Of a DNA stretch of 64,000 nucleotides, positions 1-64,000 are shown piece after piece (position 1 is the first letter of the stretch; each line of letters opens with the position of its first letter). This DNA comes from Blautia sp. (GTDB taxonomy: Bacteria; Bacillota; Clostridia; Lachnospirales; Lachnospiraceae): contig JAMPHB010000004.1 in NCBI GenBank assembly GCA_023663685.1, positions 47,425 through 111,424 on the forward strand, in the 5' to 3' direction. Position numbers and translations under genes: made by a program. The notes beneath the pieces are model-generated. The model was not told the origin of the DNA. It saw nothing but the letters and a program-made list of their open reading frames with translations, and ran no database searches.

Positions 1-2
1 AC

Positions 3-1100
3 AAACTTAGAAACTATCATTTTCAACTGATTATATTTGTTGTGATTCTGACAGTCATCGGAATTATGCTTATTGGAAGCGCTGAGCCATCGTCCCAGAA
101 GAAGCAGGTTATTGGTATGGGTCTTGGCCTGGTGCTCATGGTAATCGTATCGCTGATTGATTACTCCTTTATCTTAAAATTCCGATGGCTGTACTATGTC
201 GCAATCCTCGGTCTATTAGCCTATGTCCTGTTCGCGGGGCCGGTGAGGGGCGGCGCGCGCCGCTGGATAGAGCTGCCTGTTTTCAATCTGCAGCCCTCGG
301 AGCTCGCCAAGCTTGTGATGATCCTCTTCTTTGCAGCTTATTTTATGAAGCGGGAGGAGAATATCAACAGCTTAAAGACGCTGATTCCGGCATTTGTGAT
401 TGCGGCGGCGCCGTTAGTCCTTATTTTAAAGGAGCCGGACACATCCACAACGATTTTAACAGCACTAATTTTTGTTACCCTCTTGTTTATTGGGGGATTA
501 AGTTATAAAATAGTATTGGCAGTTCTTGGAATCAGCATCCCGGTGGGGGTAATCGGGATCAGCTATATTCTGAGACTGGCGCAGGCGGAGACAGACAGCG
601 ATTACCGCTTTGGGAGGATTATGTCATGGCTGTATCCCACCGACCCGAGATGGTCGGACAATGCGGCGCAACAGCAGAATTCGATCATGGCGATCGGTTC
701 CGGGCAGCTGTGGGGGAAGGGCTTAAACAACTCGGTTGCGACCTCCATGAAGAATGCGAATTATATCATCGAGCCCCAGACCGACTTCATCTTCGCAGTG
801 GCGGGAGAGGAGCTGGGCTTTGTGGGGACTCTGACGATCATCGTGCTCTTATTTTTGATAGTGCTTGAGTGCATCCTGATTGCGAGGAAGGCCAAGGATA
901 TGGCGGGACGTCTGATTTGCTGCGGTATGGCGGCGCTTGTGGGCTTTCAAAGCTTTATCAACATCTGCGTTGCCACCGGCTTTATGCCAAATACCGGAAT
1001 TCCTCTGCCCTTTGTCAGTTACGGACTGTCTTCACTGGTCACGTTGTTTATAGGGATGGGGTTTGTATTGAATGTAGGTTTACAACCGAAAAAATATTAG
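3..1100 (+). CDS. rodA: RodA/FtsW-family (SEDS) peptidoglycan glycosyltransferase, 5' end cut by window
   Basis: The frame is open from the window edge, so the first residues of the protein lie outside. A SEDS protein polymerises lipid II into glycan strands in the membrane together with a class B penicillin-binding protein. About ten hydrophobic segments are visible, with the family motif RRWIELPVFNLQPSELAKL near residue 85 of the visible part and the conserved end stretch PFVSYGLSS. RodA is favoured over FtsW or SpoVE because the next genes are mgsA and a D-Ala-D-Ala carboxypeptidase, an order typical after the mre/min cluster in Clostridia. mgsA starts 13 bp downstream, so they are probably co-transcribed. 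Confidence 0.9.
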   Translation, partial: KLRNYHFQLIIFVVILTVIGIMLIGSAEPSSQKKQVIGMGLGLVLMVIVSLIDYSFILKFRWLYYVAILGLLAYVLFAGPVRGGARRWIELPVFNLQPSELAKLVMILFFAAYFMKREENINSLKTLIPAFVIAAAPLVLILKEPDTSTTILTALIFVTLLFIGGLSYKIVLAVLGISIPVGVIGISYILRLAQAETDSDYRFGRIMSWLYPTDPRWSDNAAQQQNSIMAIGSGQLWGKGLNNSVATSMKNANYIIEPQTDFIFAVAGEELGFVGTLTIIVLLFLIVLECILIARKAKDMAGRLICCGMAALVGFQSFINICVATGFMPNTGIPLPFVSYGLSSLVTLFIGMGFVLNVGLQPKKY

Positions 1101-1113
1101 GGGGGATATTTCC

Positions 1114-1509
1114 ATGAATATTGGACTTGTAGCACACGATTCGAAGAAAAAGCTGATGCAGAATTTTTGTATTGCGTATCGTGGAATACTTGCGAAAAAT
1201 GAGCTTTTTGCGACAGGAACCACAGGCCGTCTGATTGAGGAAGTGGCAAATCTGCAGATTCACAAGTATCTGGCAGGGCATTTGGGGGGCTCCCAGCAGC
1301 TCGGGGCACAGATTGAGCACAACGAGATTGATCTGGTTATTTTTCTCAGGGATCCGCTGCGGCCGAAGTCCCATGAGCCGGATGTCAACAGCATTGTAAA
1401 GCTCTGCGATGAGCACAATATTCCGCTTGCGACAAATCTTGCAACCGCGGAGCTTCTGATAAAATCTTTAGACAGAGGAGATTTGGATTGGCGTGAGATG
1501 TACAAATAG
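1114..1509 (+). CDS. mgsA: Methylglyoxal synthase, catalytic Asp replaced by Ser
   Basis: Methylglyoxal synthase converts dihydroxyacetone phosphate to methylglyoxal and phosphate, a bypass of lower glycolysis in the cytoplasm. The protein is 131 residues, close to the Bacillus form. Phosphate-binding and core motifs are present: AHD at 7-9, ATGTTG at 33-38, DP at 80-81 and HEPD at 87-90. At the position of E. coli Asp71 (motif GGDQQ), described as the catalytic base, this protein has Ser60 (GGSQQ, codon tcc), and the preceding residues are AGHLGG rather than SGPLGG. Either the clade uses another base or the activity is reduced or changed. A strong GGGGGG ribosome site precedes the ATG. The carboxypeptidase gene overlaps its 3' end. 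Confidence 0.88.
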   Translation: MNIGLVAHDSKKKLMQNFCIAYRGILAKNELFATGTTGRLIEEVANLQIHKYLAGHLGGSQQLGAQIEHNEIDLVIFLRDPLRPKSHEPDVNSIVKLCDEHNIPLATNLATAELLIKSLDRGDLDWREMYK

Positions 1510-2470
1510 ACTTTATAAGCTGCGACTGCTATGTATGGTCTGCATAGCAGCCCTTTTTATGGGCTCCTGCGGTTTTTCCCAAAAGGAGGTCATCGAGAAT
1601 GCATATCCACTGTACAGTGGAAACGGTGCGGGGAGTGCAACCGGAACATTTTTTGCTGAAAACCTCTGTGTGACGGAGGACTTCAATTATGGCATGGATC
1701 AGACAGATTCCCATGTGGCGGAGGCGGCTGGAGCCTTTAATCTGGATACAAGGGAGGTTCTCTACAGCCAGAATCTTTTTGAGAGGCTTTATCCTGCCAG
1801 TACCACTAAGATTCTGACGGCCTATATTATCATTCGAAACTGCAGCCTTGAGGACGAGGTGACAGTCAGTGACACGGCGGTCGCCAATATGGAGGGTTCC
1901 TCTGTCTGTGGTATCCGTCCGGGAGATGTGCTGACCGTGAGGGAGCTGCTCTACGGCCTTTTGCTGGTCAGCGGCAACGATGCCGCGAATGTTCTGGCGG
2001 AGCATCATTCCGGCTCGGTTGAGGAGTTTGCGAAGGTGATGAATGCAGAAGCTCTGCGCCTGGGAGCGACGGGCAGCCATTTTGTCAATGCCAACGGTCT
2101 CCCCGACGAAGATCACTACACGACAGTCTATGATATGTATCTGATCTTTCAGGAAGCCATACGCCAGCAGGAATTTGTGAATATCATCCAGACCGGGAGC
2201 GTGGACGTGACCTACCATGACAGTGCAGGCAATGAGGTGCAAAAGACCTGGGACAATACCAACCGCTATTTAAGCGGGAACAAGACCGCGCCGGAGGGCA
2301 TTACAGTCATCGGAGGCAAGACTGGTACTACCAATGCGGCCGGCTATTGTCTGGCGCTGTATTCGACCAACCAGAAGGGAGAAAATATTATCAGTATTGT
2401 CTTCAAAGCAGACGGGAGAGATAATCTGTATCTGCTGATGGATCAAATTCTGTCTAAGTTTGCGAATTAG
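1493..2470 (+). CDS. Serine-type D-Ala-D-Ala carboxypeptidase (class A LMW PBP), probable lipoprotein
   Basis: This enzyme trims the terminal D-alanine of peptidoglycan stem peptides outside the membrane (DacA/DacF/PBP5 family). The three penicillin-binding motifs are visible: STTK at 103-106, SGN at 160-162 and KTG at 276-278. The N-terminus has basic residues, a hydrophobic stretch and a cysteine in the context FMGSC at 22-26, which resembles a lipobox. The start is a GTG that overlaps the last 17 bases of mgsA, so translation is probably coupled. At 325 residues it is shorter than PBP5 and may lack most of the C-terminal beta domain and membrane helix, which fits lipid anchoring instead. 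Confidence 0.88.
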   Translation: MRCTNRLYKLRLLCMVCIAALFMGSCGFSQKEVIENAYPLYSGNGAGSATGTFFAENLCVTEDFNYGMDQTDSHVAEAAGAFNLDTREVLYSQNLFERLYPASTTKILTAYIIIRNCSLEDEVTVSDTAVANMEGSSVCGIRPGDVLTVRELLYGLLLVSGNDAANVLAEHHSGSVEEFAKVMNAEALRLGATGSHFVNANGLPDEDHYTTVYDMYLIFQEAIRQQEFVNIIQTGSVDVTYHDSAGNEVQKTWDNTNRYLSGNKTAPEGITVIGGKTGTTNAAGYCLALYSTNQKGENIISIVFKADGRDNLYLLMDQILSKFAN

Positions 2471-2473
2471 TCA

Positions 2474-2502
2474 TTGTATTTTATGTACATATATACTATA
2501 AT
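2474..2502 (+). promoter_or_regulatory. Sigma-A type promoter for the P-loop gene
   Basis: TTGTAT at 2474-2479 and TATAAT at 2497-2502 are separated by 17 bp, just after the carboxypeptidase stop codon. It fits the start at 2568. This is a pattern call by eye. Confidence 0.6.
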
Positions 2503-2567
2503 AAATGTATTCAGATATCATTTTTTATATAATTTCACAATATTATAATATCACGGGAGGAAATGCT

Positions 2568-2990
2568 ATGATCGAGATTATATGCGGAGAAACAGGAAAG
2601 GGAAAGACGAAAGAGCTCTTAAATAAGGTAAATACCGCTGTCAGGACAGCCAATGGCAATGTGGTTTATCTTGATAAGAGCCAGAAACATATGTATGAAT
2701 TGAACAATAAGGTTCGTTTGATCAATGTGATCGATTATCCGATTTCTAACTGTGATGAGTTCTTAGGTTTTATCTGTGGAATCGTCTCTCAGGATAATGA
2801 CCTCGAAGAGATGTATCTCGACAGCTTCCTCACCATTGCTTCGATTGACGCCGATTCCGATATTCTGAAGGCCATTGAGAAGCTGGATGTTATCAGTGAA
2901 AAATATAAAGTCCGCTTTATCTTAAGTGTTTCCAGAAATAAGGAGGATTTGCCGGAGTGTGCGAAGGCAAAGGTTGTTCTTTCTCTGTAG
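2568..2990 (+). CDS. Small P-loop ATP-binding protein of unknown role
   Basis: The ATG at 2568 follows a clear GGGAGG site, so the 21 codons upstream in the same frame are not used. The 140-residue product starts with a beta strand and a Walker A motif, GETGKGKT at 7-14, and has a hydrophobic strand ending in acidic residues further on. Similar short proteins in Clostridia are sometimes labelled PilT-like, but no pilus motifs are visible and no pilus genes are nearby. It has its own promoter and ends before a 24-bp palindrome, so it is probably a single-gene unit. The function is not known. Confidence 0.75.
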   Translation: MIEIICGETGKGKTKELLNKVNTAVRTANGNVVYLDKSQKHMYELNNKVRLINVIDYPISNCDEFLGFICGIVSQDNDLEEMYLDSFLTIASIDADSDILKAIEKLDVISEKYKVRFILSVSRNKEDLPECAKAKVVLSL

Positions 2991-3009
2991 AAAATGATTA
3001 CATAAGTTT

Positions 3010-3033
3010 GGAGGGTTGCAGCTGCAACCCTCC
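3010..3033. terminator. Bidirectional terminator, perfect 24-bp palindrome
   Basis: GGAGGGTTGCAG is followed directly by its exact reverse complement. It lies between two convergent genes, the P-loop gene (+) and the DUF378 gene (-), so it can serve both. There is no obvious long T run on either side. Confidence 0.65.
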
Positions 3034-3036
3034 TAT

Positions 3037-3243
3037 TTAGTCCTCCAGTGAAGAACGGATTCTGCCGTAGAAGCTGATGATGTATAACCCGCTCAGGCCT
3101 ACGAGCGCGTAGATAATCCTTGTCAGCCATGATCCATCTCCAAAAATAAAGGATACCAGATTGAACTGGAAGAATCCAATCAGTCCCCAGACAATGCAGC
3201 CGATGACTGCGAGTGTCAGCAGGGTATTGTCAAGCCATTTCAT
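3037..3243 (-). CDS. DUF378 family small membrane protein
   Basis: The 68-residue protein has two hydrophobic segments, about residues 7-28 and 41-58, with the family-like pattern of WGL-GFF-F-LV-FIFG in the first half and RIIYALVGLSGLY in the second. These match DUF378 (YuzA-like) proteins, which are small inner-membrane proteins of unknown function. It is convergent with the P-loop gene and divergent from the HlyD-like gene. It appears to be a single-gene transcript. Confidence 0.8.
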   Translation of the reverse strand: MKWLDNTLLTLAVIGCIVWGLIGFFQFNLVSFIFGDGSWLTRIIYALVGLSGLYIISFYGRIRSSLED

Positions 3244-3317
3244 ACCTCATTACCTCCATAATTTGTATTTCATTATAGTCTTTGCAGATTTTTTATAAAT
3301 ATGCATTGGCCTGCTTG

Positions 3318-3346
3318 TTGTTTTTCGTAGCCGAAAATGGTATGAT
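3318..3346 (+). promoter_or_regulatory. Possible promoter for the HlyD-like / ylmE-sepF operon
   Basis: TTGTTT at 3318-3323 and TATGAT at 3341-3346 are 17 bp apart. The -35 is weak. It is the only plausible pair upstream of the TTG start at 3379. Confidence 0.4.
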
Positions 3347-3378
3347 TGATAAAAGAATGAATACAAAGAGGTGATAGC

Positions 3379-4770
3379 TTGGCCGAAAATCGCAAGGTAG
3401 TGCGGATGAGCCGTTCCCGCGGCCTGAATGTGGGAGTGGTCATTTTCATTATTATCATTATTTATGTTATTTTTAATATATTTTCTTATCTGACCTCCGA
3501 AACCATCGCAGAGTACGAGGTGGGGCAGGGGACGATTGCCGCCAACCATGTCTACCATGCGCTGGCGCTGCGGGACGAGACGGTGGTGTATGCAGGCCAG
3601 AGCGGATATATCAACTATTATATGAAAAACGGTTCAAAGGCTTCTGTCAATGATGTGGTCTACTCGATTGATACCACCGGAGATGTGTCAAAGCAGATTA
3701 CGACAGTGGCCGCCGACGGGGCAGTGCTGGGGCAGGAGGCGCTGGGCACTGTCTCGCAGGAGATTGATTTGTTTTGCAACAGCTATGATTCCGGCGATTT
3801 TACAGCTGTCTACACATTCCATGATGCACTGGATTCCGAGCTGTCCCAGACACTGAGTGTCAAGGCTTTAAACGATCTGTCCGGTCTTGTGACTTCCGCG
3901 GAGGCGAACAATACCTTTTACAGGAAGATGTCGGACGATACAGGCATCATCGTCTATTCCATCGACGGATTTGAAAATGTGACAGTGGACAATTTTTCTT
4001 CGGAGGATATGATTGCCACGGGGTACACGCAGACTGCATTAGACGCCCGGTCGGAGGTGTCGGCGGGAGATCCGGTATATAAAAGGATTGGAAGCGAGGA
4101 GTGGAATCTGGTTCTTGCTGTGTCGGAGGATATGGCGAAGCTGCTATCGGAAAACAGCTCTGTCAGAATCCGGTTTTGTAAGGACGACTATACAGCCACA
4201 GCTCCGTTTACAATACTAAAAATGGACGGCAGCTATTATTTGAATCTGACACTGCAGACCGCTATGATCCGCTATGTCAATAACCGTTTTGTGGATGTGG
4301 AGCTGGTTCTCACCGAGGAGGAGGGGCTTAAGATTCCCAACACGGCAATCGTCTCCAAGGAGTTTTACACCGTGCCAAAGGAATTTTTTTCCATGGGCGG
4401 GGATTCCACAGAGCCGGGTCTTTTGATTCAGACGGCAGACGGCGAAAAGGATACCGTAAAGCTGCTGACGCCGACGGTCTACTTTGAGGCGGAGGACAGC
4501 TACTACATTGACGATGAGCTGGTGTCGGCGGGAGACGTGGTGGTAATGAGCAATTCCTCTAAGACCTATATCATCGGACAGGACGTGGATTCGCTGACCG
4601 GCGTATACAATATCAATAAGGGCTATGCTGTGTTTAAGCAAATCAATATTCTCTCCCAGAATGAGCATTACGCGATTGTGGAGATGAGAACAAACTACGG
4701 CATTGCCCTCTACGATCACATTGCGCTGGACGGGAGTAAGGTGCAGGAGGATCAGTTGGTCACAAAATAG
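3379..4770 (+). CDS. HlyD-like membrane-anchored adaptor protein
   Basis: The protein (463 residues) has a short basic cytoplasmic start, one membrane helix at about 17-38, and a long extracytoplasmic part rich in beta strands. Short GY-N-Y and V-A-DG-V stretches near residues 75-120 look like lipoyl/barrel-sandwich halves of HlyD-type adaptors. The start is TTG at 3379 preceded by GAGGTG. It leads the group ylmE-sepF-ylmH-lspA-rluD with a 13-bp gap, an arrangement I recall from Lachnospiraceae. No export ATPase is adjacent, so a role in drug or peptide export is uncertain; a link to cell division or the envelope is inference from location. Confidence 0.65.
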   Translation: MAENRKVVRMSRSRGLNVGVVIFIIIIIYVIFNIFSYLTSETIAEYEVGQGTIAANHVYHALALRDETVVYAGQSGYINYYMKNGSKASVNDVVYSIDTTGDVSKQITTVAADGAVLGQEALGTVSQEIDLFCNSYDSGDFTAVYTFHDALDSELSQTLSVKALNDLSGLVTSAEANNTFYRKMSDDTGIIVYSIDGFENVTVDNFSSEDMIATGYTQTALDARSEVSAGDPVYKRIGSEEWNLVLAVSEDMAKLLSENSSVRIRFCKDDYTATAPFTILKMDGSYYLNLTLQTAMIRYVNNRFVDVELVLTEEEGLKIPNTAIVSKEFYTVPKEFFSMGGDSTEPGLLIQTADGEKDTVKLLTPTVYFEAEDSYYIDDELVSAGDVVVMSNSSKTYIIGQDVDSLTGVYNINKGYAVFKQINILSQNEHYAIVEMRTNYGIALYDHIALDGSKVQEDQLVTK

Positions 4771-4783
4771 AAAGGATTAGAAA

Positions 4784-5482
4784 ATGGATTTCATACAGGA
4801 AAATCTGGCGCAGGTAGAAAAAAATATACAGGCGGCGTGTGCGCGTGCAGGCAGGGACAGAGGAGAGGTGACGCTGATTGCCGTCAGCAAGACCAAGCCA
4901 AAGGAGATGCTTAGCTGCGCATATGAAGCCGGAATCCGGGATTTCGGGGAAAATAAGGTGCAGGAGCTGTGCGATAAGATGGAGAGCCTTCCAGAGGATA
5001 TCCGCTGGCACATGATTGGACATCTTCAGACGAACAAGGTGAAATATATTACAGGCCGCACAAAGCTCATTCATTCGGTGGATTCTCTGCGTCTGGCGCA
5101 GGAGCTTGAGAGGCAGGCGGCGGTACACAATGTCACGTCTTCTGTCCTCATTGAGGTCAATGTGGCCGGAGAGGAGAGTAAATTCGGCGTGCCAAAGGAA
5201 GAAGCGGCAGCGCTGGTGCGCGATATTTCCAATTTTCCCCATATTCGTGTCTGCGGCCTGATGACGATTGCCCCCTTTGTGGAAAATCCTGAGGATAATC
5301 GCGTTTATTTCCGGGCACTGAGGCAATTATCTGTTGACATCGCCTCAGAAAACATAGATAATGTATCTATGGATATTCTGTCCATGGGAATGACTGGAGA
5401 TTACGAGGTGGCCATTGAAGAGGGAGCCACGCTGGTGCGCGTGGGAACCGGAATTTTCGGGGAGCGCAATTATAATCTATAA
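4784..5482 (+). CDS. ylmE: YggS/PLPBP family pyridoxal-phosphate homeostasis protein
   Basis: Members bind pyridoxal 5'-phosphate without known catalysis and buffer the free cofactor in the cytoplasm; loss disturbs amino-acid and coenzyme A metabolism. The PLP-binding lysine is Lys36 in the motif AVSKTKP (33-39), followed by FGENKVQE and HMIGHLQTNK, and the end of the barrel reads SMGMTGDYEVAI and VRVGTGIFGER. The length of 232 is normal. In Bacillus this gene (ylmE) also sits directly before sepF, which matches here with a 14-bp gap. Confidence 0.93.
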   Translation: MDFIQENLAQVEKNIQAACARAGRDRGEVTLIAVSKTKPKEMLSCAYEAGIRDFGENKVQELCDKMESLPEDIRWHMIGHLQTNKVKYITGRTKLIHSVDSLRLAQELERQAAVHNVTSSVLIEVNVAGEESKFGVPKEEAAALVRDISNFPHIRVCGLMTIAPFVENPEDNRVYFRALRQLSVDIASENIDNVSMDILSMGMTGDYEVAIEEGATLVRVGTGIFGERNYNL

Positions 5483-5496
5483 GGCAGGTTTATAAA

Positions 5497-6042
5497 ATGA
5501 GTTTTTTTGATAAATTTTTAGATGTTATGCGTCTTAACGCAGACGACGATGAATTTTACAATGAGGATTACGAGTACGACGAGGACGAGGAGCTTGAGGA
5601 GGAGCGGGAGAAGAGATATTCTTCCAGGAAGGAGCGCACAAAGCCCCAGCGGGAGGAGAAAAAGGAGCGCGCCTCCAGCTACGAAGGGCAGGAGAAGAGT
5701 ACAAAGCAGGTTTCCAAGATTACTCCCATCTCAAAAAGCAAGAAGCAGGCGCAGCCGTCCGGTATGGAGGTATGCGTAATCAAGCCAAATTCTATTGAAG
5801 ATGAGCTTGAGATTGTGGAGACGCTTTTGAACAGCCGGACAGTTGTGATCAATATGGAGGGGCTGAGCGTTGATATTGCCCAGAGGATCATTGATTTTAC
5901 CTCGGGGGCGACCTTTGCGATGCACGGCAATCTCCAGAAGATTTCCAATTACATATTTCTCGCCACTCCCAGCGGTGTAGACATTTCCGGTGATATTCAG
6001 AATCTCATGGAAGCCTTTGATATCCCAGGCTTTAAGATGTAA
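5497..6042 (+). CDS. sepF: Cell division protein SepF
   Basis: SepF anchors FtsZ to the membrane and assembles into rings at the septum. The 181-residue protein has the expected three parts: an N-terminal amphipathic helix (MSFFDKFLDVM), a long charged linker at about 15-85 rich in Glu, Lys and Arg, and a compact C-terminal domain at about 90-181 with VVINMEGL, RIIDFTSGATFA and FLATPSGVDISG. It lies between ylmE and ylmH as in Bacillus, but no ylmG (YggT) gene follows. The ylmH start is 2 bp after the stop. Confidence 0.95.
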   Translation: MSFFDKFLDVMRLNADDDEFYNEDYEYDEDEELEEEREKRYSSRKERTKPQREEKKERASSYEGQEKSTKQVSKITPISKSKKQAQPSGMEVCVIKPNSIEDELEIVETLLNSRTVVINMEGLSVDIAQRIIDFTSGATFAMHGNLQKISNYIFLATPSGVDISGDIQNLMEAFDIPGFKM

Positions 6043-6044
6043 GT

Positions 6045-6797
6045 ATGAACGAAGAACAGTTGTGCAGAAAACGCATGATGGATCTTGACCGTCAGGCGGA
6101 CAGAAAGGGAATTGTCACCTTTAGCGATTTTCTGAATCTAAACGAACAGAATATTTATCATGCCGCATCGCGTGAATTTTGTACGCAGACAAAGCTCTTT
6201 GGCGGCTATGATGGAGCGGAGCGTCAGATGATTGCATTTATCCCTGATGCTCTTTATTATGAGTGGTCTTATCCCATCGGCTGTATTCTGGCCCGTCCCC
6301 GCTATGCAAAGTTCGCCGAGTCTCTTACCCACCGGGATGTATTGGGGGCCATCATGCATCTTGGCATTGACAGAGGCAGGCTCGGGGATATTCTCTGCCG
6401 GGAGCAGATGTATTACATTTTCTGCGAGGAGGCGATGCATCCTTTTCTTCTTGAGAATCTCACCCGGATCAGGCATACGGAAGTGGAGCTTTCTGTTATG
6501 GAAGCCACAGAGCTTACTGCCGTCTCGCCTGTGCTTGTGGAGAGGCAGGATATAATCGCCTCCAACCGGATTGACTGCATCATAGCGAAGGCCTATCACA
6601 TGTCCCGCGCAGAGGCTGCCGGGTGTATCAGCGCAGAGAGGGTATTTATCAACGGAAGGTGTACGACGAACTGCAACCAGTCCTGCGACAGCGGTGCAAT
6701 TGTGTCGGTGCGGGGCAGGGGACGTTTTGTTTTTGAGACAAGCCAGAATTTTAGTAAAAAGGGAAAGCTGCGTGTCAGCTTTCAAATGTATCAATAG
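6045..6797 (+). CDS. ylmH: YlmH-family S4-domain RNA-binding protein
   Basis: The 250-residue protein has an N-terminal alpha/beta domain and a C-terminal S4 RNA-binding domain at about 178-240, seen in SNRIDCIIAKAYHMSR and VFINGR. YlmH in Bacillus binds ribosomes and has been linked to rescue of stalled peptides; this comes from the family and is not visible in the sequence. It starts 2 bp after sepF and precedes lspA by 21 bp. A divIVA gene, which often follows ylmH in Firmicutes, is absent from this place. Confidence 0.88.
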   Translation: MNEEQLCRKRMMDLDRQADRKGIVTFSDFLNLNEQNIYHAASREFCTQTKLFGGYDGAERQMIAFIPDALYYEWSYPIGCILARPRYAKFAESLTHRDVLGAIMHLGIDRGRLGDILCREQMYYIFCEEAMHPFLLENLTRIRHTEVELSVMEATELTAVSPVLVERQDIIASNRIDCIIAKAYHMSRAEAAGCISAERVFINGRCTTNCNQSCDSGAIVSVRGRGRFVFETSQNFSKKGKLRVSFQMYQ

Positions 6798-6818
6798 CTG
6801 TGGAAGGTGTGAACTGCC

Positions 6819-7427
6819 ATGTCAGGGGAAAATATTTCTAAAGCAAAGAGCCGTAAGGCCTTACTTCTAAGTGCAGGCTGTGTTGCTGTCGCGATTCTTT
6901 TGGATCAGCTCACAAAATTTTGGGCGACAGCCTTAAAAGGGCAGGAGCCTCTGGTAGTGATTCCGGATGTCTTTGAGTTTCGTTATCTGGAGAACCAGAG
7001 CGCAGCCTTCAGCCTGGATTTGCTGTCGATTTTGCATAGAATCTTTCATTTTAAGTACTTTGATGCACATCCCAATGCATTTTTAACGGCAAAAATGGTG
7101 TTTTTTGTCGTTGTCACCCTGCTTGTGGTATTTTTTCTCATTGCTGCTTACTGTAAAATTCCATGGAACCGGCATTTTCTTCCTATGAACCTGGTTATTT
7201 TAGGCTTCCTCGCGGGGGCTCTCGGCAATATGATTGACAGAATCACCCACCGCTATGTGATTGACTTTTTCTATTTTAAACTTATCAATTTTCCGGTGTT
7301 CAATGTGGCGGATATCTATGTGACCGTCGCGGCATTCGGACTGATTTTTATTATTCTATTTGTTTACAAGGATGAGGATTTTGTCATGCTTTTTCCCCCG
7401 GATAAGAAAAGGAGAAAGAAAAGATGA
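6819..7427 (+). CDS. lspA: Lipoprotein signal peptidase (signal peptidase II) with internal insertion
   Basis: LspA cleaves the signal peptide of diacylated prolipoproteins inside the membrane. Four hydrophobic helices are present. The catalytic aspartates are Asp140 in GNMIDR and Asp165 in FNVADIY. The protein has 202 residues, about 40 more than E. coli LspA. The extra length is an N-terminal tail and roughly 22 residues after the NQSAAFS motif (about 67-89, with several His and Phe), between the first periplasmic strand and the second helix. The stop codon overlaps the rluD start by 4 bp, so the two are translationally coupled. Confidence 0.93.
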   Translation: MSGENISKAKSRKALLLSAGCVAVAILLDQLTKFWATALKGQEPLVVIPDVFEFRYLENQSAAFSLDLLSILHRIFHFKYFDAHPNAFLTAKMVFFVVVTLLVVFFLIAAYCKIPWNRHFLPMNLVILGFLAGALGNMIDRITHRYVIDFFYFKLINFPVFNVADIYVTVAAFGLIFIILFVYKDEDFVMLFPPDKKRRKKR

Positions 7428-8347
7428 GAACGGAGCTTTTCACAGTGGCGGCAGAGGCGGCAGGAGAGAGGCTGGATAAGTTTTTAGGCGAAATTTATCC
7501 GGATTTCTCCCGTTCCTTTTTGCAAAAGCTCATCCGGGAGGGAAATGTGCTGGTCAATGACAAGCCGCAGAAAACCGGATATTCCCTGAGGGCTTCGGAT
7601 GTTTTAAGGGTGGAGATACCGGATTTGGAAGAAACGGATATACAGCCGGAGGATATTCCGCTGGATATTCTGTACGAGGATGAGGACGTACTGATCGTCA
7701 ATAAGCCCAAGGGTATGGTGGTGCACCCGTCGGCCGGACATGAATCGGGAACCCTTGTGAACGCTGTGATGTACCACTGTAAGGATTCCCTGAGCGGCAT
7801 AGGGGGAGAGCTGAGACCGGGGATTGTACACCGGATTGATATGGATACGACGGGCTCTTTGATTGTCTGTAAGAACGACGAGAGCCATATTGCAATTGCT
7901 AAGCAGATCAAGGAGCATACGGTGACAAGAATCTACGAGGGTATTGTCTGTGGGAATCTGCCGGAGGATCACGGCAGAATCTGCGCGCCCGTCGGCCGCC
8001 ATGCTGCTGACCGCAAAAAGATGGCCGTCAACGAGAAGAATGGCAAGCCCGCGATTACACATTATCAGGTGCTGGAGCAGTTTGAGGGCTACAGTTATGT
8101 ACAGTTTCGTCTGGAAACAGGAAGAACCCACCAGATCCGGGTACACATGGCACATATTGGGCACCCGCTGCTGGGAGATACATTATATTCCAGCGGGAAA
8201 ACCCGTTTTAAGCATCTGCAGGGACAGACGCTGCATGCCAGAACTATTGGCTTTATCCATCCGCGCAGCGGGAAATATATGGAATTTTCTGCTCCATTGC
8301 CGGATTATTTTGAAAAATTATTATCTGTATTGAAATCCACACGATAA
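7424..8347 (+). CDS. rluD: RluA/RluD-family 23S rRNA pseudouridine synthase
   Basis: The enzyme isomerises uridine to pseudouridine in large-subunit rRNA. An S4 domain occupies about residues 14-70 (ERLDKFLGE..SRSFLQKLIREG). The catalytic aspartate lies in HRIDMDTTGSLI at about 137-148, a small variant of the usual HRLDKDTSG, and the family motif GRTHQIRVHMAHIGHPLLGD is at about 231. The 307-residue length is normal. The start overlaps the lspA stop (ATGA). The same pair is found in Bacillus as lspA-ylyB. Confidence 0.92.
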   Translation: MRTELFTVAAEAAGERLDKFLGEIYPDFSRSFLQKLIREGNVLVNDKPQKTGYSLRASDVLRVEIPDLEETDIQPEDIPLDILYEDEDVLIVNKPKGMVVHPSAGHESGTLVNAVMYHCKDSLSGIGGELRPGIVHRIDMDTTGSLIVCKNDESHIAIAKQIKEHTVTRIYEGIVCGNLPEDHGRICAPVGRHAADRKKMAVNEKNGKPAITHYQVLEQFEGYSYVQFRLETGRTHQIRVHMAHIGHPLLGDTLYSSGKTRFKHLQGQTLHARTIGFIHPRSGKYMEFSAPLPDYFEKLLSVLKSTR

Positions 8348-8359
8348 TTGAGGTATAAT
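8330..8359 (+). promoter_or_regulatory. Promoter for the cytidylate-kinase-like gene
   Basis: TTGAAA at 8330-8335 and TATAAT at 8354-8359 are 18 bp apart, at the end of rluD and 44 bp before the next start codon. Confidence 0.6.
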
Positions 8360-8402
8360 AAAAAGAAATGAGATAAATCTACATGCAAGAGGGAGGACAG
8401 CT

Positions 8403-9026
8403 ATGGGGAATCAGGTCTATACAATTGGAAGGGAATTTGGCAGCAATGGCTATGATGTTGGACGGCTTCTGGCAGAACGCCTGGGGGTAAAGCTGTACGA
8501 TAAGGAGCTTTTAGCGCAGGCGGCCAAGGATTCCGGCTTCTGTGAAGAAATTTTTGAAAATCACGACGAGAAGCCGACCAGCAGCTTTTTGTATTCACTG
8601 GTCATGGATACATATTCAGGAGGAAGCTATTCATCTGCGCCTTTTTTGGATATGCCGTTGAACCACAAGGTGTTTCTGGCACAGTTTGACACGATCAAGA
8701 AGCTTGCGGAAAAGGAATCGTGCGTGATTGTGGGACGCTGTGCGGATTATGCACTTGCCAATAACCCGGATTGTCTGAATGTGTTCGTACATGCGGATAT
8801 GGAGGACAGGATTCGCTGGGTGAGCAAGCGCAGGGATCTTACAGAGAATAAGGCAAGGGATCTGATTCAGAAAACCGACAAGCAGCGCGCGAGCTATTAC
8901 AATTATTATACCTGCAAGAAGTGGGGAGATTCCAGAAGCTATGATCTGTGTCTCAATACCAGTAAGCTTACCCTGGAGGATTGCGTGGATATAATTCTGA
9001 TGTATCGGGAGCGGATGAAGAAATAA
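8403..9026 (+). CDS. Cytidylate-kinase-like protein
   Basis: The 207-residue protein has an N-terminal nucleotide-binding loop, IGREFGSNGYDVG at 8-20, and a later CVIVGRCADY strand, the pattern of the cytidylate-kinase-like family (AAA_26). Arg-rich stretches VSKRRD and KQRASYYN near 140-165 resemble the lid of CMP kinases. The true Cmk of the cell is usually a different, longer gene, so the substrate here is uncertain. It is preceded by a GGGAGG ribosome site and its own promoter, and followed by a strong terminator. Confidence 0.8.
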   Translation: MGNQVYTIGREFGSNGYDVGRLLAERLGVKLYDKELLAQAAKDSGFCEEIFENHDEKPTSSFLYSLVMDTYSGGSYSSAPFLDMPLNHKVFLAQFDTIKKLAEKESCVIVGRCADYALANNPDCLNVFVHADMEDRIRWVSKRRDLTENKARDLIQKTDKQRASYYNYYTCKKWGDSRSYDLCLNTSKLTLEDCVDIILMYRERMKK

Positions 9027-9035
9027 TGTGTATGT

Positions 9036-9082
9036 AACCCACTATGACACTTTCAAAATGAAAGATGACGTAGTGGGTTTTT
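9036..9082 (+). terminator. Terminator after the cytidylate-kinase-like gene
   Basis: AACCCACTA at 9036-9044 pairs with TAGTGGGTT at 9071-9079 and is followed by more T residues. An inner CTTTCA/TGAAAG pair extends the stem. It may also act on the convergent Nudix gene. Confidence 0.75.
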
Positions 9083-9083
9083 A

Positions 9084-9569
9084 CTATGATTCAGGCATTT
9101 GTATAAATTCAACTTTCTCTCCATCCGAAACGCCAACATACATTTCAGATGTAAATCTGCCTTTTTTACAGTAATGCTCCATGACATATTTTGCTGTGTA
9201 CGGCATTTCAAGATGACATATTTCATCAATTCGAAACCACTTACATATACCTTCGTTTGACGTCAACTGATCAGTAGATTTTAAACCGGCAAAAAAATAA
9301 TAGTTCTGCCTTATTTCTCCTTTTGTTCTTCTTAATGTTATATATCGTAAGGATAGTCCCTCTATATCTGCTTCGTCTATTCCAAGTTCTTCCTTCATTT
9401 CCCTCAATACACAAGATCGTGCATCATTCAATTCATATTCTTCAAAGTGACCTCCGGCTGAGCCTGTCCAAACATTATTTACAACTTTTCCGCCCTGTCT
9501 GTATAGAAGTAGAATCTTATTATCTTTTAACAAATATATAGAAGTCATATTTCGCAATTTACCAATCAT
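9084..9569 (-). CDS. Nudix hydrolase (8-oxo-dGTPase-like)
   Basis: Nudix proteins hydrolyse nucleoside diphosphates linked to another moiety, often to clean the nucleotide pool. The Nudix core is at about residues 49-73: GGHFEEYE followed by REMKEELGI. The spacing between the first Glu and RE is nine residues, not the usual seven, so this is a variant box. The C-terminal half contains a WFRIDEI motif common in MutT-like members. The ATG has a GGAG site. The gene is clearly more AT-rich than its neighbours and borders a repeat-filled gap, which suggests it was acquired. The substrate cannot be told. Confidence 0.82.
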   Translation of the reverse strand: MIGKLRNMTSIYLLKDNKILLLYRQGGKVVNNVWTGSAGGHFEEYELNDARSCVLREMKEELGIDEADIEGLSLRYITLRRTKGEIRQNYYFFAGLKSTDQLTSNEGICKWFRIDEICHLEMPYTAKYVMEHYCKKGRFTSEMYVGVSDGEKVEFIQMPES

Positions 9570-9621
9570 ATTAATTTCTCCTTTTAGTGCTAAAAGCCGG
9601 GTGAGCGGCTTAAACGGACAG

Positions 9622-9655
9622 AACTATTCGTTAAACTTGTGTTTTGCGAATAGTT
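9622..9655. repeat. Interspersed repeat, copy 1 (palindromic)
   Basis: Arms AACTATTCG (9622-9630) and CGAATAGTT (9647-9655) enclose GTTAAAC/GTTTTG boxes. The right part is shared for 21 bases with copy 3, and the whole element matches copy 2 in inverted orientation. Confidence 0.65.
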
Positions 9656-9763
9656 TTCTGCATGTCCTCAGGGGGGCACGGCTCCCTTTTTTGGGGGGAT
9701 TTTGCAGGATTGGCTGTACCCTGATGTTGTATCCGACCATAATGGGGAAGATATGTTGCTATT

Positions 9764-9815
9764 GTCAAGTAAAGGGAAGCTTGTTGCAGACGCACCAGAC
9801 TTCCCTTTTCTTGAC
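9764..9815. repeat. Long inverted repeat, 16-bp arms
   Basis: GTCAAGTAAAGGGAAG at 9764-9779 pairs with CTTCCCTTTTCTTGAC at 9800-9815 with one mismatch and a 20-base loop. It may be a terminator, a processing stem or the end of a small element. No gene reads into it closely. Confidence 0.6.
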
Positions 9816-10284
9816 CTTAGCACATTGTGGGGAAGCTGTCAAGCCCAAGCTCCGCTTGGAAGCTTTCTAAGGCGAAAGGCTTTCTCATATCGCCGCCGCA
9901 GGGGGCGAACGTCACATGGGGGCGCTGTGCGCCCGTGTGATGGCTTTTCCGCGCTCTGCGGATTCCGAACCGCCTAACGGCTCCCGGAATGGCTACGGAA
10001 GGTTTTAGAAAGGCCTGAGCATAACGACAGCCTATAGGGAGAGCGACGCGCTGTCGCTGGCCGTCGCTCCCTCCGCAGATTTCCACTTGACTTCTTGTCC
10101 GTTTTATGGTACACTATCCCAAACTTCATAGAAAAGCTCCCCTGCCATCCCTCGGCAGAGGGGGCTTTTTGTTTAGATGGATATGGCGAACCATAATCCT
10201 GCTTTTCCTGCTTTTCCTTTGCAGGAAAGAAATGGATTCCCGAACGCTCCGCTCCATGATTACGCCGTGCATCACCAGAGGGGC

Positions 10285-10320
10285 AACTATTCGCAAAACA
10301 TCTTGTTTAACCAAATAGTT
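10285..10320. repeat. Interspersed repeat, copy 2
   Basis: The element begins AACTATTCGCAAAAC and ends TTTAACCAAATAGTT. It is similar to the reverse complement of copy 1, so the two copies are in opposite orientation about 660 bp apart. Confidence 0.6.
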
Positions 10321-10399
10321 GTCGAACGAGCGTTCTCCGCTTCACAAGGACGAACGAATGTCGACCGCTGTCAACTACCACTCCGCCCTGCTGCGTTTT

Positions 10400-10448
10400 C
10401 GTTAAACGCGGTCGGTGTTTTGCGAATAGTTTTCTTGCTTAACAAATA
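10400..10448. repeat. Interspersed repeat, copy 3
   Basis: The element begins CGTTAAACGC and contains GTTTTGCGAATAGTTTTC, identical to copy 1. A weaker partial copy (TTCGTTAAATCTTG) is near 10504. Confidence 0.55.
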
Positions 10449-10534
10449 TACTACCACTCCGCGTCCGTTATGTAAAGGATAAGTTTAAATTTTGTGAAAA
10501 CTTTCGTTAAATCTTGTATCATTATGCCAAATTT

Positions 10535-10984
10535 TTATGCCAGTATCTCGGAATCCAGAACAATGGTAAACGGTCCATCGTTACAAAGTGAAATCTGCAT
10601 ATCGGTGCCGAAAATACCAGTCTGAACGTTTGAAATGGATTTCCTGCATTCGCAAATAATATACTCATATAAGGAATTTGCGAGTTCCGGTGCGCCGGCT
10701 TCTGTGAAAGAAGGCCGGTTTCCTTTTCTGCAGTTTGCATACAAAGTGAACTGTGAAATCAACAGTAATGAGCCGTTTACATCTGTCAGGGAAAGATTCG
10801 TTTTTCCCTCTGCATCCTCAAAAATGCGTATATTCAGCAGCTTGCGAAGCATTTTATCAGCAATTGCCTCTGTATCTGTCTGGGAAATTCCGATAAATAC
10901 GCAAAAGCCTTTGGCGATTTCACTGGTAATATTTCCCTCCACCTCACATTTTGCGGATGTGACTCTCTGAATTACAAAACGCAT
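10535..10984 (-). CDS. dtd: D-aminoacyl-tRNA deacylase
   Basis: DTD hydrolyses D-amino acids mis-attached to tRNA, and Gly from tRNA-Ala, in the cytoplasm. The start at 10984 follows an AGGAGAG site and gives MRFVIQRVTSA, the normal family start; 21 upstream codons are excluded. Active-site motifs are visible: SQFTLYA at about 77-83 and the Gly-cisPro stretch NDGPFTI near the C-terminus. The length of 149 residues is normal. It is divergent from the ttcA-like gene and borders the repeat-rich gap downstream. Confidence 0.93.
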   Translation of the reverse strand: MRFVIQRVTSAKCEVEGNITSEIAKGFCVFIGISQTDTEAIADKMLRKLLNIRIFEDAEGKTNLSLTDVNGSLLLISQFTLYANCRKGNRPSFTEAGAPELANSLYEYIICECRKSISNVQTGIFGTDMQISLCNDGPFTIVLDSEILA

Positions 10985-11110
10985 AGATATTCTCTCCTGT
11001 TCATTTATGATAGGAAGAATTATATCATAAGCAGCTATCTTTTGCACTATATTAGGACTGGTTTCCGGCAGGAAAATGCTATATAATGGAAGTATTGATG
11101 GAGGAAATGC

Positions 11111-11833
11111 ATGAAATTACAACAGCTATACAGTTTGGTTCGGCAGGCTGTGCAGGATTACCGAATGATTGCGGAGGGAGACCGGATCGCAATCGGTATT
11201 TCGGGAGGAAAGGACTCTCTCACTCTTTTGTATGCACTTGCCGGACTGCGCAGGTTCTATCCCATATCCTATGAGCTTGTGGCAATCACTGTTGATCTGG
11301 GTTTTGAGGATATGGATTTTTCCAAGATTCGCAAGCTGTGTGAGACGCTGGATGTAGAGTATCATATCGTAAGCACGGACATTGGCAGAATCGTTTTTGA
11401 GGAGAAAAAGGACTCCTCCCACTGCTCTCTCTGTGCAAAAATGCGAAAGGGAGCCCTGAATCAGAGGGGGCTGGAGCTTGGCTGTAATAAGATTGCTTAT
11501 GCCCATCACAAGGATGATATGGTAGAGACTGCTCTTCTGTCTCTTTTCTATGAAGGGCGTTTCTATTGCTTTCCTCCAGTGACTCACCTAGATCACACAG
11601 GGCTTACGGTCATACGGCCGCTTATGTATGTCCGTGAATGCGAGGTGCTGGGATTTTCACACAAATATAAACTGCCGGTAGTGTATAACACTTGTCCGGC
11701 AGATGGAGCCGGCAAACGCACCTATATAAAACGAACGCTCTGCCAGCTTATGGAGGATAACCCGGAGATCAAAAAACATATATTTCATGCGATTCAGGAG
11801 GCGGGACTTCCCGACTGGCCGGATAAAATTTAA
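11111..11833 (+). CDS. ttcA: TtcA/TilS-like PP-loop tRNA thiolation-type ATPase
   Basis: The protein has a PP-loop, SGGKDSL at 31-37, that activates a tRNA base with ATP, and a CSLC pair at Cys105/Cys108 followed by KMRKGAL, as in TtcA proteins that bind an iron-sulfur cluster. A third cysteine is in NTCPADG near residue 196. TtcA makes 2-thiocytidine at tRNA position 32, but many Clostridial members of the group are shorter or have other targets, so the exact base is uncertain. A GGAGG site precedes the ATG. The recombinase gene follows by 18 bp. Confidence 0.8.
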   Translation: MKLQQLYSLVRQAVQDYRMIAEGDRIAIGISGGKDSLTLLYALAGLRRFYPISYELVAITVDLGFEDMDFSKIRKLCETLDVEYHIVSTDIGRIVFEEKKDSSHCSLCAKMRKGALNQRGLELGCNKIAYAHHKDDMVETALLSLFYEGRFYCFPPVTHLDHTGLTVIRPLMYVRECEVLGFSHKYKLPVVYNTCPADGAGKRTYIKRTLCQLMEDNPEIKKHIFHAIQEAGLPDWPDKI

Positions 11834-11851
11834 TACAGCGAGGACGATAGA

Positions 11852-12904
11852 ATGAAAAGAGAAAAAGCATATTATGAAAACGTAAATATGGACAATGAGT
11901 TGAAGCTGAGGCATCAGATTGCCCTGCTCCCCACGTTTTGCAAACAGTTTTTTATTGGAATTGAGCCGACAACTGCATCCCGGACAAGAATTGCCTACGC
12001 CTATGATCTGGGTTGTTTTTTTGATTACCTGCACGAAAATAATCCAATCTGCAAAAAAATGGAAATCCGGGAGTTTCCTCTCTCACTGCTCGATCAGTTG
12101 ACACCCATGGATATTGAGGAATACTTATATTATTTAAAACTCTATGAGAAGGATGGAGAGGTTCACACCAACGACGAGAGGGGCATCAAGCGTAAGCTCG
12201 CATCCCTTCGCACCTTCTATAACTATTTCTTTAAGAACGAGCTCATAGACACAAACCCGGCGGTAAAGGTCGATATGCCAAAAATACATGACAAGACGAT
12301 CATACGCCTTGATGTAGATGAGGTCGCCCGCCTGCTGGATGAAGTGGAATCTGGCGAAAGTCTGACAGAAAGACAGCGAAAATACCATGAGCGAACCAAA
12401 ACACGCGATCTCGCGATCCTTACTCTCCTGCTGGGAACCGGTATACGCGTGTCTGAATGTGTCGGTCTGGATTTAACGGACGTGGATTTCAAAAACAATG
12501 GAATAAAGATTCACCGCAAGGGAGGCGCCGAGGTGATTGTATATTTTGGAGACGAAGTAGCGGAGGCCGTAGAAAACTATATGATCCTGCGGCGGGATAT
12601 TGTTCCGGTGGAGGGACACAGCAATGCCCTCTTTCTTTCTATGCAAAATAAAAGAATTACCGTGCGTGCGGTCGAAAATCTTACAAAAAAATATGCAAAG
12701 CTTGTGACGAATCTAAAAAATATTACCCCCCACAAGCTACGGAGTACTTATGGAACCAGTCTCTACAGAGAGACCGGGGATATCTATCTGGTGGCGGACG
12801 TTCTCGGACATAAGGATGTCAATACCACGCGAAAGCACTACGCCGCCATCGAAGACGACCGGCGGCGTGAGGCGGCAAAGCATGTACATCTGCGGGAGGA
12901 TTAG
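11852..12904 (+). CDS. XerS-like tyrosine recombinase
   Basis: The 350-residue protein has an N-terminal SAM-like core-binding domain (about 35-130) and a C-terminal catalytic domain. The full catalytic set is visible: Arg199 (GTGIRVSE), Lys223 (HRKGG), His294 and Arg297 (TPHKLRS), His320 (LGHKD) and Tyr330 (KHYAAI). The insertion between the two domains (GIKRKLASLRTFY and an extended ERQRKYHERTKTRDLAIL) resembles XerS, the single-protein chromosome-dimer resolvase of streptococci, more than XerC/XerD. It is not flanked by attachment repeats or phage genes, so a housekeeping role is more likely than integration. It ends overlapping the convergent plsC by 4 bp. Confidence 0.85.
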   Translation: MKREKAYYENVNMDNELKLRHQIALLPTFCKQFFIGIEPTTASRTRIAYAYDLGCFFDYLHENNPICKKMEIREFPLSLLDQLTPMDIEEYLYYLKLYEKDGEVHTNDERGIKRKLASLRTFYNYFFKNELIDTNPAVKVDMPKIHDKTIIRLDVDEVARLLDEVESGESLTERQRKYHERTKTRDLAILTLLLGTGIRVSECVGLDLTDVDFKNNGIKIHRKGGAEVIVYFGDEVAEAVENYMILRRDIVPVEGHSNALFLSMQNKRITVRAVENLTKKYAKLVTNLKNITPHKLRSTYGTSLYRETGDIYLVADVLGHKDVNTTRKHYAAIEDDRRREAAKHVHLRED

Positions 12905-13629
12905 CCGGAGGCTTCCGGCAGGATTTCGTTGATTTTCTCCTGAATCCGCTCTTTGACCAATGCTGCAAGCTCCTGCGTCTTCATGTTTCGGTATTCGTCA
13001 TAGGTGATTGGTTTTAAATAATGTACCTGCGTAGTAATCGGGCCAATATGAAAGCTGTTGAATACTTTGTAAGAGTCAATCAGCGCAATTGGCACAATCG
13101 GAGCCTTGGACTTTAACGCAATCTTAAAGCTGCCAGCCTTGAAATCACAGACGGCATTTCGGTTATTAAATTTATATCCGCCTTCGGGGAACAAAATGTA
13201 GCGTTTCCCCTCGGCAACCTCCCTCGCGACCTGGGTAATCACCGTGATTCCCTGGCGTGGATTATCCTTTTCCAGGCGTTTGGCCTGTACCAGATCACAG
13301 AATTCCCTCACAAGAATCGTGTGGGACTTGCGCTTATCCATCACAAAAGAACAGGGCTTCTTGTGGGTATACATGATGCCGAGCACATCGTACTTTCCCT
13401 GATGGTTCGGATACATCATATATCCCCCCTCTTCCGGCAGATTCTCCAGACCATAAGCCTCTGTCGTAATCTTTCCCGTCTTATTCATCAGATAAATCAC
13501 ATGATGAACAAGGGCATATCTCTGCTCCACGGTGTAGCGCTCCGGGTGATCCGCCCGTTTCCGCATTTTCGGGATCATATATGGCGCCCGGTGTAAATTC
13601 ATAAAAATCACATAAAACAATTTCAACAT
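12901..13629 (-). CDS. plsC: 1-acyl-glycerol-3-phosphate acyltransferase (PlsC family)
   Basis: PlsC transfers an acyl chain to lysophosphatidic acid to make phosphatidic acid at the inner face of the membrane. The acyltransferase motif NHQGKYD contains His76 and Asp81 (HX4D), followed by FPEGGYKFN (motif III) and VPIALIDSY (motif IV). The N-terminus has a hydrophobic segment. The 242-residue length is normal. A good promoter lies 23 bp upstream of the ATG. Confidence 0.92.
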   Translation of the reverse strand: MLKLFYVIFMNLHRAPYMIPKMRKRADHPERYTVEQRYALVHHVIYLMNKTGKITTEAYGLENLPEEGGYMMYPNHQGKYDVLGIMYTHKKPCSFVMDKRKSHTILVREFCDLVQAKRLEKDNPRQGITVITQVAREVAEGKRYILFPEGGYKFNNRNAVCDFKAGSFKIALKSKAPIVPIALIDSYKVFNSFHIGPITTQVHYLKPITYDEYRNMKTQELAALVKERIQEKINEILPEASG

Positions 13630-13651
13630 ACAAATCTCTCCCCATATAGGG

Positions 13652-13680
13652 ATTATAATGCAAATGCTTTAATTTTTCAA
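13652..13680 (-). promoter_or_regulatory. plsC promoter
   Basis: On the minus strand TTGAAA (13680-13675) and TATAAT (13657-13652) are 17 bp apart. Confidence 0.65.
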
Positions 13681-13727
13681 CTTTCCTTATGAGAAGATTA
13701 TTCGTATTTTTTGAAAATAATATGCGC

Positions 13728-14111
13728 TTACTTCTCTTCCGCCGAATAATAGGGAACAACGATGTATGCATCCCGGTGAATCTGCCCGTCCGACAGTCCG
13801 TTCAGATCACTGACTTCGCGGATAAAGGACTCCTTGTCCATAACGCCATCTACCGTATAGGTGTCTGCAATATCCCAGAGGGTATCTCCCCTCTCAAGGC
13901 GGATACTTGTATAATACTTGTGTAAAGCTTCCGCCCTGCCGGAATTCGCCAATGTCCGGATGCTGCTTCCAAGAAGAATGGCAAGACAGACAAAAATAAT
14001 AACAGCCAGCGCAAGCATTTGCTTTTGTACCTGTAAAGCGCGGGCACGCTTTTTTAAGAGGTAGTTTGCCCTCTGTGAAATTTCAGAATTATATACTCTC
14101 TTCATATCCAT
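13728..14111 (-). CDS. LysM-domain membrane protein, YneA-like SOS cell-division inhibitor candidate
   Basis: The 127-residue protein has a basic N-terminus, one membrane helix at about 33-52 and an extracellular LysM domain at about 70-122 (RGDTLWDIADTY, then a hydrophobic end IVVPYY). The start may instead be the second Met, two codons later. Architecture and size resemble YneA of Bacillus, an SOS-induced division suppressor that in Bacillus lies divergent to lexA. Here the promoter carries LexA-type boxes (see 14136-14208), which strongly supports the same role. No lexA is adjacent; a XerS-like recombinase and plsC are nearby instead. Confidence 0.75.
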   Translation of the reverse strand: MDMKRVYNSEISQRANYLLKKRARALQVQKQMLALAVIIFVCLAILLGSSIRTLANSGRAEALHKYYTSIRLERGDTLWDIADTYTVDGVMDKESFIREVSDLNGLSDGQIHRDAYIVVPYYSAEEK

Positions 14112-14135
14112 CCTCCCGTGTAAAACCCATCATCT

Positions 14136-14208
14136 GAACATTTATTCTGAACAACTGTTCGTATATACTATAACATGTGAACAAATGTTTGTCAAGAACA
14201 TATTTTCA
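14136..14208 (-). promoter_or_regulatory. SOS promoter with two strong and two weak LexA boxes
   Basis: On the minus strand TTGACA (14195-14190) and TATAGT (14172-14167) are 17 bp apart. A perfect GAAC-N4-GTTC site with flanking CG (14149-14161) sits just downstream of the -10, and GAACAAATGTTTG (14179-14191, plus-strand reading) lies in the spacer up to the -35. Weaker sites are GAACATTTATTC (14136-14147) and GAACATATTTTC (14197-14208). This matches the LexA/DinR operator known from Gram-positives. Confidence 0.85.
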
Positions 14209-14282
14209 AATTTTGACCATTACATGAAAGGAACATTTTGATTTTTAATATGACATTTTTATATGTATATAGAAACTATAAT

Positions 14283-14310
14283 CGCCCCGCAATGGTGAAA
14301 TTGCGGGGCG
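14283..14310 (-). terminator. cotJ operon terminator
   Basis: CGCCCCGCAAT (14283-14293) and ATTGCGGGGCG (14300-14310) form a perfect 11-bp stem with a 6-base loop, 22 bp after the cotJC stop. The T run is weak. Confidence 0.7.
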
Positions 14311-14332
14311 GACTCTTTTCTGCAGGCAGAAC

Positions 14333-14941
14333 TTATTTATTACAGAAGCAGTCGAAGTCAGGATTAAATGCATAGAAGTTTTTACTGTCCAGATCCTCCT
14401 GCACCATTCGAAGCGCTTCACCGAAACGCTGAAAATGCACAATCTCCCTCTCACGCAGGAAGCGGATCGGGTCGGCCACCTCATGGTCGGTCGCGAGACG
14501 CAGAATATTGTCATAGGTCTTTCTGGCCTTCTGCTCCGCCGCAAGATCCTCCACAAGGTCTGCGATGGCATCACCGCTGGACTGGAACTCGCAGGCATTA
14601 AACGGGATACCGCCTGCCGCCTGCGGCCAGATACCCGCGGTGTGGTCGATATAGTAGGGGGCAAAACCTGCGGCTTCCAGCTCCTGCGCGCTTAAGCCCT
14701 TCGTCAGCTGACGCACAATGGCGCCGATCATCTCAAAGTGGGCAAGCTCCTCGGTACCGATATCGGTCAAAAGTCCGGCAACTCTCGCATTATAAGTGGA
14801 AAAGCGCTGGGACAGATAACGGGTGGAGGCGGAAAGCTCTCCGTCCGGCCCGCCATACTGACTGATAATATAGGAAGCCAGCTTGGCGTTTGGCGTTGTA
14901 ATATTTACCGGATACTCTAATCGTTTTTCATAACTCCACAT
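14333..14941 (-). CDS. cotJC: Spore coat protein CotJC, manganese-catalase-like
   Basis: CotJC belongs to the manganese catalase family and is laid down in the spore coat of Bacillus and Clostridia, where it may protect against peroxide. Ferritin-like helices carry metal-ligand Glu and His residues in the expected contexts: IGTEELAHFEMI at about 63-74 and AEQKARKTYDNIL and REREIVHFQRFGE further on. The length of 202 is normal for CotJC. It is the last gene of cotJA-cotJB-cotJC, with a 3-bp gap after cotJB. Confidence 0.94.
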   Translation of the reverse strand: MWSYEKRLEYPVNITTPNAKLASYIISQYGGPDGELSASTRYLSQRFSTYNARVAGLLTDIGTEELAHFEMIGAIVRQLTKGLSAQELEAAGFAPYYIDHTAGIWPQAAGGIPFNACEFQSSGDAIADLVEDLAAEQKARKTYDNILRLATDHEVADPIRFLREREIVHFQRFGEALRMVQEDLDSKNFYAFNPDFDCFCNK

Positions 14942-14944
14942 AGA

Positions 14945-15253
14945 CTATCTTCCTCCTTCCCACGGCATCGGCGCCGTATTCCAGTCCCACTCCGCAAGAG
15001 GCCCGCCAGAGAAGGCGTTTAACTGGCAAAAACGCTCCTCATAGACTCTTTTTGCGGAATTATAGAGTTCTGTGCACTGATTAAAGTATTCAAGCGCCTC
15101 CTTATCATTTGGATGTGTGTCCATATACAGAAGCATATCGTAAGCGCAGAAGCCCAGCATGGACACCCACTCAAAAAGCTCCCTCTGGTTCATTCTCATC
15201 TCACAGTTTGCCTGCGTATTCTGCTGGTTCATTATATTTTGAGGATTCATCAT
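14945..15253 (-). CDS. cotJB: Spore coat protein CotJB
   Basis: The 102-residue protein has the CotJB signature: LFEWVSMLGFCAYDMLLYMDTHP at its centre (split here as LFEWVSML and YDMLLYMDTHP) and a C-terminal PLAEWDWNTAPMPWEG. It begins with an Asn/Gln-rich tail. CotJB is a small coat component needed together with CotJC. Its start overlaps the cotJA stop by 4 bp. Confidence 0.94.
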   Translation of the reverse strand: MMNPQNIMNQQNTQANCEMRMNQRELFEWVSMLGFCAYDMLLYMDTHPNDKEALEYFNQCTELYNSAKRVYEERFCQLNAFSGGPLAEWDWNTAPMPWEGGR

Positions 15254-15456
15254 CTTCTTCTACCTCCCCTGCACCTTCCGGTAAATGGCATATCTAATTC
15301 GGGGAAAATGGTTCCGGTCATAAGCGCGCGCTTCGGGTCATAAGTCTGTCCGAAGGTCTGCCAGGGCACATAGGCCATGCCCACCACCCAGTTTGCGCAA
15401 TCGTCTTTGTCACCAGTCCTGCCACGGCCTGTCATATTCATGTCGCAATCCATCAT
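15250..15456 (-). CDS. cotJA: Spore coat-associated protein CotJA
   Basis: The 68-residue protein carries the CotJA core AYVPWQTFGQTYDPKRALMTGTIFPELDMPF, of which AYVPWQ and GTIFPELDMPF are the most diagnostic. The C-terminus is a short Arg/Gly-rich tail. It is the first gene of the cotJ operon, which in Bacillus is read in the mother cell under sigma E. No convincing sigma-E promoter could be assigned by eye in the 63 bp to the upstream terminator. Two adjacent ATG codons are possible starts. Confidence 0.93.
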   Translation of the reverse strand: MMDCDMNMTGRGRTGDKDDCANWVVGMAYVPWQTFGQTYDPKRALMTGTIFPELDMPFTGRCRGGRRR

Positions 15457-15520
15457 ATTCTGATATATTCCTTTCTTTTTTTATACAATATATCATATGA
15501 AGAATTCCTCCGCAGGGTTC

Positions 15521-15553
15521 AAAAAAAGCGCCTCTGCTTTTACAGAGACGCGT
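15521..15553 (-). terminator. Terminator of the DUF5717-DUF5716 operon
   Basis: CGCGTCTCTG and CAGAGGCGC form a stem on the minus strand, followed by seven T residues. The stem includes the stop codon of the coiled-coil gene, so the operon ends here and cotJA is separately expressed. Confidence 0.85.
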
Positions 15554-16778
15554 TGATTTCTTCAAGCTTCCTTATAATCTGCTGTACCTGCGGGCCGTTA
15601 CTGTCCAGCTGGTTCACCTGACCCATGACCTCCTTTTGCATGTCGGTGATGGTATTGATATTGTATTCGATTCTCGCCCGAAGCTTTTGCCTGCGGGTGA
15701 GAAGGTCATGCTTGAGCTCCACCATCTCCCGGGGGTCGAGAATGGCGTTGGCATGGTTTGCCCACACCTTTGCGTCGTAAAAATGCGCCTCCTGCAGCGT
15801 GAGCACAAGCTCTCTGGTATAGTGATCCAGATTATCGTTATTGCGCCGGAACTTTTCCCTCTCCCGCATCTCCTGCTGGTAGAGCTCAAACATGTGAGCC
15901 AGATCCCGGGAATTTTTTGCGTGATATTTTTCACAGGTATAATCCACGGCATTTTTAATGTTGACATACTTGATTTTCACATGGTTTTCCAGCGTGATGG
16001 CATGGTTCCGGTTCACGTCCGCCTGCCGGATTTCCTTTCCCGCATCCTGATACCGGACAAGGAGAAAAACGCCAAGGACTGCCGCAAGTCCGGTAGCGAG
16101 CAGCATGGGAATCTGGGTGTTCTGTTTCAGAACAAGCGTAAGGATAAGCAAAAAAGCCTCTAAGGTGGCATAAATGACCAAAAGATACACGGAGAGACGG
16201 CGTATAGTCTTTTGCTGTTCTTTTCCCTCAGATTTCTGCATAGCCCACTGGAGCTTTTCCCCTTCCAGATAGCTCATATCCTTCTTGATGGCGTCAAGGT
16301 AGGTCTCGTTGGATTTGAGACGCTTGATTACACCCGGAAGCTGTGTCTCCTCCGCCTGCAGCTGGGCAAACTGTGTATCCGGCAGATGGCGTTTTGTTTT
16401 TAAAAAATCTGTGCGTTCCTGCTCCAGACTGACCATGTGGGTCGCGCACTCCACAAGCGGAGCTTTCTCCTCCGTGGTCATATTTTCGATGGTCTGAATA
16501 TCGTTCAGATAATTTGTCACAATCTGATACTCTGTGCGGGTATCCTCCAGCTCCCGGGAAATATCAATCATCTGCTCGCACAGAGCGATGACGTCATGTC
16601 CGGCCTCGATACTCTTTTTGGTGCGGGGGCGCGGAGTTTCGCGCGCCGGCTTCGCCTGCTCTTTTTCTTTCTCCTCCCCCAGCTGGGCATAGTGGGTGCC
16701 GGCCGCCTCCTCGCGGTATTCCTCCCGCTCGTATTTATTTTTGCGTCTGCTTCGAAATAGTCTCTCTAATAGCTTCAT
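15540..16778 (-). CDS. Membrane coiled-coil protein, last gene of DUF5717/DUF5716 operon
   Basis: I do not recognise a family. The 412-residue protein begins with a very basic stretch (about 8-20), has charged coiled-coil helices at about 60-190, a membrane hairpin of two helices at about 195-217 and 222-242, and a second long coiled-coil at about 255-410. Both coiled-coil parts should face the cytoplasm with the hairpin as anchor. It starts 3 bp after the TPR-like gene and is the last of four tightly packed genes. By position it is a likely membrane tether for the DUF5717/DUF5716 proteins, which is inference. Confidence 0.75.
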   Translation of the reverse strand: MKLLERLFRSRRKNKYEREEYREEAAGTHYAQLGEEKEKEQAKPARETPRPRTKKSIEAGHDVIALCEQMIDISRELEDTRTEYQIVTNYLNDIQTIENMTTEEKAPLVECATHMVSLEQERTDFLKTKRHLPDTQFAQLQAEETQLPGVIKRLKSNETYLDAIKKDMSYLEGEKLQWAMQKSEGKEQQKTIRRLSVYLLVIYATLEAFLLILTLVLKQNTQIPMLLATGLAAVLGVFLLVRYQDAGKEIRQADVNRNHAITLENHVKIKYVNIKNAVDYTCEKYHAKNSRDLAHMFELYQQEMREREKFRRNNDNLDHYTRELVLTLQEAHFYDAKVWANHANAILDPREMVELKHDLLTRRQKLRARIEYNINTITDMQKEVMGQVNQLDSNGPQVQQIIRKLEEINASL

Positions 16779-16781
16779 ATC

Positions 16782-17597
16782 CTACATCCTACAGTTTTTC
16801 CGATAGTCTTCCTTCCATGTGAAAATCAGCGCGGCAATTTCCTGCTTTGCCTGCCCTGCCTCTTCTGCCATAATGCTCTTTAAGCGTTCTTCAAAGGCAA
16901 GAGCTGTGTCTGTGCGGGTGGCAAGGGCAAATTCCTCCTTAAGCTGCTGTATTTCACTCTCGTCCAGATGGTACTCCCCCGCCCTGGCGGCAAACGCCTC
17001 CCCATCGTGCATACACAGACTGCACAGCAGCATTGCCCGGAGAGATTCCATGGACTGGTTTTTTCCGTATGCCTGCCCATAACAGTGAAGAGCCTCCCCG
17101 AAGAGAAACAGACGGGCGTAAGCTGTTCCAAGATTGTGCCAGACAGTTCCCACGATGAGGGCGTTCTCGTTCTTCACTTCCTCAGATTCCAGCAGACGCT
17201 TATACTCATAGATGCTGCTGATATATTTTTCGTTTTCCATGAGCCGGTCTGCCCTGAGCTTGCTGCACTCAAAATCCGTCTTCTCCTCCATCTGGTGAAC
17301 TACCAGCAGGATCTCTTTGATCTCCTTTGGAGAATAATAGCAGGTGTCCACCAGAATCGTCTCGACAAACTGCGAGAGGCTTTCTGTACTTCGAAGCTTC
17401 TCCGCAAGCTTATAGAGTCCCATCTCCTGCTCCACCCATGCGCAGAGCTCCTCACTCTTAAAGGAGCTGTCTAAAAGGTAAGTGTTGCCTGCAATATAAT
17501 AACACAGCTCCTCCATAGAGTAAAGATTTACTCCCGCGCCCTCCACATAAAAGGGAAGGGCAGCAATCGGTTCATTGCAAAATAATAACTCTCCCAT
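16782..17597 (-). CDS. TPR-like helical protein of the DUF5717/DUF5716 operon
   Basis: The start at 17597 follows a GGGGGA site placed just after the upstream stop codon; a longer frame beginning inside the upstream gene is less likely. The 271-residue product is almost all helical. A tetratricopeptide-like pair is visible at about 140-185 (WHNLGTAYARLFLFGEALHCYGQAY). The first 40 residues look like a small alpha/beta domain. No catalytic motif is seen. Its place between the Hsp70-like gene and the membrane coiled-coil gene suggests an adaptor in a complex. Confidence 0.72.
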   Translation of the reverse strand: MGELLFCNEPIAALPFYVEGAGVNLYSMEELCYYIAGNTYLLDSSFKSEELCAWVEQEMGLYKLAEKLRSTESLSQFVETILVDTCYYSPKEIKEILLVVHQMEEKTDFECSKLRADRLMENEKYISSIYEYKRLLESEEVKNENALIVGTVWHNLGTAYARLFLFGEALHCYGQAYGKNQSMESLRAMLLCSLCMHDGEAFAARAGEYHLDESEIQQLKEEFALATRTDTALAFEERLKSIMAEEAGQAKQEIAALIFTWKEDYRKNCRM

Positions 17598-17607
17598 TCG
17601 CGTCCCC

Positions 17608-18837
17608 CTACATCGACATTGTGTATTTCCAGATTTTGTCCGTGCCCCGGAAGAATTCTCCAAAGCCCAGATCCCGAATTTCTATCTCGATACGGTCGTC
17701 CGAGACGGGCTTTGCCAGAATCCGCACCCTTGTCGTCTTATCGGGGCGCGGAGGCAGGTCAGTGAGCTCCAGCGTCTCGATCTTCGCCTCCCGGCTGTTG
17801 GGAAGCTGCTTCCAAAAATCCACAGAGCCTGTTCCGGATAAAATCACCTCGCACTCCCCCATCGCCTCAAACCAGTTGCGCCCCGCGCTGACTAAATTGT
17901 GAAAAGCCATCGTGCCCTTGTCCCTCACTTTGAGACTCAGATTGAACTTCATTTCGTTCTCACCCATATAAATGCAGGGCCAGTCCCTTTCACGCGCGGC
18001 AGCCGCATAGCAGGCTCCCTTGGAAAATAAGTTTTTCCCGAGGAATGCCCGGCGTCCCCGGCAGAGATAATTTAAAGACTCCTTCATCCAGTCGCCGTCG
18101 AAGCCGTCCCCAACCAGATATACCGTGGAGATCATATGTCCCTCAAAGGATTTTTGCAGCAACCGTAGAAATGCTTCGTCCCGCTCTCCCTCTATCGACG
18201 CCCGGCTGTTCTCATGGATGGACACGACCTGCGGCTTTGTGCGCCGGTCACGCTTCAGCTCGAAGGAGCTGACCGTATCCCCGGTGCATTCAAACAGAAA
18301 TACTTCGTGGAGCCACAGCTCCTCTTTCTGGGACAGGGCATAATAATAAAAGCTCTCCTTATGGTCTGTCACCATGAATTTTTCCGGCGGAATGCTGAGG
18401 AGTGAGGCAACTCTCCAGAACACTTCCATGTTTTCTTTATTCAGTCTCTCGACGGAGAGCACCAGCCTTCCCATTGCACCGGGACTGCCGAGCTTCTGCG
18501 GAAGCTCTATAACCCTGCGGAGAAACAGCGCTAAGAGCTCAACCGCCTCATAGTTCTCCTCGCCGACGCCGATCACCTCATGGTTCACCGCCCGCCGCAG
18601 CAGAGAATCCACACAGATTACCTCGCTGGTCTTTGCCATGCGCTTTGCCTCGTCTCCGTAATACCAGAGTCCGAGATTCTGACGTCTGGCAAGAATCGCA
18701 GGAATGTGGTACAGCTCGCTGCCCGCGACGGTGCTCACCGTGTCCGGCTCGTCCATATCCGGTTGATAGTAGCTTACCATGGCAAAGGCGTCATTTAAGT
18801 CAATGCCAAGGTCATAGGTCTTTTTCTTCTCTTCCAT
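17608..18837 (-). CDS. DUF5716-type protein, degenerate Hsp70/actin-fold
   Basis: The 409-residue protein reads like an eroded Hsp70 nucleotide-binding domain. Its start has DLGIDLNDAF (9-18) in the place of the Hsp70 phosphate-1 loop GIDLGTT. Then come IPAILA (45-50) and YGDEAKRMA (60-68), matching IPS-A and GQ-AKR-A of DnaK, then LSVERLNKENMEVFWRVASL (127-146) in the place of VPAYFND-QR-A, and LVGDGFDGDW (241-250) with FSKGACYAA (271-279) in the place of LVGGSSR-P and A-GAA. Key glycines and the DLGGGT loop are missing (FECTGDTV instead), so ATPase activity may be lost. I believe this is the DUF5716 family. It begins 9 bp after the DUF5717 gene. Confidence 0.75.
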   Translation of the reverse strand: MEEKKKTYDLGIDLNDAFAMVSYYQPDMDEPDTVSTVAGSELYHIPAILARRQNLGLWYYGDEAKRMAKTSEVICVDSLLRRAVNHEVIGVGEENYEAVELLALFLRRVIELPQKLGSPGAMGRLVLSVERLNKENMEVFWRVASLLSIPPEKFMVTDHKESFYYYALSQKEELWLHEVFLFECTGDTVSSFELKRDRRTKPQVVSIHENSRASIEGERDEAFLRLLQKSFEGHMISTVYLVGDGFDGDWMKESLNYLCRGRRAFLGKNLFSKGACYAAAARERDWPCIYMGENEMKFNLSLKVRDKGTMAFHNLVSAGRNWFEAMGECEVILSGTGSVDFWKQLPNSREAKIETLELTDLPPRPDKTTRVRILAKPVSDDRIEIEIRDLGFGEFFRGTDKIWKYTMSM

Positions 18838-18846
18838 ACGCTCATC

Positions 18847-21800
18847 CTAAATAATCTGAAACAGCTTTTTCGTCGCTTCATCAAAGGCCACATACTGCTT
18901 CATATTGTGGTACAGAGTCGATTCGTCCTGCAGGGTTCCGGAAATCAGCATCTGGTTGATCAGGCCGTAACGGCTCTCATCCTCTGCGGTATATACATCG
19001 TTGTCCGTGATCCGGCTGCTCTCAGTGACCTCTACCTGATTGCCGTTTTCTTTTGATATGTAATACTGTATCGTCTCCCCGAAGAACATGACAAAGGATT
19101 TTACAAAAATGCCACAATACACCTCGGACATATCCTCTGTCACAAAATTCTCCCCATCCTCGTCCCGGCTGTAGTGAAGCGTCACATGGCTTTTCGGGGC
19201 GGCGCGGAACTCCAGAAAGGTCTTGTCATAGAGATGATATTTCTGTATCAGCTGGCGGCTCAGCTTCCGGTAAAAGGCAAAATACATATTGCGGCGCGTG
19301 TACTCGCCAAGAAGCTCCTCCTCGATGGAGGGCTCATGCTCCTTCTCCTCCGCCAGGGATTTAAAAAGGGCGAGCCTGCAGGCGTCATTCAGCTCCTGAT
19401 GTGCAATATAGCGCGTCTTAATCAGCCGGAGCAGCTCCGGGTGGATCGGCGCATCCTCCACAAAATAGGCCTGTGCGCTGGCACTTAAAAATGCGAGGAT
19501 TACAAGCTCTTTTCCCCCTGCGTTGTAGTAGCTCTCAAAGATGGCCTCGCCCTCATGCAGATCATGGCCTCCATAGACCATCTGTACAAGAATCCGCTCC
19601 TCCAGCTCGAAAGCATCCACCTGAAACCTTCCTGCCGCCTTCCAGACTTCGCACATCCGCTCTGTCGGTCCGTTATAATAGCGGCACAGATACTCCAGCA
19701 TGGTGTCGTTATATTTTTTCTGGAAAAAGGAGGTCTCTGTGAGAAGAAGAAGGTATTCATCCGCCTCCTCGCTGTCCTCGTCCTGCCGCCCGATCATGGC
19801 GCTCGCCAGCGCGACCCTGGCGGCAGCGCCCAGCTGATCCATACCGTAAATCTGAATCAGCTCATAAGCCTGTTCATAGAGACGGTTTTCCACCAGAGCA
19901 TCCAGCATAAAGCGCCTCACTGTCTGGGGCATCTGCGAAAAATCCGCCTGCTCCAGATATGCCCTCACGTCTCCGTCATCCTCCCTTGTCCGGTAAAAAC
20001 GCAGAATTTCCATTGTAGTCTGGGACTGATAGACCGGGGAAAGCTCCTTCGTAAAAAGCATTCGGTGAAAGTACTGCTGATCCTCCGGAGAAAAACGCCG
20101 GTAGCTTTTGCGCTTCTCAAAATATGGAATCAGGTAAGGAAGCTCTTCCGGCGCCAGATGCATACATTTTGTCAGATAGCGCTCGGGCTCCATCAGTTTT
20201 TGCAGGCGGTAGGACACGCTGCCGATATACCTTCGTCCCTTCTCGTCTTCGAACAGTATCACAGAATCCTTTGTATACATCTGGAAATAGGCAGACTGCT
20301 CCACGATGGAAACAATCTGCGGCTCCTTTAGCTGCCTCTGGTAGATGATGGCCCGCACCATGCGGGAATCAAAGACTACCAGCTTGTGTGTAAAGAGGAT
20401 GCGCGCCAGACAGTGCGCGATTTCTTCGTCCACAAAGCCAAGCTCCAGCATATCCTCGTAGAGCACTGCAAGATTGTCGTCCATATGCTCGGCCTCAATC
20501 TGTTCCATGGCAAAGCGTCCCATGATGCGCCGGTACTTTTCGTAGACCTCAGGATTTTTCTCCTTATTGGCAATGATATTATTGTAAAGAATCGCTATTT
20601 TCCGGTAGGAAAGGCTGCTCTTATACTGAAAATACATCTGGATGATCTTTGGCACCGGTGCAATCCCGCGTTCATCAAAGGATAAAAGGTATGCCTCATA
20701 CAGGCTGGTGATGCGAAGCTCCAGCTCAATTCCCATCTCAAACCAGTGATGGTACTGTTTGTCAAAGCGCTGTGCGCGGATCAGATAGCTGCAGATGATA
20801 CCGACATACTCCGGTCTTGGGTCGATTCCGTAGGCAGCCTCCAAAAGCCCGTAGGGTATGGGGTCAAAGCCGTTGTTCATATCCACCACCTGAAAGATCT
20901 GTGCCGCCAGCTCTTTATTCAATGCCTGGCGGCGCAGAGCCCAGCGCAGAATCTTAATCTCGAAGGTGCCCAGCTTTGCGAGAAGGTAAGGATCCTGACA
21001 ATAGAGGTAATAGGCTTCCAGATACAGATAGGGAGTGTTCGCCCCCTTCATAATCCAGTACTGGACAGCTTCCAGCTTGTGGGCGTTATTGTTGTAATAC
21101 TCCTCTTCCAAAAAGGAGAGTACCCAGAAGAGAAGCACGGAATTTGGGTTTTCATGGAAAATAAGCTCAATCTCCCGGGTCATTTTATCCACATAGGCAG
21201 GCTCCCGCTCCATGAGCGTCATAAGATAAAGGTAATAGCCCCACACCGGCGACTTTTTGTCGTGCCAGTCGCGCCGGAAATCTTCAAGTATCCACTCCGC
21301 CTCCTGCCGCTGGCGGTTGATCAGAAAGGCCTGCGCTTTCATCAGGGGATACATGGGCTCATCCGGTTCCAGCACATGCAGATGATTCAGGATATCTATG
21401 GTTTCATTCGCCCACACACCGGTAACGATCCGGTTCAGACGGTAGGCCTGATACAGTTCCATGATTCCGGCTCTGTCCTCCCGTATCTGCTGGCGGATGT
21501 TTTCCTCCTTCCGTATCTGTGCCCCCTTGTGAGCCCTGACCTCGATGTAGCGGGTCTCATATACCGTGGAGAAGCTGATCCGGCCATAATTCCAGCCTGC
21601 GTGCATCCTATCGTAGTCGATCAGGTACTGATAGGGGCAGGTGCTTCCGAGGAAATCCTCCGAAGTCAGCCGCTCATCCGTCAGCCGGAGAAAATCTGCG
21701 TCGGATGAGACACTGATTGAGAGGTATCCCCACTCGTCTTTTCGAATCTCCACGGTCTGCTGGCTGGTCTCTGTAAGCTCTGCTATGCGGCAGCCTGTCT

Positions 21801-22386
21801 GGTCGATGCGGAAATTGATGGGATTTTTTCTGCCAATTCCAATCAGGAACTCCTCCATGTTCTGGGGCGAAGGTTTTGCGCCGACAATGCCCTTATAAAT
21901 CATGGCCTCCTTATATTCAGCCTTGCTGATGATACTGGAAAAGCCTTTGTGATAGAACAGCCGGTAGGCCTCGTCCCACTTCTCGCGGGCAAGTGCGGTA
22001 AAATCGTGCAGATTCCTGACCGGCCCCATAGAACTGTCCGCGCAGGGTCTGGAAATGGACACACAAAAAGAAAGGGTATGCTCACTTTGATTACATACAA
22101 TGACAAAGCTACCCTCTACGGTATCGCCCTCCACGAGCCCTCTGCTATGAAACTGATAGCGAATCCGCACCTCTTCCCCGTCAAACTGCGGAGTCAGACA
22201 CTCCATTCTGGGGCTTGTGGAATAGACAATCCCCCGAAGAGAAGTATGGTTTGTGCCTGCTAAAGTGAAGCCTCCCGAGTACTCCTGCTCCTCAAGCACA
22301 GACAGCTTCAGCTCCTCTGGAATGGAGAGCGACGGCTTTTCGCAGTCAAATCTGCCTGCGGCAATCTGTCTGATTTGTTTACGCAT
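18847..22386 (-). CDS. DUF5717-type giant helical-repeat protein
   Basis: This is the largest gene in the window (1179 residues). The N-terminal ~115 residues look like an Ig-type beta domain (alternating hydrophobics, GIVYSTSPRMECL, GSFVIVCNQ). The middle (about 140-1040) is a long alpha-solenoid of helix pairs with no exact repeat, and the last ~120 residues return to beta strands (SHVTLHYSRDE, VKSFVMFFGETIQYYI). There is no signal peptide or membrane helix, so it should be cytoplasmic. I believe it is the DUF5717 family, which I know only as a protein of unknown function in Lachnospiraceae. It is the first gene of a four-gene operon with a good promoter. Confidence 0.8.
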   Translation of the reverse strand: MRKQIRQIAAGRFDCEKPSLSIPEELKLSVLEEQEYSGGFTLAGTNHTSLRGIVYSTSPRMECLTPQFDGEEVRIRYQFHSRGLVEGDTVEGSFVIVCNQSEHTLSFCVSISRPCADSSMGPVRNLHDFTALAREKWDEAYRLFYHKGFSSIISKAEYKEAMIYKGIVGAKPSPQNMEEFLIGIGRKNPINFRIDQTGCRIAELTETSQQTVEIRKDEWGYLSISVSSDADFLRLTDERLTSEDFLGSTCPYQYLIDYDRMHAGWNYGRISFSTVYETRYIEVRAHKGAQIRKEENIRQQIREDRAGIMELYQAYRLNRIVTGVWANETIDILNHLHVLEPDEPMYPLMKAQAFLINRQRQEAEWILEDFRRDWHDKKSPVWGYYLYLMTLMEREPAYVDKMTREIELIFHENPNSVLLFWVLSFLEEEYYNNNAHKLEAVQYWIMKGANTPYLYLEAYYLYCQDPYLLAKLGTFEIKILRWALRRQALNKELAAQIFQVVDMNNGFDPIPYGLLEAAYGIDPRPEYVGIICSYLIRAQRFDKQYHHWFEMGIELELRITSLYEAYLLSFDERGIAPVPKIIQMYFQYKSSLSYRKIAILYNNIIANKEKNPEVYEKYRRIMGRFAMEQIEAEHMDDNLAVLYEDMLELGFVDEEIAHCLARILFTHKLVVFDSRMVRAIIYQRQLKEPQIVSIVEQSAYFQMYTKDSVILFEDEKGRRYIGSVSYRLQKLMEPERYLTKCMHLAPEELPYLIPYFEKRKSYRRFSPEDQQYFHRMLFTKELSPVYQSQTTMEILRFYRTREDDGDVRAYLEQADFSQMPQTVRRFMLDALVENRLYEQAYELIQIYGMDQLGAAARVALASAMIGRQDEDSEEADEYLLLLTETSFFQKKYNDTMLEYLCRYYNGPTERMCEVWKAAGRFQVDAFELEERILVQMVYGGHDLHEGEAIFESYYNAGGKELVILAFLSASAQAYFVEDAPIHPELLRLIKTRYIAHQELNDACRLALFKSLAEEKEHEPSIEEELLGEYTRRNMYFAFYRKLSRQLIQKYHLYDKTFLEFRAAPKSHVTLHYSRDEDGENFVTEDMSEVYCGIFVKSFVMFFGETIQYYISKENGNQVEVTESSRITDNDVYTAEDESRYGLINQMLISGTLQDESTLYHNMKQYVAFDEATKKLFQII

Positions 22387-22428
22387 TACCTACCTGCTCT
22401 TTTGTGTAAAACATTATGAATTCATTCT

Positions 22429-22457
22429 ATTATATGATAAAAAGCGTTCACATGCAA
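22429..22457 (-). promoter_or_regulatory. Promoter of the DUF5717-DUF5716 operon
   Basis: TTGCAT (22457-22452) and TATAAT (22434-22429) are 17 bp apart on the minus strand, 43 bp before the ATG. The sites lie just after the P-type ATPase stop, so the operon has its own vegetative-type promoter. Confidence 0.7.
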
Positions 22458-22466
22458 GTAATTGGG

Positions 22467-24890
22467 CTAAGCTTGTTCAGCAAATTTTTTGCGGAGTGTC
22501 CGGATTTTTGCATAAACCCATTCCACAAGGAGGCTTAGATACCGCAGGCAGGGCTCCGTGATAATCGCAAAGACAGCCATCAGCATGGCGCATTGTCTGG
22601 AGATTGCGGTAATTGCAAACAGGCGGTTGACAAAGAGCATACAAAACAGCCACCCGCCGACAAGCCCCGCCATCATAAAAATGTGCCCCCTGCGCATGGG
22701 TCTGGCGATGCGGTAGAGAATCATAAAGCCAACGATCGCCACGAGTATCGTGCAGGAGGTAGACAGACATTCCGGATCCACGGAAAACTCCCTGCAAAAC
22801 AGCACCAGCGCGCTCACGACCAGAAAGTCGGTCAGGCCTGCGGGCAGAGCCTTAACGAGCACATTTGTGAGAAAGTGCCCCGAAATCAGCTCCTTGTTTG
22901 GCTCAAGTGCAAGAATAAAGGAGGGGATTCCAATCGTAAACATGCTGATTAAGGTCACCTGGGACGGCTCCAGAGGATAGTCCAGCAGCAAAATCACCGA
23001 GAAGATTGCCAGCAGCATGGAAAAAATATTTTTAACGATATAAAGCGCGGCCGTCCGCTGGATATTGTTGACGACCCGTCGTCCCTCCGCAACCACAGAG
23101 GGCATTCTGGCAAAATCCGAGTCCATCAGCACGAGCTGGGATACATTGGAGGCGGCGTCGCTGCCGCTGGCCATGGCAACGCTGCAATCCGCGTCCTTGA
23201 GCGCAAGTACGTCGTTGACTCCGTCTCCTGTCATGGCTACCGTCTTTTTATGTGCCTTTAACGCCTGCACGAGCATACGCTTCTGGTTCGGCGTTACCCG
23301 GCCGAAGACCGTGTACTCTTCCACCGCCTGGTAGAAATCCTTTTTTGTCTTTAAGGCGGCGGCATCTATATAGCGGTCGGCATTTTTAATTCCGGCCTCC
23401 GCCGCAATTACAGAGACAGTCAGAGGATTGTCGCCGGAGATTACTTTGATTTCCACACCGTTTTCCACAAAATAACCAAAAGTCTTTTTCGCGCCGGAGC
23501 GGATGGGGTTCGCCAGCATCACAAAGCCCATGGGGGTCACCGGCTCTGTCAGGGGCTTTTTCGTGAGCTTTCCCTCGTACTCGCCGAACACCAGCACCCG
23601 GTAGCCCTTGCTGCTGTAGGTGTCGATCTGCTCCTGATACTCGGCAAGCTGGCCGCGAAGCACAAACTCCGGCGCCCCAATCACATAGGATTTTCCACTG
23701 ATCACAGCCCCGGAGAATTTTGTCTCGGAGGAAAAGGAAAAGACTTCGGTGGCTTTTGCACCGGTTCCTTTTGTAAAATGCGCCTGCAGAGCCTCCATGG
23801 TGGCATTGTCCTTCGCCTGCGCCGCGGCCAGATCTGAGAGAAGGGCAAAGGTTTCCTCCGGCGCAAGGCCATCCAGCGACTCAAATTCGTAGACGTGCAT
23901 CCCCGGCTCGGTGATGGTTCCGGTCTTGTCCACACAGAGCACATTGACTCTTGCCAGCGTCTCAATGCATTTCATGTCGTGCACGAGCACCTTCTTTTTG
24001 GAGAGACGCACCACTGAGACAGCAAGCGCCACGCTGGCTAAGAGGTAGAGTCCCTCCGGGATCATGCCGATAATGGCGGCGACCATGCTGGTAACGGAGT
24101 CGTGCAGGGTTCCCTCATTATAGATAAAGGACTGCACGAACAGCGCAATGCCAATCGGAATAATGATAATACCCATCACCATAATCAGATAGTTTAAAGA
24201 GCGGATCATCTCTGACTGCTCGCCCTTTTTTGATTTTGTCGCCTGTAAGGTGAGCTTTGAGATATAGGAATCCCTTCCCACCTTTTCCAGCCGGGTACAG
24301 GCACTGCCGGAGACCACAAAGCTGCCGGAAAGCAGGGAATCCCCGGATTTTTTACTGATCTCGTCCGCCTCCCCGGTAATCAGGGATTCGTTGACCTGTA
24401 CTTCCCCGGAAACAATCACAGCATCCGCCGGAATCTGGCTTCCCGCGGAGAATTTTACAATATCGTCCAGCACCAGCTCCTCCGAGGTCAGGGTGACCTC
24501 CTGGCCGTCCCGCACCGCCGTGCATCTGGGCGCGTTCAAAATCGAAAGCCTGTCCAGCACTTTTTTGGAATGAAGCTCCTGCACGATGCCGATGCAGGTA
24601 TTGGCGATGATGACCGGGAGAAAAAGCATATCCGTCCATGCGCCAACTACAATCAGAAGTACCGCGATAATTGCAAACACTAAGTTAAAATATGTGAGCA
24701 GATTGGACTTGATAATTTCTGAAACTGTCTTTGTGGAAGAGTCCACCTTACAGTTGTCCGCGTGAGCCGCAAGACGCGCCTGCACCTGCTCCGCCGTCAG
24801 CCCCACTGCCGGATCCGCCGCAATTCTCTCAAGGCTCATCTCCTGCGCCCCGGTAGTATTTAATTCCGTCTGTTTCTGCTCTAATTCCAT
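22467..24890 (-). CDS. Cation-transporting P-type ATPase (CtpE-like)
   Basis: P-type ATPases move cations across the membrane using an aspartyl-phosphate. The phosphorylation site is Asp321 in DKTGTITEPG, the actuator loop is TGEADE at 172-177, the nucleotide-binding lid has IGAPEF at 404-409, and the hinge is TGDGVND at 554-560. The M4 motif is MIPEGLYLLA (276-285), the PEGL form seen in Ca2+-type and CtpE-like pumps, and there is no N-terminal heavy-metal domain. About ten membrane helices are present, with 807 residues in all. Calcium or manganese export is the best guess. It stands alone, with nfnAB upstream and the DUF5717 operon downstream. Confidence 0.88.
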   Translation of the reverse strand: MELEQKQTELNTTGAQEMSLERIAADPAVGLTAEQVQARLAAHADNCKVDSSTKTVSEIIKSNLLTYFNLVFAIIAVLLIVVGAWTDMLFLPVIIANTCIGIVQELHSKKVLDRLSILNAPRCTAVRDGQEVTLTSEELVLDDIVKFSAGSQIPADAVIVSGEVQVNESLITGEADEISKKSGDSLLSGSFVVSGSACTRLEKVGRDSYISKLTLQATKSKKGEQSEMIRSLNYLIMVMGIIIIPIGIALFVQSFIYNEGTLHDSVTSMVAAIIGMIPEGLYLLASVALAVSVVRLSKKKVLVHDMKCIETLARVNVLCVDKTGTITEPGMHVYEFESLDGLAPEETFALLSDLAAAQAKDNATMEALQAHFTKGTGAKATEVFSFSSETKFSGAVISGKSYVIGAPEFVLRGQLAEYQEQIDTYSSKGYRVLVFGEYEGKLTKKPLTEPVTPMGFVMLANPIRSGAKKTFGYFVENGVEIKVISGDNPLTVSVIAAEAGIKNADRYIDAAALKTKKDFYQAVEEYTVFGRVTPNQKRMLVQALKAHKKTVAMTGDGVNDVLALKDADCSVAMASGSDAASNVSQLVLMDSDFARMPSVVAEGRRVVNNIQRTAALYIVKNIFSMLLAIFSVILLLDYPLEPSQVTLISMFTIGIPSFILALEPNKELISGHFLTNVLVKALPAGLTDFLVVSALVLFCREFSVDPECLSTSCTILVAIVGFMILYRIARPMRRGHIFMMAGLVGGWLFCMLFVNRLFAITAISRQCAMLMAVFAIITEPCLRYLSLLVEWVYAKIRTLRKKFAEQA

Positions 24891-25009
24891 GCTTTCACCC
24901 TGTATGTATATTTATCGTTCCAAGGACAATGCCTCCGGCAGAGTCATTACATATTATACCCAATTTATGACAAAATTTCCCTCACCGCAGGAACTTTAAT
25001 AAAAAATTT

Positions 25010-25049
25010 AGAAAAAGCAACGGGGCATCGCATATCCTGCAATGCCCCG
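25010..25049 (-). terminator. nfnAB terminator
   Basis: CGGGGCAT and ATGCCCCG arms (25021-25028 and 25042-25049) form an 8-bp GC-rich stem followed on the minus strand by TTGCTTTTTCT. It lies 20 bp after the nfnB stop. Confidence 0.8.
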
Positions 25050-25069
25050 TGAATGAACATAAAATATAT

Positions 25070-26455
25070 TTATTTTGCGGAGAGATATTCGTGAATCCCC
25101 TTCGCGGCCGCCTTGCCTGCACCCATGGCAAGAATAACGGTAGCTGCTCCGGTCACGGCGTCGCCGCCCGCATATACGCCGTCCTTGCTTGTCGCGCCGG
25201 TGTCCTCTGTCGCGACAATGCACTTGCGGCGGTTCGTCTCCAATCCCTTTGTGGTCGCGGAAATCAGAGGATTCGGTGAGGTGCCGAGGGACATGATCAC
25301 GGTATCACACGCAATCTCGTACTCCGAGCCCGGAATCTCCACGGGACTGCGCCGTCCGCTCTCGTCCGGCTCTCCCAGCTCCATTTTGATGAGGCGGATG
25401 CCACGCACCCAGCCTTCATCGTCCACCAGGATCTCAGTGGGATTCTGCAGGAGGTCAAAAATGATGCCCTCCTCCTTTGCGTGATGTACTTCCTCCTGCC
25501 TTGCGGGAAGCTCCTCTTCGCTGCGGCGGTACACGATATGGGTCTCAGCCCCCAGACGGAGCGCTGTCCGCGCAGCATCCATCGCAACATTGCCGCCTCC
25601 CACAACCACTACCTTTTTGCCGTGGGAGATCGGGGTCTCATACCCCTCCTCAAAGGCCTTCATCAAATTGTTCCTGGTCAGAAACTCATTGGCGGAGAAC
25701 ACGCCGTTCGCCTGCTCTCCCGGGATTCCCATAAATCTTGGAAGTCCTGCGCCGGAGCCGATAAACACAGCTTCAAAGCCTTCCTCTGCCATAAGCTCGT
25801 CAATCTTGACCGATTTGCCAATGACTACATTCGTCTCGATTTTGACGCCGAGAGCTTTTACATTCTCCACCTCCGCATCCACAACAGCCTCCTTGGGGAG
25901 ACGGAATTCCGGGATTCCGTAGCTCAATACGCCTCCCGCCTTGTGCAGCGCTTCAAAGATTGTCACGTCATAGCCAAGTCTCGCCAGATCTCCGGCGCAG
26001 GTCAGTCCTGCCGGGCCGGAACCAATCACTGCAACCTTGCGTCCGTTTGTCTGCTGGGGCTTCTGCGGCTTTAAGCCCTGCTCTCTCGCCCAGTCCGCCA
26101 CAAAGCGCTCAAGTTTTCCGATGGCGATGGGATCGCCCTTGATTCCCCGGATGCATTTGCCCTCGCACTGGCTCTCCTGCGGACACACGCGGCCACAGAC
26201 AGCCGGAAGCGCTGAATCCATGGAAATAATCCTGTAGGCCTCGGCAAAATTACGGTTTTTCACCTGCTCGATAAATGCCGGAATGTTAATGGATACCGGA
26301 CAGCCCTTCATACACTGTGCATTTTTACAGTTTAAGCAACGGGAAGCCTCGGCAACCGCTTCCTCCTCATTGTAGCCGTAGCATACCTCTGCAAAGTTTG
26401 TGGCCCTGACTTTGGGATCCTGCTCACGAACCGGAATCTTTGTCAATACGTCCAT
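25070..26455 (-). CDS. nfnB: NfnB, large subunit of NADH-dependent ferredoxin:NADP+ oxidoreductase
   Basis: NfnAB is a cytoplasmic flavin-based bifurcating transhydrogenase that couples NADPH, NAD+ and ferredoxin. The large subunit resembles the glutamate synthase small subunit: an N-terminal domain with cysteines for two 4Fe-4S clusters (CLNCKNAQCMKGCP at 42-55 and CGRVCPQESQCEGKC at 92-106), an FAD-binding GSGPAGLTCA at about 147-156, and an NADPH-binding GGGNVAMDAA at about 283-292. Alone this could be labelled GltD, but no gltB is present and the FNR-like nfnA precedes it with TAATG overlap, which is the Nfn arrangement. The 461-residue length is normal. Confidence 0.88.
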   Translation of the reverse strand: MDVLTKIPVREQDPKVRATNFAEVCYGYNEEEAVAEASRCLNCKNAQCMKGCPVSINIPAFIEQVKNRNFAEAYRIISMDSALPAVCGRVCPQESQCEGKCIRGIKGDPIAIGKLERFVADWAREQGLKPQKPQQTNGRKVAVIGSGPAGLTCAGDLARLGYDVTIFEALHKAGGVLSYGIPEFRLPKEAVVDAEVENVKALGVKIETNVVIGKSVKIDELMAEEGFEAVFIGSGAGLPRFMGIPGEQANGVFSANEFLTRNNLMKAFEEGYETPISHGKKVVVVGGGNVAMDAARTALRLGAETHIVYRRSEEELPARQEEVHHAKEEGIIFDLLQNPTEILVDDEGWVRGIRLIKMELGEPDESGRRSPVEIPGSEYEIACDTVIMSLGTSPNPLISATTKGLETNRRKCIVATEDTGATSKDGVYAGGDAVTGAATVILAMGAGKAAAKGIHEYLSAK

Positions 26456-27345
26456 TATTTGTCACCTCCACACTGGCCGCATCCACCGTGGTGGGTACTG
26501 CCCTCCTCATAGGCCAGCTTTGCGCGGCCCTCCTCGGTCTTGTACTGCTGCTGACGCTTCATTGCCTGATCGAAATCAACCAGATGCCCGTCAAACTCAG
26601 GCCCGTCCACGCAGGCGAATTTGACCTCGCCGCCCACCATCAGACGGCAGGCGCCGCACATGCCGGTTCCGTCTACCATGATCGGGTTCATGGAGACCAC
26701 CGTGGGAAGTCCCAGCTTCTTTGTCAGCAGGCAGGTGAACTTCATCATAATCATTGGGCCGATGGCAACCGCCACATCGTATTTCTTTCCCTCGTTCACC
26801 AGAGCCTCGAGCTGCTGGCTGCCATTGCCATGGAATGCGTAGGAGCCGTCGTCCGTGCAGACATATACATTGCCTGCGACCGCCTTCATCTCCTCCTCAT
26901 AAAATACGATATCCCTGCTGCGGAAGCCCATGATCACGTCAGCCGCAATACCGTGCTCCTTCAGCCACTTGACCTGCGGATACACCGGAGCCGTCCCCAG
27001 CCCCCCGGCGATAAAGACGATGCTCTTTTTCTTCGTCTCCTCTAAATTCTCTTCCAGACAGAGCTCGGAAGGACAGCCTAAGGGTCCCACAAAATCCTCC
27101 AGCGCATCTCCCTCCTTGAGCGCCATCATGCGCTCTGTACCGGCGCCGATGGTCTGTACCACAATGGTGACAGTCTCCTTTTCTCTGTCATAATCGCAGA
27201 TGGTCAGCGGGATGCGCTCCCCCACCTCGTCGGTCTTTGCAATAATGAACTGCCCCGGCAGACATTCTTTCGCCACCCGGGGAGCCTTGACGTCCATCAG
27301 AATGATGTTGTCCGCCAGCTCCTCTCTCCGAACAATTGGATACAT
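26455..27345 (-). CDS. nfnA: NfnA, FNR-like subunit of ferredoxin:NADP+ oxidoreductase
   Basis: The 296-residue protein has an N-terminal FAD-binding beta barrel, a central NAD-binding Rossmann part with FIAGGLGTAPVYPQ at about 110-123, and a C-terminal 2Fe-2S cluster site in GMCGACR..FACVDGPEFD at about 222-246. It resembles PyrK and SudB; with nfnB directly after it, it forms the bifurcating NfnAB complex of Clostridia, where it binds NADH. A Gly/His/Cys-rich C-terminal tail (THHGGCGQCGGDK) is unusual and may hold metal. It is first in the operon. Confidence 0.86.
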   Translation of the reverse strand: MYPIVRREELADNIILMDVKAPRVAKECLPGQFIIAKTDEVGERIPLTICDYDREKETVTIVVQTIGAGTERMMALKEGDALEDFVGPLGCPSELCLEENLEETKKKSIVFIAGGLGTAPVYPQVKWLKEHGIAADVIMGFRSRDIVFYEEEMKAVAGNVYVCTDDGSYAFHGNGSQQLEALVNEGKKYDVAVAIGPMIMMKFTCLLTKKLGLPTVVSMNPIMVDGTGMCGACRLMVGGEVKFACVDGPEFDGHLVDFDQAMKRQQQYKTEEGRAKLAYEEGSTHHGGCGQCGGDK

Positions 27346-27391
27346 AATATCTTCCTCCTAATATATGTACAAACTGATATTACACCATATT

Positions 27392-27420
27392 ATTGTATCG
27401 AAAATTCTGCCGATGCGCAA
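27392..27420 (-). promoter_or_regulatory. nfnAB promoter
   Basis: TTGCGC (27420-27415) and TACAAT (27397-27392) are 17 bp apart on the minus strand, 47 bp before the nfnA ATG. Confidence 0.6.
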
Positions 27421-27469
27421 TGCTTTTCTTCTGGTAAAAAGCACATAATTTAAAACAAGGTTTTGAGTC

Positions 27470-29905
27470 CTATTCACTGAACCTTATTCTGTCAATGAGG
27501 GAATCCTTTCTGACCGAGCGGGCTAAGAAGGAGGCCAGAAGCATCTGGAGAAGCAAAAGCACTGCTGTCACAATCAGGGATGCCTCCCACGGATAATGGT
27601 AACTGCGAATCTCAAAAAAGCCGGAGGCCTTCGCATATAGAAATACCGGGTATCCCAGCAGACTTCCAAGTCCCACGGAAATGACGAGGGTACCAAGGAT
27701 ATAAAACAGACCCTCCTGCCGGAGCATCCGTAAGAGCTGGCGGTCGGACATACCGATTGCCTGCAGCATACCGAGTTCCTTTTTACGGACATGCACACTG
27801 TTGATCATGGTATTGATAAGGTTCATCACGGAGATTACCGCCAGAATACCAAGAAAGACATAGCAGGCGCTGCTGGTCATGGAAATCGCCTGCTTCCATG
27901 TCTCATACTCCGCTTTCCATGTGTTCATCTGAAGACGCCCGGATTCCTCCACAATATCTGCGAGGGTGTTTGCGAGCTCCTCATCATAATCTGTCCCGGC
28001 GAAGACATGGTAAGCTCCGGTTGAATTATTCCGGCAGAGCGCATCGGCGGCAGATTTTGCCATGACCAGATAGTCGTAATTCGTCAGTCCATAGCGGTAA
28101 TCCGCGATCGCAATGACTTCAAGCTCCTTTTCGTAGGAGTCGTCTCCATCGTGGATTGTAAATACATAGCTATCCCCGACGGAGATTTCGGGATACCAGT
28201 AAAGCAGACCATTGTCCACGATCACCTTGTCGCCGGACATAAGATCTTCATAAGTAGCGCTCCCCTCTATGATGTCCGCCTCCACCTCCTCTGCAAAGCT
28301 CTCCGGCACTCCGCAGATACCGTTTTGATCATCTGCATCCAGCGGGCCTCCCGTCACAGACACCGAAGTAAAAGCCTCCACGCGCTCCACGCCGGGAAGC
28401 TCCCCAAGCTGCTGCATGAGCGCCGCATCCAGCGGGTGGTTCTTCTGTACCTCACTCCATTTGCGCTCCGGGTGTTCTTGGTTATTCTCGATGACCGGGG
28501 AAATCATGTACTGTCCTACAATGGAGCTGTTAGCGCTCTGCACAGGACTGGCGCAGGAAAGCACGGAAGCCACTACCATCAAAAGCATTCCGGTCAGGGA
28601 CATGGAAAGAATCGTAGCGGCACTTCTTTTCCTGTCTCCGGCAATGCTTCTTGCGGTCAGTTTTCCAATCGACAGATTTTCATACCCCTTTTTGGAAGTA
28701 CGCGCTTTTTTTGATATCTGTCCCCGCATAACCTCCACCGCTGACGCTCTGGCCGCAAGCCGCATCGGACGGCGAAGCGAGAGATACACTGACAGCATCG
28801 TCACTGCCGTGGCAAGCAGATAGATCCACCAGTGATATACATTGACCGTCATCCCTTCATACTCCCCGGTGAGGTTCAAAAACACCAGCATAACGCCATA
28901 CGCCGCAAGACTTCCAAGCACAAGCCCTGCCGGGATTGCAATCGCTGCCACGCCAAGCCCCTCTTTTAAAACAATCTGGCGAAGCTGCCGCTTTGTGGCA
29001 CCGATAGCTTTTAGCCTGCCAAAGCCCCTAAGCCTCTGATGCATGGATACATAGTAGATGCTGTAGATGGTCACGATTCCGGCAAGCATGATAATAAGCA
29101 TAATGGCAATGATCGTCGGTAATATGACAGGGTCTACATAGTTTGCCATGAGATAATCCTCATTCACCCCTATGTCAGTCTCTGCAATACCAAACTGTTC
29201 TGCAATATTTTTAATTTTATCCGTGATCTCTGTGGTCATCAGTTCTCCATTATTTACAGAGCTGCCGGTGTAGACGCGAAAGAGAAACCGATAGGAAATC
29301 TCCTCCGCTGGTATCTCTGTTTCCAAAAATGCATGGGAGACAAAGGCGGAATAGGATTTCTGCGCTTTTTCCGCCGCAGCCTCCGACAGAAATCCACAGA
29401 GCACAAATTCTTTGTCCTTTGCATAATCCAGCGCTCCATTGCGGTAGATCTGGCAGGGAATCGTGATGGTATCGCCAATATCTCCCGATAGATGAAAGGA
29501 TAAAAGCATATCCTTTGAAACTACAATCTCATTGGCCGCCTCGGGCAGCCGTCCCTCCATAAGTGTTTGATTGTAGAGCTTCATTCCCTCCCCGTCTATG
29601 TAGTAGAGATAAGCCACAGCTTCTTTTGCCCGCGCTTCGCCCACGTCGGCGCGCAGTCCGTACTCTGTAATGTCGTGATGGGCAGCGAGCTTTTGGGCTG
29701 TATCCATATTTACATTTCTGTAGAGCGCGTGCATAGAGGGGTAATAGGTATTGATAAATGAAAAATGTACATCGAGAATCCCTTTTCCCACGGTGAGCAC
29801 TACAAACAGTAAAAGAGTCGTGAGGACGATAGCAATTCCCGTCAATATGTTTTTACTTTTGTAATATTTCATATTGTTAAGGGCAGCCTTTGTTGTCATT
29901 TTCAT
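27470..29905 (-). CDS. FtsX/MacB-type ABC transporter permease
   Basis: The 811-residue permease has a first membrane helix at about 18-40, an extracellular domain, a core of three helices at about 265-390, a second extracellular domain and a last set of three helices from about 685 on. This is the duplicated FtsX arrangement of bacitracin- or lantibiotic-type exporters and of lipoprotein-release systems. The cytoplasmic loops QRLRGFGRLKAIGATKRQLR and RKKELGMLQAIGMSDRQLLR are the coupling helices to the ATPase. The partner ATPase starts upstream with a 3-bp gap, and a two-component system precedes both. Peptide sensing or resistance is likely; the substrate is unknown. Confidence 0.85.
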   Translation of the reverse strand: MKMTTKAALNNMKYYKSKNILTGIAIVLTTLLLFVVLTVGKGILDVHFSFINTYYPSMHALYRNVNMDTAQKLAAHHDITEYGLRADVGEARAKEAVAYLYYIDGEGMKLYNQTLMEGRLPEAANEIVVSKDMLLSFHLSGDIGDTITIPCQIYRNGALDYAKDKEFVLCGFLSEAAAEKAQKSYSAFVSHAFLETEIPAEEISYRFLFRVYTGSSVNNGELMTTEITDKIKNIAEQFGIAETDIGVNEDYLMANYVDPVILPTIIAIMLIIMLAGIVTIYSIYYVSMHQRLRGFGRLKAIGATKRQLRQIVLKEGLGVAAIAIPAGLVLGSLAAYGVMLVFLNLTGEYEGMTVNVYHWWIYLLATAVTMLSVYLSLRRPMRLAARASAVEVMRGQISKKARTSKKGYENLSIGKLTARSIAGDRKRSAATILSMSLTGMLLMVVASVLSCASPVQSANSSIVGQYMISPVIENNQEHPERKWSEVQKNHPLDAALMQQLGELPGVERVEAFTSVSVTGGPLDADDQNGICGVPESFAEEVEADIIEGSATYEDLMSGDKVIVDNGLLYWYPEISVGDSYVFTIHDGDDSYEKELEVIAIADYRYGLTNYDYLVMAKSAADALCRNNSTGAYHVFAGTDYDEELANTLADIVEESGRLQMNTWKAEYETWKQAISMTSSACYVFLGILAVISVMNLINTMINSVHVRKKELGMLQAIGMSDRQLLRMLRQEGLFYILGTLVISVGLGSLLGYPVFLYAKASGFFEIRSYHYPWEASLIVTAVLLLLQMLLASFLARSVRKDSLIDRIRFSE

Positions 29906-29908
29906 GTT

Positions 29909-30580
29909 CTACACCACCTTCCCGTCCTCGATTACGATTACCGTGTCCGCCATCTGGGCAATCGTCTCGTCATGGGTAATCATAACCAGTGTCTGTCCGA
30001 AGTCCCTGACGCAGCTTTTTAACACCTCCATTACCTCCAGCTCCGTCTGTGAGTCGAGATTTCCGGTCGGTTCATCCGCTAAAAGCACCGCAGGCCGGGT
30101 GATCAGTGCCCTCGCAATTGCCACCCTCTGCTTTTGTCCCCCGGAGAGTACATCCGGCATTGCATTTTTCTTTTCCGTCAGCCCGATCTTTTCTAAGAAA
30201 CGCTCCACATCTTTGCGGTCAGCCTTCCGGTTGTCAAGCCCCAGCGGAAGCACAATATTCTCCCAGACATTCAGGGAGGGAATCAGGTTATAGTCCTGAA
30301 AAATAAAGCCGATCTTCTTCCTGCGGAATTCCGCCAGCCGGTCGTCCTTCAGGGAAAAAATATCCTTCTCCTCAATCCATACCTTCCCCTCGTCAGGGCG
30401 GTCCAGGCCGCCCATCAGATGTAAGAGCGTCGATTTCCCTGAACCGGAGCGCCCCACAATGGCAGTAAATCTCCCCCGCTCCACGGCCAGGTTCGTATGA
30501 TCGACGGCGCGCACCAGATTTTCTCCCGCTCCGTAATATTTCACCAGATTTTCTACACGCAAAATGCTGTTTGTACTCAT
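29909..30580 (-). CDS. ABC transporter ATP-binding protein (MacB/LolD type)
   Basis: The 223-residue ATPase has Walker A GRSGSGKST (43-51), the signature LSGGQKQR at about 145 and Walker B VLLADEPTGNLD near 165, with an H-loop MITHD. It pairs with the FtsX-type permease that follows 3 bp later. A GGAGG site precedes the ATG. The gene sits after a hairpin terminator that ends the upstream kinase gene, so it may have its own promoter controlled by the response regulator. Confidence 0.9.
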   Translation of the reverse strand: MSTNSILRVENLVKYYGAGENLVRAVDHTNLAVERGRFTAIVGRSGSGKSTLLHLMGGLDRPDEGKVWIEEKDIFSLKDDRLAEFRRKKIGFIFQDYNLIPSLNVWENIVLPLGLDNRKADRKDVERFLEKIGLTEKKNAMPDVLSGGQKQRVAIARALITRPAVLLADEPTGNLDSQTELEVMEVLKSCVRDFGQTLVMITHDETIAQMADTVIVIEDGKVV

Positions 30581-30628
30581 GGCTGTTTCCTCCTTTTTTT
30601 GTACAGTGTAGCATTTGACAATAACAAA

Positions 30629-30662
30629 ACCCTTACAAAAACTATAACATTTTTGTAAGGGT
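30629..30662 (-). terminator. Terminator/attenuator between histidine kinase and ABC genes
   Basis: CCCTTACAAAAA and TTTTTGTAAGGG form a perfect 12-bp stem, followed on the minus strand by TTTTGTTA. It overlaps the kinase stop codon. The stem separates the regulatory pair from its presumed target transporter. Confidence 0.7.
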
Positions 30663-31805
30663 CTTACAGGGGAGCGTGATTCGGAATACCGTGCCGCCCT
30701 CCGGTTTGTTTTTGGCGGATATAGTGCCGCCCTGCTGTTCGAGAATCATTCTGGCAAGATACAGCCCGACGCCTATGCCCTCATGGACAGTGGCCGCCGC
30801 CCGGCTTCCCCTGTAGAATCTCTGGTAAATCTTTACCAGCTCCTCTGCAGAAATTCCCATCCCCTGATCCTCCACCTCAACGAGCACATTCTGCGCAAGC
30901 CGTGTTGCCCGCACAGTTACCGTGGAGTGCGCCGGAGAATATTTTACAGCATTATCCAGTACATTGGCGATGGCCTCCGCCGTCCATTTTGTGTCGTGGC
31001 AGACGCAAAAGCTTCCCTCCATCTCCACAGAGATGGTGATTGCCTTTTCCTTTGCTTTCATAAAAATCTGGCTGACCGCCCCCGCAACAGTCTCCTTTAG
31101 CTCTGCGGTTTCGGGGCAGAGCTGGATCAGGTGAGTCTCAAGCCGGGAGAGCTTTACCAGTTCCCCAAGCAGCAGCTCCAGCTTGTCCAGTGCCTTTAGC
31201 TCCTGCTCCTCATAGCCGCGCTTTTCGTCATGTTCTGACGCCATGGCAAGCTCAAGACTCATGCGAAGAGAGGCAAGGGGCGTTTTGAGCTGATGGGAAA
31301 TATCGGTAATTAACGCTTTGGTGCTCTCCTCCTCTCTTGCAAGCCTCCCCTGCAGATCCTCAAAATAGAAGGAAAGCTCCCGCATAGCCTCCCAGATCCG
31401 CATCCACTCGGGAGAAGACCCCTCATAGCTTAGAACCTCCAGATAGCTCCCCTTCCGGAATTCTTCCAGATTCTCGGAAAGCTCCTGCAGACTCTCACCG
31501 GATACTCCGGGTTTTCGGATGTTTTTTAGGTAGAAGCACAAAAAACAGACCGCGCCAGCCAAAAGTCCTGCGCCATAGAACAGCCATAAACGATTCTCCT
31601 TCGGGGACATCCGCAGCTCATAGCCGTATTTTTCTTCAATCAGTGAAACCGCCTCCTTAAGCTCCGCCACACGGATTTCTTCGGAGACAGCGGGAGTCTT
31701 CAAAAGGAAATAAGAAAGCACCCACATAAAAATGGAAAAGAGAACCGCAAACAGTAAATACGCGGCCAGATATTGTGTTATCCTTCTGTCACCTTCTCGG
31801 TCCAT
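30642..31805 (-). CDS. Sensor histidine kinase
   Basis: The 387-residue protein has two membrane helices at about 11-35 and 72-93 with a short extracellular loop of about 35 residues between them, then an H-box DISHQLKTPLASLR with phospho-acceptor His171, and an ATP-binding domain with N-box ANVLDNAVKYS, DQGMGIS and GVGLYLAR. The small loop is too short for a classic ligand domain, a feature of kinases that sense through a partner ABC permease. Its start lies within the end of the response regulator gene (28-bp overlap). Confidence 0.9.
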   Translation of the reverse strand: MDREGDRRITQYLAAYLLFAVLFSIFMWVLSYFLLKTPAVSEEIRVAELKEAVSLIEEKYGYELRMSPKENRLWLFYGAGLLAGAVCFLCFYLKNIRKPGVSGESLQELSENLEEFRKGSYLEVLSYEGSSPEWMRIWEAMRELSFYFEDLQGRLAREEESTKALITDISHQLKTPLASLRMSLELAMASEHDEKRGYEEQELKALDKLELLLGELVKLSRLETHLIQLCPETAELKETVAGAVSQIFMKAKEKAITISVEMEGSFCVCHDTKWTAEAIANVLDNAVKYSPAHSTVTVRATRLAQNVLVEVEDQGMGISAEELVKIYQRFYRGSRAAATVHEGIGVGLYLARMILEQQGGTISAKNKPEGGTVFRITLPCKTLTKML

Positions 31806-32467
31806 AGATATCCCAGTCCCCTTACATTGGAAATTGATTCCGTCTGCAGCTTATTTTTCAGCCGGCTGATGCAGACTGTCACGGTATTGTCATCCACAAA
31901 CTGTCCGTCCACATCCCAGATATGCTCTAAAATTTTCTCCCTGGAGAGCACCTGCCCCGCGTTCTCCCACAGATAGATGAGAAGCTGCAGCTCTTTCTTG
32001 CTGAGCACAAGCTCCTTTGCGCCCCGGCGGACTCTCATTTCTTTTAAGTCTATCGCAAGCTCCCCGGAAGCCAGAAAGCTTTTTGTCTCTCCCACGCCGG
32101 GGAGTCGCCGCAGCAGCGCCCGCACCTTGGTGAGCAGCACGATCAGCGAAAAAGGCTTCGTCATATAATCGTCCGCCCCCGCGTCGTAGCCGCTTACAAT
32201 GTCAGCCTCAGAGTCGAGGGCAGTCAGATATAAAAGCAGGGTATTTTTTTCCCACACTCTTTTCCCAAGCGTAAGCCCCGACCCGTCCGGCAAAAGAACG
32301 TCGCTGATGACAAGCGAAAAAGGCTCCCGCTCATAGTGCTCCATGGCGGAAGCCAGCGTGTGTGCCGACGTCACATGATACCCCGCATTTTTCAGGGTAA
32401 GGGTAATCCCGTGGTTTAAAGTCTCATCGTCCTCCAGCAGCAAAATTCTTTGCTCCACGTCGTTCAT
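31778..32467 (-). CDS. OmpR-family response regulator
   Basis: The receiver domain has the acidic pair at Glu12-Asp13, the phospho-acceptor Asp56 (ISDVLLPDGSG) and the lysine in MTKPFS at about 105. A winged-helix DNA-binding domain covers about 128-225 (LSKKELQLLIYLWENAGQVLSRE). It is co-translated with the histidine kinase through a 28-bp overlap and most probably controls the downstream FtsX-type ABC genes. It follows the CobW-DUF1980 gene by only 11 bp, so it may be co-transcribed with it. Confidence 0.92.
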   Translation of the reverse strand: MNDVEQRILLLEDDETLNHGITLTLKNAGYHVTSAHTLASAMEHYEREPFSLVISDVLLPDGSGLTLGKRVWEKNTLLLYLTALDSEADIVSGYDAGADDYMTKPFSLIVLLTKVRALLRRLPGVGETKSFLASGELAIDLKEMRVRRGAKELVLSKKELQLLIYLWENAGQVLSREKILEHIWDVDGQFVDDNTVTVCISRLKNKLQTESISNVRGLGYLWTEKVTEG

Positions 32468-32478
32468 AGGCTCCTCTC

Positions 32479-33423
32479 CTAAGAAAAGTATACCAGTTCA
32501 TCCTCCGGCTTCTCAGCGGGGACAATCGACAGGGGATAGAGCACAGGTCCCTTCCCCTTGTACTCTTTTGCAAACTCCACATGCACCTCTGCGGTGATAT
32601 CAATCCATGCGCGGTGGGCAAGCTCCTCCTCCTTCTCGTACCTGCATTTGAAACCGATAAAGGTCACATCCTCGATACAGCAGGTCATGGCGAAGCGGCC
32701 TGGCACGAAAATGCCTTTTTTAAGTTTTTCCGGATTGTAGACAAGAGCCCGGAAGCGAACCTTTTTTCCCTCGTACTTTTTGTAGTTTTCCATGGCGTCC
32801 ATATACCAGATGGCGTAGTCCGCGTCGCTTAAGTCGATGACCTCCTGGCTGATATCGAAGGGAAGCTCCTCCGGCCGCTCGTCGATGGTGCCGTCCTTCC
32901 GCTCATAGACGATCTGCGCTTTGCGGTTGACAGCCTTGACCTGCCGCCGCAGACGCCCCCGGTCGGTTTCGTCGTCCGTCCGGTTGAAAACGACCACGTC
33001 GCTGGCAAAGATCTGCTCCTGCATCATGGCGCGCATATTGCCCATATAGAGGTCAAAGGTGGTGGAATCCACCGTGGCCAGCGACTGGACAATTACCCAG
33101 CCCTCCGGCAGCGCAGCCTCTAAAATTTTATCCATGCCCCATGTCCCGTTATACTCGATAAACACCTGCCGGGGCAAAAATTCCCGGTTGATTGCCGCAA
33201 GTCTCTCTTCTGTAAATTCCTCCTCGGAATCTATGGGCGCAAGCTGAAAATTGACGGTGGAGAGCTTTGCCTCGTCATACTCCTTCTCTCCGTCCTCGCA
33301 CAGAATAATGACGCCCTTTGCGCCTTCCCCGAAATTATTCTCAAATAAAGTCTCCTCGATCAGTGAAGTCTTGCCGCTGTCCATAAAGCCGGTAAACAGA
33401 TATACCGGAATTTCTTCTGCCAT
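32479..33423 (-). CDS. COG0523 (CobW-like) GTPase fused to a DUF1980/YcgQ-like domain
   Basis: The N-terminal ~190 residues form a COG0523 G domain: Walker A GFMDSGKTS (12-20) and an NRTD motif (147-150) for guanine. The CxCC metal motif of most CobW proteins is missing. Residues about 205-314 match the C-terminal domain of YcgQ (DUF1980, TIGR03943): YEGKKVRFRALVYN, PGRFAMTCCIEDV with Cys248-Cys249, Cys260, and YKGKGPVLYPLSIV. In other bacteria YcgQ, its partner permease and a CobW protein are separate neighbours thought to work in zinc or metal homeostasis; here two parts are one 314-residue protein. It has its own promoter. Confidence 0.78.
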   Translation of the reverse strand: MAEEIPVYLFTGFMDSGKTSLIEETLFENNFGEGAKGVIILCEDGEKEYDEAKLSTVNFQLAPIDSEEEFTEERLAAINREFLPRQVFIEYNGTWGMDKILEAALPEGWVIVQSLATVDSTTFDLYMGNMRAMMQEQIFASDVVVFNRTDDETDRGRLRRQVKAVNRKAQIVYERKDGTIDERPEELPFDISQEVIDLSDADYAIWYMDAMENYKKYEGKKVRFRALVYNPEKLKKGIFVPGRFAMTCCIEDVTFIGFKCRYEKEEELAHRAWIDITAEVHVEFAKEYKGKGPVLYPLSIVPAEKPEDELVYFS

Positions 33424-33447
33424 AATTTCTCCTCCTTACTGCACAAA

Positions 33448-33476
33448 ATTATAACACTTGAAATTCCAAAGGACAA
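33448..33476 (-). promoter_or_regulatory. Promoter of the CobW-DUF1980 gene
   Basis: TTGTCC (33476-33471) and TATAAT (33453-33448) are 17 bp apart on the minus strand, 24 bp before the ATG. Confidence 0.6.
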
Positions 33477-33486
33477 TACCCTCTTT

Positions 33487-33924
33487 CTACTCCCTGTTCT
33501 GTGTATGGTTCTGGTATTCTAAAAGCCGCGCGTTCATTTTCCGCGCCTCTTCGCTGGCCTTCTTTCGTAAAAGGAAGGTTACGAGCGCATAAATGACGGC
33601 AATCAGAATAACCATGGCCAGCACGGAAAGGGGGCTTTTTACATCGTACCAGTCAAAAAGAAACCCGCTTCCCAGAACGACCACATTGATGATCAGATAG
33701 TGGAACATAATCTGCAGGCGCAGGACTCCCCTTTTGCGCACCTGCTCAAACGAATAGACAAGTGTTGTGGCCGCGCACAGAAAAGATACTCCAAGGATCT
33801 GCCAGATGACGACGCTGTGCATCCTCTCAACCGGTTCAATCACGGTGGTAAAAATCCCGACGGCCACGAGCACACAGACGGTAATCATTGAAAATGTACG
33901 CATTAAAAACTGAAATTTCTTCAT
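33487..33924 (-). CDS. DUF3021 family membrane protein
   Basis: The 145-residue protein has four hydrophobic segments at about 12-30, 40-57, 72-90 and 100-118, then a charged cytoplasmic tail. This is the pattern of DUF3021 proteins, which are nearly always next to a LytTR regulator and are thought to restrain it at the membrane. Here it follows the LytTR gene by 4 bp. The function of the pair is inferred from gene order. Confidence 0.82.
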   Translation of the reverse strand: MKKFQFLMRTFSMITVCVLVAVGIFTTVIEPVERMHSVVIWQILGVSFLCAATTLVYSFEQVRKRGVLRLQIMFHYLIINVVVLGSGFLFDWYDVKSPLSVLAMVILIAVIYALVTFLLRKKASEEARKMNARLLEYQNHTQNRE

Positions 33925-33928
33925 CGCC

Positions 33929-34372
33929 CTACCCTTTCAGCCCGAGCTTTTCCTTGAGCCCCGGCACATACTGTCTGGAAATCAAAAGTCTCTCCCCATT
34001 TTTCATGCAGGCCTCAAAACGCCCGCTAAAAGAGGGACTTAGATTCTTTACATTGGAAAGATTGATAATGGTGGATTTGGAGGCACGGAAAAAATCCGTG
34101 TGGAGAAACATCTCCTCCAGCTCGTAGAGCTTTCGCTTAATCTCGTACACCTCCGCCTCCATATAGGCAAATACCTTATTGTCCACCGCCTCAAAATAGT
34201 AGATACTTCCCGGCTCCACCTGAAACAGCTTATCTTCCTTAAAAACCGTGAGCTTTTCGTGTCCCGCTTTGACGGCATAGATCATTTTTAGCATAGTATT
34301 GTCTACATGGCGGCAGCGAACGATAATTTCTTCCTCCTCGCCCTCCCTGCAGTCCTGAATCGTTATCTTCAT
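33929..34372 (-). CDS. LytTR-domain transcription regulator
   Basis: The 147-residue protein has a short N-terminal part and a LytTR DNA-binding domain at about 45-145, seen in VEPGSIYYFEAVDNKVFAY, FFRASKSTIINLSNVKNL and LLISRQYVPGLKEKL. There is no receiver domain, so its activity must be set by other means, probably by the adjacent DUF3021 membrane protein. It follows an ABC transporter pair by 28 bp, the likely target operon. Confidence 0.88.
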   Translation of the reverse strand: MKITIQDCREGEEEEIIVRCRHVDNTMLKMIYAVKAGHEKLTVFKEDKLFQVEPGSIYYFEAVDNKVFAYMEAEVYEIKRKLYELEEMFLHTDFFRASKSTIINLSNVKNLSPSFSGRFEACMKNGERLLISRQYVPGLKEKLGLKG

Positions 34373-34400
34373 ATTTTATTCCTTTTCTCCCGCAAAGCAG

Positions 34401-35318
34401 CTAGCGGTCCTTAAGCTTTCGGTTTTTGTTGACTGCCGCAGCAGCGACTATCGCTATTATAGCATAAATCAGCAGAAAAAGTACCTGTTCATGGAGGGAA
34501 AAGGTGTGCTCTCCCAGCGCAATGACCGAACCCATCTCCACGTCAAAGATATCTACAAATTCCTCCGGAAAGCCCGAGAAGGTAGTTAAAGCCGCATCTC
34601 TTGTACAGACCGCGCGCATCATGGATGCACCGTGCAGAAACGGCAAAAGCTTGAGCACCTTCTGCACCGGCTCCGCCAGACTGTTCATCGGCAGATAGAT
34701 GCCTCCGGCAAATCCCACCAGTGTGCCAATGATGGTGAGAAGCCCGCTCCACGCACTGTCACTGTGGACAAACAGCGCCAGAACATGACCGATGGCGGAG
34801 AAGGTAAAACAGTTCAGGGCAATCATTCCACAGAGCTCCAAAATCTTTTGGATAGGCAGCAGCGCAAAGCCCCTGGCTGCGAAATAGGCCTCCCCCGCCG
34901 CCAGCGTCAATATACACATGCCGGTACCGATCAGCCATGCGGAGAGCATATAGCCGAGAGTCAGCTTGTAGCGTTTTACCGGCGTTACATAAAATGCCAT
35001 CGCCCGCTTCCTCGTCTCATCCTGTACCATTGCCCCCAGCACCGTGAGGGTGACTGTGACCGAGTTCACCATAAGGATTCCCGCCAGCGTCCAGAGCTGG
35101 ATCAGATAGGCGGCGTTTCTCGCATCCTGCGAGGTGTCCCGCCCCTCCCAGCCGTATGTATCTAAGACGGTAAGGATACTCTCGCTGTTCATGTTTCCCA
35201 GAAATATCACCATCAGTCCCAGCACGATCAGCATGGTCAAAAAAGAAAAGAACACTGCGCTTTTATCCCGCAGATACACCAGACAGTTTCGTTTTGTCAT
35301 ATACCATATCTCACTCAT
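34401..35318 (-). CDS. ABC-2 type transporter permease
   Basis: The 305-residue protein has six membrane helices in the ABC-2 layout (about 18-40, 70-95, 125-150, 155-180, 195-212, 275-297). The pattern fits drug or peptide exporters of the DrrB/NatB type. A 9-bp gap separates it from the ATPase gene. The transported molecule is unknown. Confidence 0.85.
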   Translation of the reverse strand: MSEIWYMTKRNCLVYLRDKSAVFFSFLTMLIVLGLMVIFLGNMNSESILTVLDTYGWEGRDTSQDARNAAYLIQLWTLAGILMVNSVTVTLTVLGAMVQDETRKRAMAFYVTPVKRYKLTLGYMLSAWLIGTGMCILTLAAGEAYFAARGFALLPIQKILELCGMIALNCFTFSAIGHVLALFVHSDSAWSGLLTIIGTLVGFAGGIYLPMNSLAEPVQKVLKLLPFLHGASMMRAVCTRDAALTTFSGFPEEFVDIFDVEMGSVIALGEHTFSLHEQVLFLLIYAIIAIVAAAAVNKNRKLKDR

Positions 35319-35327
35319 ATTTTCCCT

Positions 35328-36269
35328 CTACCCTTCTGTTTCCTCTAAGGTTTTGCCCGTAATATTTAAAAATACATCGTCTAAAGTTCCCTGCACCATC
35401 TCAAAGCCGTCGATTGCCTGCTCCAGCTCCCGGAGCAGGGGAAGAGACTCTGTGCTCTTTTCCATGCGGATGCAATAGCCATTTTCCAGAATCTTTAGCT
35501 GCAGCCTTTCGTTTCGCTTTAAGCAGCTTTTGATTTCCGCCTCCAGAGCTTCCCCGCATTCGCTCTTCGGGTACAGCCGCAGGCTGTCTGCAGTGTAGCG
35601 TTCTTTTAGCTCAAAGACAGTGCCGGACTCCCTGATTTTTCCATGGTCAATGATGGCGATGTGGTTCGCCTTTGCCGCCTCCTCCATATAGTGGGTAGTC
35701 AGGAATACCGTGGTTCCCTCCTCACGAAGCTTTTCAATGCCCGACCAGACCAGCTTGCGGGTCGCCGGGTCTAAACCGGTGGTCGGCTCGTCGAGGAATA
35801 AAACTTCCGGCGTGTTGACCAGCGCGGCGGCAATCTCACAGCGCCGTTTCTGGCCTCCCGAGAGCCTGCCATAACGTCTGTTGTACACCTCCTGCAGCTG
35901 GAGTTTTTCGCAGACCTGTTCAACTGCCCCTTTCAGCCCGCCGTCTTTCTTATGGTACATAGAGGCGCGTACATACAGATTCTCCTTCACGCTCAGTCTG
36001 TCGTCCAGACAATTGTTCTGCCAGACAACGCCAATCCGTTCCCGGATATCTGCGTCCGCCGCACCCACCCGTTTTCCACAGATTTCTATCTCGCCGCCCG
36101 TAGGTGCAAAAAGCGTACACAGCATGTTGATGCAGGTGGATTTGCCCGCGCCATTGACGCCGAGAAATCCAAACAGCGTTCCCCGCTCGACAGTGAAGCT
36201 GATATCATCTACCGCCCGCACCTCCTTAAAGTATTTCTTTAGGTTTCTTACCTTAATGATCTCTTCCAC
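35328..36269 (-). CDS. ABC transporter ATP-binding protein (DrrA/CcmA type)
   Basis: Walker A is GVNGAGKST at about 37-45, the signature is LSGGQKRR at about 138, and Walker B is VLFLDEPTTGLD near 158. The C-terminal ~90 residues form the extra domain of DrrA-like exporters. The start codon is GTG with a GGAGG site. It is first in the operon ATPase-permease-LytTR-DUF3021. Confidence 0.9.
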   Translation of the reverse strand: MEEIIKVRNLKKYFKEVRAVDDISFTVERGTLFGFLGVNGAGKSTCINMLCTLFAPTGGEIEICGKRVGAADADIRERIGVVWQNNCLDDRLSVKENLYVRASMYHKKDGGLKGAVEQVCEKLQLQEVYNRRYGRLSGGQKRRCEIAAALVNTPEVLFLDEPTTGLDPATRKLVWSGIEKLREEGTTVFLTTHYMEEAAKANHIAIIDHGKIRESGTVFELKERYTADSLRLYPKSECGEALEAEIKSCLKRNERLQLKILENGYCIRMEKSTESLPLLRELEQAIDGFEMVQGTLDDVFLNITGKTLEETEG

Positions 36270-36302
36270 AGTTTACCTCCGCTTCTTTCTTCTACACGGT
36301 AT

Positions 36303-36331
36303 GTTATACCCAAAAAAGCAACCCGCCGCAA
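36303..36331 (-). promoter_or_regulatory. Promoter of the ABC-LytTR operon, overlapping a terminator
   Basis: TTGCGG (36331-36326) and TATAAC (36308-36303) are 17 bp apart on the minus strand. The -35 lies inside the terminator stem of the upstream His-rich CobW gene. Confidence 0.45.
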
Positions 36332-36356
36332 GGAAATTGCGGTAAGTTGCTTTTTT
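36312..36356 (-). terminator. Terminator of the His-rich CobW gene
   Basis: GCAACTTACCGCAA and TTGCGGCGGGTTGC form an imperfect stem followed by six T residues on the minus strand. Confidence 0.8.
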
Positions 36357-36391
36357 ATGAGGGTAAGCTGCAATATTGTGTATATACATAC

Positions 36392-37540
36392 CTATGCGAG
36401 GCCGAATAATTCCTCCAGCTCATGCTCATGGATATCGGTGCCGATCACGACGATGCGGCCGGTGTAGTCCGGCTCTCCCTCCCGAAGCTCGTACTCGCCG
36501 GGAACCATATCAAAATAAATCCAGCCGCCTTCCACGCTCTCTACCATGCCCTTTGCCCGGAGAATATTGTCCTGTCCGGCAAAAGTCTTTAGAATCTCCT
36601 CAAGCCTTGCCTTCTCAAACTTATGGGGCGTCTCTTTGCCCCAGCTCGTGAAAATATCGTCTGCATGGTGGTGATGATGGTGCTCATGGTCATGCTCGTG
36701 ATGATGCTCATGGTCATGTTCATGCTCGTGATGATGGTGCTCATGTTCATCATGGTCATGCTCGTGGTGATGGTGCTCATGTTCATCATGGTCATGCTCG
36801 TGATGGTGCTCATGTTCATGCTCATGCTCGTCGTGGTCATGCTCATCGTGCTCATCATGCCCGTGATGGTGATGCGCATGCTCCGCCTCGTCCTCGGCGT
36901 GCCGCGCTTCCGCCAGCGTCTTCATCTCAAGGTTGTCTTGTCCCTCAATCACCTTGAGCATCTGCTCTCCCTTTAAGGAGTTCCAGTCGGTGGTAATGAC
37001 TGCCGCATTTGGATTGAGCTCCTGGATTTTTTTCACGCAAAACTCCAGCTGTTCCGGCGTCGCGCTCTGGCTGCGGCTTAAAATCACCGTGGTCGCATAG
37101 GCAATCTGGTTGTTAAAAAATTCCCCGAAGGCCTTCATCTGCTTGCTCGCTTTAAGCGCATTCACAACAGTCACCAGACCGTTCAGCTTCACGTCCTGCT
37201 CCTTCTCGATGTCGATCACAGACTTCATTACATCGGAGAGCTTCCCCACACCGGAGGGCTCGATCAAAATCCGGTCAGGGTGGAATTTGCTGATCACCTC
37301 GTGCAGATTCTTTCCGAAATCCCCCACCAGTGAGCAGCAGATGCAGCCGCTGTTCATCTCTGTAATCTCAATGCCGGCATCCTTTAAAAATCCTCCGTCG
37401 ATGCCCACCTCACCAAACTCATTCTCAATCAAAACGAGCTGCTCTCCGGCAAAAGCCTCATCCAACAGCTTTTTGATCAGGGTTGTCTTTCCTGCTCCGA
37501 GAAAGCCGGAAAAAATATCAATCTTTGTCATCTTTATCAC
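36392..37540 (-). CDS. COG0523 (CobW-like) GTPase with long histidine-rich metal-binding stretch
   Basis: COG0523 proteins use GTP to deliver metals, mainly zinc. Walker A is GFLGAGKTT (12-20), the switch motif is ENEFGEVGID (39-48), and the metal site GCICC is at 65-69. The place of the NKxD guanine motif reads SRSQ. Residues 221-292 hold 43 histidines among 72 residues, mixed with Asp and Glu, which should bind many metal ions. A CobW C-terminal domain follows (GMVESVEGGWIYFDMVPGEY). The His stretch is encoded by a degenerate tandem repeat. It stands alone, with its own terminator, and an imperfect dyad in front that could be an operator. Confidence 0.9.
   Translation of the reverse strand: MIKMTKIDIFSGFLGAGKTTLIKKLLDEAFAGEQLVLIENEFGEVGIDGGFLKDAGIEITEMNSGCICCSLVGDFGKNLHEVISKFHPDRILIEPSGVGKLSDVMKSVIDIEKEQDVKLNGLVTVVNALKASKQMKAFGEFFNNQIAYATTVILSRSQSATPEQLEFCVKKIQELNPNAAVITTDWNSLKGEQMLKVIEGQDNLEMKTLAEARHAEDEAEHAHHHHGHDEHDEHDHDEHEHEHEHHHEHDHDEHEHHHHEHDHDEHEHHHHEHEHDHEHHHEHDHEHHHHHHADDIFTSWGKETPHKFEKARLEEILKTFAGQDNILRAKGMVESVEGGWIYFDMVPGEYELREGEPDYTGRIVVIGTDIHEHELEELFGLA
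36665..36880 (-). repeat. Degenerate tandem repeat encoding the His/Asp/Glu-rich stretch
   Basis: Units built from cat/cac and gac/gag codons (His, Asp, Glu) repeat over 216 bp within the CobW gene. Nearly identical 30-40 base blocks recur, so replication slippage could change its length. Confidence 0.75.
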
Positions 37541-37561
37541 TCCTTCTTTCTGCTAAAATAA

Positions 37562-37594
37562 TGTCTGCGTACACTCTAACACAGTTTGCGGACA
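37562..37594. promoter_or_regulatory. Imperfect dyad in front of the His-rich CobW gene
   Basis: TGTCTGCGTAC (37562-37572) faces GTTTGCGGACA (37584-37594); 8 of 11 positions match as an inverted repeat. It lies 22-54 bp before the start codon. It does not match the Bacillus Zur box, so the binding protein is unknown. Confidence 0.3.
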
Positions 37595-37616
37595 GAAACA
37601 ATATCTATCCCGAAAA

Positions 37617-39347
37617 TTATGTGTTGTAGCAATAGAGGCTCTTGTACACGCCGCCCAGCGCAAGAAGCTCCTCGTGGGTGCCTGACTCTGCAATCCCCTC
37701 CTCGGTCAGCACAAGGATTTTTTCGGCGTTTCGGATGGTGGTCAGCCGGTGGGCGATGACGAAAGTCGTCCGGTTTTTCGCCAGCTTCTCAAGTGATTCC
37801 TGCACTACCCGCTCACTCTCATTGTCCAGCGCGGAGGTCGCCTCGTCGAAAATCAGAATCGGCGGATTTTTCAGAAATACCCGCGCAATGGAGAGACGCT
37901 GCTTCTGTCCTCCCGAGAGCTTTATGCCCCGCTGTCCGATATCCGTATCATAGCCATCGGGAAACGCCATGATAAAATCATGGGCATTGGCATTTTTGGC
38001 GGCTTCAATTACCTCCTTCTCCGTTGCCCCCGGCCTTCCATAGCGGATATTCTCCATGATCGTCCCCGCGAACAGATAGACATCCTGCTGGACAATGCCA
38101 ATCTGATCCCGGAGGCTTTTCAGCTTCACGCCGCGAATGTCCTGCCCGTCCACAAGGATGCGGCCGCCCGTCACATCATAGAAGCGGGGAATCAGCGAAC
38201 AGAGTGTGGTCTTTCCCGCGCCGGAGGAGCCGACCAGTGCCATATAGGCTCCGGCCGGAACCTCCAGATTGATATGGTTCAGTACATTTTCCTGATTCTC
38301 CTGATACTGGAAGGAGACATTTTCAAAGGTGATATCTCCCCTCACCGCTTTAAGCTCCACCGCATCCTTTGCATCCTCAATATCCGGCTCAATATCCATA
38401 ATCTCCCGAAAGCGCTCAAAGCCCGTATAGCCATTCTGGAACTGTTCCGTAAAGTCCACCAGCGTGCGGATGGGGTCGGTAAATACACCGATATAGAGAA
38501 GAAAGGTAATGAGGTCGCTGATATCGACCCGGTTGTACGCAATCAGTACGGCACCCGCGAGAATTACGTTTACCTGAATGAGTGTCGTGAACACACCGAC
38601 GCCCGCCTGAAAGCTTCCCATATAGTGATAGCTGTTTCTTTTTGCGGCGAGGAAGCCGTCGTTGCCCTTCCTAAACTTCTGTCCCTCAATCTCCTCGTTG
38701 GCAAAGGACTTCACCACCCGGATGCCGGAAAGATTGTCTTCAATCTGGGCGTTAATCTCCGCAATTTTCTCCCGGTTCCGCCGAAAAGCACCCCGCATTT
38801 TCCGGTTCAGGTGAAAGGCGAACAGAAACATAAATGGAAGCACTAAAAATGCGGCAAGTACAAGCCAGCCGTTGATATTGATTAGTATAATAAATGCCCC
38901 GGCGATCTTGAGCACCGACAAAATGATGTTCTCCGGGCCGTGATGCAAAAGCTCCGTTATGTCGAAAAGGTCAGAGGTAATGCGGCTCATAAGCTGTCCG
39001 ACCTTCGCATCGTCGTAGAAGGCGAAGGAGAGCTTCTGCATGTGGGCAAAAATCTCCTGCCGCATATCATACTCCATCTTTGCTCCCATAATATGCCCAT
39101 AATTGCCGATAAAAAATCGACTGTAGCAGTCGATGGCGAGGAGCACAAAAAGTCCGATGGCAATAAAAATTGTCTGGCGGAGAATCGCAGATGATTCCTG
39201 ATAGATTAAAACGGAAGTTACATAGCGGACTACCAGCGGAATCGTCAGCGCAACGGCGGCGGACAAAGCCGCAAAAAACATATCTGCCCAAAAGATTTTC
39301 CAGTAGGGCTTGTAATAAGAAATCATTTTCTTTAAATTCTGCTGCAT
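37617..39347 (-). CDS. MsbA/LmrA-type ABC exporter (fused permease and ATPase)
   Basis: The 576-residue half-transporter has six membrane helices in the first ~315 residues and a C-terminal ATPase with Walker A GSSGAGKTT at about 373, signature LSGGQKQR at about 475 and Walker B ILIFDEATSALD near 495. It would act as a homodimer, since no second half is adjacent. Lipids, drugs or peptides are possible substrates. The rpsU terminator lies just upstream, so this gene is a separate unit. Confidence 0.9.
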   Translation of the reverse strand: MQQNLKKMISYYKPYWKIFWADMFFAALSAAVALTIPLVVRYVTSVLIYQESSAILRQTIFIAIGLFVLLAIDCYSRFFIGNYGHIMGAKMEYDMRQEIFAHMQKLSFAFYDDAKVGQLMSRITSDLFDITELLHHGPENIILSVLKIAGAFIILININGWLVLAAFLVLPFMFLFAFHLNRKMRGAFRRNREKIAEINAQIEDNLSGIRVVKSFANEEIEGQKFRKGNDGFLAAKRNSYHYMGSFQAGVGVFTTLIQVNVILAGAVLIAYNRVDISDLITFLLYIGVFTDPIRTLVDFTEQFQNGYTGFERFREIMDIEPDIEDAKDAVELKAVRGDITFENVSFQYQENQENVLNHINLEVPAGAYMALVGSSGAGKTTLCSLIPRFYDVTGGRILVDGQDIRGVKLKSLRDQIGIVQQDVYLFAGTIMENIRYGRPGATEKEVIEAAKNANAHDFIMAFPDGYDTDIGQRGIKLSGGQKQRLSIARVFLKNPPILIFDEATSALDNESERVVQESLEKLAKNRTTFVIAHRLTTIRNAEKILVLTEEGIAESGTHEELLALGGVYKSLYCYNT

Positions 39348-39380
39348 TTTTTCACGCTTTCTATTACTTCTTACCTATAC

Positions 39381-39413
39381 TCCAAAAAAGTCCCCCAGAA
39401 TGAATTCTGGGGG
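39381..39413 (-). terminator. rpsU terminator
   Basis: CCCCCAGAA (39392-39400) and TTCTGGGGG (39405-39413) form a perfect 9-bp stem. On the minus strand it is followed by ACTTTTTTGG. Confidence 0.85.
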
Positions 39414-39421
39414 GGAAAAGA

Positions 39422-39598
39422 TTAATTATACTTTCTTTTTCTTGCGGCCTCTGACTTCTTCTTACGCTTCACGCTCGGCTTCTCGTAATGCTCGCGCTTA
39501 CGAATCTCCTGCTGAATACCTGCCTTCGCGCAGTTTCTCTTAAAACGGCGAAGTGCGCTGTCCAAAGACTCATTCTCTTTTACGATTACACTAGACAC
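39422..39598 (-). CDS. rpsU: 30S ribosomal protein S21, GTG start
   Basis: The 58-codon frame encodes (M)[20 protein letters not shown], then [20 protein letters not shown] and a basic tail [17 protein letters not shown], which is bacterial S21. S21 sits on the small subunit near the anti-Shine-Dalgarno region and aids initiation. The start is GTG, 9 bases after GGAGG. An ATG two bases before it opens a three-codon frame that stops at TAG, so it cannot be the S21 start but overlaps it. A promoter and a terminator frame the gene, so it is monocistronic. Confidence 0.95.
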
Positions 39599-39672
39599 TC
39601 ATCCCAACCTCCCTCCAGTTGTGAAATAGTGCATCAACTGTGAGGCAAAAAATCACAAATACACTAGCATTT

Positions 39673-39701
39673 ATATTACCTCAATGAGATACTACTGTCA
39701 A
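39673..39701 (-). promoter_or_regulatory. rpsU promoter
   Basis: TTGACA (39701-39696) and TAATAT (39678-39673) are 17 bp apart on the minus strand. The resulting leader is roughly 70 bases long and contains a short AGTTG..CAACT pair near 39618-39640. Confidence 0.6.
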
Positions 39702-39723
39702 GCTTTTTCTCAAAGAATTTTGA

Positions 39724-41457
39724 CTACAGCCTTGTAAAGATTGCCGTCTCCTTCTTTAAATCGCTGGCAATGGTCAGATTCTCGTCCATCCGGTGGGAAA
39801 TATTGTCCATATCCTCCACCAGAAGTTGCGTACTGTCCGCTGTGGAGACAACGCCGTTTACACCTTCCTCAATGGCATGGGAGATCGTATTTACAGAGTT
39901 GGCGATCTCATTCATGGAATTCTTCAAAACATCTGTCCGCTGTCGGAATTCATTCATTACATCCTCAATGAAGGAGGCCTTGTTGCGGTATTCCTCGCCG
40001 GACTCCACAAAGGACTGGAACTCCGGTAAAATTGCATCGTTCATATAACTGACCAGGCCGTTGGCATTGTCTGCAAGATTGTGCACGGCATCCGTCACCA
40101 CCGCATTGATCCGCTGAATATTGTTGGCCGCCTCCTGGCTGGCGGTGGCAAGCTGGCTGATCTCCGTAGCCACGACCGCAAAGCCGCGTCCCGCGTCTCC
40201 GGCTCTTGCCGCCTCGATCGAGGCATTCAGCGCCAGAAGATTTGTCTGGCTCGCAATATTTAAGATATCGTCCGTCAGGCTGTTGACCTGATTGACGCTC
40301 TTGCTGTCCTCAATGGCCTGCTCTAACACCGTTAAGATGGCGTTCACCTTGCTGCTGGTGGACTCCATATTCTGACGGGCGGAGGATTCCATAGACTCCG
40401 CATGAGCCTTCATCTCCTTCGTGTACTGATTCAGTTCGCTGCTCTTCTCCGCAATCTCGTTGACCTCGCTGGCCACAGACTCCGTATTGGTATTGATGAG
40501 CGATGCATTTTCCGACATATCCTGCATCGTAGCGGAAAGCTGTTCGGTCAGGGCAGACAAATCAGACACGCTGCCGTTGGAGGTCTGCACACTCTCCCGC
40601 ACCTCATTGACCACCGCCTCCATCTTGCTTGAATTGGCAATAATAATTTTGAAAATCTCCTGCAGCTTCTCCATAAAGACATTGATACCACTGCCGACCT
40701 CCGCAACCTCCCGGTTCGCCATAATGGTCACACGGCGGGTCAGGTCGCCCTCGTGATTATCAATATCCGTAATGATATCACTGATCTCTTTCTGGGTCTT
40801 AGAGAGCGGCATAATCACAAGCCGCAGCACGCTGACTGCCGCAGCAATCAGTGCTGCCACGCTGATCAGTATTACGATTCCGCCGATAAACAGAGAAGTC
40901 ATGTAAGCGGCGGAGAGGCTGGCTCTCTGGCTTGCAACATTCTGGTCTACCAGCTCGCGGATAGAGCCGATGTTTTGCTCTATCGCGCCGGAATACTCGG
41001 AAATTGCACCGTTGGCAAGCGCGTAGGCGGCCTCGCTGTCCCCCGCCGCACTAAATGCGAGAAGATTTGCCGTTTCGTATTTCAGACCCTCGTAGTTCGT
41101 CACGATTCCATCGTAATATGCGCTGGTATCCTCCCCCACAAACTTCCGGTATTCTGCGAGATCCTGCTCAAGTGTTGCCTGCACGGCACGGATACTGTCC
41201 ACCAGGCTGATCATGGTAGTTAAATCCGTCGCCACGATATGGGACAGCCCGAGAATATGTATCTGCTGGGTCTGCTGTTCGATCTCTGCAAGTCTCGTCA
41301 CGCTCTCCATGGATTCATCTGTAATCTGGGTTGCATTGGCGTTCACCTTTCGGATACTGCTAAAGGAGCCCAGATTGGAGATAATGCTTACCAGTCCGAG
41401 TATAATAACCGGAATCAGTATAATCAGTCTTGTACTAATACGCTTTTTCTGCTTCAT
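39724..41457 (-). CDS. Methyl-accepting chemotaxis protein
   Basis: The 577-residue receptor has membrane helices at about 11-29 and 187-210, an extracellular helical ligand domain of about 155 residues between them, a HAMP linker (about 211-270) and a signalling domain with the hairpin tip at about 393-430 ([33 protein letters not shown], read in parts). It passes signals to CheA/CheW in flagellar chemotaxis. The upstream gene, 12 bp away, encodes a sugar-type binding lipoprotein, which suggests sensing through a bound binding protein. Confidence 0.93.
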
Positions 41458-41469
41458 CTCCCACTCCTC

Positions 41470-42750
41470 CTACTGTGCGACAGACTGTGTGATGCCTGCG
41501 ACCATAGTATCCATAATATCCTGAAGCTTCAGATCCGAGGGATTCCCCTCCGCCATAATGGTGCCGAAATCGGTGCAGGGGTTCCAGTAGCTGTTTCCAA
41601 CTCTCTGCAGCTTCCCGTAGGCAGACTGGGCAATGACCGCCTGAATCGCCGGAGAGGCGCTCACCGCCTCCGAGGCCGCCGCATTGATATTCGAGGGACC
41701 CTGCCCTCTCTGCTCAAAGCGTATGGTCTGATTCTGCTCGTTCGTAAACCAGTCCGCCAGCGTTGACGCCCACTCGGGATGCGCCGAATATGCATTGACG
41801 CCCATCAGCTTATAGCCGGTAAAGCTCGCCATCTGCACCTGCCGACCGGCCACCGTATAGGTTGGCAGCTTCACAGCGCCGAGGTTCGCTCCCCATGCAT
41901 TCTGCATCTCCACGGCATTCCAGACACCGCTGATTCCCGCAATCACGCTTCCGTCTGCAACGCCCGCCAGCATGTCCGCATCCCCGCCGGGCTGAAAGCC
42001 CGGATTTGCCGAAATATCCAAAAGTGCCTGCGCAATATCCACCCCGGTAATCTCTCCCTCTGTGGTGTTCCAGTTGCAGTGATTCGTCACTCCGTCCTCG
42101 TTCACGCCAAAGTCCATGCCGGTATTGCCGAAAAAGGAATAAAGATACCAGCCGGAGCTCCAGTCCATCGTAATTTTCTTTCCGTTTTCCGCCGCAACCG
42201 CCAGCATCCCGTCTAAGGTCTGTAAATCCGACTCAGAAAAATAGCTCTTGTTGTAATACATGAAATAGCCGTTATCCGCAGTCATTGGATAGCCGTACAG
42301 GACGTCGTTGATGGTGGCGGATGCAACCGCGTCCTCCAGATTCGTGCTCTTTATCTCCTCTGCATTCGGCACCGGGTAAAGAGCTCCCGCCGCCGCAAGC
42401 CCCGACACCTGATCGTCCGCCATCGGGAAAACATCCGCCGCATTGTGGACGTCCCCGAGCACATTGTTCTTGGTATCTGAGTCCGTCGCCGCCTCCAGCG
42501 TGATCTCAAAATCCGCCTGTCCGGCATATTCCTGCTTGAAGCTCTCAATCATCTGGTTTAACATATCGAAATTGGCCTCCTCCGCCCAGACGCGAAGCTC
42601 GACTTTGCCGGACGAAAGCTCTGTCTCCTGTGCCCCTGCCTGCGTATCCGCAGGCTCTAAGGACGTGCCGCCGCTTCCTGTGCTGCAGCCGGCAAAAAGT
42701 CCAAATGCCAGTATCGCCGTCATCAATAGTGAAACACATTTACATTTCAT
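41470..42750 (-). CDS. Extracellular sugar-binding lipoprotein (ABC family 1), orphan, next to chemoreceptor
   Basis: The 426-residue protein has a lipoprotein signal peptide with Cys21 in GLFAGCS, an acidic linker, and the fold of MalE-type solute-binding proteins (VELRVWAEEANFDMLNQMI, then PMTADNGYFMYYNKSYF). No ABC permease or ATPase is nearby, so it either shares a transporter encoded elsewhere or serves the chemoreceptor gene that follows 12 bp later. The alpha-glucan enzymes malQ and pulA within 10 kb make a maltodextrin ligand plausible, by inference. A TATAAT at 42780-42785 (read on the minus strand) may be its -10. Confidence 0.82.
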   Translation of the reverse strand: MKCKCVSLLMTAILAFGLFAGCSTGSGGTSLEPADTQAGAQETELSSGKVELRVWAEEANFDMLNQMIESFKQEYAGQADFEITLEAATDSDTKNNVLGDVHNAADVFPMADDQVSGLAAAGALYPVPNAEEIKSTNLEDAVASATINDVLYGYPMTADNGYFMYYNKSYFSESDLQTLDGMLAVAAENGKKITMDWSSGWYLYSFFGNTGMDFGVNEDGVTNHCNWNTTEGEITGVDIAQALLDISANPGFQPGGDADMLAGVADGSVIAGISGVWNAVEMQNAWGANLGAVKLPTYTVAGRQVQMASFTGYKLMGVNAYSAHPEWASTLADWFTNEQNQTIRFEQRGQGPSNINAAASEAVSASPAIQAVIAQSAYGKLQRVGNSYWNPCTDFGTIMAEGNPSDLKLQDIMDTMVAGITQSVAQ

Positions 42751-42800
42751 ATATATTTCCTCCCTTAAAACCTAGGAATATTATATCATTTCCACAAATA

Positions 42801-42849
42801 AAAGAAAGACTTGTCCTTCACTTTTGACATTTCAGACAAGTCTTTCTTT
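42801..42849 (-). terminator. alaS terminator with 15-bp perfect arms
   Basis: AAAGAAAGACTTGTC (42801-42815) and GACAAGTCTTTCTTT (42835-42849) are exact inverted repeats with a 19-base loop. On the minus strand the stem ends in a T-rich stretch. Confidence 0.85.
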
Positions 42850-42882
42850 TGAATTTTGTGCAATGTGACGGATTCTCTGCGG

Positions 42883-45567
42883 TTACGCCAGCATCTGCTC
42901 CAGTGTCTTAGCAGCGGCAGAAACAGCGTCCGGAATTCCCGCCGGATTCTTTCCGCCCGCCTGCGCCATATTCGGCCTGCCGCCGCCGCCGCCGCCGACC
43001 GCCTGTGCAATCGACCTGATGAGATTGCCTGCGTGGGCTCCCTTGCGGACAGCATCCTCTGTCGCCATGGCAATCAGATTCACCTTACCCTCACAGTCGG
43101 AGGCAAGTACAACTACGCCCTCACCCAGCTTTTCCTTTAACTGGTCTCCGAGTTCCCTGAGCCCGTTCATATCCACGCCGGACACACTGGAGGCAAGAAG
43201 TTTTACACCCTTGATCTCCACGACTTTGTCCATGACGTCCCCGAGGGCGTCCTTTGCCGCCCGGCTCTTTAAGGATTCGTTCTCGCTCTGCAGGGTTTTC
43301 ATATCTGCCATCAGATGCTCTAAGCGCTCCACAAGACCTGCCGGGGAAGATTTTACCACGCGTGCCGCCTCCATAAGCTCCCGCTCGAGATTTTGATAAT
43401 AAGTGAACACATTATCCCCGGTCAGTGCCTCGATTCGGCGCACATTCGCCGCCACACCATTCTCGGAGAGAATCTTGAAGGCTGTGATATCCGCCGTATT
43501 CTTTACATGCGTGCCGCCGCAGAACTCTTTGGAGAAATCCCCCATGGAGACCACGCGCACCGTCTCTCCATACTTTTCGCCGAACAGCGCCATCGCACCG
43601 GTCTTCTTCGCTTCCTCGACCGTCATAATGTCGGTCTGCACCGGGATCGCCTCTGAAATTTTTTCATTGACCAGCGCCTCGACTCTTGCAATCTCTTCGG
43701 GCGTCATGGCTGAAAAATGGGAGAAATCGAACCTTGTCCTCTCGCTGTCCTGATAGGAACCCGCCTGCTCCACATGGCTTCCAAGCACCTCACGCAGAGC
43801 CTTCTGCAGCAAATGTGTCGCGGAGTGGTTGCGGCAGGTCATATTCCGCAGCTTTTTATCTACCGTAAGCGTCACTTCTTCGCCCACGGAAATCATCCCG
43901 GACTCCATATAGCCCACATGGCCGTACTTTCCTCCGACAAGCTTCACGGTATCCTCCACAATAAAGCGTCCGTTTGCGGACTCTATGACTCCCTTGTCGC
44001 CCTGCTGGCCTCCCATGGTGGCGTAAAACGGCGTCTTCTCCACGATGATCGTGCCCTGCTCCTCCGAAATCGCATCTGCCAGAGCCCATGCCACGCCGCC
44101 CTCTCTGTCCTCCGCCGCGGCCGCCAGCACTGTCACTTTTGACTGGCAGCTTAAACTGTCATAGCCCACAAACTCTGTGGTAATGGAGGGATCGACCTGC
44201 TCAAACACGGTCGCGTCCGCTCCCATGTAATTTGTCGCCTTCCTTGCGCTTCTCGCCTTCCTTCGCTGTTCCTCCATGCAGGAAGCAAAGTCCTTCCCAT
44301 TGTAGGAAAAGCCCTGCTCCTCCAGAATCTCCTGCGTCAGATCCACCGGAAAACCGAAGGTATCATAAAGCTTAAAGGTATCCGCACCCGAAAGCTCTTT
44401 TTCGCCCTTTTTGCGCATCTCCTCCATCATGTCTGAGAGGATCGAGAGCCCCTGGTCAATGGTCTTGTCAAATTTCTCCTCCTCCTGCGTCAGCACCTTA
44501 AAGATAAATTCCTTCTTCTCCTCAAGCTCCGGGTAACCGTCCCGGCTCTCGCTTATGACTGTCTCGGAAAGCTTCGCAAGAAATACTCCGTCGATGCCGA
44601 GTATCCGCCCGTGACGGGCCGCCCGGCGGATCAGACGCCGAAGCACATAGCCCCGTCCCTCATTTCCCGGCATCACCCCGTCGGACACAAGGAAGGTGGC
44701 GGAACGGATATGATCGGTGATCAGGCGGATGGACACATCGTCCATGGCGTCCGTCTGATAGGTCTTGCCGGACATCTCGCAGATTTTATCCCGGATCGCT
44801 TTCATCGTGTCGATATCAAAGACGGAATCGACATCCTGCATCACCACCGCCAGACGCTCTAAGCCCATGCCGGTGTCAATATTCTTCTGTGACAGCTCCT
44901 CATAGCCGCCTTTGCCGTCCCCCTCGAACTGGGTAAAGACATTGTTCCAGACCTCCATATAGCGGTCGCAGTCGCATCCCACCTTACAGTCCGGCTTTCC
45001 ACAGCCGTACTTCTCTCCCCGGTCGTAATAGATCTCCGAGCAGGGACCGCAGGGGCCTGCTCCGTGCTCCCAGAAATTATCGCACTCCCCCGTCTCCGGG
45101 TCTCTGTAAAAGCGTGTGATGCGCTCCGCCGGAATCCCAATCTCCTGATTCCATATGGCGAATGCCTCCTCGTCCTCCCCGTAGATGGAAGGATAGAGCC
45201 TGTCCTCCGGAAGCTCCAGCACCTTCGTCAAAAACTCCCATGACCATGCGATGGCCTCATGCTTAAAATAATCTCCGAAAGAAAAGTTCCCCAGCATCTC
45301 AAAAAAAGTGAGGTGTCTGGCGGTCCTGCCCACATTCTCAATATCACCTGTGCGCACGCACTTCTGGCAGGTCGCAACCCGCTTTCTGGGCGGAATCTCC
45401 TGCCCGGTAAAATATGGCTTTAAGGGAGCCATGCCCGCATTGATCAAAAGCAGGCTCTTATCATTATGGGGCACCAGCGAAAAGCTCTTCATCACAAGGT
45501 GCTCTTTGCTCTCAAAAAAATCCAGATACATCCGGCGCAGCTCGTTCACGCCATAGCTCTTCTTCAT
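42883..45567 (-). CDS. alaS: Alanyl-tRNA synthetase
   Basis: The start at 45567 follows AAAGGAGGAG and gives MKKSYGVNELRRMYLDFF, the usual family start; a 38-codon extension upstream is excluded because it overlaps another small gene and has no such site. Catalytic motifs are clear: class II motif 2 near KCVRTGDIENVGRTARHLTFF and motif 3 GMGLERLA. The editing domain has HSATHLL and CGGTH zinc ligands, and the C-terminal domain ends with GGGGGGRPNMAQAGGK. About 894 residues, a normal length. The start codon overlaps the stop of a 43-codon membrane-protein gene (ATGA). Confidence 0.97.
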   Translation of the reverse strand: MKKSYGVNELRRMYLDFFESKEHLVMKSFSLVPHNDKSLLLINAGMAPLKPYFTGQEIPPRKRVATCQKCVRTGDIENVGRTARHLTFFEMLGNFSFGDYFKHEAIAWSWEFLTKVLELPEDRLYPSIYGEDEEAFAIWNQEIGIPAERITRFYRDPETGECDNFWEHGAGPCGPCSEIYYDRGEKYGCGKPDCKVGCDCDRYMEVWNNVFTQFEGDGKGGYEELSQKNIDTGMGLERLAVVMQDVDSVFDIDTMKAIRDKICEMSGKTYQTDAMDDVSIRLITDHIRSATFLVSDGVMPGNEGRGYVLRRLIRRAARHGRILGIDGVFLAKLSETVISESRDGYPELEEKKEFIFKVLTQEEEKFDKTIDQGLSILSDMMEEMRKKGEKELSGADTFKLYDTFGFPVDLTQEILEEQGFSYNGKDFASCMEEQRRKARSARKATNYMGADATVFEQVDPSITTEFVGYDSLSCQSKVTVLAAAAEDREGGVAWALADAISEEQGTIIVEKTPFYATMGGQQGDKGVIESANGRFIVEDTVKLVGGKYGHVGYMESGMISVGEEVTLTVDKKLRNMTCRNHSATHLLQKALREVLGSHVEQAGSYQDSERTRFDFSHFSAMTPEEIARVEALVNEKISEAIPVQTDIMTVEEAKKTGAMALFGEKYGETVRVVSMGDFSKEFCGGTHVKNTADITAFKILSENGVAANVRRIEALTGDNVFTYYQNLERELMEAARVVKSSPAGLVERLEHLMADMKTLQSENESLKSRAAKDALGDVMDKVVEIKGVKLLASSVSGVDMNGLRELGDQLKEKLGEGVVVLASDCEGKVNLIAMATEDAVRKGAHAGNLIRSIAQAVGGGGGGRPNMAQAGGKNPAGIPDAVSAAAKTLEQMLA

Positions 45568-45695
45568 TGTAAATGCTCCTCCTTTGCGTCCTTGCGCTTG
45601 CGAAGTCTGGCGCCGCAAATCCCGCCCAGCGCGCCGAGTCCGGCCAGAATGACCATGATCACCAGATACTGTAAAACACACATAAGAAAATCCAT
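45564..45695 (-). CDS. Small 43-residue membrane protein coupled to alaS
   Basis: The frame begins with ATG at 45695 after a near-perfect AGGAGG site (7-base spacer) and ends with TGA overlapping the alaS start as ATGA. The product has one hydrophobic helix at about 5-30 (CVLQYLVIMVILAGLGALGG) and a basic-acidic tail LRKRKDAKEEHLQ. The strong ribosome site, a membrane-helix pattern and translational coupling argue that it is real. No family is recognised. It could be a regulator or only a coupling frame that drives alaS translation. Confidence 0.65.
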   Translation of the reverse strand: MDFLMCVLQYLVIMVILAGLGALGGICGARLRKRKDAKEEHLQ

Positions 45696-45787
45696 CCTGC
45701 TACCTCCTGATACACCGTATTTCAATTAGTTCATTATATCGGAACTTCCAAAGGATTTCAACCGCTTCCCTGAAATATCATGGAAAT

Positions 45788-46540
45788 TTAATCCTGAAAG
45801 GGAAAAACCTGATTCTCTCTGGAAATCTCCATGACGCGCTGCGCCATACCGGAATTCGTGAGCCGTTTTTTATATTCGGCAATGCCGGAATAGTCCTGCC
45901 ACATATGCATGGGAAACACATATTCCGCGTCTGTGTTCTTTAGAAAAAAGTCAATCCCTGAAAACTGATATGCGCCGAGTCTTGGATCCATGGGAATAAA
46001 GGCGAGATGCATGGGCTTGTCCGACAGCCTTTTGATCTCATGTCGGTAGGCTCTTTTCATTTTTCCGTTGATAATATCTCCCGCGCCCTCCATGCTCCAG
46101 TCGTTTAAATCCCCCGCATGAAACATATGCACGCCGCCCGTTTCGACATAGAACGCAACTCCGCTGTCTGTGGACAGCAGGGTGTCAATGGAAAGGTCGT
46201 CCACCTCATAGTGCTGTCCATGGGTGACAAAGGTGACGTGCTCCCGCACGCTGGGGTCGATGCCGTGTTTTTTTAGGAAATTCGGGCTGATCCGTATATC
46301 TTTGGAGAGAATGTAATGAATATTCGGATAGCTCTCTGCCATGCGCAGAATGTCCATATCATAGTGATCCTTATGGCTGTGGCTGGCAAACATATAAATT
46401 TTCGTCTCCGGCGCATAGTCCGGGAGCCTGCCCAAAAAGGTATAGCCGTTTACCCTGTCTCCTGCAAAATAGTCAAAAATCAGAACCTTTTCGTCCAACT
46501 CGACCAAAAAACAGCTGTGATGAATAAAAATTACCTGCAT
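45788..46540 (-). CDS. Metallo-beta-lactamase-fold hydrolase
   Basis: The 250-residue protein starts with HHSCFLVELDEKVLIFDYF and carries the metal-binding signature HSHKDHYD at about 54-61, with a later His in HAGDLND at about 136. These mark the UlaG/YycJ-like MBL group. Substrates in this group range from lactones to phosphodiesters and cannot be told here. It overlaps the end of the purine nucleoside phosphorylase gene by 10 bp, so the two are co-expressed. Confidence 0.85.
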   Translation of the reverse strand: MQVIFIHHSCFLVELDEKVLIFDYFAGDRVNGYTFLGRLPDYAPETKIYMFASHSHKDHYDMDILRMAESYPNIHYILSKDIRISPNFLKKHGIDPSVREHVTFVTHGQHYEVDDLSIDTLLSTDSGVAFYVETGGVHMFHAGDLNDWSMEGAGDIINGKMKRAYRHEIKRLSDKPMHLAFIPMDPRLGAYQFSGIDFFLKNTDAEYVFPMHMWQDYSGIAEYKKRLTNSGMAQRVMEISRENQVFPFQD

Positions 46541-47367
46541 GTGTCTGATGCCTCCCCGATAATCCTTGTCACAAGCACTTCGAATTTCGGCGCCGCGGCG
46601 TCCGCCGCTTCCTGTACCTCCTTATGGGACAGGGGCGTCGGGGAGATTCCGCAGGCCAGATTGGAAATGCAGGAGATTCCGGCAATCTCCATTCCCATAT
46701 GGTTGGCAGCCACCGCCTCGCAGGCCGTGCTCATTCCCACCGCATCCGCGCCGAGCAGACGCGCCATGGCGACCTCCTGCGGCGACTCGTAGGCAGGCCC
46801 GGTAAACTGCAGATAAGTTCCCTCCTTCAAATCTATGGAGAGCTCCGAGGCGCATTTTCTTGCAAGCAGGATCAGTCTGCGGTCGTAGATTTCTCCCATG
46901 TCCGGAAACCGGGGACCTAAGTCTTCTATATTCGCCCCGGTCAGGGGTGAGGGCACAAAGCTTGCAATCTGCCCGGTGATCAGCATCAGATCCCCGCTTT
47001 TCATGCCAAGCTGCACACCGCCCGCCGCATTGGTGAGAATGAGTCTTTTTGCTCCCATGAGCTTCATAAGCCGCACCGGAAGCACCACATCTGACATGGG
47101 ATAGCCCTCGTAGTAGTGGACTCTTCCCTGCATACAAACTACCCGCACATTTCCCACATAACCAAAGATAAAACGTCCGGCGTGCCCCGGCACGGTAGAC
47201 ACAGGAAAGCCATCAATGGCGTGATAGTCGAGGGTAGCTTCCACCTTCATCTTTCCGGCGTAATTGCCCAGCCCGGAGCCCAGCACAAGAGCCGTCTCCG
47301 GCTCAAAATCCACCTGCCGCTTCACGCTCTCATGGCAGCGCAGCAGCTTCTCGTACACTTCATTCAT
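46531..47367 (-). CDS. punA: Purine-nucleoside phosphorylase
   Basis: PNP splits (deoxy)inosine and guanosine with phosphate in purine salvage. The phosphate loop VLGSGLGNYAG (28-38), GHAGRF at about 60, GRVHYYEGYPM near 80, LTNAAGG near 112 and the purine-site stretch MSTACEAVAANHMGMEIAGIS near 208 all match the trimeric PNP family. The 278-residue length is normal. A promoter precedes it and the MBL gene follows with overlap. Confidence 0.95.
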   Translation of the reverse strand: MNEVYEKLLRCHESVKRQVDFEPETALVLGSGLGNYAGKMKVEATLDYHAIDGFPVSTVPGHAGRFIFGYVGNVRVVCMQGRVHYYEGYPMSDVVLPVRLMKLMGAKRLILTNAAGGVQLGMKSGDLMLITGQIASFVPSPLTGANIEDLGPRFPDMGEIYDRRLILLARKCASELSIDLKEGTYLQFTGPAYESPQEVAMARLLGADAVGMSTACEAVAANHMGMEIAGISCISNLACGISPTPLSHKEVQEAADAAAPKFEVLVTRIIGEASDTCR

Positions 47368-47427
47368 ACATGTTCCTCATTTCCGGGTTCGATGTCCCTG
47401 ATTCAGCTGTTTTGTATCTCTTTTCTT

Positions 47428-47456
47428 ATTATACGCAGGAATCCGCACAGAGGCAA
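47428..47456 (-). promoter_or_regulatory. punA promoter
   Basis: TTGCCT (47456-47451) and TATAAT (47433-47428) are 17 bp apart on the minus strand. Confidence 0.55.
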
Positions 47457-47483
47457 GCGAAATCATGCGTCAGATGCGCATAA

Positions 47484-47510
47484 AAAAGGGGCTTTTCACA
47501 GCCCCTGATA
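47484..47510 (-). terminator. spoIVA terminator
   Basis: GGGGCT and AGCCCC with a short loop form a stem followed by six T residues on the minus strand, 4 bp after the spoIVA stop. Confidence 0.85.
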
Positions 47511-47513
47511 ATG

Positions 47514-49031
47514 TTAGATAATAATACAGATGAGTCCTCCGTTGCTGTCATTGACAATTTTTTGCATGGTGTCCTGAAGCTTTAACTGGCATTCGTCGTC
47601 CATCTGCATGATTTTGCTGCGGATGCCGTCCTCCATCAGCTCTCCCACGGATTTGCCAAAAATATTTGTCGTCCACAGACCTTCGCCGCTCTCTTCTCCG
47701 GCTTTTATGTACTCGATCAGATCCCGCGCCTGCTCCTCGCTCCCCACGATGGGCGCAATCTCCGTCTCAATATTGGCCTTGATCATATGAATGGAGGGAG
47801 AGATGGCCCGCATCTTCACGCCGAATTTGCCGCCGTGCTGAATCATAACCGGATCCTCCATCTTAATGTCAGAAAGTCCCGGCATCACTACGCCGTAGCC
47901 CTTCTGCTCCACCGCCTCCATGGCGTCTTTCACCTTCTCGTAGTCCGCTTTCATCGCAGAGAGCCCCCGCAGCATGGAAATCATCTGGTACTCGCCGCTG
48001 ATTTTTACCCCGGTCATTTCACTGACATAGGCGAAATAGAACTGATCGTCAATCTCCATGCGCACGGTCACAGTGCCGTCGGAGAGATCTATTCCCGGAA
48101 TTAAAATCTCCCTGAAAAACGCCTGCCCTGCTTTTTCGTTGGCCAGTGCGGCCAGATCCGAATCGCCAGTGATGGTGTATACATCCTTCGCCCGCTCCAC
48201 ATGGGCAAGCATCCCGGAGGCGGCGGAGATGATGGCAGACTTTACCGGGTGGCTTCCCGGGAGCATCTCTGTCCACTTCGGAATGAAAAAGTCTATGCGG
48301 GTAATGGGAAACTCTAAGAGGATGGCATTCATAATCTGCATCACGTCCTCTTTTCGCATCTGCTGACAGTTGACCGGAATGACCATCGTACCGTAGCTCT
48401 CGCGCATAGAGTCCGCCAGCCGCCGGGTCTCCTCACTGTATGGCTTCCCGGAATTCAGCACAATCACATAGGGCTTTCCAATTTCCTGCAGCTCCTCCAC
48501 CGTGGTGCGCTCCGGCTCTGTGTAGCTGTCCCTTGGAAGCTCTCCGATTGAGCCATCCGTGGTCACTACAATCCCAATCGTAGCATGGTCGCGGATGACC
48601 TTGCGCGTCCCGATGCGCGCCGCCTCCACGAAGGGAATCTCTTCGTCAAACCAGGGGGTCTTCACCATTCGGCTCCCGTCCCCCTCCATGTGGCCGTTTG
48701 CCCCATCCACCATGAATCCCACACAGTCGATCAGCCTCACCCGTATGTCGCTTTTATCCGCCAGCGTGATGCACGCCGCCTCCTGCGGAATGAATTTCGG
48801 CTCCGTGGTCATAATGGTCTTTCCTGCGGAGGACTGGGGCAGCTCATCTTCTGTCCGCTTTTTCACATTCTCGTCCTCTATGTAGGGGAGCACGAACAAA
48901 TCCATGAACCGCTTGATAAAGGTGGATTTACCGGTGCGTACCGGGCCGACCACGCCGATGTAGATCTCGCCGCCGGTTCTGCCCTGAATATCTTTATATA
49001 AGTCAAATTCTTTATTTTCCCTGCCGTCCAT
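47514..49031 (-). CDS. spoIVA: Stage IV sporulation protein A
   Basis: SpoIVA is an ATPase that polymerises on the outer forespore membrane as the base of the spore coat. The Walker A motif is GPVRTGKST at about 29-37, and the tail (GLICIII at the end) is the conserved C-terminus that anchors it. The 505-residue length agrees with Bacillus SpoIVA (492). The Shine-Dalgarno sequence lies inside a long hairpin (49036-49077). Expression should be in the mother cell; no sigma-E promoter was assigned by eye. Confidence 0.96.
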   Translation of the reverse strand: MDGRENKEFDLYKDIQGRTGGEIYIGVVGPVRTGKSTFIKRFMDLFVLPYIEDENVKKRTEDELPQSSAGKTIMTTEPKFIPQEAACITLADKSDIRVRLIDCVGFMVDGANGHMEGDGSRMVKTPWFDEEIPFVEAARIGTRKVIRDHATIGIVVTTDGSIGELPRDSYTEPERTTVEELQEIGKPYVIVLNSGKPYSEETRRLADSMRESYGTMVIPVNCQQMRKEDVMQIMNAILLEFPITRIDFFIPKWTEMLPGSHPVKSAIISAASGMLAHVERAKDVYTITGDSDLAALANEKAGQAFFREILIPGIDLSDGTVTVRMEIDDQFYFAYVSEMTGVKISGEYQMISMLRGLSAMKADYEKVKDAMEAVEQKGYGVVMPGLSDIKMEDPVMIQHGGKFGVKMRAISPSIHMIKANIETEIAPIVGSEEQARDLIEYIKAGEESGEGLWTTNIFGKSVGELMEDGIRSKIMQMDDECQLKLQDTMQKIVNDSNGGLICIII

Positions 49032-49035
49032 AAAA

Positions 49036-49077
49036 GTTCTCCCTTCTCATATATCATAAATATATGGAAGGGAGAAC
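49036..49077 (-). promoter_or_regulatory. Hairpin hiding the spoIVA ribosome-binding site
   Basis: GTTCTCCCTTC and GAAGGGAGAAC are exact 11-bp arms. Inside them CATATAT pairs with ATATATG around a 5-base loop with one bulge. The 3' arm on the minus strand carries the Shine-Dalgarno GGGAG, 7 bases before the ATG, and is followed by TTTT. The same structure could end malQ transcripts that come from upstream. Confidence 0.7.
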
Positions 49078-49087
49078 AAAATTATGC

Positions 49088-50653
49088 TTATTTATCCGTT
49101 TTCTTTGCTGCGGGGGCTTTTGGCTCCTTAGTATCCTTCTTCGCCTTAGCGTCCTTTGGCGTTTTCCGGCACGCCTCGTTCACGCGGCCGTACATTTCCA
49201 TGTATTTGTAGAGCTTCTTTGCCAGCTCGTTTGTAATCTGATCTTCTGTGGCGCGCCACTTCCAGTTCTCTCCCAGCGTGGAGGGGACATTGATTCTCGC
49301 TTCGCTGCCAAGGCCGATCAGATCCTGTATCGGCACGATCGCCATATCCGCCACGGAGGACCATGCCGCCCGCATCATGCCCCAGTTGAAGCCCTCCTCA
49401 TCGGTCAGGTTCAAATACTCCTTCGCGAATTTCACGGAGGCTCTGGGCGCGGTCTTTTTCCAGCCCATCACAGTGTCGTTGTCATGCGTGCCCGTATAGA
49501 CCACACAGTGGGAGGTGTATGTATGAGGAAGATAGTTGCTGCCCTCCCGGCTGTCAAAGGCAAACTGGATCACCTTCATCCCCGGGAAACCGGAATCCTT
49601 TAACAGCTTCATAACAGAAGGTGTCAAAAAGCCCAGATCCTCCACGATAATCGGGAGCTTGCCCAGCTTCTCCTCCAGCTTGTTGAAAAGATCCATGCCC
49701 GGTCCCTTCTTCCATTTGCCGTTCTTCGCCGTTTCATCGCCTGCGGGAATGGCGTAGTAGGAGTCAAAGCCACGGAAATGGTCGATGCGGACGATATCGT
49801 AGAGGGATGCCATCGCCTGTATGCGCTTCGTCCACCACGCATAGTCATCCTGTTTCATCACATTCCAGCGAAACAGCGGATTTCCCCAGAGCTGTCCGTC
49901 CGCGGAGAAGGCATCCGGCGGGCAGCCGGCCACCTCGATGGGAGCCAGGTTCCTGTCCAGGTAAAACTGCTTCGGATTCGCCCACACATCGGCGCTGTCC
50001 CCCGCCACATAGATCGGCACATCGCCGATGATCTCAATCCCCTTTTCGTTGGCATATGCCTTTAATTCCTTCCACTGCTTAAAGAAGAGGTACTGGAGCA
50101 TCTTGTAGAACTCGATATCCCCGGCATACTTCTCTCTCGCTGCGGCGAGAGCCTCCTCCTTTCGGAACTTGATATCCTTGTCCCACTCCGACCATGCCAC
50201 GCCGCCCCCGGCATCTTTGAGAGCCATGAACAGGGAGTAGTCCTCCAGCCAGTCTTCCTCCTTCTTACAGAACTTTGAAAAATCCTCCGGGGGATTTTTC
50301 ACAAAACGCGCATAGGCCTTCTTCAGAAGCGCATATCTGCTGACATACATCGTGCCGTAATCCACATAGCTCTCGCTGCCGCCCCAGTCGAAGGAGGCGC
50401 ACTCCGCCTTTTTTAAGAGCTTATCCCTGCACAGATACTCCAGATCAATGAAATAGGGATTGCCAGCGAAGCTGGAAAACGACTGGTACGGGGAATCCCC
50501 GTAGCTCGTGGGACAGATTGGAAGAATCTGCCAGTATTTCTGCCCTCCTTTTACGAGAAAATCCACGAATTTTCTCGCTGCCTTTCCCATAGTTCCAATG
50601 CCATACGGTGATGGCAGGGAAGAAATCGGCATTAACACGCCACTTGTTCTCAT
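49088..50653 (-). CDS. malQ: 4-alpha-glucanotransferase (amylomaltase, GH77)
   Basis: MalQ rearranges maltodextrins by transferring alpha-1,4-glucan segments. GH77 residues are visible: the nucleophile Asp in IVRIDHFRGF at about 287, the acid/base Glu in VEDLG near 335 and GTHDND near 388. The body is about 500 residues; the last ~25 residues form a Lys/Ala/Pro-rich tail (KKDTKEPKAPAAKK) that is not part of the enzyme fold. A promoter with TTTACA and TATGAT is just upstream. It shares its promoter type with pulA. Confidence 0.94.
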   Translation of the reverse strand: MRTSGVLMPISSLPSPYGIGTMGKAARKFVDFLVKGGQKYWQILPICPTSYGDSPYQSFSSFAGNPYFIDLEYLCRDKLLKKAECASFDWGGSESYVDYGTMYVSRYALLKKAYARFVKNPPEDFSKFCKKEEDWLEDYSLFMALKDAGGGVAWSEWDKDIKFRKEEALAAAREKYAGDIEFYKMLQYLFFKQWKELKAYANEKGIEIIGDVPIYVAGDSADVWANPKQFYLDRNLAPIEVAGCPPDAFSADGQLWGNPLFRWNVMKQDDYAWWTKRIQAMASLYDIVRIDHFRGFDSYYAIPAGDETAKNGKWKKGPGMDLFNKLEEKLGKLPIIVEDLGFLTPSVMKLLKDSGFPGMKVIQFAFDSREGSNYLPHTYTSHCVVYTGTHDNDTVMGWKKTAPRASVKFAKEYLNLTDEEGFNWGMMRAAWSSVADMAIVPIQDLIGLGSEARINVPSTLGENWKWRATEDQITNELAKKLYKYMEMYGRVNEACRKTPKDAKAKKDTKEPKAPAAKKTDK

Positions 50654-50685
50654 ATTCTGTTCCTCCTCGGATTTACTATTTTTAT

Positions 50686-50714
50686 ATCATACCACCTTTT
50701 TGCGTTCTTGTAAA
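50686..50714 (-). promoter_or_regulatory. malQ promoter
   Basis: TTTACA (50714-50709) and TATGAT (50691-50686) are 17 bp apart on the minus strand, 32 bp before the ATG. Confidence 0.6.
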
Positions 50715-50776
50715 AAGTATTTTTCAATGTTAATATGAAAATAGATTTTTCAGAAAACAAAAAGGACGGATCTGCC

Positions 50777-52036
50777 ATGAATGATGTAATCAAGCACAAA
50801 ATCAAACATAATCTGCGCCGGGGGGCCGTCTCTGTCAAATGGGTGGTATTTGCCCTTCTCGTCGGCGGCGTTGTCGGGCTGTGCGGCACAGCTTTTTATT
50901 TTTCACTGTCCTTCGTGACCCTGCTCCGCGCGCAGAATCCGTGGCTCATCTTTTTGCTCCCCATCGGAGGGCTTGGAATCGTCGGCCTCTACCATCTGCT
51001 AAAAGACGATGACGACACGGGGACGAATCTCGTAATCTCCGCCATACATTATGGGGACAGGCTTCCGTTCCGCATGGCGCCCCTGATTTTCATTTCCACC
51101 GTGATCACCCATCTCCTCGGCGGCTCCTCCGGCAGGGAGGGTGCAGCTCTGCAGATGGGCGGAAGCCTCGGCAGCTCCATGGGGCGGCTGTTCCGTTTCG
51201 ACGAAAAGGATAAGCATGTGATGATCATGTGCGGAATGAGCGCGGCATTCTCCGCTCTCTTTGGCACGCCCATGGCCGCCGCCATCTTTTCTATGGAGAT
51301 GGTGAGTGTCGGGGTCATGTACTATACCGCACTGGTTCCCTGCGTCATCAGCGCCCTTGTGGCTCACGGAATCGCTGGCAGATTCGGGGTGACGAACGAC
51401 CTGTTCCACATAGCAGCCATCCCGAAGTTCACTGTGTTATCTGCGGTCAGAATCTCGGTTCTTGCGGTGCTGTGCGCCCTGATCAGCATCCTTTTTTGCA
51501 TCCTTTTACATAAGACGGAGGAGCTGTATAAGAGACTGTTAAAAAATGCCTATGTACGGGTCTTTGCAGGCGGCGTCCTTGTCGTTCTTCTGACCCTGCT
51601 TGTGGGAGACCAGAGCTACAACGGCACCGGTATCGCCATCATCGAGCGCTGTCTGGACGGAACGGTGCGCCCGGAGGCGTTTCTCCTTAAAATGATCTTC
51701 ACGGCGCTGACCCTCGGCGCAGGCTATAAGGGCGGCGAAATCGTTCCCTCCTTCTTTACCGGAGCTGCCTTCGGCTGTCTCTTCGGCAATCTCACGGGCT
51801 TCTCCCCGACGCTCTGTGCTGCGGTCGGCATGACCTCGGTATTCTGCGGTGTGACCAATTGCCCGATTACCGCACTTTTGATCAGCTTTGAGCTGTTTGG
51901 CTATGACGGTATGCCCTATTTCCTTCTGGCAACAGCTTTCGGCTACATGCTCTCCGGCTATTTCGGACTTTACCGGAGTCAGCGGATTGTGTACTCGAAA
52001 TACAAGACGAACTACATCAACAAATCTACACAGTGA
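50777..52036 (+). CDS. ClC-family chloride channel or H+/Cl- antiporter
   Basis: The start at 50777 follows AAAGGA; 14 codons upstream in the same frame lack such a site. The 419-residue protein has about ten to twelve membrane helices. ClC selectivity motifs are present: GGSSGREGAALQ at about 114-125 with the gating Glu, and KGGEIVPSFFTGAAFG at about 315-330. No cytoplasmic CBS or TrkA domain follows. It stands between the divergent malQ and the convergent pulA, overlapping the pulA 3' end by 11 bp. Acid or ion homeostasis is likely; transport of fluoride or other anions is possible. Confidence 0.9.
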   Translation: MNDVIKHKIKHNLRRGAVSVKWVVFALLVGGVVGLCGTAFYFSLSFVTLLRAQNPWLIFLLPIGGLGIVGLYHLLKDDDDTGTNLVISAIHYGDRLPFRMAPLIFISTVITHLLGGSSGREGAALQMGGSLGSSMGRLFRFDEKDKHVMIMCGMSAAFSALFGTPMAAAIFSMEMVSVGVMYYTALVPCVISALVAHGIAGRFGVTNDLFHIAAIPKFTVLSAVRISVLAVLCALISILFCILLHKTEELYKRLLKNAYVRVFAGGVLVVLLTLLVGDQSYNGTGIAIIERCLDGTVRPEAFLLKMIFTALTLGAGYKGGEIVPSFFTGAAFGCLFGNLTGFSPTLCAAVGMTSVFCGVTNCPITALLISFELFGYDGMPYFLLATAFGYMLSGYFGLYRSQRIVYSKYKTNYINKSTQ

Positions 52037-53936
52037 GGGCGACGCAGGAAATCCCGGCCAACCGGACTTTTTCCTCCACCAGCTGCAGGGTCTCTGTCCC
52101 TGCGTGCTCCTTGTCAATCTGCAGACGCCATTTTCCCTCGGGCAGTGGAACTGTCACCGGCCTTAAGTTCGCGTTGTAGGCGACGAAAACATGATTATCC
52201 TTATAATCAACGGTAAAGGCGACCACGTTCGCGTGAAGCCCCTCGATAAAGTGAAGGCCTTCCCGCACCTCCGCTCCGGTCGCAAGCCGCAGGGCAGGAT
52301 TGCTCTTTCGGAACTGAATAAGTCCTCTGTAATACTCGTAGAGCGACTGAAATTTTGTGAGGCGGTTGTACTTTAAGCTGTTGGTATACAGGGGAAGGTT
52401 GTAGCTGTTTTCGCTGACTTCATCACTTCCCTCGATGGGCTTTGTCCTGGCAAACTCCTCCCCCTGCAAAAAGAACGGGATGCCCTGAGAGGTAAAAATC
52501 ATTGCCGCCGCAAGGCGGTTCATGGCCAGAAGCTTTCCCTTGTTCGCATCCGGGCAGGAGAGGGTCAGCTTATCCCAGAGTGTCAGATTGTCGTGGCAGG
52601 ACACATAACTCACTGTATCTGTGGGGTTCTCCGCCCACGGTCCGCCGGCCGTGTATGCATATCCGGCATAATCCACCTGCGGATGCCAGACGCCCCCGGC
52701 GGCCGCATACCTCACGCTGTTTTCCAGGTTTTGCTGTCCGTTTACAAAGCCGCGGATATCCTCATAAAATACATGACCCTTTACCGTATCCCTGATATCG
52801 TCGGAGAACATGCCGATTTTGTGGAGCATACGGGCATTTTTCTTCATCGCCCTGCGGTACTCAGGCAGAACAGAACTTCCCCCCGTCCAGCCCTCCCCGT
52901 ACAATATAATATAGGGGTTATAATCGTGCAGGCGCTCGCTTAAATCATTTAGGGTATCTATATCCAGTACTCCCATTAAATCAAAGCGAAAGCCGTCAAT
53001 ATGGTACTCCTTCGCCCAGTAGCACACGGAATCCACAATATACTTATGAACCATCGGCCGCTCGCTGGCAATCTCGTTGCCGCAGGCGGAGGCGTCAGAA
53101 TAATTCTTTTTGTCCTTCCGGTAATAATAATCCGGCTCCGTCTTCTGAAAGCAGCTCCCCTCAATATCGTAGGTGTGATTGTATACTACGTCCATGATCA
53201 CGCCAAGCCCGGCATCGTGTATCGCCTGCACCATCTGCTTAAACTCCCGGATACGCACCTCCCCGTGGTAGGGATCGGTGGCATAGGAGCCCTCGGGCAC
53301 ATTGTAATTTAAAGGATCGTAGCCCCAGTTGTACTGGGGTGTATACATCTTCTCCTCGTCGATGCTCGCAAAGTCAAAGACCGGCATGAGCTGCACATGG
53401 GTAACGCCCAGCTCTCTTAAATGGTCAAGCCCGGTAGAAAGTCCGGCCGCATTTCTCGTCCCCCTCTCGGTGAGTCCCAGAAATTTCCCGGCATACAGGC
53501 AGCCGCTGGAGCTGTCCGCAGTGGTGTCTGCCACAGAAATCTCACAGATGATAATATCTGTAGGGCGATCCGGCCGCGGCCCCATGTCAGCATAAAAGCC
53601 GTGGGGCGTCACCGTCTGCATGTTGATCACCATGCTCCGCTGTCCGTTCACTCCCGCCGCCCTTGCATATGGGTCTGCGGTCTCGGTCGTCTTCCCGTTC
53701 CGGCACACGCGGTATGTATAATATGTCTTGTTCAAATCTCCATCCTTTGACACGACCCAGGTGCCGCCCATATCCCGTTCCATGGGAAGAAGCTCCAGCA
53801 GGCAGTCCCCATAACCTTTCTTATACAGACAGAGCGTTACAGCGTCCGCGGTGGGCGCCCACAGACGAAAACGGCTGTACTTGATCGTATAGTGTACGCC
53901 CAGATCGTTCCCGGAATAAATAACTTCCTGATCCAT
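52026..53936 (-). CDS. pulA: Type I pullulanase (GH13)
   Basis: Pullulanase hydrolyses alpha-1,6 branch points of pullulan, starch and glycogen. The N-terminal CBM48 domain (about 15-110) is followed by the type I signature YNWGYDPLNYNVPE at about 197, then GH13 regions DVVYNHTY (about 245), GFRFDLMG with the nucleophile Asp (about 318), GEGWTGG with the acid/base Glu (about 347) and SCHDNLTL (about 437). There is no signal peptide, so the enzyme acts in the cytoplasm on imported maltodextrins or glycogen. The 636-residue length is normal for this form. Confidence 0.95.
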   Translation of the reverse strand: MDQEVIYSGNDLGVHYTIKYSRFRLWAPTADAVTLCLYKKGYGDCLLELLPMERDMGGTWVVSKDGDLNKTYYTYRVCRNGKTTETADPYARAAGVNGQRSMVINMQTVTPHGFYADMGPRPDRPTDIIICEISVADTTADSSSGCLYAGKFLGLTERGTRNAAGLSTGLDHLRELGVTHVQLMPVFDFASIDEEKMYTPQYNWGYDPLNYNVPEGSYATDPYHGEVRIREFKQMVQAIHDAGLGVIMDVVYNHTYDIEGSCFQKTEPDYYYRKDKKNYSDASACGNEIASERPMVHKYIVDSVCYWAKEYHIDGFRFDLMGVLDIDTLNDLSERLHDYNPYIILYGEGWTGGSSVLPEYRRAMKKNARMLHKIGMFSDDIRDTVKGHVFYEDIRGFVNGQQNLENSVRYAAAGGVWHPQVDYAGYAYTAGGPWAENPTDTVSYVSCHDNLTLWDKLTLSCPDANKGKLLAMNRLAAAMIFTSQGIPFFLQGEEFARTKPIEGSDEVSENSYNLPLYTNSLKYNRLTKFQSLYEYYRGLIQFRKSNPALRLATGAEVREGLHFIEGLHANVVAFTVDYKDNHVFVAYNANLRPVTVPLPEGKWRLQIDKEHAGTETLQLVEEKVRLAGISCVALTV

Positions 53937-53973
53937 CCTGTTCCCCCTATGTTTCGCTTATTTTCGTGTTTTC

Positions 53974-54002
53974 ATTATAGGAGAAATTGCAGATGATGTA
54001 AA
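53974..54002 (-). promoter_or_regulatory. pulA promoter
   Basis: TTTACA (54002-53997) and TATAAT (53979-53974) are 17 bp apart on the minus strand. The -35 matches that of malQ. Confidence 0.65.
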
Positions 54003-54050
54003 TTGGGATTTTTTACTAAGATATTTTTTTATTTTGTGAAAAAAGACGAA

Positions 54051-54078
54051 TCAGGGCTTCTTTAAGAAGAAGCCCTGA
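54051..54078 (-). terminator. bioY terminator
   Basis: TCAGGGCTTCTT (54051-54062) and AAGAAGCCCTGA (54067-54078) form a perfect 12-bp stem that includes the bioY stop codon, followed by TTCGTCTTTTTT. Confidence 0.85.
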
Positions 54079-54655
54079 CCTGCAAGTCCAGAATACTGGT
54101 GGATTTTAGAGCTCTGCGAACCGCCAGCGCCACCAGCCATGCGCCTGCGACTGACAGAATGTCCTTGAGCAGATAGGGAACGGACGCCACCATCGCAGCA
54201 CTAAAAAGCGTATAGACGTTTTCGCCGGACATATGGTTCATCACGAAGCGAAACTGGATAATGCCAAATGTATGGCAGACGATAAGTCCCAGCAGGCTTA
54301 AGAAAACAAGCCGCATTCTTTTCCCTTTGAGCGTCCCCTCCGTCGGCATTCCCATGCCGCAAAGCAGCGCCATAAAAAGAAAGCCGTACAGATAGCCTCC
54401 CGTCGGGCCAAACAGCACCGCCGGCCCCGCTTTCATACCGGCGTACACCGGGAGGCCGCAAAATCCAAGCAGCACATACAGAGCTGTCGCGAGCGTTCCG
54501 CATTTTGCGCCAAGCACATAGGCCGCGAGCGCCACTGCAAAGGTCTGCAGGGTAAAGGGGACGCCCCAGGGCGTCGGAACTGTAAGGATTGACAGCACGG
54601 AAATAACGGCCGCAAAAAGCCCAATGAGACAAATCGCGCGGATTGACAATTTCAT
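54062..54655 (-). CDS. bioY: Biotin transporter BioY (ECF S component)
   Basis: BioY is the membrane substrate-binding part of the energy-coupling-factor biotin transporter. The start at 54655 follows GGGAGG; the 21 codons upstream are excluded. Six hydrophobic helices are present, with the conserved TVPTPWGVPFTLQTF in the first third, and FGPTGGYLYGF. The 197-residue length is normal. The ATPase and T genes are not here. A BirA-like operator overlaps its promoter. Confidence 0.93.
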   Translation of the reverse strand: MKLSIRAICLIGLFAAVISVLSILTVPTPWGVPFTLQTFAVALAAYVLGAKCGTLATALYVLLGFCGLPVYAGMKAGPAVLFGPTGGYLYGFLFMALLCGMGMPTEGTLKGKRMRLVFLSLLGLIVCHTFGIIQFRFVMNHMSGENVYTLFSAAMVASVPYLLKDILSVAGAWLVALAVRRALKSTSILDLQVRASS

Positions 54656-54689
54656 AACAGATATCCTCCCATCTTCCATTGATGAGATT

Positions 54690-54742
54690 AGAATATCCCA
54701 TAGTCCGCAAATTGTCAACCTATTTTTATATATGGTTTACAT
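54690..54742 (-). promoter_or_regulatory. bioY promoter overlapped by a BirA-like biotin operator
   Basis: TTGACA (54718-54713) and TATTCT (54695-54690) are 17 bp apart. The inverted half-sites TTGTCAACC (54712-54720) and GGTTTACAT (54734-54742), 13 bp apart, resemble the BirA operator TTGTAAACC-N-GGTTTACAA. The -35 is inside one half-site, so bound repressor would block the polymerase. Confidence 0.7.
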
Positions 54743-54747
54743 TCTGT

Positions 54748-55542
54748 TTAGAGAGCATTCAGTTCCCGCTTAAAGGTACTGCAATATTTTTCCGCAGCCT
54801 CCCCGCTGAAATCACTCTCCCGAAGCAGGCGGATAAAATGGCTTCCCACAATGGCTCCGTCGATATTTTCTGCCATCGGCGCAACATCAGCGGCGTTTTT
54901 GATGCCAAAGCCCATCATAACCGGAATGTTCGAGACGGATTTTACATAGGAGAGATAATTGATAACCTCCCGGTGAAAACCGTTCTCCTGCCCTGTTACG
55001 CCCATGGAGGAGACGCAATAGACAAAGCCTCTTGCCTTTTCTAAAAGCATCGGCACCCGCTTCTTCGACACCGGAGAGACAAGGGGAATCAATATGGTGG
55101 CATCCGACTCTCCCAGCGCAAGCGTAAGCTCCTCCTGCTCCTCGAAGGGAAGATCCGGGATAATCAGACCGTCCACACCGCAGGCCTCACACTGTCTGAC
55201 AAAGTCCTTTAGCCCGTAGTGGAGCACTGTATTGTAATACATCATAAAAATGATGGGAATATTTACGCCCTCCTCCCGCAGCTCCTTCATGCAGACAAAG
55301 GTTTTAGAAAGCGATGCGCCTGCCTGGATTGCATCATAGGATGCCGCCTGAATGACGGGACCGTCCGCCACCGGATCTGAAAAAGGGATGCCAAGCTCAA
55401 TAATATCCGTTCCCGCCCTCTCCTGCACCCGGATCAGGGCTTTTGTCTTATCATAATCCGGCAGTCCCGCCGTCATATATGTGATAAATGCTTTTTCTTT
55501 TTTCTCCTGCAGCACGGCAAGAGACTGTTCGATTCGGTTCAT
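54748..55542 (-). CDS. trpA: Tryptophan synthase alpha chain
   Basis: TrpA splits indole-3-glycerol phosphate to indole for TrpB. The catalytic residues are Glu49 (DIIELGIPFSDP) and Asp60 (DPVADGPVIQ). The 264-residue length is normal. It is the last gene of the trp operon, 11 bp after trpB, with the bioY operator directly downstream. Confidence 0.96.
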   Translation of the reverse strand: MNRIEQSLAVLQEKKEKAFITYMTAGLPDYDKTKALIRVQERAGTDIIELGIPFSDPVADGPVIQAASYDAIQAGASLSKTFVCMKELREEGVNIPIIFMMYYNTVLHYGLKDFVRQCEACGVDGLIIPDLPFEEQEELTLALGESDATILIPLVSPVSKKRVPMLLEKARGFVYCVSSMGVTGQENGFHREVINYLSYVKSVSNIPVMMGFGIKNAADVAPMAENIDGAIVGSHFIRLLRESDFSGEAAEKYCSTFKRELNAL

Positions 55543-55553
55543 GTTCAGCCCTC

Positions 55554-56741
55554 CTAATTCAAATAGCCTTTCCCCGCCAGATAGTCGGAGATGGTATTCA
55601 CATCCTTATCACCTCTGCCTGAGAGACAGATGATCATGCTCTCCTGCTCCTTCATTTCCTTTGCCCTCTGCAGCGCGTAGGCAAGTGCATGAGCGCTCTC
55701 AATGGCGGGAATAATTCCCTCCAGCTTACAGAGAAGAAGCAGCGCATCCATAGCCTCGGTATCTGTGACCGCCACATATTTAGCCCTTCCGCTGTCCCGC
55801 AGATATGCGTGCTCCGGCCCGACTCCCGGGTAGTCCAGTCCGGCGGAAATCGAGTGAGCCAGCTGGATATTGCCGTCTGTATCCTGCAGCAGATAGGAGC
55901 GCATCCCATGAAGCACCCCGGGCTCCCCCAGCGCCATGGCGCTGGCGTGTTTTCCAGTGTCAATGCCAAGGCCTGCCGCCTCCACGCCAATCAGCTCTAC
56001 ATCTTTGTCATCTAAAAAATCCGCAAACATTCCGATGGAGTTGGAGCCGCCGCCCACACAGGCAATCACCACGTCGGGATTTTTGCCCTCTGCCTCCATA
56101 TGCTGCCGCTTTGCCTCCCGGCTGATGACGCTCTGAAACTCCTTTACCATCTTAGGATAGGGATGGGGGCCGACCGCAGAGCCAATCACATAGAAGGTAT
56201 CCTCCGCTGTCCTTGCCCATGTACGGATTGCCTCGTTGGTGGCGTCCTTTAGCGTGTTGCTCCCGGATTCCACCGGAACCACCTTCGCTCCCAGCATCTC
56301 CATGCGCATCACGTTGAGCCCCTGTCTCTGCATATCCTCTTTGCCCATGTACACGGTGCATTCCATGTCAAAAAGCGCCGCTCCCGTCGCCGTTGCCACC
56401 CCGTGCTGTCCTGCGCCCGTCTCGGCAATCACCTTCGCCTTTCCCATACGCTTCGCCAGAAGAATCTGGCCAATCACATTGTTGATCTTGTGCGCGCCTG
56501 TATGATTAAGATCCTCGCGCTTTAAGTAAATCTTTGTGCCATACTGCTGACTTAAGCGTTCCGCAAAATACAGCGGCGTTTCCCGCCCCACATACTGGCG
56601 CAGATAGTAATGATACTGCTCCATAAAGGCCGGATCCTGAATCGCCTCCTCAAAAGCCGTCTCCAGCTCACCCAGGGTATTCATCAGCGATTCGGACACA
56701 AACTGGCCGCCAAATTCTCCATAATATGCTTTCTTATTCAT
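55554..56741 (-). CDS. trpB: Tryptophan synthase beta chain
   Basis: TrpB joins indole and serine with pyridoxal phosphate. The cofactor lysine is Lys85 in [10 protein letters not shown], the phosphate loop is [10 protein letters not shown] at about 229 and the substrate site TGAGQHGVA is at about 108. The 395-residue length marks the TrpB1 type that works with TrpA. Its start overlaps the end of trpF by 8 bp. Confidence 0.97.
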
Positions 56742-57369
56742 AGTTTCTCACCTTTCCAATGAATGCTTTTATTTTTTGGGAATCCTTGCCCTTTTCTCCC
56801 TCCACACCCGTGCTGACGTCCACGATATCCGGGGAGAACAGGCGGATGCCTTCTGACACATTCGAAGCGTCAAGGCCTCCCGCAAGGATACATGTGCGGC
56901 TGTGAAACAGGGGGCTTTCCCGCCATTCGGCGTCCTCCCACGCAAAGGTTTTGCCGCCGCCGTATTCGGCGCCGTCCACAACAATCCCCGCAATCTTTTT
57001 TTGCAGCGCTTCGGGAAGCTGTCCGATAAATTCCGTTTTCTCCTGAAACACGCCGGGATCCGCCACGTTGACCGCGTACCAGACCGGAAGAGACGTGGCC
57101 GCGAGCAGCTCAGGAGTCAGGCTTCCGTGAAGCTGCAGGACGTCAAAGTGCAGGCTTTGTAAAACCTTAAGGACAGATATATCCGGGGAGACCGTCACTG
57201 CCACCTTCCTGATTTTCGGACTCAGTCCCTCCATGAGCTCCCTTGCCTGCTCCGCCGTGACGTTGCGCCTACTGGGGGGATGGAATACAAAGCCCGCATA
57301 ATCTGCGCCGGATTCATTTAAATATCCGACCTCCTCCGCGCGGGTGATTCCGCAGATTTTTACCTTCAT
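56734..57369 (-). CDS. trpF: Phosphoribosylanthranilate isomerase
   Basis: TrpF is a TIM barrel that isomerises phosphoribosylanthranilate to CdRP. The catalytic cysteine lies in KICGITR (3-9) and the aspartate in the [13 protein letters not shown] region at about 131. [11 protein letters not shown] and [14 protein letters not shown] close the barrel. The 211 residues are normal. Its substrate requires TrpD, which is not encoded in this operon. Confidence 0.95.
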
Positions 57370-57393
57370 CTCTTAACCTCCTGCGCCTGACGC

Positions 57394-58182
57394 TTATCCT
57401 TCATCGTATATGCGCTTCCATTTCTTTGAGAGCTCCATGGGCGCCTCGGCCTCCATAAAGGCTCTGCCTATCAAAAAGGCGTCCACGCCGCAGGCGCGCA
57501 GAAAACGAACATCCTCCTCTCCCATGACGCCGCTCTCCGCCACAAACACTTTTTCCGCCGGGACATAGGGACGCAGGCGTCTGGTCGTCTCCAGCGTGAT
57601 GGAAAAATCCTTTAGATTCCGGTTATTGACCCCGATGATCCGCGGGTCGACCTTCATGGCCCGCGCAATCTCTTCTTCGTTGTGTGTCTCTACCAGCACA
57701 TCCAGTTCCAGCTCTCTGGCAAGCTGGTAAAAATCCAGCAGCTCTTTATCATCCAAAATGGCGGCAATCAGAAGAACCGCATCCGCGCCGATCGCTTTCG
57801 CCTCATAAAACTGGTATTCCTCAATCATAAAATCCTTGCGCAGGATGGGAAGCGCAGATTTCGCCCGGATCTGCTTCAGGTAATCCACGTTCCCGTGAAA
57901 ATAATCCTCCTCTGTCAGGCAGGAGATTGCGTCCACGGAGGCGTTGTATTCATCAATGCGTTCCATGAGGTCAATCTTTTCCTGAATCTTTCCGAGGCTG
58001 GGAGACGCTTTTTTAAACTCTCCGATAATCGAAAGTCCCGGCTTTTGTAAGTTCTGATAGAAGCAATCCCGGCTTCGGGTATCTGTGTTCTCTGCAAGGC
58101 GGCGCATCTCCTGCCCGGAGATATGAGCCTTATGCTTTCGCAGGCGTTCTTTTTTGTGTTCTACAATCTCATCTAATATCAT
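57394..58182 (-). CDS. trpC: Indole-3-glycerol phosphate synthase
   Basis: TrpC closes the indole ring. The barrel motifs are clear: GEFKKASPSLG (53-63) with the catalytic lysine, LPILRKDFMI at about 109, VETHNEEE near 160 and GVNNRNLKDF near 178. The 262-residue length is normal. It lies 19 bp after trpG, in the place where trpD would be expected between them. Confidence 0.96.
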   Translation of the reverse strand: MILDEIVEHKKERLRKHKAHISGQEMRRLAENTDTRSRDCFYQNLQKPGLSIIGEFKKASPSLGKIQEKIDLMERIDEYNASVDAISCLTEEDYFHGNVDYLKQIRAKSALPILRKDFMIEEYQFYEAKAIGADAVLLIAAILDDKELLDFYQLARELELDVLVETHNEEEIARAMKVDPRIIGVNNRNLKDFSITLETTRRLRPYVPAEKVFVAESGVMGEEDVRFLRACGVDAFLIGRAFMEAEAPMELSKKWKRIYDEG

Positions 58183-58201
58183 CCCTGTACTCCTTTATAT
58201 T

Positions 58202-58771
58202 TCAGCATCGCCCATTGACAAAGTTCTCAACGATCCGCTTTCCGTGCTCGGTATAGATGGATTCGGGGTGAAACTGCAGCCCGATCACCGGGTAAGTCTC
58301 GTGGCGCATCGCCATAATCTCACCGTCATCCGTGCGGGCAATGACCCGCAGGCATTTGGGCAGATTTTCTTCCTGCACGGCAAGAGAATGATAGCGTGCC
58401 ACCCGTATCGGAGACTGGATGCCCGTGAAAATGCTGGTGCCGTCATGTGCAATCACAGACTGCTTGCCATGAAAGAGAGCCTTTGCGTAGCTCACTGTGC
58501 CTCCCAGTGCCTCGCCGATACACTGGTGGCCGAGGCAGATTCCCAGTATTGGAATCTCTCCGGTGAATGCACGGACTGCCTCCATACAGATACCCGCATC
58601 CTTTGGGCTTTTGGGGCCGGGCGAGAGCACAAGCTTTTCCGGGGCGAGAGCCCGAATCCCGTCGATTGTGATCTTGTCATTGCGGACGACCTGAATGTCC
58701 GGCGCAAAGATTCCAAAATACTGATATAGATTATAAGTGAACGAATCATAGTTATCAATCATTAAAATCAT
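58202..58771 (-). CDS. trpG: Anthranilate synthase component II (glutamine amidotransferase)
   Basis: TrpG releases ammonia from glutamine for TrpE. The catalytic cysteine is Cys79 in GICLGHQ and the His-Glu pair is in FHPES near the end. The start at 58771 gives [14 protein letters not shown] and overlaps the trpE stop by 4 bp; upstream codons lie inside trpE and are excluded. The 189-residue length is normal. The gene is not fused to trpD. Confidence 0.95.
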   Translation of the reverse strand: MILMIDNYDSFTYNLYQYFGIFAPDIQVVRNDKITIDGIRALAPEKLVLSPGPKSPKDAGICMEAVRAFTGEIPILGICLGHQCIGEALGGTVSYAKALFHGKQSVIAHDGTSIFTGIQSPIRVARYHSLAVQEENLPKCLRVIARTDDGEIMAMRHETYPVIGLQFHPESIYTEHGKRIVENFVNGRC

Positions 58772-60183
58772 AGGTTCTCCTCCTCCACCAGTGTCTTGGC
58801 AAGAGCCATGACTTTGTTGCAGCACTCCTTATATTCCTTCTCCGGCACGGAATCCGCAACGATTCCGGCTCCCGCCTGCAAATACACTTTTTCGCCCTTC
58901 TTGATCATCGTGCGGATCGTGATACAAAAATCCATATCCCCCGAGAAATCCACATAGCCGGTAGCACCGCCGTAAAGTCCCCTGCGTGATTCCTCAAGCT
59001 CGTCGATAATCTCCATGGCGCGAATCTTCGGCGCTCCGCTTAAGGTTCCTGCCGGAAGGAAGGAGGATACAAGGTCGAACGGGTGGAACTCTCCCTTTTT
59101 TTTGCCCTCCACCATGGACACGATGTGCATAACGTGGGAGTAATTCTGCACCTCCATGAACTGTGTGACCTTTACCGTCCCAAATTCGCTGATGCGTCCC
59201 ATATCGTTTCGCGCCAGATCCACGAGCATCACATGTTCCGCCCTCTCTTTTTCGTCCTGCAGAAGCTCATCCTTTAAGAGCGCATCCTCCTCCGCGTCCG
59301 CGCCCCTTGGCCTTGTGCCCGCGATGGGACAGGTATATACCCTGCTTCCCTGCTGCTTGACGATCATCTCCGGGGAGCTACCAATCACCTCGAAATCTCC
59401 GAAGTTAAAGTAGTACAGATACGGCGAGGGGTTTAGCTCCCGCAACTCCTTGTACAGCTCAAAACCCTTCTGTTTTGTCTCAATCGTCCACCTCTGGGAA
59501 AGCACAGTTTGAAAAATATGCCCCTCCCGGATATACTCCCTGATTTTTTCCACCTTGGCGCTGTACTGCTCTAAGGTGTCCGACTGTCGGACAATCACGC
59601 CGTCGTGGACAAGCGTTTTCTCCTGCGCCTTCCCCGCATTGCAAAGCGCCTCCCTGATCAGTCCCTGCGCCTCCTCAAGGCTGTTCTTGCGTCCCTCCTC
59701 AGAATCCTCTCCCAAAATCACGGCGGTTAAGGTCTCGGCCACATGATCCACCATGATAAATTTTGTCATCAGCATCATTTGAACTGTCTCAATGCCAATC
59801 TCATCCGCATTGTCATCCGGCAGCTCCTCCGCATAACGGACAAAGTCATAGCCGAGGTTTCCCACCAGCCCGCCGGAAAAGGAGAGCTCTTCATTGTCCT
59901 TGACAATCTCAAACTCACTGTAGTATTCCTTTAAAAGCTCCAAGGGATTGCCCTCCCTGACCTCAACGCTCCCGTCGGCTCTCGTGATAACAAGCGACTG
60001 TCCCCGGGAGGAAAGAATCTCCTCCGGCTCCCTGCCGAAAAAGGTATAGCGGTCGTAATTCTTATCGTAGCTCTCCAAAAGAAAGCCCTTTCTCTCTCCT
60101 GTCAGGCTCTCATACATGCCCGTCGCCGTCTCATTCACAATGCTGACCGTTTTTTTGTAGACGCGTAATCTCCGTTTTATCAT
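58768..60183 (-). CDS. trpE: Anthranilate synthase component I
   Basis: TrpE makes anthranilate from chorismate. The feedback site for tryptophan, LLES, is at 35-38, which favours TrpE over PabB. The C-terminal chorismate-binding motifs are present: [22 protein letters not shown] (in parts), [34 protein letters not shown] and [13 protein letters not shown]. The 471-residue length is slightly short for the family. It is first in the operon, behind a Trp T-box leader. Confidence 0.95.
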
Positions 60184-60254
60184 ATCTATCCTCCTGTAAA
60201 TAATTTATTATAGATTTAATTTTTGATATAATATATTAAATGTTGATTTTATAA

Positions 60255-60293
60255 TACAAAAATCCCTGACAAAGCTTCTGCTCTGTCAGGGAC
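60255..60293 (-). terminator. T-box terminator of the trp leader
   Basis: TCCCTGACA and TGTCAGGGA form the stem, followed by TTTTTGT on the minus strand. The 5' arm region also pairs in the antiterminator. Confidence 0.88.
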
Positions 60294-60632
60294 GAATATA
60301 TCGTGGTGCCACCCCGTTTCGCTGCTTCCACCGCTCCGCTCACATGCTGCCTCATCAGCAGAATATCTGCGGCTCTTTACATAAAAGAGGCAGATACCTC
60401 CGCATCGGAAATATCTGCCACCGTGTACGCAACCTCTCTGATACTGGATTTCCAATATCTTCACCCCTGTAACGTGGGGAGACGGCTTGGCTACTTACAA
60501 TTGTTCACCTCGCATCTCACGAATCCATTCCGCACAAGCTATTCTGCCAGCTTCCACCACCGCTGGCTCTCTGTGAGAAATCACCTGCCGTACTTACCTT
60601 CGATCATAGATTTTACAAATTCAGTTTTAACT
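60255..60632 (-). promoter_or_regulatory. Tryptophan T-box riboswitch leader of the trp operon
   Basis: The minus-strand leader has stem I with the AGAGAG motif, a specifier loop GGAATGGATTC with the Trp codon TGG (complement of 60525-60527), and the T-box core ACGGGGTGGCACCACG (60302-60317). The UGGC bulge (60311-60308) can pair with the GCCA end of uncharged tRNA-Trp, whose discriminator is G. The competing terminator is at 60255-60293. Uncharged tRNA-Trp should therefore switch the operon on. Confidence 0.92.
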
Positions 60633-60638
60633 GCTAAT

Positions 60639-60667
60639 AGTCTATTCCATTTCCACAGAAATGTCAA
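60639..60667 (-). promoter_or_regulatory. trp operon promoter
   Basis: TTGACA (60667-60662) and TAGACT (60644-60639) are 17 bp apart on the minus strand, just before the T-box leader and right after the DHH gene. Confidence 0.65.
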
Positions 60668-60676
60668 CTATTAAAT

Positions 60677-61597
60677 TTATTTGTTGGCAAGCTCACACAG
60701 CTCCGCAAGCATCTTCGGAAGCTCTGTCTCCATATTTTCATTGGAGAACTGGCATGTGCCCACTTTTCTGTGCCCGCCGCCGTTGTACTTGAGCATCAGG
60801 CTGCCCACATCCACCGTGCAGGTCTTATTCAAAATACTGTAGCCCACTGCCGCTGAACAGCCCTGGCCGCCTCTGCCGCTGACAATCCACGCAGAAATAT
60901 TCTGCTCGGGATACATGCTGTAGATCATAAAGCGGTTCCCGGTATAGATCGGGTCTACGCCCCGCAGGTCGGAGATAATGACATTGCCCTCCACGCGGGT
61001 GTATTTCGTGACCATCTCCTTGAACTTCTCTGTCTGCTCGTTATATACCTCGATGCGCTCCTGCACATCAGGAATCTCTAAAATCTCCGCCGTGCTCATG
61101 GTGCGGCAGGCCTCCATCAGCTTCTCCATGAGCTGATAGTTGGAAATGGAGAACTGTCTCCATCTGCCGAGTCCGGTACGCGGATCCATCAAAAAGCCCA
61201 CGAGAATCCACCCCTTGGGATTCATCACCTCATCAATCGTGAGATTGCCGGAATCCACCTTGTCCACGGCCTCCATCATATCGTCAAACTGGGGAAATCT
61301 CTCCTTCCCGCCATAATATTCATAGATAATCCGGGCGCAGGACGGCGTAATACGGCTCTCTCCCTTGTACTTGCCCTCCAGTGCCAGTCTCTCGTGCTCA
61401 CTGGAATGATGATCGAACCACAGGCCGCAGCCCTCCACATAAGGCACATTAGCCAGACAGTCATTCTCATTGACCTCCACCAGTCCGTCCTGAAGATCCT
61501 TCGGATGCGCAAACTTCCAACTGTCAATTATCCCTGCCTCCAAAAGCAGCGCTCCGCAGGCCAGTCCGTCAAAATCAGATCGTGTCACAAGTCTCAC
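60677..61597 (-). CDS. DHH-family phosphoesterase
   Basis: The 306-residue protein has metal-binding residues in SDFDG (7-11) and the DHH motif FDHHSSE (61-67), and a C-terminal part ending in GGGHRKVGTCQF, which resembles the GGGH of DHHA1 domains. Members include exopolyphosphatases, nanoRNases and cyclic dinucleotide hydrolases; the substrate here is unclear. It lies between the SDR gene and the trp promoter and appears to be single. Confidence 0.85.
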   Translation of the reverse strand: MRLVTRSDFDGLACGALLLEAGIIDSWKFAHPKDLQDGLVEVNENDCLANVPYVEGCGLWFDHHSSEHERLALEGKYKGESRITPSCARIIYEYYGGKERFPQFDDMMEAVDKVDSGNLTIDEVMNPKGWILVGFLMDPRTGLGRWRQFSISNYQLMEKLMEACRTMSTAEILEIPDVQERIEVYNEQTEKFKEMVTKYTRVEGNVIISDLRGVDPIYTGNRFMIYSMYPEQNISAWIVSGRGGQGCSAAVGYSILNKTCTVDVGSLMLKYNGGGHRKVGTCQFSNENMETELPKMLAELCELANK

Positions 61598-61649
61598 GAT
61601 TATTCCCTCCTTTATTGCATTCTCCTGTTTGATGAAGCATCACTAGGAA

Positions 61650-61684
61650 AAGTGTAGCATATTTCCCCAAAACATGCCACACTT
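61650..61684 (-). terminator. Terminator of the SDR gene
   Basis: AAGTGTGGCAT and ATGCTACACTT form an imperfect 11-bp stem on the minus strand, followed by TTCC. Confidence 0.55.
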
Positions 61685-61712
61685 CTTTTTAATTTTTCTA
61701 AATTATTTCACT

Positions 61713-62486
61713 TTACTGCGCTTCCAGCTTTTTCTTCTGCTGGTGACCCGCGAGCCGTATATAGACTGACTGGGGGAGAAAACGCCCCAGAGATGTGGAA
61801 ATCTGCATCGTCGCTGTGGGAACAATGAGAGTTTTGCGTCTTTTCATGCCCTCAATGGCACAATCCACACAGCGCTCCGCCGAAATTCCCGGAAGTGCGA
61901 ACTCCACATTTGCCACATTGTTAAACTCTGTATCCACCGGCCCCGGACAGAGTGCGCCGAGATACACCTTACTCCCCTGCTCCTTAAGCTCCTGCGCCAC
62001 CGCCCTCGTCAGGCTCGCAACGTATGCCTTCGTGGCGTAGTAGGTTGCCATATAGGGTCCCGCCGGAATCAGTCCGGCGGAGGAAGCTACATTTAAAAGA
62101 TAACCGCCGCCCTGCGCCTGCATTTTTTGAAGAACAAGCTTGGTCAGCAGATGCACGGCCCGCACATTCACATCAATCATTTGAAGCTCCTTTTCCACTT
62201 CTGTCTCCAGAAAAGAGCCACAGTCACCAAAGCCCGCATTGTTGATAAAAACGCCGATCTTTTTGTCCGCAAGCGCCTGCATCAGACGGCGGCACTCCTC
62301 CTCTCTCGAAAGATCCGCCGCAAATACCTCGCACTCTGTCTCCGCAAGCATGTCCGCACACTCTAAAAGCCGTTCCTTTCGCCTTGCCACCAGAAAAAGC
62401 CGGTATCCCTCCTTTGCCAGACGTCTGGCAAATTCCGCCCCGATGCCGGAGCTCGCCCCCGTAATAACCGCATATGTCTGTTTCAT
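61713..62486 (-). CDS. Short-chain dehydrogenase/reductase
   Basis: The start at 62486 follows AGGAGGGAG and gives MKQTYAVITGASSGIG with the nucleotide-binding TGASSGIG at 9-16. NNAGFGDCG is at about 82, and the active-site YYATK is at about 150 (catalytic Tyr and Lys), after a conserved SSAG. The 257-residue length is normal. The Arg-rich stretch after the first helix (VARRKERL) favours NADPH over NADH. The substrate is unknown; ketone or fatty-acyl substrates are typical. Confidence 0.88.
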   Translation of the reverse strand: MKQTYAVITGASSGIGAEFARRLAKEGYRLFLVARRKERLLECADMLAETECEVFAADLSREEECRRLMQALADKKIGVFINNAGFGDCGSFLETEVEKELQMIDVNVRAVHLLTKLVLQKMQAQGGGYLLNVASSAGLIPAGPYMATYYATKAYVASLTRAVAQELKEQGSKVYLGALCPGPVDTEFNNVANVEFALPGISAERCVDCAIEGMKRRKTLIVPTATMQISTSLGRFLPQSVYIRLAGHQQKKKLEAQ

Positions 62487-62724
62487 AAAATACTCCCTCC
62501 TATACATTTATATTTCCAAATCACTTTCGCAGGTACAGCTTGCATTTATGTGTTGTCCCCATGTAATCCACGAAATATACCTTTTACTTTATCCATATTT
62601 GCTTTTACCTCTTTTTCTGCATTAACTTATCACCTTTTCAATTGCATACAGCTCCATTATTAAACGCTCTGTATTCAGATCAAATGCAAACAGCCCGGCT
62701 AATCCATTGATTCAGAAAGCAGAC

Positions 62725-63522
62725 TCAGATAAAAAACTCACGATAATGCTCCTTCTGGTATTCATAAATTTGCCGGATTCTGTCGGATACACGGTTTCCA
62801 TAAATCTGTTCTATCACACCCAGACATTCCGAAGTATCAAAATCTGAAACAGATAGCTGCCTTCCATATAAATGCTCACATACCTCCATCTGTGCATCAA
62901 ATTGAAGAGAAAATGGTTTTGCAGATACATTTGGAATCAGATCCTTAACATCGCCCCCAAGAGGATAATCATTTCTTGTATCTGACAAAAAGGCAGCACC
63001 ATTGTCAAATACCGGACACACTTCAAAAGAACCGTCATAATTTTGAAGCACTGCAATATTATGAAAGTGGCGGTCTTCATTTAGCGTTATGGCATCCAGC
63101 TCCAAAAGCATGGTAAGGTATGCACCGAAATCGTTAATATCTGTCATTGCTTCCATACAGTCAACAAACTGCCCAATCCTGCCTTCCAGACCATAATCGC
63201 AAATGACGTAATCAGCCAGCTTGCCATATTGTGCCATAAAAAGCCTCTCTGCAGTAACAATGCGCTGTCCATCATGCAGAAAATTTTTTGACACGCAACC
63301 TGCCAGGATACGGCCATTATACTGTATATGATCAATACCATATTCTGCATAGGTACATACATTTGAATGTTCAAGTATCTTATATACAAAATATTCTGCA
63401 GCGCCCTCATATCCCAGAAAATCAGCTTTATACCACATATTATCAACTTTCCATTTCAACTGATTGCCTTTAGAAGAATGTACTTCAGATTCTGTCAGAC
63501 TGGCTTCACTTAAAATAACCAT
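62725..63522 (-). CDS. HipA-like kinase-domain protein, catalytic part of a split pair
   Basis: The ATG at 63522 follows AGGAG (8-base spacer) that overlaps the end of the upstream gene. The 265-residue product resembles the catalytic half of HipA kinases: LNEDRHFHN at about 146-154 gives the catalytic Asp-Arg-His and Asn, and VCPVFDNGAAF at about 168-178 gives the metal-binding Asp. A membrane segment is absent. The gene is AT-rich relative to the trp region. A small partner gene (63528-63836) precedes it. HipA-like proteins phosphorylate translation factors or tRNA synthetases and slow growth; activity here is inferred. Confidence 0.72.
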   Translation of the reverse strand: MVILSEASLTESEVHSSKGNQLKWKVDNMWYKADFLGYEGAAEYFVYKILEHSNVCTYAEYGIDHIQYNGRILAGCVSKNFLHDGQRIVTAERLFMAQYGKLADYVICDYGLEGRIGQFVDCMEAMTDINDFGAYLTMLLELDAITLNEDRHFHNIAVLQNYDGSFEVCPVFDNGAAFLSDTRNDYPLGGDVKDLIPNVSAKPFSLQFDAQMEVCEHLYGRQLSVSDFDTSECLGVIEQIYGNRVSDRIRQIYEYQKEHYREFFI

Positions 63523-63527
63523 AAGCA

Positions 63528-63836
63528 TCACTCCTGCACTATTTTCAGCCACATAGCATCATCGGCCATCCTTCCGGCTGTCTTATGTATAATGGCTAAT
63601 GGTTCATAATGACTGACGCCAATATCATGCAGCACCCATTTCAAATGATCCCGTGTTTTTGGAAAACACCTGCTTTCAAGAAAATATTCATAATCTGCAA
63701 ATGTCGGATTCTCATTGATGCCAAATGCCCTTGCAATCAGATCATCCGTATAGTTTTCAATTTCCACGCTTTGCGTTTTATAGTCCACCACTATTTTCGT
63801 GGAGAGCTTATCCCTGTCATAATACTCCAGAACCAT
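63528..63836 (-). CDS. Small partner protein of the HipA-like kinase
   Basis: The start at 63836 has a GAGG site 9 bases away; codons further upstream belong to a longer frame without such a site. The ~102-residue product ends with TAGRMADDAMWLKI, a pattern I associate with small proteins beside HipA-like genes. Its stop lies 5 bp before the kinase start, so they are co-translated. It may be the separated N-terminal subdomain (as in HipBST, where HipS is separate), or a regulator. The window ends 164 bp upstream, so a HipB-like DNA-binding gene could still follow outside. Confidence 0.6.
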   Translation of the reverse strand: MVLEYYDRDKLSTKIVVDYKTQSVEIENYTDDLIARAFGINENPTFADYEYFLESRCFPKTRDHLKWVLHDIGVSHYEPLAIIHKTAGRMADDAMWLKIVQE

Positions 63837-64000
63837 AATAGCATTCCTCACCCACCATGTTATAGAGCCGGATTCTTTCCGGCTCTTAAAAATCCATATA
63901 ACATATATTATAGCACCTTTTAAGGTGCTATGCAAGAATGCAGGAATTTTGACTTTCCCCATTTTTTCTGAGAACTGATTATGCTGCTCCGCCATTCTAT

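What the first reader, a model, noticed from the sequence alone, without database searches (positions are those of the whole stretch)
15521..22457. Four-gene operon of unknown function: giant solenoid, Hsp70-like, TPR-like and membrane coiled-coil proteins
The genes sit 3 to 10 bp apart behind a TTGCAT-17-TATAAT promoter and end in one terminator, so they form a unit. The products combine a 1179-residue cytoplasmic solenoid with beta domains at both ends, a degenerate Hsp70/actin-like protein, a TPR-like helical protein and a two-helix membrane hairpin between long coiled coils. Together they look like a membrane-tethered scaffold or chaperone-like complex. The families are, as far as I know, without assigned function. 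The operon neighbours the cotJ spore genes but has its own vegetative-type promoter.
Basis: partly seen in the sequence, partly recalled or inferred. Interest (0 to 1): 0.78.

Follow-up and report, generated by a model that had tools for sequence, protein, structure and literature searches.

The report
Dead Hsp70 scaffold of gut Clostridia
A four-gene cluster, three genes of which form a near-universal core in one large family of Clostridia, looks like the stripped-down remains of an energy-driven protein-folding machine: the working Hsp70 motors are gone, and an Hsp70 that can probably no longer burn ATP survives with its scaffold and, in some genera, a membrane anchor.

Summary
The operon is real: A (1179 aa, Pfam DUF5717), B (409 aa, DUF5716), C (271 aa, TPR), D (412 aa, two hydrophobic segments), 3-10 nt apart, with a terminator. 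A is in 148 of 150 genomes of the window's family and was not found beyond the order in draws of 299 and 293 genomes. B and C follow A in 51 of 51 loci read, fused in two; D is in 61 of 150 genomes.

Sister families carry a longer version: A (usually split), two catalytic Hsp70s, a long GrpE-like protein, a degenerate Hsp70, an Hsp70-vWA fusion, then orthologues of C and, in two families, D. The window's family lacks the catalytic Hsp70s, GrpE-like factor and Hsp70-vWA, and keeps the degenerate Hsp70, which also lacks about 75 residues covering subdomain IIB, the lobe that exchange factors move, in 51 of 51. I read this as a chaperone machine turned into an ATP-independent pseudo-Hsp70 scaffold, comparable to yeast Ssz1. 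It is not spore-specific (44 of 45 SpoIVA-less genomes keep A). Client and role are unknown; structure prediction was off, so complex formation is inferred.

The parts
18847..22386 (-). Gene A, 1179 aa, DUF5717: N-terminal ~300-aa region (a separate ~390-aa gene in most sister-family loci) followed by a TPR-type solenoid and the DUF5717 C-terminal domain
   Evidence: Pfam DUF5717_N E=3.4e-282 and DUF5717 E=1.4e-97; TPR families in relatives; split/fused forms
17608..18837 (-). Gene B, 409 aa, DUF5716: pseudo-Hsp70 with degenerate catalytic motifs, without the subdomain IIB region and without a lid
   Evidence: DUF5716_C E=1e-106; family profile matches DnaK chains over query 10-408, E=1.8e-17; tree; motifs; IIB-region deletion
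16782..17597 (-). Gene C, 271 aa: N-terminal ~110 aa without PDB match plus TPR repeats
   Evidence: TPR_2 E=7.5e-4, below its cut-off; family profile vs designed TPR proteins; orthologous to a ~387-aa TPR protein in sister families, hhalign E=3.8e-27
15540..16778 (-). Gene D, 412 aa: two hydrophobic segments (199-217, 223-241) between long, probably helical parts; probable membrane tether
   Evidence: hydropathy; orthologue in two sister families, hhalign E=4.9e-46; strong match in 61 of 150 family genomes
15528..15551 (-). Intrinsic terminator (10-pair stem, T tail) overlapping the end of D
22429..22457 (-). Candidate promoter TTGCAT-17-TATAAT in the 80-nt gap behind the upstream P-type ATPase gene
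   Evidence: sequence; weak -35, not supported by the scan

Best explanation
The operon encodes a cytoplasmic scaffold, with a membrane tether in some genera, that derives from a specialised multi-Hsp70 machine. In the ancestor the operon made a giant TPR solenoid (A), two Hsp70s with intact catalytic motifs (B1, B3), a long GrpE-like exchange factor (X), a degenerate Hsp70 (B2), an Hsp70-vWA fusion (B4), a TPR protein (C) and in some lineages a membrane protein (D). In the window's family B1, X, B3 and B4 were lost, and the remaining pseudo-Hsp70 (B) lost the nucleotide-clamp lobe IIB. Shown here: homology, orthology, gene order, the absences, the motif decay and the deletion. Inferred: the direction (loss, from the trees); A, B and C form one complex (invariant order, two natural B-C fusions); B no longer cycles ATP and needs no exchange factor; its remaining substrate-binding beta part is a static docking or low-affinity peptide-binding module on the A/C scaffold; D, where present, holds the complex at the membrane. 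The client is unknown; I favour assembly or quality control of a housekeeping structure at the cell envelope.
For: A in 148 of 150 family genomes; 4 of 299 in a phylum draw, all 4 of this family; 93 of 196 in the order draw; class draw of 293: 13 hits in the family, 8 short fragments outside the order. Sister-family loci with B1+X+B2+B3 together: 22 of 30; Pfam HSP70, GrpE, DUF5716_C and VWA in their proteins. C and D orthology. Family B (51 of 51) nested in B2 (support 0.979), sister to B3; A tree puts the family (51, support 0.945) beside two families with the full operon. Ten catalytic positions: all kept in 27 of 27 B1, 22 of 22 B3, 12 of 13 B4; in 0 of 22 B2 and 0 of 51 family B, where the catalytic Lys and Glu are kept in 0 of 51. 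IIB region 27-41 residues in 51 of 51 family B, 95-117 in 22 of 22 B2. X in 0 of 51 family loci and, in 100 family genomes, only 6 weak matches. B3 absent in 30 of 30 family genomes (best 190 bits; 5 controls 918-1093). B-C fused in two loci. The two A-less genomes have B only at DnaK level.
Against: No experiment, structure or interface was available; 'complex' rests on gene order and fusion. Three sister-family loci (L100, L101, L114) have A without any of these Hsp70s in the stretch read, so A can part from them. D is missing in 89 of 150 family genomes, so a tether through D cannot be essential to the core. The phosphate-1 Asp is kept in 42 of 51 family B, the adenosine-loop Gly and Phe in 50 of 51, so some nucleotide binding is not excluded. 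An HMM of the catalytic relatives finds only 31 of 51 family B, and the beta part of the window's B only at E=0.59; the Hsp70 model did not list window B in the own genome: the descent is visible through B2, less so directly. B1 and B4 were not searched genome-wide in the family. The envelope role is a guess.
Confidence: 0.62

Rival explanations
1. It is a reduced conflict or defence system of the HSP70/GrpE type described in GAP1-N2 gene neighbourhoods (chaperone-thresholded effector systems).
For: Kaur et al. 2020 (PMC7159879; passages, and section 29) describe firmicute and actinobacterial neighbourhoods with HSP70, GrpE, in a subset a second HSP70 without its peptide-binding domain, and FNIII proteins fused to DnaJ or TPR; a role near the membrane is proposed.
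Against: 148 of 150 family genomes carry A, mostly as a single match; A-B-C order is the same in 51 of 51 loci; no PADLOC match at E<=1 for the four proteins; no GAP1 family among the Pfam hits of A at E<=1; a crude GTPase pattern hit 2 frames in 45 sister-family stretches, both outside the operons.
Confidence: 0.1
2. It serves sporulation, as its position beside cotJA-cotJB and a manganese-catalase gene suggests.
For: The three cotJ-type genes lie directly downstream; the genome has SpoIVA.
Against: 45 of 150 family genomes lack SpoIVA over the cut-off and 44 of these 45 have A; cotJB and cotJC are in none of the other 50 family stretches read (cotJA too short for that test).
Confidence: 0.05
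3. The short operon is ancestral and sister families added catalytic Hsp70s, the GrpE-like protein and Hsp70-vWA later.
For: The A tree was midpoint-rooted, so its root alone does not exclude this.
Against: In the B tree, rooted on DnaK, the family's B lies inside the B2 clade, and B2 is sister to B3 of the same operon; the two nearest families, f120 and f134, have the full set; the family's B carries a deletion relative to every other Hsp70 of the set.
Confidence: 0.08
4. B has become an actin-like adaptor (PilM/FtsA-like) and the operon builds a membrane-bound assembly platform unrelated to protein folding.
For: Actin-fold ancestry, hydrophobic-hairpin protein D next to it, giant scaffold A; the sister Hsp70s B1, B3 and B4 hit MreB and B3 weakly PilM.
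Against: The family profile still matches the Hsp70 C-terminal beta part (DnaK chain to residue 500) and B descends from Hsp70; B itself has no PilM or FtsA match at E<=1.
Confidence: 0.15

Closest known systems
Pfam DUF5717 (PF18984 + PF18983) and DUF5716_C (PF18980)
   Same: A and B score far above the cut-offs
   Different: The families carry no function. Their link to a catalytic Hsp70/GrpE operon and the origin of DUF5716 from Hsp70 were not found in the searches made (listings)
Ssz1 of the fungal ribosome-associated complex
   Same: A non-canonical Hsp70 that lacks the lid, keeps a substrate-binding beta domain, does not hydrolyse ATP, needs no classical exchange factor and sits in a fixed complex (PMC7083937, abstract and passages)
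   Different: Ssz1 binds ATP and works with a J-domain partner and a canonical Hsp70 at the ribosome; here no J-type motif was seen by a crude pattern near the sister-family operons, the catalytic partners are absent from the family's operon, and the subdomain IIB region is deleted
GAP1-N2-type HSP70/GrpE neighbourhoods (Kaur et al. 2020, PMC7159879)
   Same: The sister-family operons combine HSP70s, a GrpE domain, vWA and TPR parts
   Different: No GAP1 match and no GTPase in the operon found; near-universal in the family; the window's operon has neither catalytic Hsp70 nor GrpE
Specialised DnaK1-DnaJ3-GrpE system of cyanobacteria (PMC9239167, abstract and passages)
   Same: An extra Hsp70 system dedicated to a surface process, interacting with membrane-bound motors
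   Different: ATP-using, with J-protein and GrpE; no homologue of A, C or D is mentioned in the passages seen

Membership tests
Hsp70 chaperones (DnaK) | Common descent with Hsp70 | tested here: met
   B tree; family profile (f1 B plus B2) vs PDB DnaK chains, E=1.8e-17
Hsp70 chaperones (DnaK) | Catalytic motifs: phosphate-1, Lys, Glu, phosphate-2 | tested here: not met
   Window B reads GIDLNDAF, SLLR, HK, ECTGDTVS there; 0 of 51 family B keep all ten positions, none keeps more than 4
Hsp70 chaperones (DnaK) | Subdomain IIB of the nucleotide-binding domain | tested here: not met
   27-41 residues where every other Hsp70 of the set has at least 95, 51 of 51; 76 DnaK positions between 206 and 303 nearly empty; that this stretch is IIB is recalled
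Hsp70 chaperones (DnaK) | Substrate-binding beta domain | tested here: inconclusive
   Family profile aligns to a DnaK chain up to residue 500; the window sequence alone matches this part only at E=0.59
Hsp70 chaperones (DnaK) | Helical lid | tested here: not met
   Median 120 residues after the linker region against 240 in the two DnaKs; B1, B2 and B3 are short too, medians 131, 123 and 144 (the 2 fused B-C proteins are longer)
DUF5717/DUF5716 families | Score over Pfam cut-off | tested here: met
GAP1-N2 HSP70/GrpE conflict systems | GAP1 protein and TRAFAC GTPase in the neighbourhood | tested here: not met
   No GAP1 match of A at E<=1; GTPase only tested by a crude pattern in sister-family stretches, two hits outside the operons
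GAP1-N2 HSP70/GrpE conflict systems | HSP70 plus GrpE in the neighbourhood | tested here: not met
   Present in sister families; not in the family's operon
Ssz1/RAC | J-domain partner | tested here: inconclusive
   No J-like motif by a crude pattern in the ORFs of 45 sister-family stretches; family loci and the rest of the genomes not searched
Ssz1/RAC | No ATP hydrolysis | not testable with these tools
   Motif loss only
Known anti-phage systems (PADLOC) | Match to a defence model | tested here: not met
   No match at E<=1 for the four proteins

The most novel reading that the evidence does not exclude
A whole bacterial family converted an ATP-driven multi-Hsp70/GrpE machine into an ATP-independent chaperone scaffold: it kept a pseudo-Hsp70 that has physically deleted the nucleotide-clamp and exchange-factor lobe, discarded every catalytic partner, and made the rest a near-universal core complex with a housekeeping role.
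Probability: 0.4. Interest if true: 0.8.

Novelty: new variant of a known kind. Interest (0 to 1): 0.64.

Why it matters
Hsp70s are regarded as nucleotide-driven machines. Here a family with 148 carrying genera in one draw of 150 keeps an Hsp70 that has lost its catalytic residues, the lobe on which exchange factors act and its operon-encoded catalytic partners, together with a dedicated 1200-residue scaffold. That is a natural experiment in what an Hsp70 does without ATP. It ties two Pfam families without function to an ancestor with clear biochemistry, and it names a living relative, Defluviitalea phaphyphila, in which the longer machine can be compared with the reduced one. It also singles out an uncharacterised core gene set of a large clostridial family.

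Tried and rejected
Rejected: a sporulation role; GrpE-like X as ancestor of D (hhalign probability 0.1); C and D as inventions of the window's family (the first jackhmmer, missed the distant orthologues; extended stretches showed them). NCBIfam gave only matches far below cut-off and PADLOC none. A fused B-C alignment was useless: MAFFT put the C rows on the B part. Alignment A3 was too weakly conserved for a collection scan and was not used; A10 was made and not used. Plasmid search for A: no match. 'DUF5716' gave one paper, on another subject by its listing; one search gave 19 papers, none relevant by the 15 titles shown. Weak PDB matches of A and D (E 0.03 and above) were not used.

Rows left out of counts: of the 148 family genomes with A I read the window and 50 others as neighbourhoods, chosen mainly for long contigs; of the 58 other-family hits I read 30; of these I extended 15 downstream. 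One B-labelled frame (L092, 198 aa) was left out of the B tree. Gene starts in my maps are mechanical first starts, so gap medians are approximate.

Recalled, from no call: the names valyl-tRNA synthetase, folylpolyglutamate synthase and HisC/CobD-like aminotransferase for flanking genes (read from sequence); which part of DnaK is subdomain IIB; the E. coli numbers behind 'K70'.
Full report
Observation. Four genes lie on the minus strand at 22386-15540: A 1179 aa, B 409 aa, C 271 aa (ATG at 17597) and D 412 aa, with gaps of 9, 10 and 3 nt and a terminator at 15551-15528. The proposed promoter exists as written but has a weak -35 and lies in the 80-nt gap behind a P-type ATPase gene on the same strand; it is plausible, not proven. 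Among the other 80 stretches fetched, only L045 has even a distant relative of that ATPase (24% identity), which fits an operon boundary there.

Families. A is DUF5717 (E=3.4e-282 and 1.4e-97) and B DUF5716 (E=1e-106); C has only weak single-sequence TPR matches and D nothing over cut-off. NCBIfam and PADLOC add nothing. In the paper library 'DUF5717' is in 0 papers and 'DUF5716' in one, on another subject by its listing.

Distribution. The window's genome is a 2.32-Mb assembly, 82% complete, with one copy of A. In a draw of 150 genomes of the same family, each of a different genus, 148 have A. The two without it, G022 and G075, match the B profile at only 52 bits, about the level of another Hsp70 frame in a third genome (49 bits; its true B scores 502), so B is gone there too; C was not tested in them. 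A phylum draw of 299 gave 4 hits, all in this family and including the window's genome. An order draw of 196 gave 93 hits: 35 in the same family, 58 in other families. A class draw of 293, with a profile made from the other families, gave 21 hits: 13 in the family and 8 outside the order. The latter cover 76-166 of 897 positions, best E=5e-11, and I take them for other TPR proteins. The order is Lachnospirales: G465, of the same order, shares its contig length with a contig of Defluviitalea phaphyphila, which NCBI taxonomy places in Lachnospirales.

Gene order. I read the window and 50 other family loci. A is followed by B in 51 of 51; C follows as a separate gene in 49 and is fused to B in 2 (L054, 709 aa; L087, 684 aa). 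Median gaps are 15 nt (A-B), -4 nt (B-C) and 7 nt (C-D), none above 100 nt (mechanical starts). D follows in 21 of 51 loci. Genome-wide, D has a strong match in 61 of 150 genomes (E<=4.2e-68); 4 further genomes match at E 7e-5 to 5e-4, which I do not count. In 56 of the 61 it is on the contig that carries A; in G007, G030, G044 and G076 it is on another contig, and for G125 the place of A was not listed.

The longer operon in sister families. I read 30 loci of other families and extended 15 of them downstream. A is usually split into a ~390-aa and a ~900-aa gene. In L105, read protein by protein, come B1 (558 aa, HSP70 8e-70), X (565 aa, GrpE domain 9.5e-10; in L095 3e-13), B2 (496 aa, DUF5716_C 6.6e-14 and HSP70 4.8e-9), B3 (547 aa, HSP70 2.6e-58) and B4 (696 aa, HSP70 5.6e-92 plus VWA). 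B1, X, B2 and B3 occur together in 22 of 30 loci. Three loci (L100, L101, L114) have A and none of these in the stretch; others have part of the set, some cut by contig ends. In 13 of 15 extended stretches a TPR protein of the cluster orthologous to C follows (a 195-aa fragment in L136); in 5 of 15, from two families, a protein with two hydrophobic segments orthologous to D follows. hhalign: C E=3.8e-27, D E=4.9e-46. A different membrane protein (here E) lies upstream of A in 11 of 30 loci; of these only 3 were extended downstream and none of the 3 has D, and none of the 5 with D has E.

What is missing. In a tree of 137 Hsp70-like sequences rooted on the genome's own DnaK, all 51 family B proteins form one clade inside B2 (73 taxa, support 0.979); B3 is sister to that, then B1; B4 lies outside with weak support. 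In the midpoint-rooted A tree the family (51, support 0.945) is sister to f120 (0.962) and next to f134 (0.996), both with the full operon and D. No family locus has a B1-, B3- or B4-type protein: each of the 51 B frames falls in the family clade; X is in 0 of 51. Genome-wide, X gave 6 weak matches in 100 family genomes, 5 to the GrpE-like end in frames of 218-245 aa, as expected of ordinary GrpE, and 1 to its middle part in a 720-aa frame. B3, with a mean column identity of 74% in sister families, gives 918-1093 bits in 5 positive controls but at most 190 bits in 30 of 30 family genomes, the level of DnaK-type frames. In a class draw of 293 only 11 genomes passed E<=1e-60, the best at 220 bits, so no B3 orthologue was seen beyond the order. 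B1 and B4 were not searched genome-wide across the family. The window's own genome has two canonical Hsp70 genes elsewhere, both outside the B clades.

Decay of B. Of ten catalytic positions (phosphate-1, Lys, Glu, phosphate-2) all are kept in 27 of 27 B1, 22 of 22 B3 and 12 of 13 B4 (one truncated). None of 22 B2 keeps all; Lys is kept in 0 and Glu in 1. None of 51 family B keeps more than four; Lys and Glu in 0. The phosphate-1 Asp survives in 42 of 51, the adenosine-loop Gly and Phe in 50 of 51. Between LGG and the adenosine loop the family's B has 27-41 residues in 51 of 51; B2 has 95-117 (22 of 22), B3 108-110, B1 141-144, B4 117, DnaK 112. The missing part is 76 positions between residues 206 and 303 of the genome's DnaK, which I take for subdomain IIB. 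Exchange factors act by shifting subdomain IIB, and GrpE contacts IB and IIB (PMC12915176, passages); loss of X and of this lobe fit together. The family profile still matches a DnaK chain to residue 500, without the lid, but for the window's B alone the beta part is only weakly visible. B1, B2 and B3 also have short C-termini, so the lid was probably lost before.

Function. The nearest working model is Ssz1, a lid-less Hsp70 with a rudimentary substrate-binding domain that does not hydrolyse ATP and needs no classical exchange factor (PMC7083937, abstract and passages). The nearest genomic analogue found is the HSP70/GrpE theme of GAP1-N2 neighbourhoods (PMC7159879, passages and section 29), but GAP1 and operon GTPases were not found. 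A spore role is unlikely: 105 of 150 family genomes have SpoIVA over the cut-off, and of the 45 without, 44 have A, the exception being G075. cotJB and cotJC are in none of the other 50 family stretches. A defence role is unlikely given near-universality and constant order. I propose an ATP-independent scaffold-chaperone, tethered by D where D is present, with a housekeeping task, probably at the envelope. The task is inference.

Verdict. The operon is real and its A-B-C core is unexpectedly well conserved in the family. Its origin from an Hsp70/GrpE machine is well supported; its present biochemical action is a testable proposal.

Noticed in passing
L101, L103, L107-L111, L113-L116, upstream of A: A second kind of membrane protein (E, ~300-480 aa, hydrophobic segments near 20-40 and in most also 110-165) in 11 of 30 sister-family loci. 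Of 4 scanned only one has a Pfam match over cut-off, a marginal Nsp1_C coiled coil. Possibly an alternative tether to D.
   Followed up: partly
L054:7323-9449 and L087:7551-9602: Natural B-C fusion proteins, a hint that the pseudo-Hsp70 and the TPR protein bind each other.
   Followed up: partly
G000:C31:36196-37917 (outside the window): A second DnaK-like Hsp70 (592-aa frame) besides DnaK in the window's genome; further Hsp70-like frames of about 560-600 aa appear in several family genomes and could be partners of B.
   Followed up: no
window 14333-15456: cotJA, cotJB and a manganese-catalase (cotJC-like) gene directly downstream; cotJB and cotJC not found in the other 50 family stretches read.
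   Followed up: yes
window about 48306-49010, minus strand: SpoIVA gene (G000:C26:95730-96434), so the organism keeps at least part of the sporulation set.
   Followed up: no
upstream of A in 36 of 81 loci: A mostly divergent aminotransferase-like gene (33 of 36 on the opposite strand), in the family (23) and sister families (13); an ~880-aa gene that reads as valyl-tRNA synthetase lies downstream in 14 family loci and 4 extended sister loci. Names recalled, not searched.
   Followed up: partly
L092/L136 (G449): In the family nearest to the window's, the orthologue of C is in two pieces (123- and 195-aa frames), either decay or an assembly error.
   Followed up: no
window 13728-14111, minus strand: A 127-aa gene gave no Pfam match at E<=0.001; its end reads to me like a LysM motif.
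   Followed up: no
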